NCBI GenBank assembly: GCA_022496785.1
Contig: SNAP01000003.1
Coordinates: 190,447-254,446, forward strand
Length of the DNA stretch: 64,000 nt
Origin: Marinilabiliaceae bacterium JC040
Lineage (GTDB): Bacteria; Bacteroidota; Bacteroidia; Bacteroidales; Marinifilaceae
Reading direction: 5' to 3'
Under the pieces are notes generated by a model. The model worked only from the letters and a program-made list of their open reading frames with translations. It was not told the origin of the DNA and made no database searches. Every line of letters begins with the position of its first letter. Positions within the stretch are counted from its first letter, which is position 1. The position numbers and the translations under genes were made by a program. This document shows, one piece after another, positions 1 to 64,000 of this stretch.

Positions 1-132
1 CCTCCTGATCTACGATCGTCTCTTCTAAAGTTTCCTCTTGGTTTACGATCGTCCTTACGGAAGTCGCCTCCTGATCTACGGTCGTCTCTTCTAAAGTCTC
101 CTCTTGGTTTACGATCACCTCTACGGAAGTCG
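1..132. repeat. Two tandem 66-nt repeats inside the methyltransferase tail
   Basis: Positions 1-66 and 67-132 are two near-identical 66-nt units. The unit length is a multiple of three, and on the minus strand each encodes a 22-residue block of the form GGDFR+.DRKPRG.FRRDDRRS. The array continues to the window edge, so the copy number is unknown. It is an in-frame protein repeat: there are no spacers, so it is not a CRISPR array. Confidence 0.9.
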
Positions 133-1409
133 CCTCCTTCGTCAGAATTTTCTTTATTGTGTTTCGTTCTGTATTCTTCACGACGTCTAGTCATATTCTC
201 ACTATCGTAGTCATGATTGTTTCTTCTAGAATCGAAAGGTTTAAAATCTATATCTCTACGAGAAATTTTCTTTGTTCCTTCGTATAAATCATACTTCACA
301 AAATCACATTCAAGAGCACCATTGAAAACCGAAATTCTTTTACTTGTAGCAAGACCTACAAAACGTAAAGCATCTCTATTTGAAGTTATCATCCAAGCAG
401 TACAACCTTGGTATTTATTTTTAAGAGTATCTCCTATTTCTTCATACAATACAGTAGCATCTTCTATTTCTAATCTTTCATCATATGGAGGATTTGTTAA
501 AAGAAAGCCTTTATCTTCTGGAGCCTCTGAATCTTGAATAGAAACTTGTTTTAATTCAATATCGTGATGTAAGCGAGCTCTTTTAATGTTTTGTTTAGCT
601 ATTTCAAGACTTTTATTAGAAATATCACTACCAATAATTCTACAATCAGGCTCTATAATATTAGCTTCACTTTCTGAAATAATTTTTTTCCAAATATCAG
701 CATTGAAATTTTTCCAATTGATAAAACTAAAATATCTTCTATAGTATCCTGCAGGAATATTGCAAGCCATCATTGCTGCTTCTATAAGAATAGTTCCCGA
801 CCCACACATTGGATCAATAAAATTAGATTTACAATCCCATTTAGCTAATTTTATTAAACCAGAAGCCAAAACTTCATTCATTGGAGCCTCATTTGCAGCT
901 ACTCTATATCCTCTTCTACTTAATGAATTACCTGATGAATCGATATATAGAGAACAATTATTGCTTTCTATATGTATACTTAATCTAAAATCAGGATGCT
1001 TTGTCTCTACGTCAGGACGAGTATTAAATTTCCTTCTGAATTGATCAACTATAGCATCTTTCATTTTAAGAGCTGCATATTTAGTATGCGTTAGTACAGA
1101 ATTGTAGACATTAGCATCTATTGCAAATGTGTGATCTACATCCATATACTTGCTCCAATTTGTTTTAGCTATTCTATTATAAAGATCTTCTTCATTAGAA
1201 ATCTTAAATGTATCAATTAAGACTAAAACCCTAAGTGCTGTTCTACATAGATAATTCGCTTTATATAAAACCTCATCATCTCCTTTTATACTTACTGCAC
1301 GATTAAGTACTTTAATTTCTTCAGCTCCTATGGCCTTTAATTCATTGCTCAAGACTTGCTCAAGTCCAGCAAAAGTTTTAACAACTATAGTATGTTTACC
1401 GTTTTCCAA
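1..1409 (-). CDS. THUMP domain class I SAM-dependent rRNA (guanine-N2) methyltransferase, partial at C-terminus
   Basis: Reading the minus strand gives one open frame from about 1409 to the left edge. The N-terminal part reads like a THUMP RNA-binding domain (VVKTFAGLEQVLSNELKAIG). A UPF0020-type Rossmann methyltransferase follows, with the SAM-binding stretch DPMCGSGTILIEAA (complement near 785-830) and the catalytic LLTNPPY motif (near 480-505). The family, which includes the RlmL N-terminal half and Bacteroidetes orthologues, methylates guanine N2 in 23S rRNA. No ATG fits the conserved start. A TTG at 1409 gives M-E-N-G-K-H-T-I-V-V and is my choice; an upstream stop lies just beyond AAT-GAA-TGT. 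After the methyltransferase comes a basic, disordered R/D/G-rich tail with 22-residue repeats that runs off the window, so the 3' end is missing. Confidence 0.88.
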   Translation of the reverse strand, partial: MENGKHTIVVKTFAGLEQVLSNELKAIGAEEIKVLNRAVSIKGDDEVLYKANYLCRTALRVLVLIDTFKISNEEDLYNRIAKTNWSKYMDVDHTFAIDANVYNSVLTHTKYAALKMKDAIVDQFRRKFNTRPDVETKHPDFRLSIHIESNNCSLYIDSSGNSLSRRGYRVAANEAPMNEVLASGLIKLAKWDCKSNFIDPMCGSGTILIEAAMMACNIPAGYYRRYFSFINWKNFNADIWKKIISESEANIIEPDCRIIGSDISNKSLEIAKQNIKRARLHHDIELKQVSIQDSEAPEDKGFLLTNPPYDERLEIEDATVLYEEIGDTLKNKYQGCTAWMITSNRDALRFVGLATSKRISVFNGALECDFVKYDLYEGTKKISRRDIDFKPFDSRRNNHDYDSENMTRRREEYRTKHNKENSDEGGDFRRGDRKPRGDFRRDDRRSGGDFRKDDRKPRGNFRRDDRRSG

Positions 1410-1462
1410 TGCTCTTATATTTTTATTTCCGGATGCAAATATACATTCATTTTATATTAATA

Positions 1463-4400
1463 TTACGATACTTTCACTAATTTATTAGTGTGAATATACC
1501 ACAAATATCCAGAAACTACTGAATATCCTAATGATTTTAGAACATTACAGTATATTGATACTTGCTTTTTGTGTTCACTTCTTTCTTCTTTTCCTGATTT
1601 ATAATCAAGAATAATTGCTTCGTTCTCTTTTAACATTATTCTATCTGGACGCAATACGAAACCATTCTTTGTTATAATATCTCTTTCAACCTGTATTTCC
1701 CATTCCCCAGAGAACCAATCTCTAAGTTGATCGTTTTCAAGAAGCTTATTAATTTCTTTTTTTATACTCTTTATTTGAGTATTTGTTATCTGACCTGCAA
1801 ACAGTAATTTATTTATTGCATTATCTATATCATCTACTGTTATAATATTCTCTAATATAGCATGTAAAATATTCCCTTTCGAAATAGGTGTATATTCATT
1901 AATATCTCCTTTTTCCTCAAAATCGAAATAATCTTCTCCATGATATTTATGTTTTAACCTACTACCTAAGGGTTCTGATAAATATTCTTCCAATATTCTA
2001 TCATTAGAATTATTTTCTTCTTTTTTTATCTCTATTGAAGATTCATATGAAAAAATCATATCGTCGCTATTCCATGATGATAGTACTTCCATATAATTAT
2101 CGTTTATTGCTTTATCATCAGGAATTAAATAAGAAGATGAATTTTCATATACATAGTATAAAAGATCTCCTATTCTAGCAAGTTTGTCTATTTTTCCTTT
2201 ACTATTAGATTTTGAATACATTATTAATGAATCTTCAGCTCTAGTAGTTGCTACATAAAGTTTGTTTATTGAATCTATATAAGTTTTTAATTTTTCTTTA
2301 TAATAATCTTTTGCAAATATTGTATCAGACAGTTTCTTCCCGTATGTTACTGGTATTATGTCCATTTTACCAATCTTTTCATCATCTGTACTTACCCAAA
2401 GAATTTTTCCATGTTTCTCAGAATTCAATTCCCAATCTAAATATGGAATTATAACATTCTTAAACTCTAAACCTTTTGATTTATGGATAGTTAATATTTT
2501 TATAGCATTTTGATCTTCTGAAACCGATATCACCTTTGTTTCTTTTTCTTTATTCCACCAATCCAAGAATAATAATAAATCTGAACCATTCTGATTATTA
2601 TAATCGGCTATCAAATCTTGAAAAGCTTCTAAATATGGATAATTCTCCTTTACTTTATTAAGCTCAAATATCTGTATTAGATGTTCTGTCAATTCATAAA
2701 TTGACATATTTCTGAGATTTTCTATATTTTCAATAAAAGAGTTTGGCAAATCAGAATAATTGATATTATTTTCTGATATATCAATATCTCTATTTGTGTA
2801 ATATTCATATACAAGATTTTCTTTACAAATAAGATTATCTGGCTCTATTATCACCTGTATTGCATTTGTAATAATTTTAATTGCTACAGAATTATTTAAA
2901 TACAGAGATTCATTAGATATAAAATCAAAGATATAAGCATCTTCTTTGTGGTTCACTTTTAATTCCATCAAAATATCAGCTATTTGAGCTCCTTCTTTGG
3001 CTTTACTAACCAATATAGCAATATCTTTTGCAAGATATCCTTTATCTTGAAGATTAATTATATCTCTTTCTATGTTTGAAAAGATCACTTCATTATATTC
3101 ATCATCACTTGGAATATATGAATGTTGAACATTACCTTGTTTTTCATTTTTATTATTTGGTATCACTTGATATGACGATGAATATATACTCAATAATTGT
3201 TTTCTATAGTAATCATCGATATCTGTTCTACCCTCTATTTCATTATTATATTCTAATTGGATTATTTGAGGTATATAATGATATATCGAATTATTATAAG
3301 ATATTACATTAGATTTTGATCTCCAATTGTATGTTAATGTGTTTGTTTTACTTGCATCTCCAAAATAATCTTCTACTTTATAGTCTAAAAGATTTAAATC
3401 GCCATTTCTCCACCTATAGATTGACTGTTTTACATCTCCTACAATTAAACCATAATTTCCCTCACTTATTGAGTTTTCTATTAATGGTTGAAAATTATAC
3501 CACTGCATTGAAGAAGTATCCTGAAACTCATCTATCATATAGTTTGTAAATGTGTTTCCTAATTTTTCATATATAAATGGACTTGGATTATCGTCTATAA
3601 TTTTATTAATAAGTTCAGCAGAATCAGAAAGAACAAATAGATTCTCATTCCTTGTATAATCGTATAGGTATTTGGAGAAATCAATAAGAACACCCAACTG
3701 TTGTACGTTTTTTAAAGCAACTTCAATACTTTCATACATTACATTTTGATCTTCATATATTGAAATCATTGAATTCATTATACGTATCAAGTCATTTTGT
3801 ATTGCTTCTGCTGCATTCTTTACATTTGCACTAGCCTTAGCTGCAACAATATTTCCACCATCAACAAATTTTAAGACTCTTGAATTTGGTTTTAAATCTT
3901 TAGATAAAACTTTATTAAAATAATTTGCAAATCCTGATTTTCCATAAGAGAAATCTTCTACAGAAAGAGCCTGAGATCTAATTAATTCATTTCCTTCATT
4001 AGCTAAATCAAACATTTTATCCAGAAATTCCTTTTGAATATCTCTTAAATCTGAGATATAATTATCTAGAAACTCTTTATTTGAAAATTTATTTAATATT
4101 ACACTTCCGAATTTTTTATAATCTTCTTTAAACACCTCTTTAGATAGAGATAATATCTTCTGTCTTATATCCCACTTGTCTCCATTACGAACGGCTTCAT
4201 TTATACTATTCTCAATCCATTGCATAAGGTTCTTATTATTTTTAAGATCCTTAAACATTAAACTACTAACAGTTTCTATTATTTTATCTTGATTTATTTC
4301 TATATCAAAACCAACTTGTAAACCGATTTCTCTAGTAAATGATCTCACTACTGTCTGAAAAAAACTATCTATTGTTGTTATTGCAAACCATGAGTAATTA

Positions 4401-4690
4401 TGAAGTACAGTAAATAATATCTTCTTTGCGACTTTCTGCAAATCTTTCTCTGACAAAGAATTCTCTTGCATTAAAGTTTCTGAATAATTAGATTTTTCTC
4501 CCTGAGATAATATAAATATCTCTTTTAAAATCCTTGATTTCATTTCGTCTGTTGCCTTATTTGTAAAGGTAACTGCTATCGTCTGACGAAAATTATCAAT
4601 ATTTTTAAAAAGTAACTTTAAGTATTCTCCTGTTAGCTGAAAAGTTTTACCAGAACCCGCTGATGCTTTATAGATATTTAATTGAGGCAT
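1463..4690 (-). CDS. AddA/RecB-like UvrD-family helicase-nuclease
   Basis: A 1075-residue superfamily 1A helicase with a C-terminal nuclease, the layout of the AddA subunit of AddAB (double-strand break processing for RecA). Walker A ASAGSGKT is at residues 9-16. Motif II DEFQDT is near 387, motif III GDVKQSIYRWR near 420, motif V TIHKSKGLEF near 737 and motif VI VATTRAEDS near 815. The PD-(D/E)XK nuclease region has RPDRIML then LDYKSG near 1030, with a downstream Q..IYC. The ATG at 4690 starts three residues before the conserved N-terminal motif. An AddB-type partner is often adjacent in Bacteroidetes, but none is encoded next to this gene; the upstream 420 nt hold a candidate small RNA instead. 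The gene follows the methyltransferase head-to-tail with a 53-nt gap. Confidence 0.92.
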   Translation of the reverse strand: MPQLNIYKASAGSGKTFQLTGEYLKLLFKNIDNFRQTIAVTFTNKATDEMKSRILKEIFILSQGEKSNYSETLMQENSLSEKDLQKVAKKILFTVLHNYSWFAITTIDSFFQTVVRSFTREIGLQVGFDIEINQDKIIETVSSLMFKDLKNNKNLMQWIENSINEAVRNGDKWDIRQKILSLSKEVFKEDYKKFGSVILNKFSNKEFLDNYISDLRDIQKEFLDKMFDLANEGNELIRSQALSVEDFSYGKSGFANYFNKVLSKDLKPNSRVLKFVDGGNIVAAKASANVKNAAEAIQNDLIRIMNSMISIYEDQNVMYESIEVALKNVQQLGVLIDFSKYLYDYTRNENLFVLSDSAELINKIIDDNPSPFIYEKLGNTFTNYMIDEFQDTSSMQWYNFQPLIENSISEGNYGLIVGDVKQSIYRWRNGDLNLLDYKVEDYFGDASKTNTLTYNWRSKSNVISYNNSIYHYIPQIIQLEYNNEIEGRTDIDDYYRKQLLSIYSSSYQVIPNNKNEKQGNVQHSYIPSDDEYNEVIFSNIERDIINLQDKGYLAKDIAILVSKAKEGAQIADILMELKVNHKEDAYIFDFISNESLYLNNSVAIKIITNAIQVIIEPDNLICKENLVYEYYTNRDIDISENNINYSDLPNSFIENIENLRNMSIYELTEHLIQIFELNKVKENYPYLEAFQDLIADYNNQNGSDLLLFLDWWNKEKETKVISVSEDQNAIKILTIHKSKGLEFKNVIIPYLDWELNSEKHGKILWVSTDDEKIGKMDIIPVTYGKKLSDTIFAKDYYKEKLKTYIDSINKLYVATTRAEDSLIMYSKSNSKGKIDKLARIGDLLYYVYENSSSYLIPDDKAINDNYMEVLSSWNSDDMIFSYESSIEIKKEENNSNDRILEEYLSEPLGSRLKHKYHGEDYFDFEEKGDINEYTPISKGNILHAILENIITVDDIDNAINKLLFAGQITNTQIKSIKKEINKLLENDQLRDWFSGEWEIQVERDIITKNGFVLRPDRIMLKENEAIILDYKSGKEERSEHKKQVSIYCNVLKSLGYSVVSGYLWYIHTNKLVKVS

Positions 4691-4776
4691 TTATTTTAAT
4701 ATTATTATGTAGCACGAATTTAGTTGAAAATATTATAGCTTACAAATGATATAGATTTATATAATATTTCTAGATA

Positions 4777-4809
4777 TAAAAAAAAGCCTGGGACACTACT
4801 CCCAAGCTT
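4777..4809 (-). terminator. Rho-independent terminator of the 4.8-kb small RNA
   Basis: On the minus strand a 10-bp stem (AAGCTTGGGA pairing with TCCCAGGCTT, one G-U pair) with a 6-nt loop is followed by eight T residues. The T-tract is strong only in the minus direction, so this ends a leftward transcript that starts upstream of the AddA-like gene. Confidence 0.85.
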
Positions 4810-4926
4810 TTCTAAAATCAATACAAATTGCTTATAAATGAAACAAAACTAATGTTAATTAAATATAGACACCTGATAGCCTCTTATGTGCATTCAAGAC
4901 TAATCATGCGTTTTGTCTTTCTATAA
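4779..4926 (-). ncRNA. Candidate structured small RNA, about 148 nt
   Basis: This gene-free stretch has a near-ideal Bacteroidetes promoter immediately upstream on the minus strand and a strong intrinsic terminator at its end, so a discrete transcript of about 148 nt is expected. It has long-range pairing. A start-proximal GTTATA region pairs with TATAAGC, and inside that AGACAAAAC pairs with GTTTTGTTT, enclosing a central region of about 60 nt. Such a rod with a central bulge recalls 6S RNA in general shape, but I cannot match it to a family. No open reading frame of note lies within it. Boundaries are estimated from the promoter and the T-tract. Confidence 0.6.
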
Positions 4927-4931
4927 CAATT

Positions 4932-4963
4932 CAAATATACAAATATTTCCTTCTTTAGTCAAA
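4932..4963 (-). promoter_or_regulatory. Bacteroidetes promoter for the small RNA
   Basis: On the minus strand, TTTG (4963-4960), a spacer of exactly 20 nt, then TATATTTG (4939-4932), matching the TTTG-N19-21-TAnnTTTG consensus. Transcription should start near 4926. I see nothing else in the AT-rich stretch 4964-5110. Confidence 0.75.
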
Positions 4964-5110
4964 GGTATCTATATCTTTATCACAATATATTGTAAATTCG
5001 TGTAATACCTTTACATATTTTTACATATATGGAAGTTGCTATATATCAACAACTTAAAGATTAACTGCAAAGTATTATATAACACTATTTAAAAACATTC
5101 TATATTACAC

Positions 5111-6058
5111 TTATTTTTTTTGATATCTTTTTGCTAACTGCTTGATTCTTTTATTGATAATTTCCTTATCTTTTTGAATATATTTACTCGATTTAATAAA
5201 GTCTAAAGATTTATCTAGATTCTTTTTAGCATTCTTAAAATCTTTAAGATATTCATCCACAAGAGCTATATTGAAATAAAGTCTATGAATTATATTTTTA
5301 TTGGGATTTTTCTTAAGTGCAAGAGTCCAAACTTTCTTAGCTGAATAATAATCTCCATTTTGCAAATAGTATGCACCTAATTTCACGTATTTATTTCCTT
5401 TACTAAAATATACTCTCAATGATGAATGGTAGTTCCTTTTCAAACGTCTTGCATACTTCTTTCCTGCTTCATAAGCATTATCAATAAGTATATCCCTAAT
5501 TGTTAAACCATTATTTATCCACTCTCTTTCACTTCCGCTAATAATATATTTATCTATTATTTTAAATTTAAAAGGATCATAAATTTTAAACTTATATTTC
5601 CAATTAATTTTAACAGACGATTTTTTTGTATCACTAGCTAATATAGAAACATCTTCAAGAACTATTAATATATCAGATCTTGTTTTCTTGCAAATATTAT
5701 CTACTTGAATCCAATTTAAATTAGGTATTGAATCCAAACTCTTTACTACTTCTGCATCTTTATTATAGAACATTATTTGGTTAAATCTGACATCCATCTT
5801 AAGATTATCGTAGAAACCATCAAAACAAGTTTCAATAATAGATTGATTAGCAACATAATTCTGTTTCATTGCCTTTGATGATTTAATCACATCAAACTGT
5901 TTCTGAGTTAGAGGATGACGAATTACAAATGCAATACTAGTAACTTCTTCTGGAATCGGTATTTTAGGTGGGTCGTAATAATTCATTGCAAGTTTACTTA
6001 CTGGAGAACATGAGGAGAAAACGACTATACAAATAATAAATTGTAAATATTTATTCAT
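5111..6058 (-). CDS. Putative lipoprotein with C-terminal TPR-like repeats (DUF6340-like)
   Basis: A 315-residue protein beginning with a lipoprotein signal (hydrophobic run ending FSSCSP, lipid Cys near residue 17). The opening of the mature part (YYDPPKIPIPEEVTSIAFV) and the overall plan resemble Bacteroidetes lipoproteins filed as DUF6340, but this is from memory of the family pattern. The C-terminal third, from about residue 220, reads as helical tetratricopeptide-like repeats (KLGAYYLQNGDYYSAKKVW and following). It is divergent from the Ntn-hydrolase gene, and a TATCTTTG -7-like box lies between its start and position 6120. Function unknown; probably anchored in the envelope. Confidence 0.7.
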   Translation of the reverse strand: MNKYLQFIICIVVFSSCSPVSKLAMNYYDPPKIPIPEEVTSIAFVIRHPLTQKQFDVIKSSKAMKQNYVANQSIIETCFDGFYDNLKMDVRFNQIMFYNKDAEVVKSLDSIPNLNWIQVDNICKKTRSDILIVLEDVSILASDTKKSSVKINWKYKFKIYDPFKFKIIDKYIISGSEREWINNGLTIRDILIDNAYEAGKKYARRLKRNYHSSLRVYFSKGNKYVKLGAYYLQNGDYYSAKKVWTLALKKNPNKNIIHRLYFNIALVDEYLKDFKNAKKNLDKSLDFIKSSKYIQKDKEIINKRIKQLAKRYQKK

Positions 6059-6129
6059 AATTATTTAATTTTGCTGTATTCCAAAGATAAAAATTTTTAT
6101 CTTCTACAAAAAGAAATACATTATTTTAT

Positions 6130-6137
6130 AAATTTGT
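6130..6137 (+). promoter_or_regulatory. -7 box upstream of the Ntn-hydrolase gene
   Basis: TAAATTTG fits TAnnTTTG and ends 26 nt before the ATG at 6164. I do not see a clear TTG element 20 nt upstream, so this is a moderate call. Confidence 0.45.
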
Positions 6138-6163
6138 AGAAATCATAATAAGAAAATATACAA

Positions 6164-7363
6164 ATGAAAAGAAAAATCTTACTTACACTATGCCTATCTT
6201 TTATAGTTGGGCAAATTTTTGCATGTACAACTGCTATTATATCAGGGAAATACACTAAAGATGGTAGACCTATGATATGGAAAGTTAGGGATACAGAATC
6301 TTTTAATAACAAATTAATGTACTTCACAGATGGTAGATTTCCATATTTAGGTCTTGTTAATGCTGAAGATAAAAAAGGAATAAACATTTGGGGTGGTTAT
6401 AATACTTCAGGTTTTGCAATTATGAATTCTGCATCGTTTAATACAAATCTTGATAAACCAACTAAATTTAGAGATCAAGAAGGAATTATAATGAGAAAAG
6501 CTCTAAAGGAATGTAAAACTCTAGAGGATTTTGAGAAGATGCTTAAGAAACTTCCTAAACCATGGGGTTTAAACGCAAACTTTGGAGTTATAGATGCTGA
6601 AGGAGGTTGTGCTTACTATGAATGTGATAATAATCACTTCGTAAAATATGATGCTAATGATAGTAAAATTGCCCCTCACGGTTATATTATTAGATCTAAT
6701 TTCTCATATATTGGGAAAAAAGATAAAGGTATTGGATATATTAGATATCAAAATGCTGTAAAGATTTTTGATCAAGCAGATGCAGAGAATAATCTTACAG
6801 CTGAAAATATTTCATCAAATTTCTCTCGTTCTTTATATCATTCTTTACTTGGAATAGACTATAATGATGTTTACCCTAATGTCTCTAAAGGTAAATACAT
6901 AAATTCAGGTGATTTAATTGTTAGAAATGGAACAGCTTCTGCAATAACTATACAAGGAGTAAAAGCAGGAAATAATCCTAAATCTACATGTATGTGGTCT
7001 ACAATATCATATCCTCTATCTTGTGTCTCGGTACCTATTTGGTTGACTTCAAAAGGAAATTTACCTAAATTAATGACTGGTAAGAAAAAATCGCATGCAA
7101 AATTAGCTGATTATGCTTTAGCATTAAAATCTAAGATATATCCTATTGAAAGATCTGCTGGTTATAAATATATGGATTTATCAATTTACCAGAATTCAAT
7201 AAATGGAGGTATAAAGAAAGATCTTTATGAGATAGAAGAGCAATTATTTAATAAAGCTAGATCTATAAATAAAGAAGGAATTAGTGATAAAGATATTATC
7301 AGTTACTATAAGTGGGTTGATGAATATCTAACAAAAGAATACAAAAAAAGATTTAACCTATAG
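6164..7363 (+). CDS. Exported Ntn-hydrolase (C45 / linear amide C-N hydrolase-like)
   Basis: A 399-residue protein with a signal peptide ending GQIFA. The next residue is Cys21 in CTTAIISGKYTKDGRPM. Cys as the first residue of the mature chain is the hallmark of N-terminal nucleophile hydrolases that cleave linear amides (acyltransferase C45, choloylglycine hydrolase C59 and relatives). The downstream WKVRDTE matches the conserved substrate-side Arg/Asp region. The substrate cannot be told from sequence: a conjugated bile acid, an N-acyl amine or a peptide-like amide are all possible. It is followed after 9 nt by the DUF3667 gene, so the two are probably co-transcribed. Cys21 could instead be read as a lipobox Cys, but the sequence after it fits a nucleophile better. 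Confidence 0.75.
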   Translation: MKRKILLTLCLSFIVGQIFACTTAIISGKYTKDGRPMIWKVRDTESFNNKLMYFTDGRFPYLGLVNAEDKKGINIWGGYNTSGFAIMNSASFNTNLDKPTKFRDQEGIIMRKALKECKTLEDFEKMLKKLPKPWGLNANFGVIDAEGGCAYYECDNNHFVKYDANDSKIAPHGYIIRSNFSYIGKKDKGIGYIRYQNAVKIFDQADAENNLTAENISSNFSRSLYHSLLGIDYNDVYPNVSKGKYINSGDLIVRNGTASAITIQGVKAGNNPKSTCMWSTISYPLSCVSVPIWLTSKGNLPKLMTGKKKSHAKLADYALALKSKIYPIERSAGYKYMDLSIYQNSINGGIKKDLYEIEEQLFNKARSINKEGISDKDIISYYKWVDEYLTKEYKKRFNL

Positions 7364-7372
7364 ATTTGAAAT

Positions 7373-8572
7373 ATGAAGATATTCCAGAAACAAAAATCAA
7401 AACTCGTAAAGAAGAAAGAAGAAGAAAAATTTCATGTATGTAAAAATTGTTCTACTGGATTTTTCGGTTATTATTGCCCACATTGTGGACAGTCTTCCAA
7501 AGAATTTAATCGACCTATAAAATTCATGTTCGATGACTTTCTTGGAAACATGTTTGCTTTTGATACTCGTTTCTGGAATACTTTTAAAACGATTATACTA
7601 TACCCTGGGAAAATATCAATAGCTTTTAGCAAAGGAAAGATTATAAAATATATGCCCCCCTTTCGGTTTTTTATTTTTTCAAGTTTTATATTCTTCTTCG
7701 TTTTAAACTTAACATCGCAAGAAGATAATAATATTATTGATTTTAATAATTCTGAAAACAAAGAAAATATACTTGTAAAAAGTAAAACTGATTCTATTTT
7801 TAATAATGTATTATCTAAACATTCTACATCAATAGACAATAAATTAGTCACAAAAGAAATAAAAGATGAATTATCAAAAAATAAAATCAAATTGGCTTTT
7901 GAAACTAATAAATTCAATAATTTATTAGTCAGTATAGATTCTATTTCTGATATAGATACACTAACAAATAAGAAATTAGCTATTCTAATGGATGATTTTT
8001 CAAAACATCCAGATTACTATAAATCTAAAGTTTTTAAAACGATATCTTGGCTATTATTTTTATTAATGCCATTTTATGGATTACTACTTAAATTAGCATT
8101 CAGCAAATCCTACAAATACTATGTAACTCACCTTATATTTTCATTGACAGAACACACTTATTTATTTGTACTAATAAGTGTTTTTCTAATATTTAACGAA
8201 TATCTTCCTATCGGTTTAAATATTATACCATGGGTTATTTTCTTAATATTGATAGGACTTAGATTCAAACAATATAAAGAAGTTAAGAATAAAAACTCTC
8301 TACTATATAAGAGAGATTTTAAAATAAAAAAAGAAATATCAAGATTCATACGATACGCTTGTGTTACGCTTGGAACCTCGATATTTCCTTATATTATTAT
8401 ACCAATATTTTCTTTTTATCACCACTTTAGAGGTGGTAGTCAATTATATAAGCAAAAAACTTTTATTACTTATATAAAACTAATAAGCATAGGTATTTTA
8501 TATTGGATAATTGTACTTGTGATTATTATCTTTTCAAGCTTATGGCCTTTTATTTCAACTATAGCTTTTTAA
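7373..8572 (+). CDS. DUF3667 membrane protein with N-terminal zinc ribbon
   Basis: A 399-residue integral membrane protein. Residues 23-38 form a CxxC...CxxC zinc ribbon (C23, C26, C35, C38; YYCPHCGQ). The diagnostic DUF3667 stretch follows, with a Y/F-PGK...F..GK...Y.PPFRFFIF pattern, then a long polar loop (about 105-210) and four to five further transmembrane segments. The family is common in Bacteroidetes and has no known biochemical function. It lies 9 nt downstream of the Ntn-hydrolase gene and ends convergently with the next gene, 15 nt apart. Confidence 0.82.
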   Translation: MKIFQKQKSKLVKKKEEEKFHVCKNCSTGFFGYYCPHCGQSSKEFNRPIKFMFDDFLGNMFAFDTRFWNTFKTIILYPGKISIAFSKGKIIKYMPPFRFFIFSSFIFFFVLNLTSQEDNNIIDFNNSENKENILVKSKTDSIFNNVLSKHSTSIDNKLVTKEIKDELSKNKIKLAFETNKFNNLLVSIDSISDIDTLTNKKLAILMDDFSKHPDYYKSKVFKTISWLLFLLMPFYGLLLKLAFSKSYKYYVTHLIFSLTEHTYLFVLISVFLIFNEYLPIGLNIIPWVIFLILIGLRFKQYKEVKNKNSLLYKRDFKIKKEISRFIRYACVTLGTSIFPYIIIPIFSFYHHFRGGSQLYKQKTFITYIKLISIGILYWIIVLVIIIFSSLWPFISTIAF

Positions 8573-8587
8573 AAATGATAATGATAT

Positions 8588-9445
8588 TTATTTTGCTATA
8601 GAATAAGCAAATCTTTCTAATTTCTTAAGACTTCTACTTTCACGTGGAATATACAGATTACATAATTCTGATCTATTTCTTATTGATCGAAGTTGCTTAA
8701 CTAATTTTGTTACTTGTGTTTTGTTTTCATTTACAAAACTAGAATTCCTTCTATTTACATATATAGCTCTAGTTTCATCAATAAAACTTCTTATTGTAAT
8801 TAATTCTTGAATATTTGCACAAATAAAAATAATATGCTCTTTATGAATATCTTCTGAAAAATATTTAATATTATTCCTCTTAGGATTCTTTTTTAAAGTT
8901 TCATAAAGATGTTTTATTCTTTTGTACTTTTCTATTTCTTTATTATCTAAAGAAAACTGATACTGTTCACCATTATTCGTAGAATTACTTATTCCCAGCT
9001 CTTTCTTCAAACCATTATATGTAATCAAAATTGATTTATTCTCTTCATTTATTTGATTGTACATATACGCTAATCTACTATATTTTTTAAGACTTCTTGT
9101 CATTTTTATAGATAGCTTATTTAAAGCATTGCTTTCTGTAGTATTCAATTCTATATTTTTCTCCTTTAAAGAATTTAAGACATACTTATAATTGCCTTTA
9201 AATTGAAAAAATTGTTTTTTTGAATTTTCAAACTGATTTATATTTACTGTAGTATCAATACAAGCTGATGAAATTTCTATCAAGCTTCTTAATTTTGCTT
9301 CTTCTACTACAAAATCTTTGTAAGATTTTAAAGAAGGTTTATACTCAGTATTAAATGATTTATAAATCAAACAACCTAGTGAAAGAGTTGTTATACAGAT
9401 TAGAGAAAGTAGTAATGTCCTATGCTTCAAGGGCGTTCTTACCAT
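8588..9445 (-). CDS. Hypothetical single-pass helical protein
   Basis: A 285-residue protein I do not recognise. It has one N-terminal membrane segment or uncleaved signal (about residues 10-28), then a long, mostly alpha-helical, Lys/Asn/Glu-rich periplasmic region with coiled-coil character around residues 65-175. There are no catalytic motifs. It is an isolated leftward gene between the DUF3667 gene (convergent) and the fabG terminator region. Base composition is like its neighbours. Confidence 0.65.
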   Translation of the reverse strand: MVRTPLKHRTLLLSLICITTLSLGCLIYKSFNTEYKPSLKSYKDFVVEEAKLRSLIEISSACIDTTVNINQFENSKKQFFQFKGNYKYVLNSLKEKNIELNTTESNALNKLSIKMTRSLKKYSRLAYMYNQINEENKSILITYNGLKKELGISNSTNNGEQYQFSLDNKEIEKYKRIKHLYETLKKNPKRNNIKYFSEDIHKEHIIFICANIQELITIRSFIDETRAIYVNRRNSSFVNENKTQVTKLVKQLRSIRNRSELCNLYIPRESRSLKKLERFAYSIAK

Positions 9446-9607
9446 AAATTAATTTTTCTGTTTAGCGATGCAAATATATTACCATAATTATCAATACCAA
9501 ATTCTTAATAATAAAAAATTGAATATTTAACACTTAAACCTTGGATATTAATATTTATTAACAAACACTAAATGACTCGTAATAAGCAAGTTGCATGGAC
9601 ATATGAA

Positions 9608-9640
9608 TAAAAAAAAGGCAATTCCAATAGAAATTGCCTT
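9608..9640 (-). terminator. Intrinsic terminator after fabG
   Basis: A 9-bp stem AAGGCAATT/AATTGCCTT with an 8-nt loop; on the minus strand it is followed by at least seven T residues. It lies 29 nt past the fabG stop. Confidence 0.85.
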
Positions 9641-9668
9641 CTCTCTTTATTTCAACAATAAAGATCTA

Positions 9669-10415
9669 CTACATATTCATACCACCACAAACATGAATTG
9701 TTTGTCCAGTAACATATGAAGAAAGGTCAGAACCTAAGAACACACACACTTTTGCGATATCCTCTGGAGAACCTCCTCTACGTAATGGAATTTGTTTAGC
9801 CCATTCGTCTTGTACTTCTTGAGATAATTTAGCTGTCATTTTAGTAACAATAAATCCAGGAGCAATTGCATTCGAACGAATGTTTCTTGAACCTAACTCC
9901 TTAGCCACAGATTTAGTAAAACCAATAATACCTGCTTTAGATGCAGAATAGTTTGCTTGTCCAGCATTACCACTTACACCAACAACAGAACTCATATTGA
10001 TAATAGAACCTGATTTTTGCTTTAACATTGTTCTTTGAACAGCTTTAGTAAAATTAAATACTGATTTAAGATTAACATTAATAACTGCATCCCATTGTTC
10101 TTCAGTCATTCTCATTAATAAAGTATCTTTAGTAATACCAGCATTGTTTACAAGGATATCAATAGTTCCAAATTCTTTAACTATTTCTGCAACAACTTTA
10201 TCTGTATCATTAAAGTTACTTGCATCTGAAGCAAAAGCTTTAGCTTTAACTCCTAAAGCTATAAGTTCTTTTTCAGTTTCTTTTGCAATATCATCGTAAA
10301 ATAAATCAGTAAATGCTATATCAGCACCTTGTTTAGCCATTTCTAAAGCAACAGCTTTACCAATTCCTCTCGAAGCACCTGTAATTAAGGCTATTTTTCC
10401 TTCTAATAATTTCAT
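9669..10415 (-). CDS. fabG: 3-oxoacyl-[acyl-carrier-protein] reductase
   Basis: A 248-residue classical short-chain dehydrogenase/reductase that uses NADPH to reduce 3-oxoacyl-ACP in the fatty-acid elongation cycle. Visible features are the cofactor motif TGASRGIG (residues 12-19), NNAG (90-93), and the catalytic Ser143, Tyr156 and Lys160 in SSVVGVSGNAGQANYSASKAG. The C-terminus ends in the FabG-typical VTGQTIHVCGGMNM. Length and every key residue match the family. It stands alone here, without other fab genes, and is closed by its own terminator. Confidence 0.96.
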   Translation of the reverse strand: MKLLEGKIALITGASRGIGKAVALEMAKQGADIAFTDLFYDDIAKETEKELIALGVKAKAFASDASNFNDTDKVVAEIVKEFGTIDILVNNAGITKDTLLMRMTEEQWDAVINVNLKSVFNFTKAVQRTMLKQKSGSIINMSSVVGVSGNAGQANYSASKAGIIGFTKSVAKELGSRNIRSNAIAPGFIVTKMTAKLSQEVQDEWAKQIPLRRGGSPEDIAKVCVFLGSDLSSYVTGQTIHVCGGMNM

Positions 10416-10518
10416 TGCTATATTTTTTAATTAAAAAATCATTCTCATATAATTTTAGCAAATATAGTAATATTCTAATAGACTAATAAAATATAAATAG
10501 ATATTAATTTTTATATAT

Positions 10519-11787
10519 CTATAAATCACTATTTTTAGTTAGGCTTGTTTTTTCTCCAACAGAATTATTCTCAACCATCTCACACTCCATCTTTTTATTT
10601 CTGACTAAAGAAATAGCCATTATAATACATGTTGCTAAAACAATAAATAAAACTATACCTGTTTCAAAATCTTCAATTTTAAATGCATCAGGTATATTAT
10701 AAAACAAAAGAATTGATATTAATCCTCTAGGTGCTATTAAAAGTTGAGCTTTTATAGATTCTTTTAATAGAATCTTTAACAAGATAAAACGAATAAGATA
10801 TATAACAGCTAGAACAGCTGCACTTACAAATAATACTTTAAGGGTTAGAATTGAACTTAAAACAATAGACATTCCAAAAACAACAAAAAAGAATGTTCTA
10901 ATTAAAAATGATGTTTCTACTGTCAACATTTTAAATCCTTTAAAGACTTCTTTTAATGCATCTGTATTATAATGTTTCTTTACAAATTTAACTTTCATGA
11001 ATAAATGAAAATTTTCTAATACTATTCCAAACACTAGAATAATCAGTAAAGCTGACATATGAAATGTTTTTGCAACTGCATATAGTAATGTTAAAGCCGC
11101 AAGAAAAACAAATAACTTAACGTCTGATCTTATTTTTTGAAACACATATAATAACAAGAATGTTGTAAAAAAAGAAAATAAAACAGTAACAGAGATACTA
11201 GATATTACACTTAAACTTATTTCTCCTATTCCTGATGATTCTATATTCTGTAATAAGAAATAGAAAAACATTATTCCTATAATATCAGCAAAAGTACTTT
11301 CATAAATCATAAATTCTTTTGGTTTTTCACACATACTAGATACAGAAGGAATTACAATTGCACTACTCATTATTGATAAAGGAATCGCATATAGCATTGC
11401 ATTCACATAATCTATTGAAGGAATTACCATTTGTAGAATCAACGCAATTAATAATACATATGAACAAATACCAACTAGTGCCGATATAAAAGATTTAATA
11501 ATTATAGGTAATTTCTCTTTAGAAATTTCTAAATCTAAAGCAGCCTCTAAAACAATCATTATTAAACCTACAATACCTAGAATTTCCAACATATTATCAA
11601 GATTTGGAAGCACTACTCCGAAGAAATTAAAACTTTTTTGAATAATAAATCCTAAAAGGATAAGCATTAACACGCTAGGAATTGAAGTTTTTAAAGAAAA
11701 TTGGTTAAAAAAATATGATATCACAACAATCAAGGATATCATTATTATCAAGGGATACGGCCCCATAGCAAAAACAAGGTTTATCAT
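10519..11787 (-). CDS. Cation:proton antiporter (CPA family)
   Basis: A 422-residue polytopic inner-membrane protein with about 12 hydrophobic segments. Its pattern (GFIIQKS...LIMIVLEAALDLE in the fourth to fifth segments) is that of monovalent cation/proton antiporters, where the acidic residues in LEAALDLE would lie in the ion path. A polar cytoplasmic tail follows residue 400. Ion specificity (Na+ or K+) cannot be assigned. It is transcribed divergently from pta; a TATATTTG -7 box lies at 11821-11814. Confidence 0.85.
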   Translation of the reverse strand: MINLVFAMGPYPLIIMISLIVVISYFFNQFSLKTSIPSVLMLILLGFIIQKSFNFFGVVLPNLDNMLEILGIVGLIMIVLEAALDLEISKEKLPIIIKSFISALVGICSYVLLIALILQMVIPSIDYVNAMLYAIPLSIMSSAIVIPSVSSMCEKPKEFMIYESTFADIIGIMFFYFLLQNIESSGIGEISLSVISSISVTVLFSFFTTFLLLYVFQKIRSDVKLFVFLAALTLLYAVAKTFHMSALLIILVFGIVLENFHLFMKVKFVKKHYNTDALKEVFKGFKMLTVETSFLIRTFFFVVFGMSIVLSSILTLKVLFVSAAVLAVIYLIRFILLKILLKESIKAQLLIAPRGLISILLFYNIPDAFKIEDFETGIVLFIVLATCIIMAISLVRNKKMECEMVENNSVGEKTSLTKNSDL

Positions 11788-11813
11788 TTAATAAAGTTTT
11801 AAGTTATTCATAA

Positions 11814-11853
11814 CAAATATAGGTAATAAAAACGTAAAAAATTTCTACTTTTG
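11814..11853. promoter_or_regulatory. Divergent -7 boxes for the antiporter and pta
   Basis: On the minus strand TATATTTG (11821-11814) precedes the antiporter. On the plus strand TACTTTTG (11846-11853) precedes pta. No convincing upstream TTG element is visible for either at the preferred spacing. Confidence 0.5.
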
Positions 11854-11894
11854 CACTCATAAGAAAATATTCAAATAAAAACACTGACTTACAA

Positions 11895-12896
11895 ATGGAT
11901 TTGTTAGAAAAAATCAAAGAGAATGCTGTAAAGCATAACAAAAGGATTGTTCTTCCTGAAGGAACAGAAGAACGTACTTTAAAAGCTGCTGACCAAATTA
12001 TTGAAAAAGGTTATGCTCAAATAATCTTAATTGGAAATCCAGCAGAAATTGCTGATAAGGTAAATGAGTATGGTCTTAAGAATATTGACAAAGCTACTAT
12101 TGTTGATCCTCTTAACCACGACAAACTTGAAGAATATGCAGATATTCTTTGTGAATTGAGAAAGAAAAAAGGAATGACAAAAGAGCAAGCAATAGAGTTA
12201 ACTAAAAATCCTCTTTACTTAGCTACTTTAATGATTAAAAATGGAGATGCTGATGGAGAAGTTGCAGGAGCTCAAAATGCTACTGGTGATGTACTACGTC
12301 CAGCATTCCAAGTTGTTAAAACTAAACCTGGTATTTCTGTAGTTTCTGGTGCATTCTTATTATTCTTAGAAGACAAATCATTTGGTGATGATGGATTAAT
12401 GGTATTTGCAGATTGCGCAGTACATCCAAATCCAACAGCTAGTGAATTAGCTGAGATTGCTGTAGCAACAGCAAGAACTACTAAAGCTATTGCTGAAATT
12501 GAGCCAAGAATTGCTATGTTAAGTTTTTCAACAAAAGGTTCTGCTAAACACGAAATGGTAGATAAAGTTGTTGAGGCTACAAAACTAGCTAAAGAAATGG
12601 CTCCAGATGTAATGATTGATGGTGAATTACAAGCAGATGCTGCTATTATTCCTTCTGTTGGTGCTTCAAAAGCTCCAGGTTCAGATGTTGCAGGTAAAGC
12701 TAATGTTCTTGTTTTCCCAACTCTTGAAGTAGGAAATATTTCATATAAATTAGTACAAAGAATAGCTCACGCTGAAGCTGTAGGTCCTATCTTACAAGGT
12801 ATGGCCGCACCAATTAACGACTTATCAAGAGGTTGTTCTGTAAGCGATATTGTTTCTTTGGTAGCTATTACTGCGAACCAAGCAGCAAACATGTAA
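11895..12896 (+). CDS. pta: Phosphate acetyltransferase
   Basis: A 333-residue protein of the short (class I) Pta type, interconverting acetyl-CoA plus phosphate with acetyl-phosphate plus CoA. The N-terminus NKRIVLPEGTEERTLKAA, the central DGEVAGAQNATGDVLRPAFQ and the C-terminal GPILQGMAAPINDLSRGCS are all conserved family segments. It lacks the N-terminal DRTGG regulatory region of long Pta proteins. It lies 40 nt upstream of ackA, and together they make ATP and acetate. Confidence 0.97.
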   Translation: MDLLEKIKENAVKHNKRIVLPEGTEERTLKAADQIIEKGYAQIILIGNPAEIADKVNEYGLKNIDKATIVDPLNHDKLEEYADILCELRKKKGMTKEQAIELTKNPLYLATLMIKNGDADGEVAGAQNATGDVLRPAFQVVKTKPGISVVSGAFLLFLEDKSFGDDGLMVFADCAVHPNPTASELAEIAVATARTTKAIAEIEPRIAMLSFSTKGSAKHEMVDKVVEATKLAKEMAPDVMIDGELQADAAIIPSVGASKAPGSDVAGKANVLVFPTLEVGNISYKLVQRIAHAEAVGPILQGMAAPINDLSRGCSVSDIVSLVAITANQAANM

Positions 12897-12936
12897 TCTT
12901 AAATATATATAGAAAATAATTAATAAATATCTTATA

Positions 12937-14139
12937 ATGAATATTTTAGTTCTAAACTGCGGGAGCTCATCTATTAAATATCAATTAATCGACATGAGTG
13001 CCGAACCAAATGTATTGGCAAAAGGTCTTTGCGAAAAGATTGGATTACCAGAAGGTATCTTCACTCATAAACCTGCTAATGGTAAATCAAAATTAGAATC
13101 TACAGATCCTATTCCAAATCACAGCGTTGGTATTAATATGATTTTAAAAGCATTATTATCTGAAGAAAATGGAGTAATCTCTTCTTTAGAAGAAATTAAT
13201 GCTGTTGGTCACAGAGTTGCTCACGGTGGTGAATTCTTTGATAAATCAGTTATTATTGATAATGATGTTAAGAAGAAAATTGAAGCTTGTTGTGAAATCG
13301 CTCCACTACATAATCCTGCTCACTTAGAAGGAATTAATGCTATGGAAGAAATTCTTCCTAATGTTCCTCAAACTGCAGTTTTTGATACTTCTTTCCATCA
13401 AACAATGCCAAAAGAGGCTTATACATACGCTATCCCATATAGATATTATACTGACTATAAAGTTAGACGTTATGGTTTCCACGGTACTTCACACAAATTT
13501 GTTGCAGAGAAAGCATGTAACATCCTAGATTGGAATATTGAAGATAAAAAAATTATTACATGCCATTTAGGTAATGGTGCTTCTATTTGTGCTATTGATG
13601 GTGGAAAATCTGTTGATACTTCAATGGGATTCACTCCTAATGAAGGTCTTGAAATGGGTACACGTACTGGTAATTTAGATTTAGGTGCTTTACTTTATAT
13701 ACAAGAAAAAGATAACTTAACTTCAGAACAAACAAACCACTTAATTAATAAAGAATCTGGTATGTTTGGTGTTTCTGGTGTTTCTTCTGATTGTAGAGAT
13801 CTTGAACAAGCTGCTGAAGCAGGTAATGAAAGAGCTCAATTAGCACTTGATATTTTCTCTTATAAAGTTCGTAAGTATGTTGGTGCTTATGCTGCTGTAT
13901 TAGGTGGTGTTGATTTAATTATCTTCACTGGTGGTATTGGAGAAAATGATAGTAATGCTCGTTTCCACGTTTGTGAAAAACTAGGATATATGGGTGTTGA
14001 TTTTGATCAAAATGCTAATGATGGTCAAAGAGGTGTTGATAAAATTTTATCTAAAGATGATTCTAGAGTAAAAGTAATGATGATTGCAACTGATGAAGAA
14101 TTAGTTATCGCAAAAGATACTTTAGAACTTGTAAAATAA
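12937..14139 (+). CDS. ackA: Acetate kinase
   Basis: A 400-residue acetate kinase of the ASKHA fold. It begins MNILVLNCGSSSIKYQL (phosphate 1 motif). It carries GHRVAHGGEFF, the catalytic Asp region FDTSFHQTMP, RRYGFHGTSHK, the adenosine region GNGASICAIDGGKSVDTSMG and FTGGIGEND near the C-terminus. It converts acetyl-phosphate and ADP to acetate and ATP. Second gene of the pta-ackA operon, closed by a strong terminator. Confidence 0.97.
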   Translation: MNILVLNCGSSSIKYQLIDMSAEPNVLAKGLCEKIGLPEGIFTHKPANGKSKLESTDPIPNHSVGINMILKALLSEENGVISSLEEINAVGHRVAHGGEFFDKSVIIDNDVKKKIEACCEIAPLHNPAHLEGINAMEEILPNVPQTAVFDTSFHQTMPKEAYTYAIPYRYYTDYKVRRYGFHGTSHKFVAEKACNILDWNIEDKKIITCHLGNGASICAIDGGKSVDTSMGFTPNEGLEMGTRTGNLDLGALLYIQEKDNLTSEQTNHLINKESGMFGVSGVSSDCRDLEQAAEAGNERAQLALDIFSYKVRKYVGAYAAVLGGVDLIIFTGGIGENDSNARFHVCEKLGYMGVDFDQNANDGQRGVDKILSKDDSRVKVMMIATDEELVIAKDTLELVK

Positions 14140-14169
14140 AATTACAATCCATTATTATATAATAAATTG

Positions 14170-14200
14170 AGGTATATACCAATAGGTATATACCTTTTTT
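14170..14200 (+). terminator. Intrinsic terminator of pta-ackA
   Basis: A stem of GGTATATACC paired with itself across an AATA loop (11 bp including the outer A-T), followed by six T residues on the plus strand, 30 nt past the ackA stop. Confidence 0.9.
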
Positions 14201-14207
14201 ATATATA

Positions 14208-14240
14208 TAAAAAAACCGTCTCAATGGCTTTGGAGACGGT
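14208..14240 (-). terminator. Leftward terminator of the 14.2-kb small RNA
   Basis: An 8-bp stem ACCGTCTC/GAGACGGT with a 10-nt loop, followed on the minus strand by seven or more T residues. On the plus strand there is no T-tract, so it does not serve ackA. Confidence 0.85.
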
Positions 14241-14291
14241 CTTCTGATTGCAAAGACTATAAATACTTCACAATTCATAATCCAATAAAAC
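14208..14291 (-). ncRNA. Candidate small RNA, about 83 nt
   Basis: A leftward transcription unit with no coding frame, lying between ackA and the hemerythrin gene. A promoter with the ideal 20-nt spacer (14297-14327) and an intrinsic terminator facing left (14208-14240) define an RNA of about 83 nt. About 50 nt at its 5' end are weakly structured and could be a target-pairing region. The remainder is the terminator hairpin. I recognise no family. It is antisense to nothing and convergent with ackA. Confidence 0.55.
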
Positions 14292-14296
14292 TATCA

Positions 14297-14327
14297 CAAA
14301 GATATACTTAGTACAGTTTGCTTTCAA
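14297..14327 (-). promoter_or_regulatory. Promoter of the 14.2-kb small RNA
   Basis: On the minus strand, TTG (14327-14325), exactly 20 nt, then TATCTTTG (14304-14297). This matches the Bacteroidetes primary sigma consensus and predicts a start near 14290. The remaining stretch, 14328-14452, is AT-rich leader of the divergent hemerythrin gene with no clear element. Confidence 0.7.
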
Positions 14328-14452
14328 TACCTTTTTATAAGGATAAATTCTTAACTTTATCACTAAATGAGAGTAATTTCATTTTTACTCTATTATTTTA
14401 ACTAATAATCAAGTACTTTTACACTTAATGAGTAAAATAAAATCATAAAACA

Positions 14453-15136
14453 ATGATACAAAATATTACATTTGACTCACAGATTGCTGAATTAATGATT
14501 AATAATAAGCAAATTCTTTATATGCTAGAACGTTTTGATATTCCTCTAGGATTTAAAGACTCTAATATTGAAGAACTTGCTATATTAAACCATATCGATA
14601 AATATTCACTATTAGCAATAACTCAATTAATTATTAATAATGAAGCAAATATCAGTAACTGTGAAAAAGATTCTATAAAAGACATTATAAGCTTTTTAAA
14701 AAATTCCCATAAATCTTTTAAATCAAAGATTCTTGCTATTAGAGAAAATATTGATAAATTCTCTAATGATATAGAAGGTAAATATGAACTCTTATTAAAT
14801 AAATTCTTTGAAGAATATATTCAAGATATTGATGAACATTTCAAATATGAAGAAGAACATGTATTCCCATATATCGAAAATTTAATAGACGATTACACTA
14901 CTAATATCACAAGTATTAAATCGATTGAACAATTTGAACATACTCATTCAGATACAGAATTAAAACTACGAGATCTAAAAAATATATTAATTAAATATAT
15001 TCCTTCAAATTTGAGCTCTACATATAGAAACAAAATTTTATATCGTTTATACGATTTAGAGCCAGATTTATATCTACACTCTATTATTGAGAATTATATA
15101 TTAATTCCCATTGTTAAGAAATTTGAAAAATCATGA
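14453..15136 (+). CDS. Hemerythrin-domain protein with ScdA-like N-terminus
   Basis: A 227-residue protein. The first ~50 residues (LMINNKQILYMLERFDIPLGF) resemble the short helical domain found before hemerythrin domains in ScdA/RIC-type proteins. The rest is a four-helix hemerythrin-like domain with candidate di-iron ligands in NSHKSFK, DEHFKYEEEHVFPYI, FEHTHSDTE and LHSIIENYILIP. Such domains bind O2 or NO or act in iron-sulfur repair. Its stop overlaps the start of the LuxR-type gene by 4 nt (ATGA), so the two are translationally coupled and probably work as sensor and regulator (inference). Confidence 0.75.
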   Translation: MIQNITFDSQIAELMINNKQILYMLERFDIPLGFKDSNIEELAILNHIDKYSLLAITQLIINNEANISNCEKDSIKDIISFLKNSHKSFKSKILAIRENIDKFSNDIEGKYELLLNKFFEEYIQDIDEHFKYEEEHVFPYIENLIDDYTTNITSIKSIEQFEHTHSDTELKLRDLKNILIKYIPSNLSSTYRNKILYRLYDLEPDLYLHSIIENYILIPIVKKFEKS

Positions 15137-15711
15137 TAAATTGCATTTACATTATTGAAAAATCAGAAATAATAAGACAAGGACTAATTTCCATATTATC
15201 TGCAAGTAATCTTGCTAAAAATATTCATGGATACAGTTCTTTTGATAATTTAATAATTTCACATTCACAGGGATGCAAACAGATTATTATTTGTAATCCT
15301 CTTCTTCTTAAAGAAGATATAGCTAAGACTAAAAAATATTACAATATTAATGAACAATCAAGATTTATTGCTTTGATATATACATATCTGAATAAAGAAC
15401 TTTTAAATAATTTTGATGAGATTATATATATAGATGATAGTATTGAATCTATAAAACCTAAACTTGAGAAATGTCTTGAGAATGCTACTAATTCTCATGA
15501 ACATCCATTAAGTAAGAGAGAAATAGAAATCCTAAAAGAACTTATCTCAGGTAAAACAAATAAAGAAGTTGCTTCTTCTTTATGTCTTTCCGTTCATACA
15601 GTAGTAACTCACCGTAAAAATATTATGGAAAAAACTAATATAAAATCTTTATCAGGGTTAGCGGTATATGCTATTGTTAATAATATTATGGATATCCAAG
15701 ATATAAAATAG
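15133..15711 (+). CDS. LuxR/NarL-type regulator with degenerate receiver domain
   Basis: A 192-residue protein. The C-terminal HTH (about residues 125-190; LSKREIEILKELISGKTNKEVASSLCLSVHTVVTHRKNIMEK, read in two halves) is a clear GerE/LuxR DNA-binding domain. The N-terminal part has the length and pattern of a receiver domain (IIRQGLISIL after strand 1), but the acidic pair is Glu9-Lys10 and the usual phospho-acceptor Asp is Asn55 (IIICNPLL). It is therefore unlikely to be phosphorylated in the standard way. No histidine kinase is nearby; the partner is the overlapping hemerythrin gene. Confidence 0.85.
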   Translation: MINCIYIIEKSEIIRQGLISILSASNLAKNIHGYSSFDNLIISHSQGCKQIIICNPLLLKEDIAKTKKYYNINEQSRFIALIYTYLNKELLNNFDEIIYIDDSIESIKPKLEKCLENATNSHEHPLSKREIEILKELISGKTNKEVASSLCLSVHTVVTHRKNIMEKTNIKSLSGLAVYAIVNNIMDIQDIK

Positions 15712-15737
15712 TAATACTTCTTTCATATAGTAATACC

Positions 15738-15775
15738 AAAAGAAGCCTATATAAACAATTATATAGGCTTCTTTT
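15738..15775. terminator. Bidirectional terminator between convergent operons
   Basis: A perfect 17-bp stem (core AAGAAGCCTATATAA) with an ACAA loop, A-rich on the left and T-rich on the right. It can end the hemerythrin-luxR operon from the left and the eight-gene operon from the right. Confidence 0.92.
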
Positions 15776-15805
15776 ATTATCTTTTTAAGTCTTTATTTTA
15801 TATAA

Positions 15806-16327
15806 TTATAAAGCTTCAACAGATATTACTTCAACAGTATAAACCTCATAAGCATCTTTATTATGAGCTTTCATCCAGTCTCTCATTTTCTTAATTTGAG
15901 CATTTTCAGTACCACAATGTCCAGTTTCTTCACCTTCTTTTGCTTCATCAGCATGTTCCTCTGCGTGTTTTTTCTCCATTGCAGCAATTTGTTCTTCAGA
16001 AATCTTTTCAACTCTTACAATACCTTTAACTTTAACAGTTTTTCCTATTAATTCTTTATTAAATTTTTTTACTTTCTCTGAAGCATTAACTTTAATAAAA
16101 CCATCTTTTTTATCAGCAACAAACATCCTTCTTCCTGAATGTCTACATACATGTTTAACAACACCTGTAAATTCAATCTCTTTATCTACATTTGCAGTTG
16201 CAATTTTAAAAACATCTTCAACAATTGTAACTTTAACTTCTTTTTCTTTTGTTGTTTTAGTTTTTGGAGCATTACCACAAGCAAATAATACAGCTGAAAC
16301 AGCTATAAGCAACATTAATCTTTTCAT
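15806..16327 (-). CDS. Lipoprotein with OB-fold-like region and His/Cys residues
   Basis: A 173-residue lipoprotein (VLFACGN, lipid Cys17). The mature part contains a beta-rich segment (KEIEFTGVVKHVCRHSGRRMFVADK, and KVKGIVRV) that reads as an OB-like fold carrying Cys and His in VCRHSGRRM. An acidic/His-rich loop (HAEEHADEAKEGEETGHCG) follows, with further possible metal ligands. Last gene of the eight-gene operon (23-nt gap). The metal-binding idea is inference from residues only. Confidence 0.65.
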   Translation of the reverse strand: MKRLMLLIAVSAVLFACGNAPKTKTTKEKEVKVTIVEDVFKIATANVDKEIEFTGVVKHVCRHSGRRMFVADKKDGFIKVNASEKVKKFNKELIGKTVKVKGIVRVEKISEEQIAAMEKKHAEEHADEAKEGEETGHCGTENAQIKKMRDWMKAHNKDAYEVYTVEVISVEAL

Positions 16328-16350
16328 TTTATCTATTTTATTTGGTTATA

Positions 16351-17559
16351 TTATTTCTTCTCTCTTAGTAAGAATATATACACTATAAATCCATATAATC
16401 CTGTAGCTAATATTAGAAGAGTATTTAGTATTGATTTTGTCCCTTTAATTCTAAACCTTTCTAAAAATACAAAAATTAACACAAATATTAAATTAAATAT
16501 CAAACTATATGGAAAATTATTAGTAATTCTTAATTCTAGATATCTTGTATTAGAATGAATAAAAGATATTTCAAAAGGAATTATTGAATCAAATAAATTT
16601 GAATTTATCTCTTCTTGATGTATTATTGAATCAACTTGTTTCATCTTATTAACATCAATTGCATAGCAAGATTTCTCATTATTATGAATCAATGTACAGT
16701 TCCAGATCATATAATTACCCATAATAGATAATTGATCTTTATCAAGATCTACTTTTGGTAAATCTATTTTTTCCACTTTATACATATCTGTTAATAATCT
16801 ATACATCTGACCATCCTTAGTGAAGAAAAATCCATAAGCTTGTTTATCTGTAAAATCAGTAGCAGTAAAATACTCAATATCATATTTATCGCAAGTTCTT
16901 ACTCTAGTTATAAAAGGAGTATTACATACTTGCTTCATATGAAAAAGATGATTATTACTATCCATTATAAAATACCCCTCATCATAATTCTTTCTTGTTG
17001 AGGGTATTCCAGATATAAATTTTACTGGCCCATTAAAACCGTGCCTTATAAACTTATCATTATATCTTTTACTCTTTTTTATATTTATCGTATTCGACTC
17101 CATATCAATAAATTCTATTGAATTTACAAAACGGAATCTATCTGCAGGTTCTACTAAATCTAATCTCTCTGGTACAGATTCAATTAAGGGATATAATTTA
17201 ATAGATGGAGTATTTTTATAATAAGGTCTATATCTATAACTAAAATTTGATATCCTTATTTTATTTATATCAACAATGATACCATTAATTTTCTTAGGCA
17301 TTTCTTGTCTATATATTAACTGTCTAGCATAAACCATAGGTAATAAACTATCAAATTGTTCTTGTGTATAGATATTTCCTTCTCTATCTTTTCTTTCAAC
17401 CTCTCCATCGTTAAAAGTCATTGTGTAGTACTTATGAGTTAAAGCACTATATAGAGACATCGGAGATGATGAATATGAACTTGTAGCAAGATTATACATT
17501 GTAGGTAGTATCCATGCTAAACCTAATAATGCAATAATTACAATTAAAAACTTTCTCAT
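16351..17559 (-). CDS. DUF4857-like membrane protein
   Basis: A 402-residue protein with an N-terminal membrane helix (residues 5-25), a large extracytoplasmic region, and two membrane helices at the C-terminus (about 335-355 and 375-397). It resembles the Bacteroidales family filed as DUF4857, which sits beside ABC-2 type transporter genes as here. It starts 1 nt after the permease gene ends, so translation is coupled. Likely a third component of the transporter; activity unknown. Confidence 0.65.
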   Translation of the reverse strand: MRKFLIVIIALLGLAWILPTMYNLATSSYSSSPMSLYSALTHKYYTMTFNDGEVERKDREGNIYTQEQFDSLLPMVYARQLIYRQEMPKKINGIIVDINKIRISNFSYRYRPYYKNTPSIKLYPLIESVPERLDLVEPADRFRFVNSIEFIDMESNTINIKKSKRYNDKFIRHGFNGPVKFISGIPSTRKNYDEGYFIMDSNNHLFHMKQVCNTPFITRVRTCDKYDIEYFTATDFTDKQAYGFFFTKDGQMYRLLTDMYKVEKIDLPKVDLDKDQLSIMGNYMIWNCTLIHNNEKSCYAIDVNKMKQVDSIIHQEEINSNLFDSIIPFEISFIHSNTRYLELRITNNFPYSLIFNLIFVLIFVFLERFRIKGTKSILNTLLILATGLYGFIVYIFLLREKK

Positions 17560-17560
17560 A

Positions 17561-18226
17561 TTATTTACCTTGTTTAAAACGTTTTACTGAATCTATAACA
17601 ATAAACATACTTGCTAATAGAATACAAATTAATAAAGGAAATACTTTAACGTAAGCACCTGGTATTGACTCTATATAAAAAATAGGAACTACAGATGTAG
17701 CAATTAAAGTATTAATAATTCTTCTTCCCCACCTTGGTTCCAAAATTATCCAAGCTGATAAGAAATAAGATAACAAACCAGCTAGAAACCAAGGATATAC
17801 TGTTTGTAGTGCACTAATAATAATTTCACAAGAGAAGTGAATATTCATGAATAAGATTAGACTTACAATATTAATTAGATAGACAATTACAAGTATAAAG
17901 GCACCTATAAATAAAGTCCAATTAATAATAGTGAACTTCTTTAATGGCAAATGCAATGCTAGTTTCAAACGTTTTGATACCATCTCTGGTACAAATTGAG
18001 ATAATGCAATCATAAAAGAAAATAATAATGGAAAATACTTCATTATCCTAAATAAAAATTGATTCCTATCTATTATTACAGACCATATATGAGCTCCACC
18101 AACCATTCTAAGACTATAACCTACTTTTATATACATATAAGAATGAAGTGCTATTGTTATTAATAATATTAGAAAGATAAAAAGCCTTGTTTTTATCCAT
18201 TCTTTATACATTACTGATCTAAACAT
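17561..18226 (-). CDS. ABC-2-like transporter permease
   Basis: A 221-residue polytopic protein with about six hydrophobic segments beginning at residue 15 (RLFIFLILLITIALHSYMYI). It contains no ATP-binding motifs, and its position 3 nt downstream of an ABC ATPase gene indicates the membrane subunit. Substrate unknown. Confidence 0.75.
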   Translation of the reverse strand: MFRSVMYKEWIKTRLFIFLILLITIALHSYMYIKVGYSLRMVGGAHIWSVIIDRNQFLFRIMKYFPLLFSFMIALSQFVPEMVSKRLKLALHLPLKKFTIINWTLFIGAFILVIVYLINIVSLILFMNIHFSCEIIISALQTVYPWFLAGLLSYFLSAWIILEPRWGRRIINTLIATSVVPIFYIESIPGAYVKVFPLLICILLASMFIVIDSVKRFKQGK

Positions 18227-18229
18227 TTT

Positions 18230-18946
18230 CTAATACTTTCCTGTTAAACCTATAAATATTTTTTCTAAACTATCATATTCACTATATTCTTTCATTATAT
18301 CTTCAACTGGTTTCTGCATTAAAATCTTTCCATAATCCATAATAATACAATCATCTATCAGTTGCTCCATATCTTGAATAATATGAGAAGTAACAAATAC
18401 TGTTTTTGATTCAGCACTTGCATACTCTTTTAAATATTCAACAAAAAGTAATCTATATCCTGGATCTAATCCCATTGAAAAATCATCTAGTATTAATAAT
18501 TCAGGATTTTGAGCTAAAATCAAACCTAGTGCTACTTGTGAACGCTGTCCACAAGACATCTTTGATAATCTTTGAGTATGAGTCACATGCATTTTATTCA
18601 TTAAATCGTAATATGCATCTTTATTCCAATTCGGAAAGAATGAAGAGTAATATTTTTCTATTTGTTTTATGTTCATAAACGAATACTGTATATGTCCCTC
18701 TAAAAGAAGACCTATTTTACTCTTGGTTTCAGGAGATAAATTATTAGAATCTTCACCAAACAACTTACACTCACCACTCTTTGCTTTTAAATATCCCATG
18801 AGAATATTTATTGTTGTTGTTTTTCCTGTTCCATTTTTACCCAAAAGACCTACTATTTTACCTTTTTCTACAGTAATATTTAGATCTTTATAGATACATC
18901 TTTCCCCATAATAATGAGTAAGATGATTACATTCTATTATATTCAT
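18230..18946 (-). CDS. ABC transporter ATP-binding protein
   Basis: A 238-residue nucleotide-binding subunit. Walker A GLLGKNGTGKTTT is at about residues 33-45. The signature is SCGQRSQV near 138, and Walker B LLILDDFSMGLDP near 155. The switch His is in TSHI near 190. The residue after the Walker B Asp is Asp rather than the usual catalytic Glu (LDDF instead of LDEP), a conservative but notable change. It is coupled to the permease 3 nt downstream and lies 9 nt after the beta-barrel gene. Confidence 0.92.
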   Translation of the reverse strand: MNIIECNHLTHYYGERCIYKDLNITVEKGKIVGLLGKNGTGKTTTINILMGYLKAKSGECKLFGEDSNNLSPETKSKIGLLLEGHIQYSFMNIKQIEKYYSSFFPNWNKDAYYDLMNKMHVTHTQRLSKMSCGQRSQVALGLILAQNPELLILDDFSMGLDPGYRLLFVEYLKEYASAESKTVFVTSHIIQDMEQLIDDCIIMDYGKILMQKPVEDIMKEYSEYDSLEKIFIGLTGKY

Positions 18947-18955
18947 TTTAATTTT

Positions 18956-20431
18956 TTAAAATATTATTCCAATTTTGAAGATTGATTGATGAGATAAATT
19001 ATATATTGAAGATTTTTCAACTTTAGATTTTAGTGATAATGCTAATTGATATTTCTCATTAATTCTATACTTATAAATTACATTTAGCCCCATCTTATAT
19101 TTATTTGAACTTAGATAATTGTAATTTGGTTCTAAAACTTTAGCCTTTATATCTTCCATTTTAGAATGATCTACAAACTGATATTTAGATTTCAGATTTC
19201 TAGAATATCCTAATAATGCTTCTAGTGAAAGATTCTTAAATTTGATTAATGAAGATATATTTAGAATTCCAGTAGAAATATCAATGTAGTCATTTGTTAT
19301 TTTATATTCTTCTTTATATTTATAAAATCCTAAGTCTAATATTAAATTAAACTTTTGGTTTATAGAAGAATACATATTTGAATTTATTAATCGATAAGAC
19401 ATTATATCCATATTAGAATATGATGTAATCTTACGATATTGTCCAGATCCTATCGATTCATATACATTCTCTGTATTTTTGTGTTTTAGATAATTAACTA
19501 ATAATTTGCTAACAAAATTATCAGAAATTCTTTTCCCAAAACTAATATCGAAAGAGTTTCTACTTTGATTAGCAAGATTAATATCTTGATTTAATGATAA
19601 ATCATGATTTAAATTAATATGCTTGTAATTTATCAATGCAAAGTATCCTTTTAAATTATGTTTAAATAATTGTAAGGAAAGAGTGTATGTTTGCATATCA
19701 TGATATATAGTGAAATTTCTAAACATCATAGAAAAAATCCTATCATAATATCCAAATCCCTTCATGAAATACATTTTTACTTTATCTCCCTCACGAAAAA
19801 CTTTTAGAATATTTGCTTGATTATAAATATCAATATTAAAAGAAAATCCTAGAATATAATGATTTCTAATTTGCCTTGAAATACCCAAATTTAAAGAATA
19901 CTGAGAAATAATATTTCGAGGTCGAGGATCTTTCTTTCCGAACTCATACATTGCCCTATATTTACCAAAAATTCCTATTCTATTTTTACCTAAAATATTA
20001 GAATAACCACCTGAAAACATATATTCTTCAGAATTTAGATCAATATTCCCCTTATTAAAAAGTACATAAGGATATAAATATTCATAATCTGATGACTTTA
20101 GCCACCCTACATTTTTATCTTTACTAGTTCTATAATTCAGTGAACCATAATATAATACCTTCTTATTTTTTATATAAGAATTTGTAGTAAAAAGATAATT
20201 CTCTGATTTATCTGCATTTTGTACTAATCTATTCTTTTCAGAAATATCAAATCCAGAATTTATTTCCCAATATGAATATCTATACTTATAGTATTTTGTA
20301 GCAGGATTATTAAATAGAGATGAAAAATACTTATCACATTGTAATGATTCTATTTTTGTATATCTATATTCTTGAGCATTACAATAAGTAATAAGAAACA
20401 GTAAAATTAAAAATATTATACCCTTTTTCAT
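18956..20431 (-). CDS. Outer-membrane beta-barrel protein (DUF6850-like)
   Basis: A 491-residue protein with a signal peptide (cleavage after YCNAQ). The remainder is alternating amphipathic strands rich in Tyr, Asn and Ser, ending in FKIGIIF, a terminal aromatic strand typical of BAM-assembled barrels. It resembles a Bacteroidales family annotated as DUF6850 that accompanies DUF4876 genes. It may form an outer-membrane channel for the operon; this is inference. Confidence 0.7.
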   Translation of the reverse strand: MKKGIIFLILLFLITYCNAQEYRYTKIESLQCDKYFSSLFNNPATKYYKYRYSYWEINSGFDISEKNRLVQNADKSENYLFTTNSYIKNKKVLYYGSLNYRTSKDKNVGWLKSSDYEYLYPYVLFNKGNIDLNSEEYMFSGGYSNILGKNRIGIFGKYRAMYEFGKKDPRPRNIISQYSLNLGISRQIRNHYILGFSFNIDIYNQANILKVFREGDKVKMYFMKGFGYYDRIFSMMFRNFTIYHDMQTYTLSLQLFKHNLKGYFALINYKHINLNHDLSLNQDINLANQSRNSFDISFGKRISDNFVSKLLVNYLKHKNTENVYESIGSGQYRKITSYSNMDIMSYRLINSNMYSSINQKFNLILDLGFYKYKEEYKITNDYIDISTGILNISSLIKFKNLSLEALLGYSRNLKSKYQFVDHSKMEDIKAKVLEPNYNYLSSNKYKMGLNVIYKYRINEKYQLALSLKSKVEKSSIYNLSHQSIFKIGIIF

Positions 20432-20450
20432 CTCTATAAAATTCTATTAA

Positions 20451-21710
20451 TTATTTAATATATCCTGGACTAGGCACCACTGTTGAATTAAAATCCACAG
20501 TAGAATTATTTGTATCCATTAATACCTTTCTTCCCTTTTCATTTATATATGAAACTCTTCTTTGTACACTTTTTCCATATCTAGAAGCATCTCCATCTCC
20601 AGAATGTGTATATCCCATATCTAAAGATTTATCTATTGTTAACCATTTAAAATCTGATGGAATTCCTAGAGTAACAGCATCTAACACCAAAGAATTTTTC
20701 ACAGTATATCCAAAGAAGTCCATCTTTATTGGATCAGGAATATATGGACTTACGAACATATAGTAATAATTATGAGCATTCTCAGCTAAAAATAATTTCT
20801 CTGACTTATCCATTTTGAAAAGTATAAAACTATTTACACCGCTATTATTTAGAGACCAAACAGTTTCCGTATCACAATATATTCTATTCATATTGACAAC
20901 ACGCGGATTATCAATATCATCACTATTTTTACCTTCATCATACCATTCAAATTGAGCTTTAGATAAGTCTACTGAATTATTATTAACTTTTGTATGATCG
21001 ATAGCTTGGTCAGCAATAAGTATCGATTCTCCTGGCTTTATAGGATAATCCTTACCACTACCAGGAATCTGATATATGGTTTGAACTACTACCTTTTTAT
21101 CCATTACATAAGGTAGAAATTTTTCTTTAATATTTGTTGAAAAAGCCCCTTCCCCAATACATAAACCATCTGCATATAATACTTTTGAAGAATTATTATA
21201 TATTTCAAAAAAACAATCCGATGTGTACATTTTCAAATCACCAGTTCTACTACCTGAGAAGTATATCTCAGAAAACACAAAACCTTTAGTATTAAAAGAT
21301 GAATATAATTCTACGTCAATATTTTTGTTCTTACCATTAACTGCAATATTATAAACCATACCTTTAAGATCTTGTTTTCTATCAATTATAGCTCCTAGCA
21401 ATTCTTTTTCAGCACCTATATCAGGTATTTCCGATTTATAAGAAACTTCTGCAGTAATCATTATATCATATAATCCCTCATCAACAACAATTGGTAAAGT
21501 CCCTTGATAGTCTTTTTTTATAATCTTTCCAGTAGAATTATTCTTTAACTCAACCTTAATATTAGACAATTCTGATCCTTTAAATATTTCCTCTTTTAAA
21601 TTACATTTAAAAGATAAATTTACTTTCTTTATTTCATTTTCATCCTTACATGAAATGAAATTACTTATGACAAAGACTACTACTAATATCTTTATTACAC
21701 GACTATTCAT
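20451..21710 (-). CDS. DUF4876-like lipoprotein (copy 2)
   Basis: A 419-residue lipoprotein (SNFISCKDE). It begins with an immunoglobulin-like strand region (NIKVELKNNSTGKI). A larger domain contains EIYFSGSRTGD, FFEIYNNSSKVLYADGLCIGE and, near the C-terminus, SLDMGYTHSGDGDASRYGKS. The EIYFSGS and EIYNNS pattern suggests a lamin-tail-like beta sandwich. It is a close paralogue of the preceding gene, so it arose by tandem duplication. Probably surface-exposed and partnered with the TonB receptor upstream. Confidence 0.78.
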   Translation of the reverse strand: MNSRVIKILVVVFVISNFISCKDENEIKKVNLSFKCNLKEEIFKGSELSNIKVELKNNSTGKIIKKDYQGTLPIVVDEGLYDIMITAEVSYKSEIPDIGAEKELLGAIIDRKQDLKGMVYNIAVNGKNKNIDVELYSSFNTKGFVFSEIYFSGSRTGDLKMYTSDCFFEIYNNSSKVLYADGLCIGEGAFSTNIKEKFLPYVMDKKVVVQTIYQIPGSGKDYPIKPGESILIADQAIDHTKVNNNSVDLSKAQFEWYDEGKNSDDIDNPRVVNMNRIYCDTETVWSLNNSGVNSFILFKMDKSEKLFLAENAHNYYYMFVSPYIPDPIKMDFFGYTVKNSLVLDAVTLGIPSDFKWLTIDKSLDMGYTHSGDGDASRYGKSVQRRVSYINEKGRKVLMDTNNSTVDFNSTVVPSPGYIK

Positions 21711-21732
21711 TATACGCTATATTATTTTTACT

Positions 21733-23019
21733 TTAATTAATTGATTTTGGTGTTGGCATTACTGTAGAATTAAAATCCACTGTAGAATTATTTGTATCCA
21801 TCAACACCTTTTTCCCATCAGCATTTATATAAGAGATCTTTCGCTGTACACTTTTTCCATATCTAGAAGCATCTCCATCTCCAGAATGTGTATATCCCAT
21901 ATCTAAAGATTCATCTATTACTAACCATTTAAAACGAGAAGGAGTTGTTATATTAACAGCATCTATTATTAAAGAATTATTTACAGTATATCCAAAAAAA
22001 GGTTTACGAACTGGCTTAGGAAGTCTTGGATGTTCAAACATATAATAATAATCAAACTTATTAGCAGCTAAAAAATCACTTTCTTTCTTATCTAATCTAA
22101 AAAGTATATAAGAATTCTGCCCATTACTATTTAAATTCCAAATAGTTTCCGTATAGCAATAGATTTTATTCATATTCGGAACTTCAGGGTTATCTGTATC
22201 TCTATTTTTATCATCTTTATCAAACCATTCAAAATTAGCATTTGATAAATCAACAGATTTACTATTCTTTTCTTTGTGATTTTGTGCCATATCAGCTATC
22301 AGTATACATTCTCCTGGCTTTACAGGATAATCTTTCCCTGATCCTGGTATTTGATAAATAGCTTTAACAACTACATTTTTATTTATAATATCTTTAATAA
22401 GAATATTTGTCTTATCCTGTTTATAATCTTGTTTTATGGTTGTAGCAAATGCACTTTCACCTATACATAAACCATCTGCATAAAGAACCTCAGACGAATT
22501 ATTATATATTTCAAAATAAGCATCCGACCTATATATTTTATTTTCAGGTGTTTTACTACCAGAGAAATATATTTCAGAAAGAACAAATCCTTCACTTGAG
22601 TGAAATGTATAAAGATCAACATCTAGATTTTTCTTCTGCCCATGCAAAGCAATTTGGTATAAAACTCCTCTTACCTTCTGAGTTTTAATTGCATTAGCTC
22701 CTAATAATTGCTTATTATCTTCCTTCACATCAGGAACTTCTGTTGAGAAAGAAACCTTTGCAAATATTGTAATATCATATAATCCCTCATCAATTGAAAT
22801 AGATTTTCCCTCAGTATAAACTTTTTTACTTATTTTTCCTGTTGAATTATTCTTTAACTCAATCATAATATCAGACAATTCTCCTCCTTTAAATATATCC
22901 TCTTTTAAAGAACATTTTAAAGACACATCAACTTTCTTTATTTCCTCATCATCAGTACATGATACTATGGTAAATAAAGCCAGTATTAATATAAATCCAT
23001 TCAATAACTTTCTTAACAT
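21733..23019 (-). CDS. DUF4876-like lipoprotein (copy 1)
   Basis: A 428-residue lipoprotein (FTIVSCTDD) of the same family as the gene that follows it 22 nt downstream. The two share almost the whole length. The C-terminal ~60 residues are nearly identical, including DMGYTHSGDGDASRYGKSV and VLMDTNNSTVDFNSTV; the N-terminal strand region and central loops differ. It lies 13 nt downstream of the TonB-receptor gene. No catalytic residues are evident. Confidence 0.78.
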   Translation of the reverse strand: MLRKLLNGFILILALFTIVSCTDDEEIKKVDVSLKCSLKEDIFKGGELSDIMIELKNNSTGKISKKVYTEGKSISIDEGLYDITIFAKVSFSTEVPDVKEDNKQLLGANAIKTQKVRGVLYQIALHGQKKNLDVDLYTFHSSEGFVLSEIYFSGSKTPENKIYRSDAYFEIYNNSSEVLYADGLCIGESAFATTIKQDYKQDKTNILIKDIINKNVVVKAIYQIPGSGKDYPVKPGECILIADMAQNHKEKNSKSVDLSNANFEWFDKDDKNRDTDNPEVPNMNKIYCYTETIWNLNSNGQNSYILFRLDKKESDFLAANKFDYYYMFEHPRLPKPVRKPFFGYTVNNSLIIDAVNITTPSRFKWLVIDESLDMGYTHSGDGDASRYGKSVQRKISYINADGKKVLMDTNNSTVDFNSTVMPTPKSIN

Positions 23020-23032
23020 AACTGTATTAATT

Positions 23033-25777
23033 TTATAATTTTATATTTAATTCCATTCCAAAATAAGGGCTTGTTCTTCTTTTCATACTTATACCATTAT
23101 GCTCTATTGGTTTCAAATATGATACTAATCTATTTACATACATAGACAAAGATATATTACTGTTGAATTTCTTTGTTATTTTAAAATTCAGACTCATCTC
23201 TATAGGCATTTTATTCTTTTCAAACATTGAATCAGTATATTGCATTATCAACATTTTTAATTTCATATCTTTTTCACTATCACTAGTAAAATTGTGAATA
23301 CTTCCATCTTTAGAGATATATTGTATAGGTCTTGGATCTTTTTTTATTTTTTGAGAATAAGAGTACCACATAATCTCCAATAAACTTGAAAATATTATAT
23401 TACTATCAAAAAATTGAGTATCAAATCTAAAATTAGTATTAAATCTATCTCGATCCGTTCCATTATTCCAATCATAAACTCCAATATAATTATATCTCTC
23501 ACCTAGAATAACTACATTCTTTCGTCTGAGAACTTTTTGACTATCAGAATATCTTGTTCTAAACCAAGCACCACTAACTGTTAATCTTGTAGATAAAAGT
23601 TCAATTCTTTCAAAAGATAATTGATATTCTATACCTCGCTTTTCCAATAAAGCACCATTACTTGTTTTGTTATACATATATAGTGCAGTATCTAATTTAT
23701 ATGTCATATCATCCAAATCTGGCTTAGATGTAATATTAGCATGATCTATAGAACTATTATCATAGACCTTATTAGTAAAAGATCTGTATCCCTTAGAGTC
23801 TCTATAACCTGAACTTAATTTTTCTATAAATGCTGTTAACGAAAAACTATTCCCTCCAAAATTAAAATCAAAACCTAATTCAAATTTCTTATTATCAGCC
23901 TCTTTAATATTATAATTTGTAGGATCCACTATATGTGTATCAAAAACTATTCTTCGGTAAGCTTCATTTGTGTGATAATAATTTAGTAACTGCAAATCAA
24001 AATATTGCTTTTGAGGATATAAATGTGTCAAAACAGGAAAACGCTTATGATGTCCATATCCCAAATTAATACCTATAGTAGAATTATAATTCAAGAAGTT
24101 AAATGAAGGGAACTTAAAAATTAAATTAAACCTTGGTTCTATAAATATTTTATTAGATATTGAATACTTACTTGCTATATTTAATAATTTTGTAGTCCTT
24201 ATTCCTACATTTAAATTTAAAACATACTCATTAAAGATAAAGGACAACTTATCTTCCAAATAAGAAGATAATCTTTGTAAAGATGGAACATCGCGATATT
24301 GTCTTGCTCTCTCACTAGCTAAAAACAAAGGTCGATAAGGATCATATATTTCACCTCTTCCATAATTTTTATCATACTTATAATCGAAACCTAAAGATAT
24401 TTCCTGCTTTACATGCTTAAAGTCATATTGGAAATCAAAATTCAAGCTAGAAAATAAATTAAAAGGTTTAGCATCTGATTTAAAATTTGCTTGATATTTA
24501 AATGGTAAATAAACTCCATCGTGTATCCCTTCTTTTTTTACTCTTGTCCAAGGAATATCTCTTTCTTGTGAAATTAATAAATCTCTAATTTGTTTATTAT
24601 GAGTGTAAGAAGAAGATATATTAAAATCCATTCTTTTAAGAAAACTACTTTTATTCTTTCTCCAAATAATCCCTGCTGAAGATCGTATTTTATTATATGA
24701 ATTTTTATAATAATCCTTTCTTCCATTATTAATTTCCTTATCTTCTTTCTCATCATCGAAAGAGCCTGTGTAATCAATACTTGCTTTTATATCAAAAATA
24801 TTCTCATTTCCCTTTATACGCTTATTATATCTTACAGAAGAAGTTATTCTTTTATAATTAGATAAATCATTACAAGGATCTATTTTATAATTTAAATAAT
24901 CTATTCCTACATTTATAAAAGATTTATTCCCTAATTCATAACCTTTCCCCAAATAAAACAATTTAGAATTAGGACTAGCTTTTAACCTTGCTCTATATCT
25001 TGATTTACCTGTTCTTCTTTTAATCTTTATTAAACCACTATTTAAATCTCCATATTTAACAGAAGGAATACCTCTTACTATTTCCACTTTTTCAATATCA
25101 TCAGTAGATATTTTTCTTAAATCTAAACCAAATCCAGTGTTATTTCTATTATTAATTTTTCTATCATAACATCCATCAATAGATTGCAAATTTGCATCAT
25201 TAGAAAGAGGCATTCCATCCATTAGTATAGAAGTCCCTAAAGATGTATTCACATCACTTCCAACTTGCCGCATAGAAACAATATTAACTTTTCCCATTGA
25301 GGGATCGATAGATGAATTCCCTGGTAACAACTCTAATAATTCTTTAAAACTTGTAGGTTGTAAATGACTTATTGCATTTTTATCTATTTTAGAACTTGTA
25401 TTCTCTTTTCTACTCTCTTTTGCTATTACAATAATTTCTTTTAATTGAAGATTCTCAGATTTTAAAAATATCTGTAAATTTTCTTTTCGGAAAGGAATAC
25501 TAATCTTAATTTGATAAGTCTTATAACCTAAAGAACTCACAACTAAAGTATACTCTCCTTTAGGTATTTTATTTATTTCAAAGTTTCCATTTTCATCACA
25601 AGTTGTCCATTTATTAATTTCTTTAAAACCAACAACAGCCATAAATAGATTTTCTTTATTATTTTTATCTTTAACATTTCCCAAAAGATTTGTATTTTCT
25701 TGACAATACACTCTAAAAGGAAGTAATAAAGTAATCAAAATAACAAAGATGGATATATATAGTAATTTCTTGTTCAT
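23033..25777 (-). CDS. TonB-dependent outer-membrane receptor
   Basis: A 914-residue receptor. A signal peptide (cleavage near RVYCQ) is followed by a carboxypeptidase-like regulatory domain (about 28-110; GNVKDKNNKENLFMAVVGFKE). A plug domain comes next, with ILMDGMPLSNDANLQSIDG and the KVEIVRGIPSVKYGD signature, and a beta barrel ends in FGMELNIKL. First gene of an eight-gene operon with a good promoter. Ligand unknown; the absence of SusD or glycosidase genes argues against polysaccharide, and a metal chelate or peptide is a reasonable guess. Confidence 0.88.
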   Translation of the reverse strand: MNKKLLYISIFVILITLLLPFRVYCQENTNLLGNVKDKNNKENLFMAVVGFKEINKWTTCDENGNFEINKIPKGEYTLVVSSLGYKTYQIKISIPFRKENLQIFLKSENLQLKEIIVIAKESRKENTSSKIDKNAISHLQPTSFKELLELLPGNSSIDPSMGKVNIVSMRQVGSDVNTSLGTSILMDGMPLSNDANLQSIDGCYDRKINNRNNTGFGLDLRKISTDDIEKVEIVRGIPSVKYGDLNSGLIKIKRRTGKSRYRARLKASPNSKLFYLGKGYELGNKSFINVGIDYLNYKIDPCNDLSNYKRITSSVRYNKRIKGNENIFDIKASIDYTGSFDDEKEDKEINNGRKDYYKNSYNKIRSSAGIIWRKNKSSFLKRMDFNISSSYTHNKQIRDLLISQERDIPWTRVKKEGIHDGVYLPFKYQANFKSDAKPFNLFSSLNFDFQYDFKHVKQEISLGFDYKYDKNYGRGEIYDPYRPLFLASERARQYRDVPSLQRLSSYLEDKLSFIFNEYVLNLNVGIRTTKLLNIASKYSISNKIFIEPRFNLIFKFPSFNFLNYNSTIGINLGYGHHKRFPVLTHLYPQKQYFDLQLLNYYHTNEAYRRIVFDTHIVDPTNYNIKEADNKKFELGFDFNFGGNSFSLTAFIEKLSSGYRDSKGYRSFTNKVYDNSSIDHANITSKPDLDDMTYKLDTALYMYNKTSNGALLEKRGIEYQLSFERIELLSTRLTVSGAWFRTRYSDSQKVLRRKNVVILGERYNYIGVYDWNNGTDRDRFNTNFRFDTQFFDSNIIFSSLLEIMWYSYSQKIKKDPRPIQYISKDGSIHNFTSDSEKDMKLKMLIMQYTDSMFEKNKMPIEMSLNFKITKKFNSNISLSMYVNRLVSYLKPIEHNGISMKRRTSPYFGMELNIKL

Positions 25778-25796
25778 ATAGTATTATTTTCAAACG

Positions 25797-25827
25797 CAAA
25801 TGTATCTTAGTAAAACATCGAATACAA
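25797..25827 (-). promoter_or_regulatory. Promoter of the eight-gene TonB/DUF4876/ABC operon
   Basis: On the minus strand, TTG (25827-25825), exactly 20 nt, then TACATTTG (25804-25797), which ends about 19 nt before the ATG at 25777. A TATCTTTG box on the plus strand (25900-25907) serves the divergent peptidase gene. Confidence 0.72.
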
Positions 25828-25927
25828 TGATTATATTATATGATTTTTAGTATTTTTATCCTCCAAAATAAGTATACCAATTATTATACAATACTTAAGT
25901 ATCTTTGTAAAAATAAAATATATAATT

Positions 25928-27997
25928 ATGACATATTTCATTCTACCTGTACTAAATTGCAAAAATAATCCGCTATTAGAAAATTGGAACACAATTTATG
26001 AAACAATTCCTTTTAGTAAAATTTGTAATAATCACTACGAAGAAGCTTTTATAAAAGCAATAGAAGAAGGAAAAAAAGAAATTAATAGTATTATTGAAAA
26101 TACAGAAATTCCATCTTTTGAAAACACAATAGAAGCACTTGATAAAAGTGGTTCATTATTATCTAAAGTTGCAGGAGTTTTTTTCAATATTAAAGCAGCG
26201 AATTCTGATGATGAAATTCAAGAAATTGCAATCAAAGTTTCCCCTCTACTTTCTGAATACTCAAACTATATTAGCTTAAACGATGAATTATTTAAAAAAA
26301 TTAAATTAGTTTATAATCAGAAAGAAACTCTAAATCTTAATACAGAAGAAACAAGTCTTTTAGAAGACACTTATAAAGGTTTTGTTCGCTCAGGAGCAAA
26401 TCTTGAAGGAAAAGCAAAAGAAAGATATAAAGAAATTTCAACTCGATTATCAGAACTTGCTTTAAAATTTGAAGCTAATGAATTAAAAGAAACTCACGAC
26501 TTTAAACTTCACATCACTAATATTGAAGATTTAAAAGGTCTTACTGATAGTGCAATAGAAGCTGCTCAAATGGCAGCTCAAGAAGAAAAACTAGAAGGTT
26601 ATTTATTCACTCTCGAATTTCCTTCTTATATAGCTATTATGCGTTATGCTGAAAACAGATCATTGAGAGAACAAATGGCTAAAGCTAGAGGTTCAATAGC
26701 TTTCAAAAACAACGAATACAATAATACCAATATAATAAAAGAGACAACAAGTCTTCGTCTTGAGAAAGCAAATCTTCTAGGTTTCGAAACATATGCCGAT
26801 TTCATTCTTGACAATAGAATGGCAAAAGATGCTAAAACTGTCAATAAATTTCTTGATGACTTATATACTGCATCTCACAAATACACTATTGATGAAGTAA
26901 AAGAAGTTGAAGATTACGCTAGAAATAATGGTTTCAAAGAAGATATCTTTCAATCTTGGGATTTTGCTTTTTATTCTAGAAAACTTAAAGAAGAAAAATA
27001 CAAACTTGATGATGAAGAAGTAAAACAATACTTTCCTCTTAATAAAGTTCAAGAAGGAGTATTTGGATTAGCCAATAAGCTTTATGGGTTAAAATTTAAA
27101 GAAGTTCACAATATAGATAAATATCACAAAGATGTACAAACATACGAAGTAAGAGACGAGAGTAATAATTTCTTATCAATTCTCTATACAGATTTCTTTC
27201 CTCGTCCTTCCAAACAATCAGGAGCGTGGATGAATGATTTTCGTGAACAAAAAGTCATCAATGGTGAAGATATAAGACCTCATATTACCATTGTTATGAA
27301 CTTTAATAAACCTACAACAACGAAACCATCTCTATTGACTATTGGAGAAGTAACAACTTTCCTACATGAATTTGGGCATTCTCTTCATGGTATGCTATCA
27401 AAATGTAAATACTCTTCTCTTTCTGGTACAAGTGTTATGAGAGACTTTGTTGAACTTCCTTCTCAAATACATGAAAATTGGGCTATGGAAAAAGAATGGC
27501 TTGATACCTTTGCTGAGCATTATAAAACTGGAGAAAATATCCCAAATGAACTAATTGATAAAATTAAAAAATCTGATAATTTCTTAGCAGCATACAACAA
27601 CGACAGACAAGTTAGTTTTGGTTTAATTGATATGGCATATCATAGCATTAAAAAACCTATTCAATCTGAAATAATAGATTTTGAAAAGAATGTTTTCAAT
27701 AAAATTAATGTTCTTCCTCATATTGAAGGTTCTTGCTTCTCTACTGCTTTTGGACATATCTTTGCAGGAGGTTATGCTGCAGGATATTATGGATATAAGT
27801 GGGCTGAAGTTCTAGATGCTGATGCTTTCTCTCTTTTTAAAGAAAATGGTATCTTTGATAAAGCAACTGCTAAATCCTTTAAAGAGAATATTTTAGAAAG
27901 AGGAGGAACAGAACATCCAATGGATCTATATCTTCGTTTTAGAGGTAAAGAACCTAATAACCAAGCCTTATTAAGAAGAATGGGATTAATTAAATAA
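25928..27997 (+). CDS. M3 family oligopeptidase / peptidyl-dipeptidase
   Basis: A 689-residue zinc metallopeptidase of the thimet-oligopeptidase/Dcp family, degrading short peptides. The zinc motif HEFGHSLHG sits in TTFLHEFGHSLHGML (about residue 480), with the third ligand Glu in MRDFVELPSQIHENW. The C-terminal GYAAGYYGYKWAEVLDADAF is the conserved substrate-binding Tyr/Gly loop. There is no cleavable signal, so it is probably cytoplasmic. The first 13 residues (MTYFILPVLNCKN) precede the family's usual N-terminus (NPLLENWNT), but no later ATG fits, and the promoter box lies 20 nt upstream. Confidence 0.93.
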   Translation: MTYFILPVLNCKNNPLLENWNTIYETIPFSKICNNHYEEAFIKAIEEGKKEINSIIENTEIPSFENTIEALDKSGSLLSKVAGVFFNIKAANSDDEIQEIAIKVSPLLSEYSNYISLNDELFKKIKLVYNQKETLNLNTEETSLLEDTYKGFVRSGANLEGKAKERYKEISTRLSELALKFEANELKETHDFKLHITNIEDLKGLTDSAIEAAQMAAQEEKLEGYLFTLEFPSYIAIMRYAENRSLREQMAKARGSIAFKNNEYNNTNIIKETTSLRLEKANLLGFETYADFILDNRMAKDAKTVNKFLDDLYTASHKYTIDEVKEVEDYARNNGFKEDIFQSWDFAFYSRKLKEEKYKLDDEEVKQYFPLNKVQEGVFGLANKLYGLKFKEVHNIDKYHKDVQTYEVRDESNNFLSILYTDFFPRPSKQSGAWMNDFREQKVINGEDIRPHITIVMNFNKPTTTKPSLLTIGEVTTFLHEFGHSLHGMLSKCKYSSLSGTSVMRDFVELPSQIHENWAMEKEWLDTFAEHYKTGENIPNELIDKIKKSDNFLAAYNNDRQVSFGLIDMAYHSIKKPIQSEIIDFEKNVFNKINVLPHIEGSCFSTAFGHIFAGGYAAGYYGYKWAEVLDADAFSLFKENGIFDKATAKSFKENILERGGTEHPMDLYLRFRGKEPNNQALLRRMGLIK

Positions 27998-28083
27998 AAA
28001 GAATAGAAACATTTTTTGAAACCAAAATATTGTAAATAAATTCTATATCATACTTGTAAGAACAGATATTGATATTATTTGCT

Positions 28084-28091
28084 TATATTTG
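28084..28091 (+). promoter_or_regulatory. -7 box of era-der
   Basis: TATATTTG exactly fits TAnnTTTG. It overlaps a possible TTG start codon (28089), which supports the ATG at 28119 as the real start of era. Confidence 0.55.
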
Positions 28092-28118
28092 CGAGTTCAA
28101 ATATTAAATAGAAGATTA

Positions 28119-29003
28119 ATGAATCACAAAGCAGGTTTTGTAAATATTATTGGTAATCCAAACGTTGGTAAATCAACTTTAATGAATAGATTAGTTGGTG
28201 AAAAGATTTCTATCATCACTTCTAAATCTCAAACAACACGTCATAGAATTAAAGGAATTGTTAATACCGACGATTACCAAATTGTATATTCAGATACTCC
28301 AGGGGTTATTAAACCTAGTTATAAACTACAAGAGTCAATGATGAATTTCTCTATCTCTGCTCTTGTTGATGCTGACGTTATCATATACGTTACTGATACA
28401 GTTGAGAAATTTGATAAAAATGAAGCTTTCTTATCTAAAGTACAGAAGACTTCTGCTCCTGTTTTATTAGTCATCAATAAAATTGATTTAAGTGATGATA
28501 AAAAGTTAGAAGAATTATTTACAAGATGGGAAGAAACTCTTCCTAATGCTGTAATATATCCTATATCAGCTAAAGAGAACTTTAATTTAGATAATCTATT
28601 AAATAAAATTGTTGAGCTAATACCAGAAGGTGATCCTTTCTTCCCAAAAGATGAAATTACTGATCTTCCAGCTCGATTCTTTGTAAACGAAATTATTCGT
28701 GAAAAGATTTTACTAAACTACGATAAAGAAGTTCCTTATTCTGTTGAAGTTCAAGTAGAAGAATTTATCGATGAACCTAAAATAATTAGAATATCAGCCG
28801 TAATTCACGTTGAAAGAGAATCACAAAAAGGTATTATTATAGGTAAAAGAGGTGAAGCCTTAAAAAGAGTTGGAACTCAAGCTCGTAAAGACATTGAAAA
28901 TTTCTTTGGTAAAAAAGTATTTCTACAGGTCCACGTCAAACTTAGCAAAGACTGGAGAAGTAAAGAGAAAAATCTTCAAAACTTTGGATATTCTAACAAC
29001 TAA
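28119..29003 (+). CDS. era: GTPase Era
   Basis: A 294-residue ribosome-assembly GTPase that binds the 3' end of 16S rRNA. G1 is GNPNVGKST, G3 DTPG, G4 NKID. The C-terminal KH domain carries GIIIGKRGEALKRVG. I chose the ATG at 28119 (MNHKAGFVNIIG) rather than an in-frame TTG ten codons earlier, because that TTG lies inside the -7 promoter box and its extra residues are not family-like. It is followed after 23 nt by der. Confidence 0.96.
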   Translation: MNHKAGFVNIIGNPNVGKSTLMNRLVGEKISIITSKSQTTRHRIKGIVNTDDYQIVYSDTPGVIKPSYKLQESMMNFSISALVDADVIIYVTDTVEKFDKNEAFLSKVQKTSAPVLLVINKIDLSDDKKLEELFTRWEETLPNAVIYPISAKENFNLDNLLNKIVELIPEGDPFFPKDEITDLPARFFVNEIIREKILLNYDKEVPYSVEVQVEEFIDEPKIIRISAVIHVERESQKGIIIGKRGEALKRVGTQARKDIENFFGKKVFLQVHVKLSKDWRSKEKNLQNFGYSNN

Positions 29004-29026
29004 CAAGTAAAATTAAAAATTAAGTT

Positions 29027-30337
29027 ATGAGCAAGATAGTAGCAATTGTAGGTAGACCAAATGTTGGTAAATCTACGCTATTTAATAGACTTACTGGTAC
29101 CCGTAAAGCTATTGTGAACGAAGAAAGTGGAGTTACGAGAGATAGAAACTATGGTAAAGTTGAATGGAATGGTACCGATTTCTCTGTTATTGATACAGGA
29201 GGTTATGTAACTAATACTGATGATATCTTTGAAGAAGAAATCAACAAACAAGTTATGCTTGGTATGGAAGAAGCAGATCTTATTCTTTTTGTTGTTGATG
29301 TTGAATTAGGTATCACAGACCTTGATCAATCTTTTGCTAAAGTATTAAGGAACGTGAAAAAACCTATATTCTTAATCGTCAATAAAGTAGATAATGGAGA
29401 AAGATTATTTGATATTCATGAATTCTACGCTCTAGGAGTTGGTGATCAATTATTCCCTATGTCTTCTGTAAATGGTTCAGGTTCTGGAGATATTCTTGAT
29501 GCTATTGTAGATAATTTACCAAAAGATAATCTTGAAAACGACGATCTAGAAATTCCTAGAATAACTATCGTTGGTAGACCTAATGCTGGAAAATCGTCAA
29601 CTATAAATGCATTAATAGACGAAGACAGAAATATTGTTACAGATATTGCTGGAACAACAAGAGATGCTCTATACACTAGATATAATAAATTTGGACACGA
29701 TTTCATGTTTATTGATACTGCTGGTTTACGTAAAAGAAATAAAGTAAACGAAGATGTTGAATTCTATTCTACAATGCGTTCTGTTAGAGCTATTGAAGAA
29801 TCAGATGTATGTATGTTGATTATTGACGCAACTAGAGGTGTTGAAGCTCAAGATTTAAATATCTTCAATCTTATAATTAAAAACCGTAAAGGATGTGTTA
29901 TTCTTGTAAATAAATGGGATTTAATTGAGAAAGAAACAAATACTATGAAAGATTTTGAGCAAAACTTAAAAGATAAGTTAGCTCCTTTCGTTGATATTCC
30001 AATTATCTTTACTTCAGCAATCACTAAGCAACGTTTATTAAAAGGATTAGAAGAAACTATTCGTGTTTATGAAAACCGAAAAAGAAAAATTAAAACTTCT
30101 GAGCTTAATAAAGTTATGCTTGCAGCTATTGAAGATTTTAGACCACCAGCTGTTAAAGGGAAATATGTTAAAATTAAATATGTAACTCAATTACCTACTT
30201 ACGCTCCAAGTTTTGCATTCTATGCAAATCTTCCTCAGTACGTAAGAGAACCATACAAACGTTATCTAGAGAACAGAATACGTGACACATGGGATTTCTG
30301 TGGAGTTCCTATTCAGATTTTCATTAGAAAGAAATAA
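29027..30337 (+). CDS. der: GTPase Der (EngA)
   Basis: A 436-residue protein with two tandem GTPase domains, needed for 50S ribosomal subunit maturation. Domain 1 has [13 protein letters not shown] (residues 8-20), DTGG and NKVD. Domain 2 has [14 protein letters not shown] (about 184-197), DTAG and NKWD. A C-terminal KH-like domain begins near residue 350. Length and motifs are canonical. Second gene of era-der, closed by a long terminator hairpin. Confidence 0.97.
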
Positions 30338-30352
30338 AACCAAAAAACAAAT

Positions 30353-30388
30353 AAAAATAGGTGATTGTTAAACAATCACCTATTTTTT
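30353..30388. terminator. Bidirectional terminator after der
   Basis: A stem built on AATAGGTGATTG/CAATCACCTATT with a 5-nt loop, flanked by A-run and T-run. It ends der from the left and the convergent gene at 30412 from the right. Confidence 0.92.
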
Positions 30389-30411
30389 TATTTATTGAAG
30401 ATTTTAATTTA

Positions 30412-31578
30412 CTATTTTATTTCTAAATCTTTATTTATTGAAAATATAGACCAATATTTACTATCAGCTTTAAGCTCTTCATAATATTCTCTTCCATCAA
30501 CTTTAATAGGTTTTGATAAATTATATTCCTGTGGACGATAATCAATCGTTATAAGCTCTTTATTATATTGTTGATGATATAATATCTGAGATAAATAATA
30601 TTTGCTTCCAACCTTTTTATAATTAGTTTCGATATTTAGAATAACATCATTCCCTTTAACTTTATTAGATTTAACGACAATAGGTAATCCTAAATTAGGA
30701 ACTTTATTTAATTGTATTTTAAGAATATTCTTTATTACAGCAAAATTTTCTTTATTAATATAAAGTATTCCTGAATACGATTTTAATCCATCAATATTAA
30801 CAATATCCGATTGATTACTTTTCAATCTATACCCTATTACAATTACATTAATACCCTTATCATCAATATCTGCATATCTTTCAAGCATAAATTCAGATAA
30901 ATTATTAATATCTAGTATATTACCAACACTTCTAACTATATCACAATACAATATATTATCAACATATGTAGATCCTCCACCTAGGAATCCATTTTCAGAT
31001 TGTTTATCAACTTTTAAAAACTTATAATTAACAGATTTATATGTTTTATCAACAGAAGAACGTTTGTAACCTTCATCATCATAAACTCTTAACAAAGAAT
31101 TCTTTGTTTCACTCTTAGTAGAATCAATTTTCTTATTATAAGAATAATAAACATCAGAAGAGAACTGTTTTTGAGGATAATTATCAACTATATTTTTACA
31201 TACATTCTTAAGATATTTTTGAAGAACTAAAGATTTTCCTGTAATATTTACTTCATTAAAAATAAATAAACGAGACTGCAATGATACATTAAGCACATCC
31301 TTCTTTCCCTTTATCAAATTAAAATCAAACTCCTCGTCTTTATATCCAACAGAAGAAAATTGAAGTACAGAATCCGACTTATCCTTTGGCACTTCTAATT
31401 CATATTTCCCTTCTAAATCTGTTGCAACTCCAACAAATGTACCTTTTATCCACACACTAGCAAAGGATATTCCTAAACCAGAGGTTTTGTCAATCACCTT
31501 CCCTTTTATTGTATATTTTTGACCATAGACTAAACTTGAACATAGCAGTATTAAGAAGATTATTGATACTTTTCTCAT
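30412..31578 (-). CDS. Exported protein with carboxypeptidase-like regulatory domain
   Basis: A 388-residue exported protein. The signal peptide ends at LVYGQ. Residues about 22-105 form a carboxypeptidase-like (CarboxypepD_reg/DUF4480) beta sandwich (GKVIDKTSGLGISFASV...DLEGKYELEV). The rest (LQKYLKNVCKNIVDNYPQKQF onward) is a beta-rich domain of the kind that follows this module in Bacteroidetes envelope proteins. It has no TonB plug or barrel and is too short for a receptor. Function unknown; it is monocistronic. Confidence 0.72.
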   Translation of the reverse strand: MRKVSIIFLILLCSSLVYGQKYTIKGKVIDKTSGLGISFASVWIKGTFVGVATDLEGKYELEVPKDKSDSVLQFSSVGYKDEEFDFNLIKGKKDVLNVSLQSRLFIFNEVNITGKSLVLQKYLKNVCKNIVDNYPQKQFSSDVYYSYNKKIDSTKSETKNSLLRVYDDEGYKRSSVDKTYKSVNYKFLKVDKQSENGFLGGGSTYVDNILYCDIVRSVGNILDINNLSEFMLERYADIDDKGINVIVIGYRLKSNQSDIVNIDGLKSYSGILYINKENFAVIKNILKIQLNKVPNLGLPIVVKSNKVKGNDVILNIETNYKKVGSKYYLSQILYHQQYNKELITIDYRPQEYNLSKPIKVDGREYYEELKADSKYWSIFSINKDLEIK

Positions 31579-31707
31579 ATTTCTTATTTTTGACAGTAAT
31601 ATTTACTTATATTTGTTCAAAGTAATAAATTATTCTGAATAAAAGCAATATTTTAGAATAGATTCAATGCAAATTAGTAAGTATAATTTTAAGTAGAAGG
31701 TACTATT

Positions 31708-32343
31708 ATGAAAAAAACAATTTTAGTTATTGTTGTTGCTTCTTTAAGCCTAACATCTTGTGTGTCAAAAAAGAAATATAATACTTTATTAGGGAAAAAA
31801 AAGTATGCTGATAAAACTATTAATTCTTTAAACAAATCTCAAAAAACATTATCAGTAAAACTTGAAAACACTATTAAAGAATATAATGATATTCGAAATA
31901 AACTTGTATATAGTAATTCAAAAAAAGATAGTAAAATTGACTCATTAAGTCAAGTTTTGAAAAACACAAGACAAAATATCAATTCTATAAAAAGTGACAT
32001 AGAAGATAAAAATCGAACATTGAATGATGTTGCTAACAGCAAAACTAATACTATCAATAGACTTAAAGCTGTAATCAAAAATCTTAAAAAAGATAAAAAA
32101 CAACTTCAAGAGACTTATACACAATATAAAATTTCATCTAGAATGAAATTCGATAAAAATGAATCTAAATTGATTCTTACTAAAGATGAATTAAGTGCTA
32201 AAGAACTTGAAATCTCTAAGCTTAATAGTAAAATTAAGACACTTACAAATAAATTGAATAAACTAGAAAAAAATAAAAAGCAAAATAAAGAAACAATCGA
32301 AAGATTATCTAACCAAGTAAAACTATTAAAAAAATCGTTGTAA
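31708..32343 (+). CDS. Coiled-coil lipoprotein
   Basis: A 211-residue lipoprotein (LSLTSCVSKKKYN, lipid Cys18). Almost the whole mature chain is a Lys-rich coiled coil with heptad spacing of Leu/Ile. The start resembles the N-terminus of OmpA-type lipoproteins (CVSKKKYNTLL), but the peptidoglycan-binding OmpA domain is absent. The next gene starts 8 nt after its stop. Confidence 0.7.
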   Translation: MKKTILVIVVASLSLTSCVSKKKYNTLLGKKKYADKTINSLNKSQKTLSVKLENTIKEYNDIRNKLVYSNSKKDSKIDSLSQVLKNTRQNINSIKSDIEDKNRTLNDVANSKTNTINRLKAVIKNLKKDKKQLQETYTQYKISSRMKFDKNESKLILTKDELSAKELEISKLNSKIKTLTNKLNKLEKNKKQNKETIERLSNQVKLLKKSL

Positions 32344-32351
32344 GCTAAAAA

Positions 32352-32750
32352 ATGTGGTATATCGTTATTGGATTACTCGGACTAGCTGCCCTAGTAATAC
32401 TATTTACCTTAATTCATTCAAAGATTCAAACTAAGAATGCCAAAGAAGGTGAAGAAATTGTTGAAGACTATAAAGATGTAAGTAGTGACTGTTGCGGAGC
32501 TCATCAAATTTGTGAACTCGATATGAGGAAACTGAAAAAAACTATTGTTTATTTTGATGATGAAGAATTAGATGCATACAAGAATAAAAGAGAAAATGAG
32601 TATTCAGAAAAAGAAGTTGATGAATTCAGAGATGTTCTTTATACTTTGCAACCTCAAGAAGTCAGAGAATGGGTTAATTCTCTAGAAATCCGAGAAATAA
32701 ACATTCCCGAAGTTCTAAAACAAGAAACTATAAGCATGATGACTTTATAA
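32352..32750 (+). CDS. Small conserved membrane-anchored protein with CCGAH motif
   Basis: A 132-residue protein with one N-terminal membrane helix (residues 2-22), then an acidic linker, the motif DCCGAHQICE (about residues 46-55), and an acidic helical C-terminus ending in a conserved-looking VREWVNSLEIREINIPEVL. I recall similar short proteins in Bacteroidetes with the CCGAH..C motif but know of no function. Paired Cys plus His suggests a metal or redox site (inference). Second gene of the pair starting at 31708. Confidence 0.68.
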   Translation: MWYIVIGLLGLAALVILFTLIHSKIQTKNAKEGEEIVEDYKDVSSDCCGAHQICELDMRKLKKTIVYFDDEELDAYKNKRENEYSEKEVDEFRDVLYTLQPQEVREWVNSLEIREINIPEVLKQETISMMTL

Positions 32751-32767
32751 AAATCATTTAAAACATA

Positions 32768-32808
32768 AACACCCCAAAAGATAAATTTATCTTTTGGGGT
32801 GTTTTTTA
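32768..32808 (+). terminator. Intrinsic terminator
   Basis: A near-perfect hairpin (AACACCCCAAAAGATAAA and its complement, nominally 18 bp) followed by T6 on the plus strand. It ends the 31708-32750 pair and can also act in the leftward direction. Confidence 0.92.
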
Positions 32809-32925
32809 TAGTAAATATTCTAAAATTAGAAGTATAGATATTTCTCCTAATCTATAAACTATAATGAAAATTTTACACCTATAAATATAATTTCAAATGA
32901 AATAGTTATAAACTATATATACAAG

Positions 32926-32955
32926 AAGGGTTGTCTTAACTAAAAGACAACCCTT
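32926..32955 (-). terminator. Terminator of the SusC/SusD operon
   Basis: A 12-bp stem AAGGGTTGTCTT/AAGACAACCCTT with a 6-nt loop, located 22 nt past the last gene of the leftward operon. The T-tract is weak (CTTCTTGT). Confidence 0.75.
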
Positions 32956-32976
32956 GACATTTGAATGAACTATAAA

Positions 32977-33903
32977 CTACTCATTCTCTCTATTATAGAG
33001 ACCTATTATCGCCTGTTGAGATTGCATACCAGACATTCCAATTTTAACATCTGGATGATACATTAATCTGATTATTTCTTTATCTAAATCAGACATTTTT
33101 GTTGAAAAACCACCATCATTAGCAGTTTCATAAAATATACTTGAAGGATGTTTCTCAGAATCTCTAAAAAAACCAAGAGGTTGTACAAGTTCTTCCTTAA
33201 TAAAGCTCTTTAATACAGCTAAATTATTATCATAAGCTGCAGGTTGATCAAGAACACAACATATTCTACAACCTGTAATTCTATTTGCATTAGATGCATC
33301 ATTTTGCATAATCGTCCATAAAGCACCATTTCCATATTGTGCTTGTAATTGTGTTGCACTTGGATATCTCCACAAGAAATATGCTCGCGAAGCAAATACT
33401 AATAAACCATTATGTTTTTGAGAAGTCTCACTGTTCTGGAAATTTGGTTGATTAATCATAGGACCAGCAGAATATTTCTTTCCATCAGCTTCAACTATAT
33501 TAATATGACATTTAGAAGCTGCTAAATACTTATTCAAAGTATCAACAGTAGTTTTTAAACTATTTAAAAGAATCTCTCTTCTTTTTAATCTAATATCATT
33601 TTGATTTGCAGGATAATAATCTGGTTGAATTAAATATCCTTGATCTGCCATATCTGGACTTCTATACTCAAATAATAAATTAAGAGTATCAGAGGCTGCC
33701 CATTTTTTCACAATCTCACCTTGATTTCCATACTCAAAACCTAAACAAATTTCTTTAAAATATGCTAAAGCTTCTTTTTGAAAAGAGGTTAAATTAGATA
33801 ACCTCTTATCGTTGTTAGTGTTCACATCTGTTTCTTTAAGATTATAATCTTTAGAACAAGAAACACATAATAGTAGTAGTATAAAATAACTAAATATTTT
33901 CAT
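32977..33903 (-). CDS. DUF2927-like lipoprotein of a SusC/SusD locus
   Basis: A 308-residue lipoprotein (LCVSCSKD). Three segments match the DUF2927 pattern as I know it: AYFKEICLGFEYGN...VKKWA; the Cys-containing ITGCRICCVLDQP; and the EELVQPLGF..DSEKHPSSIFYE..NDGGFS..SDLDKEIIRLMYHPDVKIGM block. Some DUF2927 members are viewed as metallopeptidase-like, but no HExxH zinc motif is present here. It takes the position, after SusD, of an accessory surface lipoprotein, 13 nt downstream of susD. Confidence 0.7.
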   Translation of the reverse strand: MKIFSYFILLLLCVSCSKDYNLKETDVNTNNDKRLSNLTSFQKEALAYFKEICLGFEYGNQGEIVKKWAASDTLNLLFEYRSPDMADQGYLIQPDYYPANQNDIRLKRREILLNSLKTTVDTLNKYLAASKCHINIVEADGKKYSAGPMINQPNFQNSETSQKHNGLLVFASRAYFLWRYPSATQLQAQYGNGALWTIMQNDASNANRITGCRICCVLDQPAAYDNNLAVLKSFIKEELVQPLGFFRDSEKHPSSIFYETANDGGFSTKMSDLDKEIIRLMYHPDVKIGMSGMQSQQAIIGLYNRENE

Positions 33904-33916
33904 TTATTTTTATCTT

Positions 33917-35446
33917 TTAATTTGATACTGATAAACCATCATTTGAATTTTGCTGCCATTTAAGAGAGAATAATTCCTCACTTGGAATAGGTAAAGCATA
34001 GACTCCTGAATTTGGAGCAATAGTATAAGTTACCATTGGATTCTTAGAATCTGCATCCTTAAAAATCTTTCTTGTAATAGTTTTACCATTAGGATATCTA
34101 GGATCTGCCTTTAAGCCATTCAATCTTTTTAAATCATAAAGTCTAATAGTAAAAGGTAATTCTCTACGTCTTTCATCAAGTACATTAGCAATAGAACCTG
34201 TAATTGCCTGTCCATTATTTACAGTCAATTTAGATTTATCAGCAAATCTTTTATTTCTAATTTGAATTAAAATATTCTTAGCATCACTAGTTTGACCTTT
34301 TCTAGCTAAACATTCAGCCTTTATTAATAACATTTCTGCTACTGTTGGACCTGTAAATAATTGTCCACCTACAAAAGCAGGACCATATTTATAATAAGAA
34401 CTCATATAATAATAGTCATTCAATTTAGAAGCATTTGGTTTAAATGTAAAAGCCATTAATAAAGCATTATTATTTTCAAAGAATAATTGTCTTCTTAAGT
34501 CCGAAGGATCAAATAAGTCTAATAATTCATGAGAAGGGAATAAAACAGCTGCATTCCACGACATACTAGGAATATAAATACCCTCGGTTTTAACTATATC
34601 TTGCATAGTATTTGCTTTAGCTAATACCTTTACTGTTGGAGTTCCAGTTGGCCAGCCTATCGTTGGAGCTGTTGATGTAGCTATACCTATTAAATCTTCA
34701 AAATTATTATAACCATTTAGAGCTGCATTTGAAGATTCTAAAGCCGTCTTATAATCACCTTTATATAATGCTAGTCTAGCTTTTAAAGACATAAGAGCAG
34801 GGTAAGACATTCTCCAATTTTTAGTAATATCATATGATTTTTCACCTAAATCTAGGAATATTTTTTCTGCCTCTGCAATATCACTAGAAATCTTATTTAA
34901 AGTGTATTCTACTGTTTCTCTACTATATTCAGCTTGCTCACTTATCTTATCTACATAACCTATACCAGGCTTAGTAGAATCCCATTCTGCATAAGATGTT
35001 AAAATTGAAAAATGATAATAAGCTCTTAAACCTAAAGCTTCTGCTTTAAGCTTATTTTTTAATACAGGATCCCCCTCTACTTCATTAAGAGTATTTAAAA
35101 CAGTATTATATAAATACATATTTTTGAAACCATCAGTCCATGAATTTAAATTAGATGATAAATATTTACTATCAAATAAACTCATTCTTACAGAAGTAAT
35201 ATAAGGGCTAAAATCTTTATAACTATTATAAACATCTATATCAATACCATAATCATCCGTTGTAAACAATGATACAGCATTTAAACTTGAAGGTCCATAA
35301 ACAGCATCTGGATTATTTAATAATAATTCAAGATCTTTTAAATTATTAATTGGTTTATTACCAGATGGATTTGGATTCTGATCTAAAAAATCAGAACAAT
35401 TAGCCATTAGTAGACCCATTAAAACTATATATAATATCTTTCTCAT
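33917..35446 (-). CDS. SusD/RagB-family surface lipoprotein
   Basis: A 509-residue lipoprotein (LLMANCSDFLDQNPNPSG). It has the SusD layout: FLDQNP at the mature N-terminus, TPR-like helices (ALGLRAYYHFSIL, ALYKGDYKTALESSNAALNGY), and the C-terminal family motif LLIKAECLARKGQTSDAKNIL...IRNKRF followed by LDERRRELPFTIRLYDLKRL. Such proteins cap the SusC channel and bind substrate at the cell surface. The start lies 12 nt after susC. Confidence 0.95.
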   Translation of the reverse strand: MRKILYIVLMGLLMANCSDFLDQNPNPSGNKPINNLKDLELLLNNPDAVYGPSSLNAVSLFTTDDYGIDIDVYNSYKDFSPYITSVRMSLFDSKYLSSNLNSWTDGFKNMYLYNTVLNTLNEVEGDPVLKNKLKAEALGLRAYYHFSILTSYAEWDSTKPGIGYVDKISEQAEYSRETVEYTLNKISSDIAEAEKIFLDLGEKSYDITKNWRMSYPALMSLKARLALYKGDYKTALESSNAALNGYNNFEDLIGIATSTAPTIGWPTGTPTVKVLAKANTMQDIVKTEGIYIPSMSWNAAVLFPSHELLDLFDPSDLRRQLFFENNNALLMAFTFKPNASKLNDYYYMSSYYKYGPAFVGGQLFTGPTVAEMLLIKAECLARKGQTSDAKNILIQIRNKRFADKSKLTVNNGQAITGSIANVLDERRRELPFTIRLYDLKRLNGLKADPRYPNGKTITRKIFKDADSKNPMVTYTIAPNSGVYALPIPSEELFSLKWQQNSNDGLSVSN

Positions 35447-35458
35447 TTTGTTATTTTC

Positions 35459-38400
35459 TTAAAAAGTTATCTTTAAACCAAATGTGTAAGTCTTTGGAGG
35501 CTTAACAACATTGCTAAGTCTTGGTATATACTCTGGATCAATATTTTCTTTATTTGCAGTCCATAACATACCTACATTACTCATTTGAGCATAAAGAGTT
35601 ACATTTTTCAATTTTAATTTTGACATTATTGCTTTTGGTAATGTATACCCTAAATAAATATCATTGAATCTTATAAAAGATGCATCTCTGACATTCGCAC
35701 TACTATTATTATAATAGTTAGACCATAAATGTCCATACGATTTTAACAATGTATTATCTACATTCTCTTCTGGACTTGTTTTTGGAATATTTGAATTTTT
35801 ATTTGCATTAGACCATCCATTTGCAGAAGCCTCAGATGTTGTAAATGAATTTCTAGATATAGTACTTCCAGACACACCTGGTAATAAAAACTTATGACCA
35901 AATTTACCAGAAACGGTAGCGATTAATTCAAAATTTTTGTACTTAAATGAATTTCTAAATGTTGATGTAACAGAAGGAGTTCTTCTTCCTGAATATTTTA
36001 AGAAATCATATACATTTTGTCCTTTCACATAATCTATTTGATTTATATCACTTGAAGGAAGATTTTTATCTATAGTTAATTCTTGACCGTTTATTCTAAC
36101 TATCGCAGCTCCTTGATCTGAAACACCTACCCACTCATAAGTATTTAAATAATCAATTGGCTTCCCTTCAATAAATGTACCTCCTCTTAAATAATTACTT
36201 ACAACATTATTTCTATAATCAAAAGAAGTTACTTCATTATAATTATAAGCTACATTCAATAGACCATTCCATTCAAGACCTTTAGTAATCTGCAAATTCG
36301 AACCTAATTGTAATTCTACTCCTCTATTTAATACTTCAGCAAAGTTTCCACTTAAAATCTTATTTGGATTAATCATTGCAGCAACACTTTTCGAAGCAAC
36401 AACATCTGTAGAATACTTATTATAGAATTCTATACTACCAAATAGTTTATTAGAGAATAAAGAAAAATCGATACCTAAATTAAATGTATTTGATTTTTCC
36501 CATGTCAAATCAGATAATCCATAACTCATTATATTTGCAAAAGGAATATTTGCTCCATAAGTATTATTCACACCATATCCAACAGTTGTCAATGTAGATA
36601 AATTTTGTCTTGCTGCTGGTAAACCTACAACACCATAAGAAGCTCTTAATGATAATCTATTAATCCAGTTAAAGTTATCAGCAATAAAATTCTCTTTATG
36701 AATATTCCACATAGAACCTACAGACCAAAATGGAGAAAATTTCTCTTTTACACTTTCAGATACAAAATTAGAAGCATCTGTTCTCATACTTATAGAAAGA
36801 GAATAAGTATCATCATATGAATAAGCAAAATTGAAATAACCTGAGAAATATCTATTATATTCTCTGTACTCATTTCTTAAACTATTAGGCTTGTTAAATA
36901 CATCACCCATAGTCGTTTTACCACCATTTTTTTCATGATACTCTAACTCTTTAGTAAAATCAAAAGTATTTCCTGTAAAAGTTAAAGGATCATACCCCAT
37001 AATTTGCCTTGTAGAAGGTTGAACATATTCACTTGAAATAGCTTCAGTACCTACTAAGACATTAATATTATGCTTTGGAAGTATTTCTTTCTTATATTCT
37101 AATTGAGTTCTAAAATTATAAGCTGTTTTTTCAGTGTTTCTTTCAAAAAGAATACCTCCTTTAGAAAATCCTTCTGGGTGATAATCATAAGTAGTTCCTC
37201 CCTTATCTGTCTTATTAGAAGAAAAAGTATTAACTAAATTTCTAACATAGAAAGTTTTCTCGCTACTAAAATTCTTCCAATGATTATTGAATAATTCATA
37301 TTGGAATTGACTGGTTAAAGTTAAACCTTCAATAATCTTATAATTTAATTGAGTTTGTAATCTTATAGAATTCGAATTGAAATTATTATCTCTATTTCTA
37401 GCTTCTTCTAAAATATTATATCTCCAATTTTTATAAGGCATTCTATCTTGCATATATTGTCTGTATGGAAGATAGTAACCAGATGAAGGCATATCTGTAT
37501 AATCACCATTTTTATCAACAAATTGTTGATATGGAGAAACAGATCCTTTTATTTCACTAAAATCAACACCATTCATTTGAGAATCTTTAATATTCACAGA
37601 AGCATTGAAACCAATAGATAATTTATCATTAAACTTGTAAAGATTGTATAAAGAAACTAAATACTTATTAATTCTATTATACTGATAACCAGTCAAATCC
37701 TGATCAAACATAGCAGATAATCTATAAGTATTTTTTTCTCCTTTTCCTGAAACACTAATATTATGCTGATGCATTAAAGGGTTTCTTAAAAGATATTTGT
37801 CATAATCATCTCTATAATTTAAACCTTTAAGTCTATTCAATTCCTTCATCATTTCAGCATCAGATAAACCTCTACCTTGATTGTTTTCTATTAATAAAGA
37901 TTGAGAATAACTATATCCTTGTCTCCATTTTGTATCAGCTGGTATATCAGAAAACATTCCATTCTTCATAAATGCAATTTCTCTATTAATTTGCTGTTCA
38001 GAATTCATCATACCTAAAGAATAATCTAAATCATATTTATTAGATATCTTAACAAATCCGCTATAAGAAACATTGAACTCTTCTTTTTTTGCTTTCTTAG
38101 TTGTTACAACAATTACACCATTTGCAGCACGTGCACCATATATAGAAGTAGAAGCAGCATCTTTCAATACTGTTACATCTTGAATATCATTTGGATTTAT
38201 TGATGCTAAATCTCCATCAATAGGGAAACCATCAACTACAATTAAAGGATAACTACCTCCTGTAAGAGATCCTTTTCCTCTAATCACAAGATTTGTATTA
38301 CCATTCTTGTCTACATCAGATGTAAGTCCAGGAACCAAAGTCGCGATAGTGCTTGTAATATCAGTAACAGGATTCTTTTCTAAAACATCAACATCTACTT

Positions 38401-39091
38401 TAGAATAAGCTCCTGTTGCTCTTTCTTTAGAAATTGTTTGAAAACCTGTAACAACAACCTCTCCAAGCATCACTTTATCTTCACTTAAAACTACTCTTAA
38501 AACTTTTTGCCCTTTATATTTTACCTCTTTAGGAATCATTCCTACAAATTCATATACAAGAACAATATTCTTTTTATTTGGTAATTTAAGTTCATAAGTA
38601 CCATCTATATTTGTACTTACTCCAACTTGTGTTCCTTTAACAGAAACAGAAACTCCAGGTAGAGTATTTCCATTTTCATCAACAACAACACCTTTTATAA
38701 ATTTATCTTCAGCTTGCTTAATTTCATTCTTCTTTGGGAAAATCACAATAATTGAATTCTCAAATTTAAATGAAAAAGGTTTATCACTAAAAACATTCTC
38801 TAATACACTCTTAACTGTCTTGTTATTTACATTAATATCAACTTTACCAAGATTCTTAATCTGTTGAGAATTGTAAATAAAATTCAAATCTGTCTGTTTA
38901 TGAATACTTGTAAGTAGTTCATTAATGCTAATATTCTTTGCATTAATCGTAACAGTTTGATTCTGAGAGAAAGTTTTTGCGGTAGAACCTAAACTAAAAA
39001 TAAATAGAAAAATAAGACTTAGCCTCATAATCTTAAATTTTTGTGAGTTCTTAATTAGTCCATAAAGGCTAATTAATAGATTTTTTTTCAT
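35459..39091 (-). CDS. SusC/RagA-family TonB-linked receptor with STN domain
   Basis: About 1210 residues. A signal region is followed by a secretin/TonB short N-terminal (STN) domain (QTVTINAKNISINELLTSI onward), a carboxypeptidase-like domain (GVVVDENGNTLPGVSVSVKG), a plug (TGAYSKVDVDVLEKNP; VVDGFPIDGDLASINPNDI; VLKDAASTSIYGARAANGV) and a C-terminal barrel ending TFGLKITF. An STN domain couples ligand binding to the FecR/sigma pair encoded upstream. An in-frame ATG eight codons earlier (39115) is possible; I prefer 39091 (MKKNLLISLYG), which gives a standard SusC N-terminus. Confidence 0.93.
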   Translation of the reverse strand: MKKNLLISLYGLIKNSQKFKIMRLSLIFLFIFSLGSTAKTFSQNQTVTINAKNISINELLTSIHKQTDLNFIYNSQQIKNLGKVDINVNNKTVKSVLENVFSDKPFSFKFENSIIVIFPKKNEIKQAEDKFIKGVVVDENGNTLPGVSVSVKGTQVGVSTNIDGTYELKLPNKKNIVLVYEFVGMIPKEVKYKGQKVLRVVLSEDKVMLGEVVVTGFQTISKERATGAYSKVDVDVLEKNPVTDITSTIATLVPGLTSDVDKNGNTNLVIRGKGSLTGGSYPLIVVDGFPIDGDLASINPNDIQDVTVLKDAASTSIYGARAANGVIVVTTKKAKKEEFNVSYSGFVKISNKYDLDYSLGMMNSEQQINREIAFMKNGMFSDIPADTKWRQGYSYSQSLLIENNQGRGLSDAEMMKELNRLKGLNYRDDYDKYLLRNPLMHQHNISVSGKGEKNTYRLSAMFDQDLTGYQYNRINKYLVSLYNLYKFNDKLSIGFNASVNIKDSQMNGVDFSEIKGSVSPYQQFVDKNGDYTDMPSSGYYLPYRQYMQDRMPYKNWRYNILEEARNRDNNFNSNSIRLQTQLNYKIIEGLTLTSQFQYELFNNHWKNFSSEKTFYVRNLVNTFSSNKTDKGGTTYDYHPEGFSKGGILFERNTEKTAYNFRTQLEYKKEILPKHNINVLVGTEAISSEYVQPSTRQIMGYDPLTFTGNTFDFTKELEYHEKNGGKTTMGDVFNKPNSLRNEYREYNRYFSGYFNFAYSYDDTYSLSISMRTDASNFVSESVKEKFSPFWSVGSMWNIHKENFIADNFNWINRLSLRASYGVVGLPAARQNLSTLTTVGYGVNNTYGANIPFANIMSYGLSDLTWEKSNTFNLGIDFSLFSNKLFGSIEFYNKYSTDVVASKSVAAMINPNKILSGNFAEVLNRGVELQLGSNLQITKGLEWNGLLNVAYNYNEVTSFDYRNNVVSNYLRGGTFIEGKPIDYLNTYEWVGVSDQGAAIVRINGQELTIDKNLPSSDINQIDYVKGQNVYDFLKYSGRRTPSVTSTFRNSFKYKNFELIATVSGKFGHKFLLPGVSGSTISRNSFTTSEASANGWSNANKNSNIPKTSPEENVDNTLLKSYGHLWSNYYNNSSANVRDASFIRFNDIYLGYTLPKAIMSKLKLKNVTLYAQMSNVGMLWTANKENIDPEYIPRLSNVVKPPKTYTFGLKITF

Positions 39092-39152
39092 AATTTTGTA
39101 AATTGAAGTTAACATTAGAATAAGTCGTTATTAAAACTTATTCAAATTATTA

Positions 39153-39184
39153 AAACCGAACAGGGGTGAGATACTGTTCGGTTT
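39153..39184 (-). terminator. Terminator between fecR and susC
   Basis: An 11-bp stem AAACCGAACAG/CTGTTCGGTTT with a 10-nt loop, 4 nt past the fecR stop, followed by TTTTAATAATTT on the minus strand. It separates the regulator pair from the transport genes, as expected if susC is driven by the ECF sigma factor itself. Confidence 0.8.
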
Positions 39185-39187
39185 CTT

Positions 39188-40357
39188 TTATTTTGTCACT
39201 ATTATTTTCTTATTACGTATAATAAATTTAACACTTAAAGTTTCTTCCATAGACTTTAAAATCACATCAACATTCTTATATCTTTTTAAATTCGCTGAGA
39301 ATCTTAATTCTTTTAGATCCTCATGTAAAAACTCAATATCTACATCATACCATAAACTTAATGTATGTAAGATATCTTCTAACCTATTATCTCTAAAAAT
39401 AAATTCATTATCTACCCACGAAGTATATAAATCAGTATCTACTTTTTTAATCTTAACATTACTTGTTTTTAAATTTAAACTTCCCAATTGACTAGGTTTT
39501 AAAGTATATTCTTTTTTCCCTAAGAGCATACTAACCTTACCTTCAACCAATACAGTTTCTACTTTACTATGTAAATTTGAATTCACATTAAATCGTGTTC
39601 CATAAACTTTTACTTTCATTTTATCTACTGAAACTATAAAAGGACTACTTACACTATGTTTCACTTCAAAGAAAGCTTCACCTTTAAGATACACTAAGCG
39701 CTTCTTATCAGAAAAAGCAAGAGGATATCTCAATCTTGTATTAGAATTTAGTTTAATTCTAGAACCATCAGATAAAACAAGACTATACTCTCCTCCTTTA
39801 GGAACAACAATCTCATTATATTTATTTTGGAATTTTTTATTCGATTTATTATATCGCCTATATTTTATCTGCTCATCATCACTTACAATATCAACTCCAT
39901 AGGTAGATTTTATCTTCTTTTCTTTTTTCACTTCTCCTAAGGATATTGTCTTTCCATCAGATAAAATTAATTTAGCCTTACTTGAACCTGGCTTTATTAT
40001 AGATTTAGCAATAACAGGTACTTTTTGTATATCTTTCTTATTATTTACCACAAAAAGATAAGAAACTAATAAAGGTAAAATAATCGCAGCAGCATAAGCT
40101 AAAACGCGTCTTGCCTTAACATATACATCTAGACCTAATTTCTCTGAAACTTTTCTCCAAGCTTCTTTCTTATCAATCTTAGAATCTAGTTTATAATAAT
40201 CCTTGAAATTTTCAACAGAAACAATTCTATCAAATAAATTCTTATTCTTATCTGACTTATTCTTCCATTCTTCAAGTACTGATAATTCATCTTTAGATAT
40301 TGAACCATCAATATATTTGAATATTAAATGTGATATTTTTTTATTATTTCTATACAT
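39188..40357 (-). CDS. FecR-family anti-sigma factor
   Basis: A 389-residue protein. The cytoplasmic N-terminal ~85 residues (LIFKYIDGSISKDELSVLEEWKNKSDKNK) bind sigma. A membrane helix lies at about 85-103. The periplasmic FecR domain has VPKGGEYSLVLSDGSRIKLNSNTRLRYP and FFEVKH...PFIVSVDKMKVKVYGTRFNV. The C-terminal DUF4974-like domain (FIFRDNRLEDILHTLSLWYDVDIEF) contacts the STN domain of SusC. It follows the sigma gene after 67 nt. Confidence 0.94.
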   Translation of the reverse strand: MYRNNKKISHLIFKYIDGSISKDELSVLEEWKNKSDKNKNLFDRIVSVENFKDYYKLDSKIDKKEAWRKVSEKLGLDVYVKARRVLAYAAAIILPLLVSYLFVVNNKKDIQKVPVIAKSIIKPGSSKAKLILSDGKTISLGEVKKEKKIKSTYGVDIVSDDEQIKYRRYNKSNKKFQNKYNEIVVPKGGEYSLVLSDGSRIKLNSNTRLRYPLAFSDKKRLVYLKGEAFFEVKHSVSSPFIVSVDKMKVKVYGTRFNVNSNLHSKVETVLVEGKVSMLLGKKEYTLKPSQLGSLNLKTSNVKIKKVDTDLYTSWVDNEFIFRDNRLEDILHTLSLWYDVDIEFLHEDLKELRFSANLKRYKNVDVILKSMEETLSVKFIIRNKKIIVTK

Positions 40358-40424
40358 ATAGAGAACCTCTTTTACTACTATAACAGCTAAAGGATAAAAA
40401 AGGAGTATTCAAAAAAGTGTTTTT

Positions 40425-40988
40425 TTATAAAAAAACGTAAAAAGATAGATTCCCCAACTTTTCTGTAATCATTCTTTTAGCCTTTTGCTTATGGGTTTTA
40501 GCAGTCAATCTTGATATTTCTAGAATTTCTGCTATTTCATTATTATTTTTCCCCTCAAGATGTAATTTAAATACCTTTCTACATTTATTAGGTAGCTCCT
40601 CAATTGCATCGAACAACAATTTATATACCTCTTGTTCCATCTCTACATCTTCTGTATCGACATACACACTAGAATTATTTTGAACGTGATAGATATATTT
40701 TTCTTTTACTTTAGAATGTTCTAATTCATTTAAACATTTATTTCTAACTGAAGTATAAAGATATGTTTTGATATTATCATAAGATGACATTTCTTTCCTT
40801 TTAGTCCAAATCTTAGTAAAAACATCCTGTACTATATCCTCCGACATATGGGAATCTTTAATATAGGAATACGCAAATCTCACTAGAGGTAAATAAAACT
40901 TATCAAATATTTTTTTAAAAGCTTTTCTTGTACCTATATTGACTTCTTCAATTACAAATTCCTTATTCGTACGTTCATTCAATTCCAT
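40425..40988 (-). CDS. ECF RNA polymerase sigma factor
   Basis: A 187-residue sigma-70 family protein. Region 2 is FDKFYLPLVRFAYSYIKDSHMSEDIVQDVFTKIW (read as two parts), and region 4 is LPNKCRKVFKLHLEGKNNNEIAEILEISRLTAKTHKQKAKRMI. This is the Bacteroides-type ECF sigma that is held by FecR and turns on the adjacent susCD genes when substrate is sensed. A TATCTTTG -7 box lies immediately upstream (41001-40994, minus strand), so basal expression uses the primary sigma. Confidence 0.95.
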   Translation of the reverse strand: MELNERTNKEFVIEEVNIGTRKAFKKIFDKFYLPLVRFAYSYIKDSHMSEDIVQDVFTKIWTKRKEMSSYDNIKTYLYTSVRNKCLNELEHSKVKEKYIYHVQNNSSVYVDTEDVEMEQEVYKLLFDAIEELPNKCRKVFKLHLEGKNNNEIAEILEISRLTAKTHKQKAKRMITEKLGNLSFYVFL

Positions 40989-40993
40989 ATTAG

Positions 40994-41001
40994 CAAAGAT
41001 A
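40994..41001 (-). promoter_or_regulatory. -7 box of the ECF sigma gene
   Basis: TATCTTTG on the minus strand, 5 nt upstream of the ATG at 40988, implying an extremely short leader if used. I see nothing further in 41002-41204, which is AT-rich intergenic DNA between divergent genes. Confidence 0.45.
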
Positions 41002-41204
41002 TGAAATTATTATACACAGATTTTTCATTCAGAATGTTAAATTTCTCATAAATAAGAGATATTATTAACACAGATATTAATATTTAACTGAATATACTTA
41101 TTCTAGATAAGCAATCACCATCATCACAACAAACTTAATATCAGATATTTATCATATCTTGTAATTTATAATGCCACCGTACAATAAACTAGCATTTTTT
41201 TATA

Positions 41205-41212
41205 TACATTTG
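41205..41212 (+). promoter_or_regulatory. -7 box upstream of the TPP riboswitch
   Basis: TACATTTG fits TAnnTTTG and lies about 8 nt before the riboswitch begins, as expected for a leader that starts with the aptamer. No clear TTG element is seen 20 nt upstream. Confidence 0.6.
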
Positions 41213-41220
41213 CATGCGTT

Positions 41221-41301
41221 TCACGGAGGGGTGCCTTAAAATTACGGGCTGAGAACAAACCCATAAACCTGATACGGGTAATGCCGTCGTAGGGAAATTT
41301 T
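41221..41301 (+). promoter_or_regulatory. TPP (thi-box) riboswitch
   Basis: All conserved thi-box blocks are present in order: GGGGTGCC (41228-41235), GGGCTGAGA (near 41246), ACCC, AACCTGATACGGGTAATGCC (near 41266-41285) and CGTAGGGAA (near 41287). The aptamer binds thiamine pyrophosphate and lowers expression of the downstream genes. It sits 37 nt before the receptor ATG. I cannot tell from sequence whether control is by translation or termination, as no clear intrinsic terminator follows the aptamer. Confidence 0.95.
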
Positions 41302-41337
41302 AATCCTCCTATATATTATAAACTAATATTGGAAAAA

Positions 41338-43575
41338 ATGAAAATTAATGTTTTAATTCCTGCACTAATGATTTTAGCAGGAAGTGCTTTTGGACAAACT
41401 ATTAAAAATGATAGTATAAGTAAAAAAGATAGTCTCCAAACTGTAAATCTAAAAGAAGTAGAGGTAGTTTCTACTCGTGCCACAAGTAACACTCCAGTTG
41501 CTTTTACTAATATCTCTAAAAAAGATCTTAAAAGAAGAAATAATAGTAAAGATCTACCCTATCTATTAAGTCTATCACCATCAATCATCACTACATCCGA
41601 TGCAGGAACAGGTATAGGATATACATCTATGCGAGTTAGAGGAACTGATGGTACAAGAATAAATGTAACAATTAATGGAATACCAGTAAACGATGCAGAA
41701 AGTCATTCGGTATTCTTTGTAAATCTTCCAGACTTCACATCATCAGTAAAAAACATACAAATACAAAGAGGAGCAGGAACTTCAACTAATGGTGGTTCTG
41801 CCTTTGGTGCTAGTGTAAATATGCTAACAGGTGGACTAAGTCCTAAGTCTTATTCAGAAATAAATACAAGCTTTGGTTCTTTTAATACTCATAAAGAAAC
41901 ATTCAAATTTGGTACTGGCTTAATAAATAAACACTGGATATTCTCAGGTAGATTATCAAATATCGGAACTAAAGGATATATAGATAGAGCCTCTGCCAAT
42001 TTAAGTAGTTACTTACTGCAAGCAGGATATTTCAACGATAACACAGTCATTAAATTCATCACTTTTAACGGAGTAGAAGAAACTTACCATGCATGGAATT
42101 ATGCAAGTAAAGAAGAAATGAAAAAATACGGTCGTACATACAATTCTTGTGGAAAATATACAGATTCTAATTCAAAAATAGCATTCTACGACAATCAAAT
42201 CGACCACTACAATCAGCAAAATTACCAAATCTTACTAAACCACCGATTTAGTAATGAATTAAGTATTAATACAGGAATCCACTATACAAGAGGAGACGGA
42301 TACTACGAAGAATACAAACAAGATCGTACTCTAAGTAATTACGGGCTATCTTCATATAAATATCTAGGTGTAACTTTCGACACATCCGATTTAGTAAGAA
42401 GAAAACAAATGGCTAACGATTTTGGTGGATTAGTAGCATCATTGAACTACAAGACAGATAAATTCACAGCTAATATTGGTGGTAACTTTAATCGCTACGT
42501 TGGAGATCACTTCGGTAATGTTATTTGGATTAGAAATTATATTGGTGCTTTCAATCCTTCACATGAATATTACACTAATCAAGCAAGAAAAAATGATGCA
42601 AACTTATACGCAAAAGTATCATACAATTTCACAAGTAAAACTAGCTTCTTTTTAGACCTTCAATATAGAAATATCGATTATAAGATATACGGATCTAACG
42701 ATAACTTCGATTGGATAAACAATAAAATGCAAGATCTTGACATACATGATTCATTCAATTTCTTTAATCCTAAAACAGGAATCAATTGGAATATAAGTAG
42801 AAATCATAGAGCATATGCATCTCTTGCAGTAGCACAAAAAGAACCAACACGTAACAACTATACCGACGGATATGTAAACAAACGCCCTACTTCTGAAAAG
42901 ATGTTAGACTACGAATTTGGATATCAATTTAAATCTTCGATATTTAGTCTAGGTACAAACTTCTACTATATGGATTATAAAGATCAACTTGTACTAACAG
43001 GAGAAAATAATGAAATTGGTGAAGCAGTATCTGCTAATGTAGATGAATCATATAGAATGGGAGTAGAATTCATTCTTAAAGCTCAATTCCTTAAAAACTG
43101 GACTATAGATGCAAATGCTACTTTCAGTAAAAACAAGATTAAGAACTTTAAAGAAACTCTTTACGATAAAAACTACCAAAAATGGGAAATCAATCATAAA
43201 GAAACAACCATAGCATTCTCTCCAAACACAATTTTAAATGGAGCAATATCATACAACAGTAAACACTTTAACGCTTCATTCAACACTCAATACGTAAGTA
43301 AACAATTCATGACAAATGCAGAACAAGATGAATGTTCATTAGATTCATATATTGTTTCAAACTTACATCTTTCATATACATTTAAAACATCACTATTTAA
43401 AGAAATCACAATAGGATATTCATTAAACAATGTATTCAACGAAGAATATGAAAACAATGGATGGGCAGGAAGTTATTTCTACGAAGATAAAGGTGTAAAA
43501 ACTAGAGGAAATTGGGCATCATATGCAGCTCAAGCAGGCAGACACTTTATGCTAAACCTAGCAATAAAGTTTTAA
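41338..43575 (+). CDS. TonB-dependent receptor, probable thiamine transporter
   Basis: A 745-residue outer-membrane receptor. A signal peptide (ends GSAFGQ) is followed by a plug with KEVEVVSTRAT, MRVRGTDGTRINVTINGIPVNDAESH and IQIQRGAGTSTNGGSAFGASVNM, then a barrel ending GRHFMLNLAIKF. TPP riboswitch control and the downstream PnuC-TPK gene indicate uptake of thiamine (strong context inference). I set the start at the ATG 41338, not the in-frame TTG three codons upstream, since MKINVLIPALMILAG is a normal signal peptide. Confidence 0.93.
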   Translation: MKINVLIPALMILAGSAFGQTIKNDSISKKDSLQTVNLKEVEVVSTRATSNTPVAFTNISKKDLKRRNNSKDLPYLLSLSPSIITTSDAGTGIGYTSMRVRGTDGTRINVTINGIPVNDAESHSVFFVNLPDFTSSVKNIQIQRGAGTSTNGGSAFGASVNMLTGGLSPKSYSEINTSFGSFNTHKETFKFGTGLINKHWIFSGRLSNIGTKGYIDRASANLSSYLLQAGYFNDNTVIKFITFNGVEETYHAWNYASKEEMKKYGRTYNSCGKYTDSNSKIAFYDNQIDHYNQQNYQILLNHRFSNELSINTGIHYTRGDGYYEEYKQDRTLSNYGLSSYKYLGVTFDTSDLVRRKQMANDFGGLVASLNYKTDKFTANIGGNFNRYVGDHFGNVIWIRNYIGAFNPSHEYYTNQARKNDANLYAKVSYNFTSKTSFFLDLQYRNIDYKIYGSNDNFDWINNKMQDLDIHDSFNFFNPKTGINWNISRNHRAYASLAVAQKEPTRNNYTDGYVNKRPTSEKMLDYEFGYQFKSSIFSLGTNFYYMDYKDQLVLTGENNEIGEAVSANVDESYRMGVEFILKAQFLKNWTIDANATFSKNKIKNFKETLYDKNYQKWEINHKETTIAFSPNTILNGAISYNSKHFNASFNTQYVSKQFMTNAEQDECSLDSYIVSNLHLSYTFKTSLFKEITIGYSLNNVFNEEYENNGWAGSYFYEDKGVKTRGNWASYAAQAGRHFMLNLAIKF

Positions 43576-43586
43576 AATAAACAATT

Positions 43587-43617
43587 AAAAAGTCTAGATT
43601 TAAATATCTAGACTTTT
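43587..43617 (+). terminator. Hairpin terminator between the receptor and pnuC-TPK genes
   Basis: A 12-bp stem AAAAGTCTAGAT/ATCTAGACTTTT with a 6-nt loop, 12 nt past the receptor stop and 16 nt before the next ATG. It may partly terminate the transcript and so lower expression of the inner-membrane gene relative to the receptor. Confidence 0.7.
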
Positions 43618-43632
43618 ATATCATAAAGAACT

Positions 43633-44850
43633 ATGGAATACTTAGAAATTATTGGAACAATCGTAGGATTAATTTATTTATATCTAGAATACAAAGCAAA
43701 CATATACGTATGGTTAGCTGGTTTTATAATGCCAGCAATCTACATAAAAGTATACTACGATGCAGGTTTATATGCAGATATGGGTATTAATGTCTACTAT
43801 CTTATAGCAGCAGTTTATGGTTGGATTATTTGGAAAAGATTAAAGGATAATAAATCAAAAACAGAAGATACGAATGCAGATATCAAATTCATGCCGAATA
43901 AATACCTAGTTCCACTCTCAGTAATTTCAGTAGCCATCTTTGGTATCATTGGTTTTATACTAACAAAATACACCAATAGCAATGTACCTTGGCTCGATAG
44001 TTTAACAACAACCTTAAGTATAGTTGCTATGTGGCAGCTAGCACACAAATATATAGAACAATGGATCTTATGGTTTATAATAGATGCTGTAAGTTGCGGT
44101 TTATACATATATAAAGATCTTCCTTTCACATCTGGCCTTTACGCACTATACTCAGTAATTGCAATAATAGGATATTATAAGTGGTATAATATGAGTCTTA
44201 TCTCAAAAGAAAAATACATTTCAAACGAAAATATCTATATCAATCAGATAAAGAAATTCTCAACCCTAATAATCTGTAATGGTGAATTCCCTAAGAACAA
44301 TATTTCTAAAGAATTAATAAAAAATGCAGAAAAGATTATATGTTGTGATGGAGCAGCTGATACAGCAATTGAGAATAAAATTATACCCAATATAATAATT
44401 GGTGATGGTGACTCTATATCAAAACAAGTACAAAAGAACTATTCAGATAGATTTATTCATATAAAAGATCAAGAAAACAACGATCTTTCAAAAGCAGTAA
44501 ACTACTGCCAAGAACAAAATATTGATAATATAGCCATACTTGGATTAACAGGAAAAAGAGACGATCACACCATGGCAAATATTAGTCTTCTAAACACATA
44601 CAAATCAAATATCATTAGTGTTACCGACTATGGAATGTTTGTTACATGTAAAGATAATTCTAAACTATCCACATATAAAGGACAACAAATCTCCATTCTT
44701 AATTATAATGCTACAGGTTTAGATTCTAAAGATTTAAAATATCCTATATACGATTTTAAAGAAACATGGCAAGGAACATTAAACGAATCAATAAAATCAG
44801 AAATAGAAATAAAAGCAAAAGGTAAATATCTAGTATACCTAAACTTCTAG
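43633..44850 (+). CDS. PnuC-type thiamine transporter fused to thiamine pyrophosphokinase
   Basis: A 405-residue fusion in a single uninterrupted frame. Residues 1-185 are a PnuC/PnuT-type facilitator with six to seven membrane helices (GTIVGLIYLYLEYKANIYVW; GINVYYLIAAVYGWIIWK; a C-terminal region ending YYKWYN). A linker (186-208) leads to a complete thiamine pyrophosphokinase domain: CDGAAD (238-243), GDGDSI (257-262), DQENNDLSKA (279-288) and GLTGKRDDHTMAN (304-316). The transporter half would let thiamine across the inner membrane and the kinase half trap it as TPP. In related bacteria these are usually separate neighbouring genes. Met187 could serve as an internal start, but no stop separates the halves. 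Confidence 0.92.
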   Translation: MEYLEIIGTIVGLIYLYLEYKANIYVWLAGFIMPAIYIKVYYDAGLYADMGINVYYLIAAVYGWIIWKRLKDNKSKTEDTNADIKFMPNKYLVPLSVISVAIFGIIGFILTKYTNSNVPWLDSLTTTLSIVAMWQLAHKYIEQWILWFIIDAVSCGLYIYKDLPFTSGLYALYSVIAIIGYYKWYNMSLISKEKYISNENIYINQIKKFSTLIICNGEFPKNNISKELIKNAEKIICCDGAADTAIENKIIPNIIIGDGDSISKQVQKNYSDRFIHIKDQENNDLSKAVNYCQEQNIDNIAILGLTGKRDDHTMANISLLNTYKSNIISVTDYGMFVTCKDNSKLSTYKGQQISILNYNATGLDSKDLKYPIYDFKETWQGTLNESIKSEIEIKAKGKYLVYLNF

Positions 44851-44856
44851 AAAAAG

Positions 44857-44887
44857 AAAAAGCCGTATAATTAAATTATACGGCTTT
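44857..44887. terminator. Bidirectional terminator
   Basis: A 13-bp stem AAAGCCGTATAAT/ATTATACGGCTTT with a 3-nt loop between the convergent PnuC-TPK and aldolase genes, A-rich on the left and with a short T-run on the right. Confidence 0.88.
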
Positions 44888-44905
44888 ACTATATGTAGGA
44901 ACTTA

Positions 44906-45982
44906 TTAGTATCTATCAATTGCATTTAAATCTTCAAATGCTACTTTCAATCTATCAACAACAGCTCTTTCACCTGATCTTAAGAATTTTCTAGGATCAT
45001 AATATTTCTTGTTAGGAATATCTTCACCATCAGGATTACCAATTTGTGCTTGTAAATAATCAATATTCTCTTCAACATACTCCTTAACACCTTTCCAGAA
45101 AGCCCATTGAGTATCAGTATCAATATTCATTTTAATAACACCATAAGTAATAGCTTCTCTAATTTCATCATGAGAAGAACCAGAACCGCCATGGAAAACA
45201 AAGCTTACAGGTTTTTCAGAAGTAGAGAATTTCTCTTGAATATATTTTTGAGAATTATCAAGAATCTTAGGAGTCAATTTAACATTCCCTGGTTTATAAA
45301 CACCGTGAACATTTCCAAAAGAAGCAGCAATAGTAAACATATCAGAAATCTTCATTAATCTTTCATATGCATATGCAACATCCTCAGGTTGAGTATATAA
45401 CATAGAATTATCAATTCCAGTATTATCAATACCATCTTCTTCACCACCAGTACAACCTAATTCAATTTCTAAAGTAATACCTATTTTAGACATTCTCTCT
45501 AGATATCTCTCACATATTTCAATATTTTCTTCTAAAGATTCTTCAGATAAATCTAACATATGAGAACTGAATAATGGTCTTCCAGTATGTTTAAACCATT
45601 TTTCACTTTCTTCCAATAGCCCATCTATCCATGGTAACCATTTTTTAGCAGCATGGTCAGTATGAAGAATAACAGGTACACCATATTTTTCTGCAACAGC
45701 GTGAATATGTTTAGCTCCTGCAACACATCCTAGTATTCCAGCTTCAAAACCTTCTAATTTTAAACTTTTACCTGCTAAGAATTCTGCTCCACCTTTAGAA
45801 AATTGAACAATAATAGGAGAATTAACCTCTTTAGCAGCTTCCATCACCGCATTAATAGAATCAGAACCTACAACATTTACAGCAGGAAGAGCATAACCTT
45901 CTTCCTTAGCAACATTAAAAATTGTTTGAACATCAGCTCCAAATACGACACCTGGTTTTACTAAATCTCTTAATCTTTTCAT
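44906..45982 (-). CDS. fbaA: Class II fructose-1,6-bisphosphate aldolase
   Basis: A 358-residue zinc aldolase of the class IIA (E. coli FbaA) type, splitting fructose-1,6-bisphosphate in glycolysis. Zinc ligands are visible as His in VILHTDHAAKKW, Glu in IELGCTGGEEDG, His in SFGNVHGVYKPG and His in FVFHGGSGSS. Length and the N-terminal GVVFGADVQTIFNVAKEEGYALPAVN are typical. It is monocistronic. Confidence 0.95.
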   Translation of the reverse strand: MKRLRDLVKPGVVFGADVQTIFNVAKEEGYALPAVNVVGSDSINAVMEAAKEVNSPIIVQFSKGGAEFLAGKSLKLEGFEAGILGCVAGAKHIHAVAEKYGVPVILHTDHAAKKWLPWIDGLLEESEKWFKHTGRPLFSSHMLDLSEESLEENIEICERYLERMSKIGITLEIELGCTGGEEDGIDNTGIDNSMLYTQPEDVAYAYERLMKISDMFTIAASFGNVHGVYKPGNVKLTPKILDNSQKYIQEKFSTSEKPVSFVFHGGSGSSHDEIREAITYGVIKMNIDTDTQWAFWKGVKEYVEENIDYLQAQIGNPDGEDIPNKKYYDPRKFLRSGERAVVDRLKVAFEDLNAIDRY

Positions 45983-46054
45983 TTTATAATATTTTGCTTA
46001 TTGTCTTTAAAATATTTTTTTTACGAAGTTAATAATTATTTACGACTATTAAAC

Positions 46055-48496
46055 CTAGAAAGGATATCCAATAGCTATATTGAAAGTAAAATCATCAAAA
46101 TTATTATAACCTTTTCTTAGAAATACAAATCTATCTCCTGCATCTCTTTGAGGATCAACAGCCTTAATTCCAGTATCAAATCTTAAAATAAAGAAATTAA
46201 AATCATATCGCAATCCTAAACCTGTCCCCACTGCTATTTGTTTATAAAATTCTTTAATCTTAAACTTACTTTCCTCTATATCTTCTTTTTCATTTATCGA
46301 CCATATATTACCTGCATCAACAAAAAATGCCCCTTCTAAACCACCAAACAATTTAAATCTATACTCCAAATTTGCCTCTATCTTCATATCAGCGACTCTA
46401 TTTACCGACATTCTTTGGAAATACGAATCCACAGCAGACTGAAATTGATTAGTATAAACACCATCTGTTTTAGCTGTAGATATCAAACTGGCTTTTATAT
46501 TATCTAAATTTGTACCTCCAGGACCTAAAGTTCTAACTTGCCATGCTCTAATACCATTTGCTCCACCTGCAAAATACATCTTTTCATAAGGTAATACCTT
46601 TAAATTTCCATATGGATAACCAATACCTATGCTAAATCTACCAGCTAAACTACTTACTTTATTTAGCTTCATATGAAAGATATACTCTAAATCTGTTTTC
46701 AAATACTGGGCATATCTAATATCAATCAATTTTCTATATTCGTCAACACTTCCATCATTTGCTTGTTCTTCATGCACTTTTTCTTTAGCCAATTTAGCAA
46801 TTGCACTTGCAAAATTACCTGCCGACTCAAAATACAATCTAAAATAATTACTAAAATCTTCCTCTGTATTATCTGAATATTTATATCCTATACTAGAAGA
46901 CATCACCATATGGCTTATATATGAATTTTTAATATAATCATTCTTCAAATTCTTTAAAAAAGTTTCATTCACATTAATCATATCAATGAAGTCAATATTT
47001 AAAGGATTAAAAGTATAGTTTTCTTTTTTGCCAACATTCCAAGTATACCCGAAACTCAAATCAACAATATTTCTTTTGAAATAGTAAATATCTTGGTAAT
47101 TATAACCAAGTTTAAAAACTGTTTTAGGTGAATATTTCTTTCTAAATTTTTCTAGAGAAAAGAATGGAATAAACAATTTAGGCGTAAATAATTTTAACTC
47201 CGTACCGAATCTGAAATTAATATAAGTTTCATTTGAAGACACTTTTTCTCTTTCAACACCACCAGCAAGAGAAATATGAAAATTCTCTGCACCTCTAAAT
47301 AAATTTTTATGAGAATAAGTGATTTTAGCATCAGTACCTAAATTTCCAGATGAGTTTGTAAAATCAGCACTCACAGTATAAGATTGAGAAATAGATGGTC
47401 GTAATTCAATAGTACAATCAATTTGTTTTTCTTTATTCTCACCTACCTCTTCTTTATCTTTAAAACTTATATTTATAAATTTAAATTGATTTAAAGACTG
47501 TAAACTTTTATAAGTCTTTTCCACAGCATCAATACTATACAAATCCTTTGTATTAATTCTTATCACAGAATTAAGTACTTTAGTTCTAAGATACTTCTTA
47601 CCTTCATAAATAAAAAACTTATTATCATATAAAATAGTATCTCTTTTTATTAAGCTACTATCAACAACCTCATTAAATCTACTCTTATGAGAAATCAGTT
47701 TCACATAAATATTTCTAATTCTATATTTTCTAAAAACTAATTTTTCACGAGTAATATCTTTTTTTAAAGACATAAACAGCTTAATTCTTTTCGATTTAAA
47801 AGAGCTATCAGCATAAAAATGCAAGAATCTATCAGAGAAATTAAAATAACCTTTATTCTTAAGCATATTAGTAATTCTTTCTCTTTCCGATCTAATAAGG
47901 GTAACTTTCAGAGGGTCGTTAACCTTAATTTTAGAATTCAAAGAATCCTTTTCAATCTCTTTTCTCAAAGAGTTAGCATCCTTAGTTAAATTAGTATCTA
48001 ATTTAAAATATGAGAAATCATCAATAAGATAGGGTTTTCCCAACTTAATTTTAAAAATCTGTTTAATTCTCTTAGGACGTAATTTAACAATAGTATCTTC
48101 AACTTGAGCATCGAAATATCCATTATTAAATAAGTATTGTTTGATTTGCTTAATCGATCTTTCTGTTAATTGTTCATTATAAATCACAGGTTCTTCACCA
48201 ATAGTTCTAAGCCAACGATTATACCATTTAGTAATATCTGTACCACTCAAATTATAAAGGCCCAAATGAAATCTAAAGAACTTTAAGATTCGTGAATTCG
48301 GTTTCTGAACAACATTTTTATATACATCACCTTTATTAATATCAGATTTATCTATTACAATTTCTGTTTTATTAATAAGATATTCATTCTTTTTCACATA
48401 TTTAACTGGAGAACATCCTAAGAACAGAAGTGTAATAGATACACAGACTAAAAATAACTTTATATATACTGATATATTTTTCAAATTTCTATACAT
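46055..48496 (-). CDS. BamA/TamA-family outer-membrane assembly lipoprotein (TamL type)
   Basis: About 813 residues. A lipoprotein signal (LLFLGCSPVKYVKKNEYLI) is followed by POTRA-like repeats (LTERSIKQIKQYLFNNGYFDAQVED; RERITNMLKNKGYFNFSD) and a 16-stranded Omp85 barrel. The barrel has the family RGAENFHIS strand, the GGANGIRAWQVRTLGPGG loop and the terminal FTFNIAIGYPF. The lipid anchor marks the Bacteroidetes TamL variant. A TTG 15 codons upstream (48541) is possible, but MYRNLKN at 48496 gives a proper signal peptide and lies just after a -7 box. Confidence 0.9.
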   Translation of the reverse strand: MYRNLKNISVYIKLFLVCVSITLLFLGCSPVKYVKKNEYLINKTEIVIDKSDINKGDVYKNVVQKPNSRILKFFRFHLGLYNLSGTDITKWYNRWLRTIGEEPVIYNEQLTERSIKQIKQYLFNNGYFDAQVEDTIVKLRPKRIKQIFKIKLGKPYLIDDFSYFKLDTNLTKDANSLRKEIEKDSLNSKIKVNDPLKVTLIRSERERITNMLKNKGYFNFSDRFLHFYADSSFKSKRIKLFMSLKKDITREKLVFRKYRIRNIYVKLISHKSRFNEVVDSSLIKRDTILYDNKFFIYEGKKYLRTKVLNSVIRINTKDLYSIDAVEKTYKSLQSLNQFKFINISFKDKEEVGENKEKQIDCTIELRPSISQSYTVSADFTNSSGNLGTDAKITYSHKNLFRGAENFHISLAGGVEREKVSSNETYINFRFGTELKLFTPKLFIPFFSLEKFRKKYSPKTVFKLGYNYQDIYYFKRNIVDLSFGYTWNVGKKENYTFNPLNIDFIDMINVNETFLKNLKNDYIKNSYISHMVMSSSIGYKYSDNTEEDFSNYFRLYFESAGNFASAIAKLAKEKVHEEQANDGSVDEYRKLIDIRYAQYLKTDLEYIFHMKLNKVSSLAGRFSIGIGYPYGNLKVLPYEKMYFAGGANGIRAWQVRTLGPGGTNLDNIKASLISTAKTDGVYTNQFQSAVDSYFQRMSVNRVADMKIEANLEYRFKLFGGLEGAFFVDAGNIWSINEKEDIEESKFKIKEFYKQIAVGTGLGLRYDFNFFILRFDTGIKAVDPQRDAGDRFVFLRKGYNNFDDFTFNIAIGYPF

Positions 48497-48512
48497 TTGT
48501 GCTACAAATATA
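48492..48512. promoter_or_regulatory. Overlapping divergent -7 boxes between tamL-type and trmH-type genes
   Basis: Plus strand TACATTTG at 48492-48499 points to the methylase gene. Minus strand TATATTTG at 48512-48505 points to the TamL gene. Only 5 nt separate them, and the minus-strand transcript would start within a few nt of the ATG at 48496. Confidence 0.5.
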
Positions 48513-48531
48513 CGTATCTTATTTTTTACAT

Positions 48532-49332
48532 ATGCTATCAAAAGCCCAAATAAAATTTATAAATAGTTTACACCAAAAAAAATACAGACAACAAAACGAG
48601 ATGTTTATTGCCGAAGGTAGTAAAATTGTTTTGGATTTCCTTAAAAATGGTGCAAAACCCTATCTTCTTATAGCTTCAAAGACATGGATAAATGAAAATG
48701 CTATAAATAATTCAGAAGATATCTACACAATAAATAACGAAACTAATACCAAATGTAGAATAATAGAGACAGAAGAAAATATCATAAAGAAATGTTCTGC
48801 CTTATCTACACCTACAAACATATTAGCAGTATTCAGATATTCTGAAAGCAAAATAGAAAACATAGAAAACAATCTATCTATAGTGTTAGACAATGTTCAA
48901 GATCCAGGGAACTTAGGAACAATAATAAGAACAGCAGAATGGTTTGGAATAAAAAACATCATTTGCAGTAAAGGCACTGTCGATGTATACAATCCCAAAG
49001 TGATACAAGCAACCATGGGTGCCGTACTAGGTGTAAACATCACATACACAGACATAAAAGAAATAATTAGTAAACATGCAAGTCCAGAATTTCCTATTTA
49101 TGGAACATATATGGAAGGAGAAAATCTTTACACAAAAAAATTATCTAATAAAGGATTTATTGTAATGGGTAACGAAGGTAAAGGTATAAGTAAAGAAATC
49201 ACAAGATTAATAACAGAAAAAATATCAATCCCAAACGCCCGTCCAGGCACAGGAATTGCTGAATCATTGAATGTTGCAATAGCATGTTCAATCATCTGTT
49301 CTGAATTTTTCAGAATAAATTCATATATTTGA
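48532..49332 (+). CDS. TrmH (SpoU)-family RNA 2'-O-methyltransferase
   Basis: A 266-residue SPOUT-fold methylase. An N-terminal substrate-binding domain (QIKFINSLHQKKYRQQNEMFIAEGSKIV) is followed by the three trefoil-knot motifs: LDNVQDPGNLGTIIRTAEWFG, VMGNEGKGIS and ISIPNARPGTGIAESLNVAIACSII. The target (rRNA or tRNA) is not decided by sequence. The ATG at 48532 (MLSKAQIKFINS) is preferred to a GTG eleven codons upstream, which lies in the promoter region. Confidence 0.93.
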   Translation: MLSKAQIKFINSLHQKKYRQQNEMFIAEGSKIVLDFLKNGAKPYLLIASKTWINENAINNSEDIYTINNETNTKCRIIETEENIIKKCSALSTPTNILAVFRYSESKIENIENNLSIVLDNVQDPGNLGTIIRTAEWFGIKNIICSKGTVDVYNPKVIQATMGAVLGVNITYTDIKEIISKHASPEFPIYGTYMEGENLYTKKLSNKGFIVMGNEGKGISKEITRLITEKISIPNARPGTGIAESLNVAIACSIICSEFFRINSYI

Positions 49333-49369
49333 TTTTAATTAACTAATCAAAAATTTTAAAATTACTGTT

Positions 49370-49999
49370 ATGAAAAAAATCTTTTTATCATTATTTATAT
49401 GCGTTATAGCATTCACGGCATCGGCTCAATTAGCATCGCCAATCAGTCTTGGTGTACATGCAGGATGGGCTAGTACAAAGATTAACACATCTGATTTAAG
49501 TTTAGGTGGAATAAAATCAAGTGTAAAAGAATCAGCATCTGGTGGATATATGATGGGAGTATTTGCAAGAATCAATTTAGGAAAATTATACATTCAACCA
49601 GCTCTTGACTATTCAGTAAAAAAAGGTAAGATAGAAATTCCAGAATCACAATTAGCAGGAGCAAAAATGATAGCTTCAGATTTGGAATATTCATCAATCG
49701 ATATACCTATTTTATTAGGTTATAAAATCATCAAATTACCATTTATGAATGTTCATATATATGCTGGTCCAGTAGCATCATTTTCTACAAAGGAACTATC
49801 ATTAACAGATGTTAGATTTAAAACACTAGATGATAATATTGATCCTGATAGAGCTATATGGAATATCAAATTAGGTGCAGGAGTAGAAATATGGAAGTTA
49901 AACATCGACTTTGATTATGAAAAAGGTCTTAAAAACTTCTCTAAAAACTTTAAAGCACCAGAAATCTTCAATATTACAATAGGTTTAAGAATAATTTAA
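49370..49999 (+). CDS. Porin-family outer-membrane beta-barrel protein
   Basis: A 209-residue protein with a signal peptide (AFTASAQ) and an eight-stranded-barrel pattern. It begins SLGVHAGWASTKI, passes through GGYMMGVFARINLGKLYIQPALDYS and ends FNITIGLRII. It belongs to the OMP_b-brl_2 type found throughout Bacteroidetes; the role is unknown. Monocistronic, closed by the hairpin at about 50022. Confidence 0.85.
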   Translation: MKKIFLSLFICVIAFTASAQLASPISLGVHAGWASTKINTSDLSLGGIKSSVKESASGGYMMGVFARINLGKLYIQPALDYSVKKGKIEIPESQLAGAKMIASDLEYSSIDIPILLGYKIIKLPFMNVHIYAGPVASFSTKELSLTDVRFKTLDDNIDPDRAIWNIKLGAGVEIWKLNIDFDYEKGLKNFSKNFKAPEIFNITIGLRII

Positions 50000-50021
50000 G
50001 AATATTATAAGTGAAGATATA

Positions 50022-50055
50022 AAAAAGATTCGTAATTTTTGCGAGTCTTTTTTTA
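50022..50055 (+). terminator. Intrinsic terminator after the porin-like gene
   Basis: An 8-bp core stem AAGATTCG/CGAGTCTT (one G-U) extended by A/T pairs, followed by T7 on the plus strand. Confidence 0.82.
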
Positions 50056-50131
50056 TTGCTAAAATTGAAGGACTTTTCAACTAAAACATGTTTCCCAAAC
50101 ATAAATTGAAAATAAATAAAAAAATTAAACA

Positions 50132-51427
50132 ATGGCAGAAATTACAAATGAACAGTTTACTTGCATTTTAAAGCAAGGTTGCGTACCAGCATTAGGATGT
50201 ACCGAGCCTATTGCCTGTGCATTAGCATGTGCAAAATGTGCAGAGACATTGGGCCACACTCCTGAATCGATAGAAGTTTCCGTAAGTGGAAATATATTTA
50301 AAAATGGTATGGGTGCAGGTATCCCCGGAACAGGAATGTACGGATTACCAATAGCTTCAGCACTAGGAGCTATATGCGGAAAGTCAGATTATGGTCTTGA
50401 AGTACTTAAAGATGTAAACGAGAAAAATCTGCCATTAGGGAAAAAAATGCTTGAAGACGATAAAGTGAAAGTTTCCGTAAAAGAGAATGCACCAGATAAA
50501 CTTTATGCAGAAGCCATATGTAGATATGGAGAAGAGAATGCAAAAGTTATTATACAACATGCACATACTAATGTAATATTAGTAGAAAAGAATGGAAAAA
50601 TAATCTTCGAAAAAGAAGTATCAGAAGAACAAGATTGTTCAAAAAAAGAAACAAATCTTGACGATCTTCAACTTAGCATGAAATCAATTTATTCATATAT
50701 AGAAAGCGTAGATTATAACGATCTTCGTTTCCTATACGAAGAAATTGATATGAATAAGAATATATCAAAAGAAGGACTAGATTCAGAATATGGTCTTCAA
50801 GTAGGTAGAACAATACACGACAGCATCAAGAAAGGATATCTTTCAAAAGACTTACTAAACTTATGCTTAGCTAGAACAACAGGTGCTTCTGATGCAAGAA
50901 TGGATGGATGTCCATTACCAGTAATGACAAACTCAGGAAGTGGTAATCAAGGAATCACAGTCTCTATGCCAGTTATTGCAGTAGCAGAACACTTAAACAA
51001 AAGTGAAGAAGAACTATTAAAAGCTCTAGCTCTATCAAATCTAACAGCAACACATATACATAAAGGGATGGGACATCTATCAGCATTATGTGGAGTAATC
51101 ATAGCAGGAATAGGAGCCGCAAGTGGAATCACATATCTACTAGGAGGAAAGTTAGACTTAATTGAAAACACAATTAAGATAATGATCTCAAACATTACAG
51201 GAATGATGTGCGACGGTGCAAAACAAGGTTGTTCTCTAAAAGTATACTCAGCAGTTTCAGCAGCAGTTCAAGCTTCACTAGCATCAATGAACGGCGTTAT
51301 TTGTAGAAACGATGGAATTGTAGCAACAGATATAGAAGATACAATCAAAAATATAGGATTAATAGGTTCTGAAGGAATGGAAAAGACCGACGAAGTTATA
51401 CTTGACATCATGGAAAACAAATGTTAA
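50132..51427 (+). CDS. L-cysteine desulfidase / L-serine dehydratase alpha-like family (UPF0597, CyuA-type)
   Basis: A 431-residue cytoplasmic enzyme of the UPF0597 family, which includes the iron-sulfur L-cysteine desulfidase CyuA/YhaM and is related to the alpha chain of Fe-S L-serine dehydratase. Candidate cluster Cys residues lie in PALGCTEPIACALACA (near residue 24), DGCPLPVMTNSGSGNQG, and MMCDGAKQGCSLKV. The reaction would release pyruvate, ammonia and sulfide (or ammonia from serine). Length and motif order match the family. Which amino acid is used cannot be decided here. Confidence 0.88.
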   Translation: MAEITNEQFTCILKQGCVPALGCTEPIACALACAKCAETLGHTPESIEVSVSGNIFKNGMGAGIPGTGMYGLPIASALGAICGKSDYGLEVLKDVNEKNLPLGKKMLEDDKVKVSVKENAPDKLYAEAICRYGEENAKVIIQHAHTNVILVEKNGKIIFEKEVSEEQDCSKKETNLDDLQLSMKSIYSYIESVDYNDLRFLYEEIDMNKNISKEGLDSEYGLQVGRTIHDSIKKGYLSKDLLNLCLARTTGASDARMDGCPLPVMTNSGSGNQGITVSMPVIAVAEHLNKSEEELLKALALSNLTATHIHKGMGHLSALCGVIIAGIGAASGITYLLGGKLDLIENTIKIMISNITGMMCDGAKQGCSLKVYSAVSAAVQASLASMNGVICRNDGIVATDIEDTIKNIGLIGSEGMEKTDEVILDIMENKC

Positions 51428-51443
51428 GATTTTAATCTAAGAT

Positions 51444-51473
51444 AAATGAGATTGATTTAAATCAATCTCATTT
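51444..51473. terminator. Perfect palindromic bidirectional terminator
   Basis: A 30-nt perfect palindrome (AAATGAGATTGATTT and its complement) lying between the convergent desulfidase gene and the chaperone-like gene. Confidence 0.82.
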
Positions 51474-51477
51474 ACAT

Positions 51478-51909
51478 TTATATATCAAAACATAAATCTT
51501 CCTTTATATAATCAGATACATCAATCAATGGCAAAACATACTTATTCATATCTAAATTCTCTGTTTTAGCATGTAGAACTCCTCTTAATGTTCCTAAACT
51601 TAGAAAATTCAAATGTTCTGCAAAAAGTTTAGGGAAAATAATTTTCTTTTTTTGCTTCAAATCATTCCACGACTTTTCTTCAATCAAAAAATTCACTTCG
51701 ATACCTAATTTTAAGAATATATTATCTTCTGAAAGCAAAAACAAATCAATCAAACATGAAATAATATTATTACTTTCATCAATTTTAAATTCTGTATCAA
51801 GATTATATCCTACATCCAGATTAGAATTATGATTTTCATTAATAATCGCAAATTGCTTTGTAATAACTTGAAATAGACGAAACTGTATATTTGTGGTACT
51901 TTTTTTCAT
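51478..51909 (-). CDS. Putative SecB-like chaperone of a toxin-antitoxin module
   Basis: A 143-residue protein, acidic and beta-rich. The segment LGIEVNFLIEEKSW and the C-terminal SLGTLRGVLHAKTENLDMN followed by KYVLPLID resemble SecB-fold proteins (four strands followed by a long helix ending in a Pro-containing loop). It starts immediately after the XRE antitoxin stop (no gap), as SecB-like chaperones do in toxin-antitoxin-chaperone modules. The fold assignment is by eye and should be tested; context supports it. Confidence 0.6.
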   Translation of the reverse strand: MKKSTTNIQFRLFQVITKQFAIINENHNSNLDVGYNLDTEFKIDESNNIISCLIDLFLLSEDNIFLKLGIEVNFLIEEKSWNDLKQKKKIIFPKLFAEHLNFLSLGTLRGVLHAKTENLDMNKYVLPLIDVSDYIKEDLCFDI

Positions 51910-52341
51910 TTATGCCTCTCCTTTAAAAATATAATTATCTGAATTAAATAAATTCCACTGATTATTAGAAATTCTATTATTTATTTTATTGATATTAATA
52001 CAAACAATTTTATCTTTTTTTGCTTCAGACATATTTCTATTAATTTCTATTTCAATTAAATCTATGTTTAACGCTGATTCAAGTTTTGAAATAGTTTCTA
52101 ATGATAAATTTTCTCTACCTTTTAATATTTTATTCACATACTGAGCACTTACATTGAGACGTTTAGCTAATTCTATCTGACTTATATTATTTTTTCGCAA
52201 ATGTCTTAATATCACAATAGCAATTTTAGCCGATTTCTCTAACCAATTTGCATTTTCTTGTTGAAATTTTGCATATTCTAACCAGTTTGATTTTCTATCA
52301 GAAATAATTTCTAATAATTTCTCTTTATTCTTAATCTTCAT
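51910..52341 (-). CDS. XRE-family helix-turn-helix antitoxin
   Basis: A 143-residue protein with a clear HTH_XRE domain at about residues 45-95 (ISQIELAKRLNVSAQYVNKI, then LKGRENLSLETISKLESALNI) and a C-terminal tail that could hold the toxin-binding or chaperone-addiction segment. Its start overlaps the end of the toxin gene by 11 nt and its stop abuts the next gene, so all three are translated together. It probably represses the promoter at 52944-52974. Confidence 0.85.
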   Translation of the reverse strand: MKIKNKEKLLEIISDRKSNWLEYAKFQQENANWLEKSAKIAIVILRHLRKNNISQIELAKRLNVSAQYVNKILKGRENLSLETISKLESALNIDLIEIEINRNMSEAKKDKIVCININKINNRISNNQWNLFNSDNYIFKGEA

Positions 52342-52906
52342 AACATTCTATTTCTAAATATTCATCTAAACCATCTTTATCTACTATACCATTATTATAA
52401 AGAAAATCTTTACATTTTTCTAAGTTTTTAAGTTCTATGTTAGAATTTTCTCTATCCTGCATCTTCTTAGTTAATTTAATTGTCCCACCAGTAATTATAT
52501 ACTTTTCTTCATCAATTTTTAATGCATAAATTCTTAAGAAATTTCTAGGCCTTCCACCATAAACTTTTGTTCTATCAAATTCATATTTATTAGATAAATT
52601 ATTATCAAGAGGTCTAAACATTACCTTTAACTTACTTTGTCTTTCGATATAACTGATATTATTTAATTCATTAAACATCTTAATTAACCTACCACTTTCC
52701 TCAAGTAAAGAAAAAATAGCTTCTTCAACTGAAATATTATTCCAATAATTTGTATTTAAATCACTTATATTAGTATTGAAGAAATCTTCAATAAACTCAA
52801 TATCTGTCCACGATTTAAATAATTGTTCTAATACATCAATATCTGAATTTTCATATTTAATTGCTAATAAATCATTCGTATTTTCAAATATTCTAACAAT
52901 CTTCAT
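52331..52906 (-). CDS. Putative HigB/RelE-like toxin of a toxin-antitoxin module
   Basis: A 191-residue protein. The C-terminal half (RNFLRIYALKIDEEKYIITGG followed by TIKLTKKMQ) matches a pattern I associate with Bacteroidetes proteins encoded just before XRE antitoxins: a Lys/Arg strand, then an 'ITGGTIK' strand as in RelE/HigB-type toxins. The N-terminal half is helical. Position (first gene, overlapping the antitoxin) agrees with HigBA order. Catalytic residues cannot be stated with confidence. Confidence 0.62.
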   Translation of the reverse strand: MKIVRIFENTNDLLAIKYENSDIDVLEQLFKSWTDIEFIEDFFNTNISDLNTNYWNNISVEEAIFSLLEESGRLIKMFNELNNISYIERQSKLKVMFRPLDNNLSNKYEFDRTKVYGGRPRNFLRIYALKIDEEKYIITGGTIKLTKKMQDRENSNIELKNLEKCKDFLYNNGIVDKDGLDEYLEIECYED

Positions 52907-52943
52907 TATATTATTATTAATTGATTGCTAATATATTATACAA

Positions 52944-52974
52944 CAAATGTAGTAAAGATAAAATTCAAAATCAA
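52944..52974 (-). promoter_or_regulatory. Promoter of the toxin-antitoxin-chaperone operon
   Basis: On the minus strand, TTG (52974-52972), exactly 20 nt, then TACATTTG (52951-52944), 38 nt before the toxin ATG. Likely autoregulated by the XRE protein, though I see no obvious palindromic operator. Confidence 0.68.
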
Positions 52975-53058
52975 CTTGTAGGTTTATTTTAGACTATATA
53001 TATGAGATGAAGATCAACAAAACTACACAGTATATATATTAGTACTTTCAATTTACAA

Positions 53059-55233
53059 CTATTTCTTCTTAAGAACCAATTTAACAGCAGCATTAAAAAC
53101 ATCATCTTCATTCTTGTAAAAGCTAGTCAAAGATTGACGAACCAAATAATCAGGTTTCAACCCTTTAGAAAAAACACATTTCCCATCATGATATATATAT
53201 CTTTCTCCAGTAAAAAGATGATAAAGTCCAGATGAATAATTTATAAAATTCATATTTCCATTTGCACCTGCAGTATAATCTCCAACGGTAACACCATAAG
53301 CTATCTCATGTATAAAATCGATAAAAGATTCCTGATTACTAATATTATACGGACCAACCAAAAAAATATTCTTCTTAATCTCAGAAGAAATCTTATTTAA
53401 AGACTTAGGCTTGAAACCTAATTTTGTAAACTTAAAAGAATCTGGTCTAGTTCTTAAAATTGTTTGTCCTCCTTGCGATTTATTTAATAATCTTATAGAA
53501 TCAGGTAAAAGAGCATAAGGCATATATTCCATCATTCTCAAATCATATATCAAATAATGATTCTTATCATGTTTCTCATTTATTATCTTCTTAGCATTCA
53601 GCAAATCAATTCTAGATAAATCTAAATACGTATAATCTTTAGTTATTATAACAGAATCCATTTTTACTAATTTAGCAGGACATCCTCTATCTCTAGACAT
53701 TAGTTTTAAATGAAGAACTTTCCCGTTTCTTTTAACTACAATAGGATACAAAGCTTTATTTTCAACTTTATTCCATATAAAAGTATTTAGAAGATTCTTA
53801 TACCTCTTCCCTCCCGAGATATTCTCACCACTCTTATTAAAAACATCAAAAACTTTCTGATTATTAAATTCTAGAATCTCATCACCAACTTTAATATCCG
53901 AGACAATACTATTACTTACAATTAATTTTCCCTCAATAAGACTTGCATAAAAAGGCATGCGATATTGATTATCATAGTGGACATGGTAAGATGTATGTGC
54001 ATCTTCAAGAATATTACATAAATAAGAAATACCAGATTCACCATTCATTTCTTTAGATAGAGCAATGTATAAACTATTCTTCCATTTATCCTTTCTATAT
54101 ATTAAATGAGGACTAAAATAATTCATAACAGACCAATACTGAACTATCTCCTCAAGATTATCAAGAAAATAAGTCGATTTAAAATCATTCATACTTTTTA
54201 GCAATTTATTTTTACTATCAGCATCACCAATAGGATAAGTATTCTCATCATCTCTTATCAAAACCATAGGAAGTGAAATCTTTAAACCGTCACTTATCTT
54301 TTCATCAATAATATCACCATATTTCATAGAAGAATTAAACAACTTGCCCTTCGATTTAATATGCAAAGAACTCTTTCCAGAATACTTCTCCTTGTGACTT
54401 ATTTTTTTTGTAAACTCATTAAAATACATTTTCCACTTAGAAATTTTTTCTCCTTCAAAATCATCTTTAAAGATAATATGCCATTTACCATCTTTATAAT
54501 AAGATAATTCAAGATCATCAACAAATATCTCTCCATCACCATTCATGTAAAAACCATAATCTATTAATGAATCATCTGCCTTCACATTAATAATTTCTTC
54601 ATATAAATTCCACTTATTTAAACTTATTCTATTAACAGAATCATGCAAACAAGAAAAAAAAGCAAATCCAGAATAAGAAGAAAGGAACAATTCTCCACTA
54701 CCACTCGTATTCGAATTAACTTTCACATAAGCTCTAATGCGAACTTTCATATTTCTATAAAATTCAGCAGGTAGATACTGTCTTATAGCTAATTTATTTA
54801 TATTATTCGTCTCATTCTTTGAATTAAATCTAAACTTTCTATACTTATTACTTGATAGTCCCAAATCTGCACCATAATGCTGCCAATATGTAGGTCTTAG
54901 TTTCTTATTTTTAAGAATACTATCAAATTTCTTTATATCATACTTAAAATTCAAATTACTAATAGAAACAGCAGGAACAATAGGCTTGAACAAATCATTT
55001 AAAACGAGTTTCAGTGAATCCTCTGATTTCAAATTAATAACCTTATCAATTCCATAAAGAAGAAATTTATCCCAATCTATATCTACAGATTCATCACTAG
55101 GGTTAAACCATCTAGCATAATCGTAACACTTAGTAAAAGCCTTAATATTCTTTATCTCTCTATCGTATTTATTCTTATTAGTACAAGATGCAAACAAGAC
55201 TAATAAAACAAGAAGATATTTAATGTTTTTCAT
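53059..55233 (-). CDS. S41-like peptidase lipoprotein
   Basis: A 724-residue lipoprotein (LFASCTNKN, lipid Cys). Residues about 110-310 form a beta-sandwich, carbohydrate-binding-like region (FDDFEGEKISKW-type motif, KSSLHIKSKGK). The second half is S41/tail-specific protease-like. It has the helical start YWSVMNYFSPHLIYRKDKW and EDAHTSYHVHY (normally D-H-S/T). A PDZ-like segment (KVGDEILEFNNQKVFD) and the nucleophile region GPYNISNQESFIDF follow, where Ser in S-N-Q-E could be catalytic. The family cleaves proteins in the envelope. It faces the TatD-like gene divergently. Confidence 0.8.
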   Translation of the reverse strand: MKNIKYLLVLLVLFASCTNKNKYDREIKNIKAFTKCYDYARWFNPSDESVDIDWDKFLLYGIDKVINLKSEDSLKLVLNDLFKPIVPAVSISNLNFKYDIKKFDSILKNKKLRPTYWQHYGADLGLSSNKYRKFRFNSKNETNNINKLAIRQYLPAEFYRNMKVRIRAYVKVNSNTSGSGELFLSSYSGFAFFSCLHDSVNRISLNKWNLYEEIINVKADDSLIDYGFYMNGDGEIFVDDLELSYYKDGKWHIIFKDDFEGEKISKWKMYFNEFTKKISHKEKYSGKSSLHIKSKGKLFNSSMKYGDIIDEKISDGLKISLPMVLIRDDENTYPIGDADSKNKLLKSMNDFKSTYFLDNLEEIVQYWSVMNYFSPHLIYRKDKWKNSLYIALSKEMNGESGISYLCNILEDAHTSYHVHYDNQYRMPFYASLIEGKLIVSNSIVSDIKVGDEILEFNNQKVFDVFNKSGENISGGKRYKNLLNTFIWNKVENKALYPIVVKRNGKVLHLKLMSRDRGCPAKLVKMDSVIITKDYTYLDLSRIDLLNAKKIINEKHDKNHYLIYDLRMMEYMPYALLPDSIRLLNKSQGGQTILRTRPDSFKFTKLGFKPKSLNKISSEIKKNIFLVGPYNISNQESFIDFIHEIAYGVTVGDYTAGANGNMNFINYSSGLYHLFTGERYIYHDGKCVFSKGLKPDYLVRQSLTSFYKNEDDVFNAAVKLVLKKK

Positions 55234-55311
55234 GTTTAAAATCTATTATTGTTATTATTAAAAGATATTTTCTTTAATTTTAATCTAGAAACAGAACTTT
55301 CAAAGCATGCT

Positions 55312-55959
55312 ATGAAATATATAAACATACATACACACTCTTTTAAAAAAGAAGAAAACGTTATTTCGATTACAAATATAAAAATATCTGACATAATAAA
55401 TACACAATACAAAAATACATTCTCAATAGGAATACACCCATGGGAAATCAATACAATTACAGAAGATGTAATAGAAACACTAAAATCATTAAAGAAAATA
55501 GAAAATCTTCTAGCTATAGGAGAATGTGGAATAGATAAAATAAAAAATCAAGATATAGAAATACAAAAAAAGATATTCTCAATTCACATAAATAAATCAG
55601 AAGAATTAGGAATACCCTTAATAATACATAATGTAAAAGCTAGTAATGAAATAATAGAATTACACAAAATCCATAAACCACAATCTAAGTGGATAATTCA
55701 TGGTTTTAATAAAAACAGTATACTAGCAAAAGAATTTACCAAACGAGGAATTTATATATCAATAGGAGGTAATATTCTCAATAATAGAAAACTTCAAGAA
55801 AATCTAAAAGATATTGATTTAGAATATCTATTTCTTGAAAACGATGATTCTGATATTTCTATTATTGAGATATATTCTTGTGTTGCAAAAATTCTAGATT
55901 TAAGCATGGATAATTTAAAACTAATAATCTTTGATAATTATAGGAGATGTTTTAAATAA
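55312..55959 (+). CDS. TatD-family metal-dependent hydrolase
   Basis: A 215-residue amidohydrolase-fold protein. It begins MKYINIHTHS (metal ligands H-x-H) and then has IGIHPWEIN, AIGECGID (Glu ligand), PLIIHNVKA and KWIIHGF (two His ligands) and LFLENDDSD (expected Asp, normally ETD). It is shorter than typical TatD (about 255) and diverged. TatD proteins are 3'-5' DNA/RNA exonucleases. A TTG 21 codons upstream is possible, but MKYINIHTHS is the standard N-terminus. Its last 22 nt overlap the convergent thioredoxin-fold gene. Confidence 0.82.
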   Translation: MKYINIHTHSFKKEENVISITNIKISDIINTQYKNTFSIGIHPWEINTITEDVIETLKSLKKIENLLAIGECGIDKIKNQDIEIQKKIFSIHINKSEELGIPLIIHNVKASNEIIELHKIHKPQSKWIIHGFNKNSILAKEFTKRGIYISIGGNILNNRKLQENLKDIDLEYLFLENDDSDISIIEIYSCVAKILDLSMDNLKLIIFDNYRRCFK

Positions 55960-57461
55960 CTATTAAAAAGTTTCCTAATTTCCCTCCCCTTAGGTCCAGG
56001 AGCATTCTTATGAACTAAATTACCATCTTTATCAAACAAAAGATACCTAGGAATAAGATGAATCTTCAAATCCTGAATCATACTAGAATTTCTAAAATTC
56101 TCAATAATATATGAATCTTCGAGTGACTCTTTTATACTCGTTGACTTCCATATATCAAAATCACTATCTCTAGATAAATATAAAAAGGTAACATCCTTAT
56201 TACTATATTCCTTTTCTAAAATTCTTGAATACTTCATAGCCTCTCTACAAGGAGAACACCAGCTAGCCCAAAAATCCACATAAATCAATTTACCTTTATG
56301 CTTCTTCAAAAAATCTTTAAATGTTATTTTCGTTTTATTAATATCTAACAAACACAAATCCTTAGAAACATTCTTTCCTATATTATATTTATCCAAGATA
56401 TACTTATACTTTAATGTATCTCTATATTTTTGTAGAAAAAGATTTAGATATTTATAAGAGTCCTTATTAGAAAAGTGATTTACTATATTATCTAAAGCAA
56501 ATAAAGCAAAAACCTTTTCCTCTTCAATACTAAAAATTTTAGTCTTAAGTTTCATTATACTATCCATTTCAACTCTATAATCCCTAATTAGACTATTAGA
56601 AGTTTTTATCAAGGGCAATTTTGCTTTATAGAAATAAGTATACATCGCAAACACAAAATCATTATAAGGAATATAATAGATTAAAGAATCCTTTTTATTA
56701 TTCTTAAAACTATTAAACAATTTATACTTAGACAAAGTTTCAAGACTAATCTCAGGATTTCTATTTTCTAAGCTATATCCAATATCTTGTTTCACTTTCT
56801 TAAAGAAGATTGAATACTCATCAAGCATATTATAGTATTCATAAACAGACTTAGATAAAAGATTGTGTTTATAAAGAGAATCTCTAATAAATCTTTTTAT
56901 TTTAGCATCTGACAAAGTCTTCTGAAAATCATCGAAATAAAACTTATTCATTTCAGATTTAGAAACATTATTATTTAAATACCAAGCTAAACCAGCAGGA
57001 AAATCATCATTATAAAGTAATTTTCTAATTGTTAATCCATAATTCAAATCATACTGCTTAACTTTTCTATTTTTTACTATTGGTAGAGGTTTCTTCCCAG
57101 AATAATTAAACACTACTGTATCTCCCCTTTTAAAAAGATAGTATAGTTTGTCAATACCTCTATACAGATGAGTAATATCAATATAATCTCGTTTAGAATG
57201 AATTATTAAAGTATCACTCCTTTTCATCATATTAGGAGACCATTTCTTTAAAATATGATTATCATCAATATAAGTTAATAGAAATCTATCTCTACTTATA
57301 AATGAAGAATCCTGTGAACGATATACCAAATTATTAGGAGATGAATTGAATATCAATACTAAATCTTTCTTATTCGAGATATTTATATCAGATTTAAAAT
57401 TACAAGCTGATATTGCAATTGAAACTAATAATACTAATATCTTTATGTGTAGTTTTTTCAT
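55938..57461 (-). CDS. Thioredoxin-fold (TlpA-like) lipoprotein
   Basis: A 507-residue lipoprotein (IAISACNFK). The first ~360 residues are a diverged, mostly helical domain of unknown role. The C-terminal ~130 residues are a TlpA/AhpC-type thioredoxin domain (VDFWASWCSPCREAMKY, CxxC Cys near residue 400; cis-Pro in LIPRYLLFDKDGNLV). It probably acts as a periplasmic thiol-disulfide reductase. The 3' end overlaps the TatD-like gene convergently by 22 nt. Confidence 0.85.
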   Translation of the reverse strand: MKKLHIKILVLLVSIAISACNFKSDINISNKKDLVLIFNSSPNNLVYRSQDSSFISRDRFLLTYIDDNHILKKWSPNMMKRSDTLIIHSKRDYIDITHLYRGIDKLYYLFKRGDTVVFNYSGKKPLPIVKNRKVKQYDLNYGLTIRKLLYNDDFPAGLAWYLNNNVSKSEMNKFYFDDFQKTLSDAKIKRFIRDSLYKHNLLSKSVYEYYNMLDEYSIFFKKVKQDIGYSLENRNPEISLETLSKYKLFNSFKNNKKDSLIYYIPYNDFVFAMYTYFYKAKLPLIKTSNSLIRDYRVEMDSIMKLKTKIFSIEEEKVFALFALDNIVNHFSNKDSYKYLNLFLQKYRDTLKYKYILDKYNIGKNVSKDLCLLDINKTKITFKDFLKKHKGKLIYVDFWASWCSPCREAMKYSRILEKEYSNKDVTFLYLSRDSDFDIWKSTSIKESLEDSYIIENFRNSSMIQDLKIHLIPRYLLFDKDGNLVHKNAPGPKGREIRKLFNSYLKHLL

Positions 57462-57546
57462 TTATTGCTTAGTGTGCATTATTTTATTACCAAAATACCT
57501 TTTTCTCTACATACGGATATTATATCTTTTATATATTCTAAGAAAC

Positions 57547-57578
57547 AAAGTGTAAATCTCTATAGAGATTTACACTTT
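57547..57578. terminator. Perfect palindromic terminator after the 40-residue gene
   Basis: A 14-bp stem AAAGTGTAAATCTC with its complement across a TATA loop. In the minus direction it follows the small basic protein gene by 42 nt. Confidence 0.82.
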
Positions 57579-57620
57579 ACACTAAAAACAAGAAATATCC
57601 AATTCAAATAAATTTTTAAT

Positions 57621-57743
57621 TTATTTCTTTTTTGGTTTAAGTTTTGGATTATTTCCTGGAGTCGCCTTATTATCATGACGACGTCTATCTACTTCTCCGG
57701 TAGATGGTGCAATAGGTTTTGGACCTGGTTTTAATTTTCCCAT
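57621..57743 (-). CDS. Small basic 40-residue protein
   Basis: An ATG-to-TAA frame of 40 codons reading MGKLKPGPKPIAPSTGEVDR, then RRHDNKATPGNNPKLKPKKK. It is very rich in Lys, Pro and Gly, has no hydrophobic segment, and ends in a poly-Lys tail. It has its own promoter (57770-57801) and a perfect terminator palindrome downstream, and its composition (GPKP, RRRHD, NNPKLKPKKK) is unlike random AT-rich DNA. It may be disordered and nucleic-acid- or ribosome-binding (inference). I do not recognise the family. Confidence 0.65.
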   Translation of the reverse strand: MGKLKPGPKPIAPSTGEVDRRRHDNKATPGNNPKLKPKKK

Positions 57744-57769
57744 GATATTAAATTTTATTAATAATATTC

Positions 57770-57801
57770 CAAATTTAATTATTTTTTATGAAAACAATCA
57801 A
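57770..57801 (-). promoter_or_regulatory. Promoter of the 40-residue gene
   Basis: On the minus strand, TTG (57801-57799), 21 nt, then TAAATTTG (57777-57770), 26 nt upstream of the ATG at 57743 and just beyond the mcrC stop. Confidence 0.55.
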
Positions 57802-57813
57802 CAATATTACATA

Positions 57814-59061
57814 TTAATCACACCAATCATTAATCATTTTTCTTATAGTCGTTTCCCAAGCTTTAAAATCATAATCTACGCATAAAGATATAACACAACA
57901 CTGCTCATCACTCAAATCTTTATCTCCAACATTTTTATGATTATAATATAATCCAGATTTATTTATATATTTAGAACCAGGATATATTAAAGCTACTTTT
58001 TTAGCTCCATAAAACTTCATATAAACAAACATCTGTCTTAGATCATTAATGGAAGGATTATGCTCATAAATATTTTTCCATTTTGTATCTAGAACTATAC
58101 AATTTTCTTCACCTATATTCAAAACAATATCTGGACGTATTTTAGAGTTCTTTCCAGATTGAGATTTCCAAAAATATCTTGAATTTTGATCTTTTATAGA
58201 AATTGAATTCTTTTTGTACCTTCTAAGACTAATATATACAAATTTCTCCCACAAAAGATTCATATCAAACATCAATGCTAAAACATTATTTATTCCACAA
58301 CATACATCTGGATGATAATTCAATAATATTAAACGTGCTATTTCTATAGCATTTTTATACTGTTCAGTTTTTCTATCGTAAACGATTTTCTTAAACAAAG
58401 AATCAGTAATATTAATATCATATAACTCTGGGAAATTTAAAATTAATGCTCCCAACCTACTATTTAGTTGCTCATTAGTATTTATCAAGTATAACAACTT
58501 AAGTGCCTTATATAATATAGCATGAATTTCATGATCTTTGTCATAAGTTGAATACTTAATGTAGAAGCGTTCTTGATGAATTAAATTCTTACTTAAATGT
58601 TTTCCGAAATGGATACTACCCTTTAAAGTAGATTTATTCCCCTCACTAACTCTGTACTTCTTAATTAATCCTCTACGCAATAGATACTCCAATTCTTTTA
58701 CAAATAATTCAAAATATAAATCTAGTATAGAATTGTTCCTTAGTTTTAAATCACTATTACTTGGAGCATGTATATCAAAAACACCTACAGTATTTAACAT
58801 GAAAATAAGCACTTTTCTCCATTTATCTTCATCAGAGTTTTTATCAGCTTTAGGTAGTACTTCTATAGTAGTTTTTCCTACCTGTAATACCCCAACAAAT
58901 TCATTAAACTTAACTCCATTATGTATTAGATAATAAAAAGGCACACCTTTCTCTCCATAAAATCTATGTAAAGCATCTAATTGACAAGGTGAAATTTTAT
59001 TTTCTCCTCTATCAACACGAATACTTTCATGCTCGAAAACTGTAATTTTATGGCATTTCAT
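57814..59061 (-). CDS. mcrC: McrC-type subunit of a 5-methylcytosine-dependent restriction system
   Basis: A 415-residue protein. The N-terminal region (ITVFEHESIRV; FVGVLQVGKTTIEVLPKAD) is the McrC domain that stimulates McrB. The middle is helical (LRRGLIKKYRVSEGNKSTLKGSIHF). The C-terminal PD-(D/E)XK nuclease has SKIRPDIVLNI and CIVLDTKWKNI (about 305-330). With McrB it cuts DNA carrying modified bases. It starts 2 nt after mcrB, so the two are translationally coupled. Confidence 0.93.
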   Translation of the reverse strand: MKCHKITVFEHESIRVDRGENKISPCQLDALHRFYGEKGVPFYYLIHNGVKFNEFVGVLQVGKTTIEVLPKADKNSDEDKWRKVLIFMLNTVGVFDIHAPSNSDLKLRNNSILDLYFELFVKELEYLLRRGLIKKYRVSEGNKSTLKGSIHFGKHLSKNLIHQERFYIKYSTYDKDHEIHAILYKALKLLYLINTNEQLNSRLGALILNFPELYDINITDSLFKKIVYDRKTEQYKNAIEIARLILLNYHPDVCCGINNVLALMFDMNLLWEKFVYISLRRYKKNSISIKDQNSRYFWKSQSGKNSKIRPDIVLNIGEENCIVLDTKWKNIYEHNPSINDLRQMFVYMKFYGAKKVALIYPGSKYINKSGLYYNHKNVGDKDLSDEQCCVISLCVDYDFKAWETTIRKMINDWCD

Positions 59062-59063
59062 AT

Positions 59064-61001
59064 TTAACTCTTTTGACCTAAAAAGATATGAATAGCATTA
59101 ATAAATTCTTCATCAGGCATCTTTAAAACATTTTTCAAATGGTATATCTTCTTTTCAATAAAAGGACTAGTATCATAATCATCAAAATGAGCAAAGAAAC
59201 TTTCTTCTGTTTGATTATCAATAATATCAAAAAAATTAGCACCAATTATTAATCCTATTTTACCATAATCTCCAAAGAAATATTCTTGAAGAAGGGGTAT
59301 AATATTATTTTGAAACACAGCCTTTAAATCTTTAATATTATTAACTTTCAAAAAATAACTATGACCAATCATATGATCTTTATCCAATAGCTTTTCTATT
59401 CTTCTATTCAAAGTCTCTAAAATTGTTGAAAGACTAAAATCAAAAGAATTACTAATTTCACCTTTTAGTAAATCAGTATCAGGTGATATTTCTGTAAAAC
59501 TAAATCTTCTTCTTAAAGCTGAATCTAAAGCTTCCACACTTCTATCAGCAGTATTCATTGTTCCAATTATATAAACATTTGGAGGGACACCAAACCAATC
59601 TTTACTATAAGGTAATTGAACCTGAAGGGCTTCTGAATTACCTAAACGTTTATCTTCTTCAAGCAATGTAATAAGTTCACCAAATATTTGAGAAACATTA
59701 CCACGATTTATTTCATCAATAATAATAACATGTGCTTTACCTTTCTTTCCATTATAATCTTCTTTCTTTAAAGATTGTACTACTTGTTCTTTTTCTTCAA
59801 ATGTATATTTATGAGTAGTTCTATTATAATTTTTGTATGAAAATATTTTAGTTCTTATTGCATTAAGAACAGACCAAATAGCTGTAGAATTACAACCTCC
59901 AATAATTGATCTAAACTCTTGAGAAATATTGTTTACTTTTGATAAATCAGGAAAGGCGGCATTAATTCTTGAAAGTCGTTCTTTAGATACCGAATAAGTC
60001 TTCGATTTTCCAGGATGCTTAATTATAATGTTACCTTGACTAGATATGTCATCAACTAAAATATTGCCTCCATTTTTCGTTGTTAGTTCAATATTCTCTT
60101 TAGATGGTAATTTTTCATTTATATATTCTACAAATTGGTCATAGGCTAATGAGAAATCTAGTAATAACTCTGTAGTTTCAGATTCTCTCTCCTGAGCTAA
60201 AGAAAAAGCTGCAGACACACAAAGTATTCTAAATATTCCTTTTTCTACTTTAAATATTAAAGGATCTCCTTCTTTTTCTGGCTCCACAGGTTTAATCCCT
60301 TCAACAAAATCTTCATAAGTCATACTCTGATGGAAAGTTGTAAAAACTATTCTTCCTTCATCAACTATTAGATCAAATAATTCTTTTATTTCCGTTCTAC
60401 TTTTTCCTTTTATATCTTCTCCACAAAGCTCTAGAGCTTTATTAATTGTATTATAAGTCTTACCTGTTCCTGGAGGACCGTATAATATAGAATTTAAAGA
60501 ATCACTATTCATCTCTTTTGAAGTTTTAATATCTAATGAATTTTTAATACCCATTAGTTCATTCAATTTATCTATATACAATCGTTTATTAGTAATTTCA
60601 GTTAAAGTTTTAATTATGATGTTTGCATTTTCTTCAATCCAAAGACCTTTTTTAATCCAATTAACTTTTCTAAAAGATTTATACTCTTCTAGTTTATCCT
60701 CATAATAATAATCAGAAGAGACAATACCATATCCTAGATATTCTGATCTTCCTCTCTTAGCAATTATAACATCACCTATAGACATTCTATTTGCAAAATC
60801 ATAATTAGCATCTACACTATTCATTTTAGATTTTGTAGTATCATAATACTCCTGAAGTTTATTTGCAATCTCTTCTTTTGACTTATACTTTTTAAGATTT
60901 CCTAAAAATATCCAACCAAGTCCCATAATTCCTTTATCATAGAACTCATCCCACATTTTTGCTTTTTCTCCAGGTGCATACATCCAATATTTAGTATTCA
61001 T
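59064..61001 (-). CDS. mcrB: EVE-domain McrB AAA+ GTPase
   Basis: A 645-residue protein. Residues 1-125 read as an EVE-type modified-base reader (YWMYAPGEKAKMWDEFYDKG, IMGLGWIFLGNL, MSIGDVIIAKRGRSEYLGYG). The McrB AAA+ motor follows: Walker A GPPGTGKT at residues 175-182, Walker B IIIDEINRGNVSQIFGELIT near 428, and the sensor/arginine-finger block GTMNTADRSVEALDSALRRR near 485. McrB rings use GTP and translocate DNA until McrC cuts. The EVE domain in place of the E. coli DUF3578 reader suggests a different modified base is recognised. Confidence 0.93.
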   Translation of the reverse strand: MNTKYWMYAPGEKAKMWDEFYDKGIMGLGWIFLGNLKKYKSKEEIANKLQEYYDTTKSKMNSVDANYDFANRMSIGDVIIAKRGRSEYLGYGIVSSDYYYEDKLEEYKSFRKVNWIKKGLWIEENANIIIKTLTEITNKRLYIDKLNELMGIKNSLDIKTSKEMNSDSLNSILYGPPGTGKTYNTINKALELCGEDIKGKSRTEIKELFDLIVDEGRIVFTTFHQSMTYEDFVEGIKPVEPEKEGDPLIFKVEKGIFRILCVSAAFSLAQERESETTELLLDFSLAYDQFVEYINEKLPSKENIELTTKNGGNILVDDISSQGNIIIKHPGKSKTYSVSKERLSRINAAFPDLSKVNNISQEFRSIIGGCNSTAIWSVLNAIRTKIFSYKNYNRTTHKYTFEEKEQVVQSLKKEDYNGKKGKAHVIIIDEINRGNVSQIFGELITLLEEDKRLGNSEALQVQLPYSKDWFGVPPNVYIIGTMNTADRSVEALDSALRRRFSFTEISPDTDLLKGEISNSFDFSLSTILETLNRRIEKLLDKDHMIGHSYFLKVNNIKDLKAVFQNNIIPLLQEYFFGDYGKIGLIIGANFFDIIDNQTEESFFAHFDDYDTSPFIEKKIYHLKNVLKMPDEEFINAIHIFLGQKS

Positions 61002-61242
61002 TTCATTAGATTTTTTAAGTAAATATATTTATTCTTTTTTAGAATATTATAATACTTTCTACTTATAAATTTTACAACATATCATCCATAAACAAACTTT
61101 TCTACACCACCTATCACTTCACTATACATACTTAACAAACTTTACTTATAGCAAGTAAAAAGCTTTGTGTATCGCTATTAATCGTTCAATCTCTTTCTCT
61201 CTATCGTAAAATTTCATATTCAAATAAATTTAGAAAGATACA

Positions 61243-61281
61243 GTTCCGAAACCGTCATTTCCGAAATGGCTGTTTCTATTA
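61243..61281. repeat. Imperfect palindrome with TTCCGAAA repeats
   Basis: GAAAC and CATTT pair with AAATG and GTTTC around a CCG loop, with a 3-nt internal loop on each side. TTCCGAAA occurs twice, 16 nt apart. No T-tract follows on either strand, so it is not a standard terminator. Confidence 0.6.
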
Positions 61282-61414
61282 TTAAAGAATTTGTAATAAG
61301 TTATATTTCAGGTTCATATAGAGTTTGTAACTTAGTACCTTTTTTAATCAGCATGGTACCAAATATAAAACATTCGCACATTTATAATAGAAATAAACAC
61401 ACAATATTATAAAA

Positions 61415-61506
61415 GGGGTGAAAACTTTGACAGGAATGCTTGTTTTTTTTATATTCGATAAGATGGTAACCTTTCGCAGGAATAGGGTGTAAACTTTGAG
61501 AGGAAT
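61415..61506 (+). repeat. 23-nt phased direct repeats
   Basis: The 23-nt units at 61415-61437 and 61484-61506 agree at 20 of 23 positions (GGGTG.AAACTTTGA.AGGAAT). A third, weaker copy at 61461-61483 (ending GCAGGAAT) directly abuts the second. All starts are separated by multiples of 23, with one unrecognisable unit at 61438-61460. Possible explanations are a protein-binding array or a decayed insertion-sequence end of the IS21 kind. Confidence 0.65.
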
Positions 61507-61847
61507 ATCCAAATATACTAGTTTTTATTGTTATAATTATCTGATTTTAAGAAATACACATCTGTTATAAACTAAAAATTAAGTGTCATACTTTTCCACC
61601 AAAAATGACTAAGACCCCCTTTCGATTACTACATACACACTCTAACCTATAGCAACTTGGCAAAACACCTCACAAAAAGATCATCAAAGATCTTCAAGAA
61701 CATAGCTTCTACTTAGTATAAAAAATCAAATAGAAAAATTCTCAAATAAATATAATTATCTTAGCATTTAATTCTAACTATATATCAAACAAAAATCTCA
61801 GAGAAATAGAACACCCTCGTAGATTTACATTATATATAGAAAATTAC

Positions 61848-62876
61848 TTACTTATTTTGCAAATCATACAAAAACTTTTTATACTCCATAAATTCTTTAT
61901 CCTTATCATTCAAAAATAATACATATTTAATTCTACCCAATAAATGCTCCAAATAATTCGCTTTATCTTGCTTAGTAACTTCCATATGACTCAATAAACC
62001 ATCCCTCTTAATATAAAACATAGCATTCCTTATCTTATTTCTTTCAGATTTTGGAATTTGAGCTTTCTCATTTACAACAACTCCAGTGATAATTTGCTGC
62101 ATATTTGGAGTCATCAATTTTGTTTTATCATTATTAAGTTTCAAACCTATTTTACTCAATTCAAATCTCACTTTATCAATCAATTCTTCTTTATTAAAAT
62201 TACCTGAAAAAGCCATATCATCTGCATATCTAGAAAACTTTAAATTCTTCTTTCTACAATACCCCCCCATCACCTCATCAAAATCATACATTATAATATT
62301 GGATAAACAAGGACTTGTTGGAGCTCCTTGAGGCAAAGACTCATCTAAATAACAAAGCTTTGTTAGTAAGTTTGATATAAGATTTGAATAACCTAAATTT
62401 TTAAAAAAATTCTCTATTAATTCAAATTCTATAGAATCAAAAAATTTTGTTATATCCAGCGTTAATATCTTTTCACTTTTCTTATGGTATTTTATATGAT
62501 CTTTTATGCTTCTGTTTTTAACATAAGCTTTCGCATACCTACTTACTTTTACTTTATATAGAATTTCTTCTAATATCCAATTTTGAATTTCTTTTAAACT
62601 AGGCAAAGGTTCAGACAATAATCTTGTATTTCCATTTTTCTTAAGAATCTTAAAATGTCGATAAAAAGATTTTGGAAACTGAACTGCTCTATTTATATAA
62701 CTTTTCTGATATTCAACCAATCTAGAAAAATGAGAAGTATTATATATTACAGGAAGATTATTCTCAATTAATGGCTCAGCATACAAAAGACATTTTTGTA
62801 TATTTTCTGCTGAATATCCATTATTAGAAGCTTTTTTTTCAAACTCCTTTTTATATATATCAAAATTTGCACTCAT
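61848..62876 (-). CDS. Retron-type reverse transcriptase
   Basis: A 342-residue reverse transcriptase of retron size, with no maturase or protease domains. DITKFFDSI at 141-149 holds the first catalytic Asp. QGAPTSPCLSN is at 183-193, SRYADDMAFSG (catalytic Asp pair) at 215-225, and the retron-type ITGVVVN motif at 263-269 that recognises the msr RNA. It reverse-transcribes part of the adjacent ncRNA into msDNA linked to RNA. The ATG at 62876 follows the ncRNA directly. Upstream on the same strand are a wHTH-like protein and a PRTase-like effector. Confidence 0.93.
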   Translation of the reverse strand: MSANFDIYKKEFEKKASNNGYSAENIQKCLLYAEPLIENNLPVIYNTSHFSRLVEYQKSYINRAVQFPKSFYRHFKILKKNGNTRLLSEPLPSLKEIQNWILEEILYKVKVSRYAKAYVKNRSIKDHIKYHKKSEKILTLDITKFFDSIEFELIENFFKNLGYSNLISNLLTKLCYLDESLPQGAPTSPCLSNIIMYDFDEVMGGYCRKKNLKFSRYADDMAFSGNFNKEELIDKVRFELSKIGLKLNNDKTKLMTPNMQQIITGVVVNEKAQIPKSERNKIRNAMFYIKRDGLLSHMEVTKQDKANYLEHLLGRIKYVLFLNDKDKEFMEYKKFLYDLQNK

Positions 62877-62880
62877 ACAT

Positions 62881-63066
62881 TATTTTTTAGTCCTTTAGAA
62901 CAGGGGACTACCCAGAGCCCCCGTTCGGAATACCGAGCTTGCGAGAAAGGTAAATATTATGCTTGCATAATTTTAGCTTTATCGAAAGGTCGGTGAGCTT
63001 GAAAGAATGTTCTCTATAAGGATGGTGAACTCACCATCCGATAAAATATCTTTACTTTAAAAATAC
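62881..63066 (-). ncRNA. Retron msr-msd RNA candidate
   Basis: The gap between the wHTH-like gene and the reverse transcriptase is GC-richer than its surroundings and full of hairpins. These are GGATGGTGA with its complement (63020-63039), ATTATGC/GCATAAT (62956-62971), CGG/CCG (62926-62935) and GGGG/CCCC (62903-62921). A distal pairing of TATTTTT and AGT at the 5' end (near 63066-63055) with ACTAAAAAATA at the 3' end (62891-62881) could be the a1/a2 stem; it would overlap the wHTH stop codon. A GAGCTTG motif is repeated at 62935 and 62995. The branching G and msd limits cannot be fixed by eye. Confidence 0.6.
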
Positions 63067-63374
63067 AGCTCATTTTGATGAGGCAAATATATAAAATCTT
63101 TAGGTAATTTATCTTTTATCTTACTCTTTTCTTTAGGTTTTATCCATTTATTTTTATCTGTTATTTTGAATTTATAATCTAAACTAGCTATTTTCTCTTC
63201 GCCTTTTTCAGCAAGCTGTACCACTCCATCAGAGTATTCTATAAAACCAGAATTTATAGCTTCCCCAGTATACTCTGCAATTTGCTGATAAGATAAGCCT
63301 TCATGAATTAGTTTCTTAGCATCTCCATTGTTTTTAACTACACTTAAAAGTGTATATAATATTTTCTCATTCAT
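63057..63374 (-). CDS. Small winged-helix-like retron accessory protein
   Basis: A 105-residue protein. Residues 1-65 look like a winged helix (ILYTLLSVVKNNGDAKKLIH; LSYQQIAEYTGEAINSGFIE; VVQLAEKGEEKIASL). A basic tail (WIKPKEKSKIKDKLPKDF) then ends NELYF. It sits 11 nt after the PRTase-like gene and directly before the msr-msd candidate. PRTase-associated retrons are described as carrying a small HTH protein of this kind. Probably DNA- or msDNA-binding (inference). Confidence 0.72.
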   Translation of the reverse strand: MNEKILYTLLSVVKNNGDAKKLIHEGLSYQQIAEYTGEAINSGFIEYSDGVVQLAEKGEEKIASLDYKFKITDKNKWIKPKEKSKIKDKLPKDFIYLPHQNELYF

Positions 63375-63385
63375 TATTACTATTT

Positions 63386-64000
63386 TTAGAACCTAGGGAA
63401 AGGAGCTTTATATTCTTCTCCTGATTTTTTATGATTTTTCCAAAATATTGGGAAAGTATTATTCGGTGTTTTTATCATCGTTACAAGTGACTCTGAATGT
63501 CCATAACCAAAACTAAAAGAACCGACTTTAGGAATTCTCTTTTCAATTTCCAACATCGTTTGCACATTCTTCTCCAATACTTCTCCATGATAATATTCTG
63601 AAATACCTTTCATTACAACCTCACTATATAATACTTTCACTCCTTTGTTTTTTAAAAGCTCTAGCCCATCCTTTTGAATTACAATTGATAGTACTCTTAA
63701 TTTTTCATCAGAAATAGAAGTATTTTTAGATACTTCTTTTAATGTTTCTATAACAGTATTACCTGTTCCGATATAATCGTCTACAACGAATAAAAGCTCA
63801 TCATCTTTTAGTTCCAATGCAGTCAATTCGTCAAATGAATTCAATTGTGAAAAATTAATATTTTCATAGCCATTAACACAATTTTTTAAAGGTGGTAACA
63901 TATACATAATAGCATTTCCACTCTTAGTCTTATCCACATCTTTAAAATTTATAGCAGGGAATAAATATATATTCTTTATTGTGTTCAATAATGTTTTATC
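63386..64000 (-). CDS. Phosphoribosyltransferase-like retron effector, partial at N-terminus
   Basis: The frame is open to the right edge (a TTG at 63988 is not a convincing start), so the N-terminus is missing. The PRPP-binding signature is plain: ELLFVVDDYIGTGNTVIETL, a type I PRTase loop. A preceding FPAINFKDVDKTKSGNAIMY region and a C-terminal TPNNTFPIFWKN motif complete the visible part. In PRTase-associated retrons (type III in published classifications, as I recall) this protein is the presumed toxic effector held by the RT-msDNA complex. No known purine or pyrimidine salvage enzyme matches better. Confidence 0.82.
   Translation of the reverse strand, partial: DKTLLNTIKNIYLFPAINFKDVDKTKSGNAIMYMLPPLKNCVNGYENINFSQLNSFDELTALELKDDELLFVVDDYIGTGNTVIETLKEVSKNTSISDEKLRVLSIVIQKDGLELLKNKGVKVLYSEVVMKGISEYYHGEVLEKNVQTMLEIEKRIPKVGSFSFGYGHSESLVTMIKTPNNTFPIFWKNHKKSGEEYKAPFPRF

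Follow-up and report, generated by a model that had tools for sequence, protein, structure and literature searches.

A probable pnuT–thiamine pyrophosphokinase gene fusion in Marinilabiliaceae bacterium JC040, so far a single example of its domain arrangement

A reading frame at 43633–44850 of the window (the whole 64,000-nucleotide stretch of DNA that was analysed) from Marinilabiliaceae bacterium JC040 raises the question of whether a PnuC-type membrane carrier and a thiamine pyrophosphokinase (TPK) are encoded here as one protein, and whether such a protein would take up thiamine in a new way. The features on which the answer depends are as follows, in positions of the window.

41217 to 41312, plus strand: TPP riboswitch aptamer (RF00059; 54.6 bits, gathering score 54.3)
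41329 to 43575, plus strand: gene for a TonB-dependent outer-membrane receptor, likely a thiamine receptor (OMthi-like; PF00593, PF07715)
43588 to 43617, plus strand: AT-rich hairpin in the gap between receptor gene and fusion gene, a possible partial terminator or processing site
43633 to 44850, plus strand: pnuT–TPK fusion gene, 405 codons plus stop (open reading frame, Pfam, NCBIfam)
43639 to 44187, plus strand: PnuC/PnuT membrane domain, residues 3–185 (PF04973; structural match to 4qtn_A)
44188 to 44262, plus strand: PnuC tail and linker, residues 186–210 (alignment, model, codon content)
44263 to 44847, plus strand: TPK domain, residues 211–405 (Pfam, NCBIfam, match to 2omk)
44859 to 44887, no strand assigned: terminator-like hairpin between the fusion gene and a convergent fructose-bisphosphate aldolase gene (13 pairs, listed on the minus strand)

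The initial annotation had claimed a single 405-codon PnuC–TPK frame, and this claim is confirmed: the frame runs from the ATG at 43633 to the TAG at 44848–44850, encodes 405 amino acids with no internal stop, and carries three Pfam domains, all above their curated cut-offs. The membrane domain PF04973 covers residues 3–185 (E 8.9e-57) and is matched over profile positions 2–174 of 175 at 192.3 bits against a cut-off of 27.3, i.e., as a whole-length family match. The catalytic part of TPK, PF04263, lies over residues 226–328 (E 4.1e-29) and the substrate-binding part, PF21275, over residues 334–402 (E 5.7e-26). In NCBIfam, the thiamine diphosphokinase equivalog TIGR01378 is matched at 135.1 bits (cut-off 76.4) and the PnuC equivalog TIGR01528, a nicotinamide riboside (NR) transporter family, at 94.3 bits (cut-off 42.45). 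By sequence, the solved structure nearest to the TPK half is 2omk (E 2.9e-55), and that nearest to the PnuC half is 4qtn (E 6.8e-9). The TPK motifs GDxDS, NDxxKA and TGxRxDH are conserved and have functional roles; the fusion retains them as GDGDS, NDLSKA and TGKRDDH, in alignment with relatives and with 2omk, and the strings CDGAAD, GDGDSI and LTGKRDDH read earlier from the letters are present as stated. The PnuC–TPK fusion frame is real, and both of its domains are complete. At the base composition of the 64-kb window, 405 stop-free codons would arise by chance with a probability of about 5e-15; the corresponding value for a 20-codon linker is about 0.2, which is not rare. A linker of about 20 residues had been proposed, and this holds if it is counted between residue 187, in the PnuC tail, and residue 211, where the first TPK strand is predicted, which gives 23 residues, but not if it is taken as the spacing between the Pfam matches, which is 41. 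A match to the Rfam family RUF2 inside the gene (43670–43764) was taken as chance (19.9 bits against a gathering score of 90, E 1.6).

How unusual such a frame is was assessed by whole-genome protein searches in four overlapping samples of Bacteroidota, drawn from the order (393 genomes), family (56), phylum (395) and class (395), in which 304, 34, 274 and 283 genomes, respectively, gave matches. Among the matches listed, the only one that covers both domains without a stop is JC040 itself, so the search for the same two-domain architecture in related genomes yielded no second intact case. Other matches over both domains all contain at least one stop, with 4 listed in the order sample and 12 in the family sample (one genome being common to both) and none among the matches listed in the phylum and class samples (395 genomes each). 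A fusion should rank high in such searches because both domains add to its score, although one of great divergence might escape notice among the weaker order, phylum and class matches. The top-scoring other genome belongs to the same family as JC040, which is the only genome of its genus in the 56-genome family sample. JC040 also appears to share its genome-taxonomy family with Odoribacter lunatus, which the NCBI taxonomy places in Odoribacteraceae, Bacteroidales.

The alignment scan of named genomes gave at least 592 stretches, at least 551 of them relatives, and the best 80 of the 551, all with Bacteroidota titles, were examined. Both genes are found in 77 of these 80 and PnuC only in three; pnuC and TPK are separate in 76 of the 77 loci (24 in the same frame, 52 in another frame) and joined in one. 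The claim that two neighbouring genes are the norm in Bacteroidetes is therefore borne out among the best 80 of 551 relatives, and the accessible part of PMC5613172 agrees. A frame in the Prevotella MAG RUG753 (ONYL01000059.1, match 1742–2845) was rejected as a second fusion since it is not intact, missing both the end of PnuC and the first strand of TPK. This 402-aa frame joins the last helix of PnuC to the middle of TPK and looks like a deletion or a misassembly.

A single-protein scan of genome contigs found no relative, and a scan of the viral contig collection found none either. In the phage collection, 398 records matched, two of them with a query coverage of at least 80% (MT838261.1, and MT836775.1 in two pieces). 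MT838261.1 was rejected as a second fusion because two stops lie between its pnuC and TPK; it is a 5.5-kb unverified faecal record labelled bacteriophage, in which the pnuC–TPK pair follows a frame resembling a TonB receptor, and it is probably a fragment of a Bacteroidales chromosome. Of 72 matching plasmid records, one reaches at least 80% query coverage, namely Bacteroides finegoldii plasmid 17 (NZ_OY725919.1), where two genes are annotated. This 86-kb record carries a row of TonB receptor, pnuC and TPK genes, and the thiamine uptake operon may thus sit on plasmids. In a literature search with limited coverage of subscription journals, none of the titles listed names a PnuT/PnuC–TPK fusion, and the accessible portions of PMC5613172, PMC7749635, PMC6593275, PMC7221760 and PMC4921024 make no mention of one. 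The PnuC–TPK fusion looks rare.

The junction can be compared codon for codon with that of O. lunatus, in which the two genes are separate. The O. lunatus sequence reads ...AAA GAA TAA GGT GTG ATG AAT..., and that of JC040 reads ...AAA GAA AAA TAC ATT TCA AAC.... The pnuC stop (TAA) of O. lunatus aligns with a lysine codon (AAA) in JC040, and the ATG start of TPK is absent in JC040; this pairing of stop and lysine is confined to O. lunatus and relies on a gap of two residues that the aligner placed just before it. As part of our overall account of the locus, which we hold with good confidence, the fusion probably arose in a standard two-gene operon in which pnuT lost its stop codon and TPK its start codon.

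A single-example fusion in a draft genome of 117 contigs could instead reflect a sequencing or assembly error, by which a stop or frameshift between two real genes was lost near the junction. In favour of this reading, no second intact fusion is among the matches listed, a single substitution would turn any of 14 codons between 184 and 211 into a stop, the linker contains three runs of four or five A (at 44205, 44210 and 44228), and another draft, RUG753, has a join that is artefact- or deletion-like. However, such an error in the linker would leave the TPK without an ordinary start. ATG187 is the only in-frame ATG, GTG or TTG in codons 151–299, and were the linker to contain a stop at any codon beyond 187, the TPK would have no such start downstream. 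Nor would the TPK gain a start from an indel in an A-run, since in the other two frames the interval from the last stop (44192 and 44187) to the runs contains no ATG, GTG or TTG. The remaining place, just after codon 184, where an indel would create a stop overlapping ATG187, has no run of four or more identical bases, and the resulting PnuC would end two to three residues past the tryptophan of its conserved GYxxW end, whereas all 43 relatives' tails reach at least five residues beyond it. The contig is 373,752 bases long, and its nearer end is about 139 kb away from the junction. A simple sequencing error is thus quite unlikely, because the stretch from the junction to the TPK core holds no start and Met187 belongs by alignment to the PnuC tail; the loss by error of a stop near 44190, raised by the initial annotation, meets the same difficulty, as the TPK would then lack an ordinary start.

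Met187 also bears on a second alternative, in which the frame is real but some or most of the TPK is translated from this residue as an internal start, so that the cell would contain PnuT and TPK as separate proteins, or a mixture. ATG187 is an in-frame codon 24 residues upstream of the first strand predicted for the TPK, and the TPK leaders of relatives vary, some exceeding 20 residues. Translation in Bacteroidota is not known to depend on strong Shine-Dalgarno sites, which counts in favour of such a start. However, Met187 matches a methionine in the C-terminal tail of the O. lunatus PnuC rather than its TPK start. It stands three residues after the GYxxW tryptophan, and a methionine occurs three residues after this tryptophan in 9 of 43 relatives' PnuC tails, and three or four residues after it in 30 of 43. 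This count excludes three loci from JC040's own genome, and the 43 tails are not independent because two loci have an identical tail. In addition, no stop separates the two halves, so a full-length product would still be expected. An independent start at Met187, the other doubt raised at the outset, is accordingly unlikely, a methionine at or beside that place being common in relatives' tails.

The genes around the fusion suggest what it carries. The TPP riboswitch, which scores only just over its gathering score, is followed by the TonB receptor gene (starting at TTG 41329 or at the in-frame ATG 41338), then by a 57-base gap with a hairpin, and then by the fusion gene. The thiamine role of the receptor is likely, to judge from the riboswitch and the operon order. 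The TPP riboswitch is thus placed before the TonB receptor gene and not directly before the fusion. The gap (43576–43632) folds at −14.4 kcal/mol (z −5.9, hairpin 43588–43617); this hairpin, rated terminator-like on the minus strand only, could partly uncouple the fusion gene from the riboswitch. Control of the fusion gene by the riboswitch is presumed and not a given, since in the transport operons of B. thetaiotaomicron the transcript level did not change significantly with thiamine (accessible part of PMC5613172). Upstream of the riboswitch, on the minus strand at 35459–40988, genes for a TonB-linked outer-membrane protein, a FecR-like protein and an ECF sigma factor are grouped, an ordinary arrangement in Bacteroidota; of the three, the sigma factor was the one covered by a family search.

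The membrane half could in principle carry another substrate, such as NR, with the fusion being incidental: its NCBIfam match (TIGR01528, 94.3 bits) is named for NR transport, and its fold matches that of an NR-carrying PnuC. However, its partner is a TPK and its operon opens with a TPP riboswitch. According to the sections of PMC5613172 available, a carrier of this type beside a TPK is a thiamine carrier in Bacteroidetes, and those of PMC7749635 describe the substrate of PnuC-like carriers as predictable from the class of the controlling riboswitch. Another substrate is therefore very improbable, and the membrane half would be specific for thiamine, as the TPP riboswitch, the TonB receptor and the TPK partner together suggest.

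The genome of JC040 (2.56 Mb in 117 contigs, a draft, 95.66% complete) contains neither a second PnuC nor a second TPK at E values up to 0.001, as far as this draft extends. It has three TPP riboswitches, including that at 41217–41312. The second is near a thiC-containing cluster, and the third is near a cluster of what we take to be ThiD, ThiM, ThiE and TenA proteins, named by eye from sequence. ThiC is present and ThiL scores above its cut-off; with this gene content JC040 seems capable of TPP synthesis, and the fusion is most readily taken as its salvage route, with the TPK as a salvage enzyme.

An AlphaFold2 model of the fusion chain (53 sequences, single chain) has a mean pLDDT of 93.2 and a pTM of 0.74. 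In this predicted model, the PnuC half (range 1–192) has the PnuC fold, superposing on 4qtn_A with a Z score of 16.1 and an rmsd of 3.4 over 180 aligned residues (Foldseek E 5.1e-7), and the TPK half superposes on 2omk_B with a Z score of 27.2 and an rmsd of 1.6 over 197 aligned residues at 43% identity. SteA, HPPK, transhydrogenase, methyltransferases and other lower entries of the structure search were taken as partial resemblances. The model predicts that the last membrane helix extends over residues 164–206, which would make the linker helical rather than a loose string; since few alignment sequences span the junction, a linker helix running on from the last membrane helix is a lead. The loop at residues 68–76 is positively charged, and by the positive-inside rule this suggests a cytoplasmic loop, which would place the C terminus and the TPK in the cytoplasm as well. 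The solved PnuC is a trimer and TPK is a homodimer, and the fused halves may thus mismatch in assembly.

Taken together, these observations make it probable that JC040 has a genuine pnuT–TPK gene fusion in an operon of TPP riboswitch, TonB receptor, pnuT and TPK, which would act by facilitated entry followed by trapping. The TonB receptor would bring thiamine into the periplasm, and the PnuT half would let it pass the inner membrane by diffusion; in the cytoplasm, the TPK half would use ATP to convert it to thiamine pyrophosphate, which could not exit via the carrier and would thus be metabolically trapped. Translation as one chain, thiamine as the substrate and the trapping itself are what we infer here. 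Fusion fixes the ratio and place of carrier and enzyme, and it may speed trapping.

The nearest known system is the OMthi–pnuT–tnr3 operon of Bacteroidetes, in which, according to the accessible part of PMC5613172, the genes, their order, the TPP riboswitch and the proposed path of thiamine are those of JC040, but pnuT and TPK are two genes rather than one. The same source reports that OMthi, pnuT and tnr3 (TPK) lie in one operon in most of the gut Bacteroidetes genomes surveyed and that PnuT of B. thetaiotaomicron carries thiamine in E. coli, and the available text of PMC7749635 likewise treats PnuT as a thiamin carrier. The TPK of B. thetaiotaomicron (2omk), to which the JC040 half is 43% identical, is a 231-residue chain without a membrane half. 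The PnuC/NadR pair (PMC7221760, in its accessible part) resembles the fusion in its carrier fold (4qtn, an NR carrier) and in the logic of trapping by phosphorylation inside the cell, with facilitated diffusion through PnuC and metabolic trapping by a separate NadR; it differs in substrate and enzyme and in consisting of two proteins, for whose direct contact there is no experimental evidence. In LplT–Aas, a lysophospholipid carrier and an acyltransferase, the genes for carrier and cargo enzyme are neighbours in many bacteria, and in some they apparently form a single frame, whereas the protein families and the cargo differ from those of the JC040 fusion (PMC11416262, as far as its text is accessible).

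These comparisons bear on the suggestion, made by the initial annotation, of a "group-translocation-like" arrangement. It is not supported, since facilitated diffusion and trapping, as in the scheme in the available part of PMC7221760, suffice and a shared chain alone proves no channelling. Pfam at E values up to 0.001 gave only PnuC and the two TPK families in the fusion protein, with no PTS enzyme II domain. A tighter form of the idea is a coupled unit in which the last helix extends as a rigid rod into the TPK and thiamine would be handed over before mixing with the cytoplasm, amounting to vectorial pyrophosphorylation; we regard this as improbable. According to a survey of gene fusions, channelling was not promoted by the act of fusion itself (PMC4921024, accessible part). 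Nor is a fusion automatically functional, since expression was disrupted when LplT carried its partner enzyme at the C terminus (PMC11416262, accessible part).

On the evidence available, the fusion of facilitated carrier and trapping enzyme in JC040 is real and is so far a single example of a new domain arrangement, and it is no new kind of system. The two-gene pnuT/TPK operon is already standard in print; the single-chain arrangement is new, and its parts are well known. The known thiamine pathway is left unchanged by it. PnuC-type uptake has been proposed to be sustained by the enzyme that traps the cargo (accessible part of PMC7221760, for PnuC/NadR). The natural fusion links PnuT strongly to TPK at the genome level, and it offers a ready tool in which carrier and trapping enzyme are held at a fixed 1:1 ratio and can be compared with the two-gene form of close relatives.
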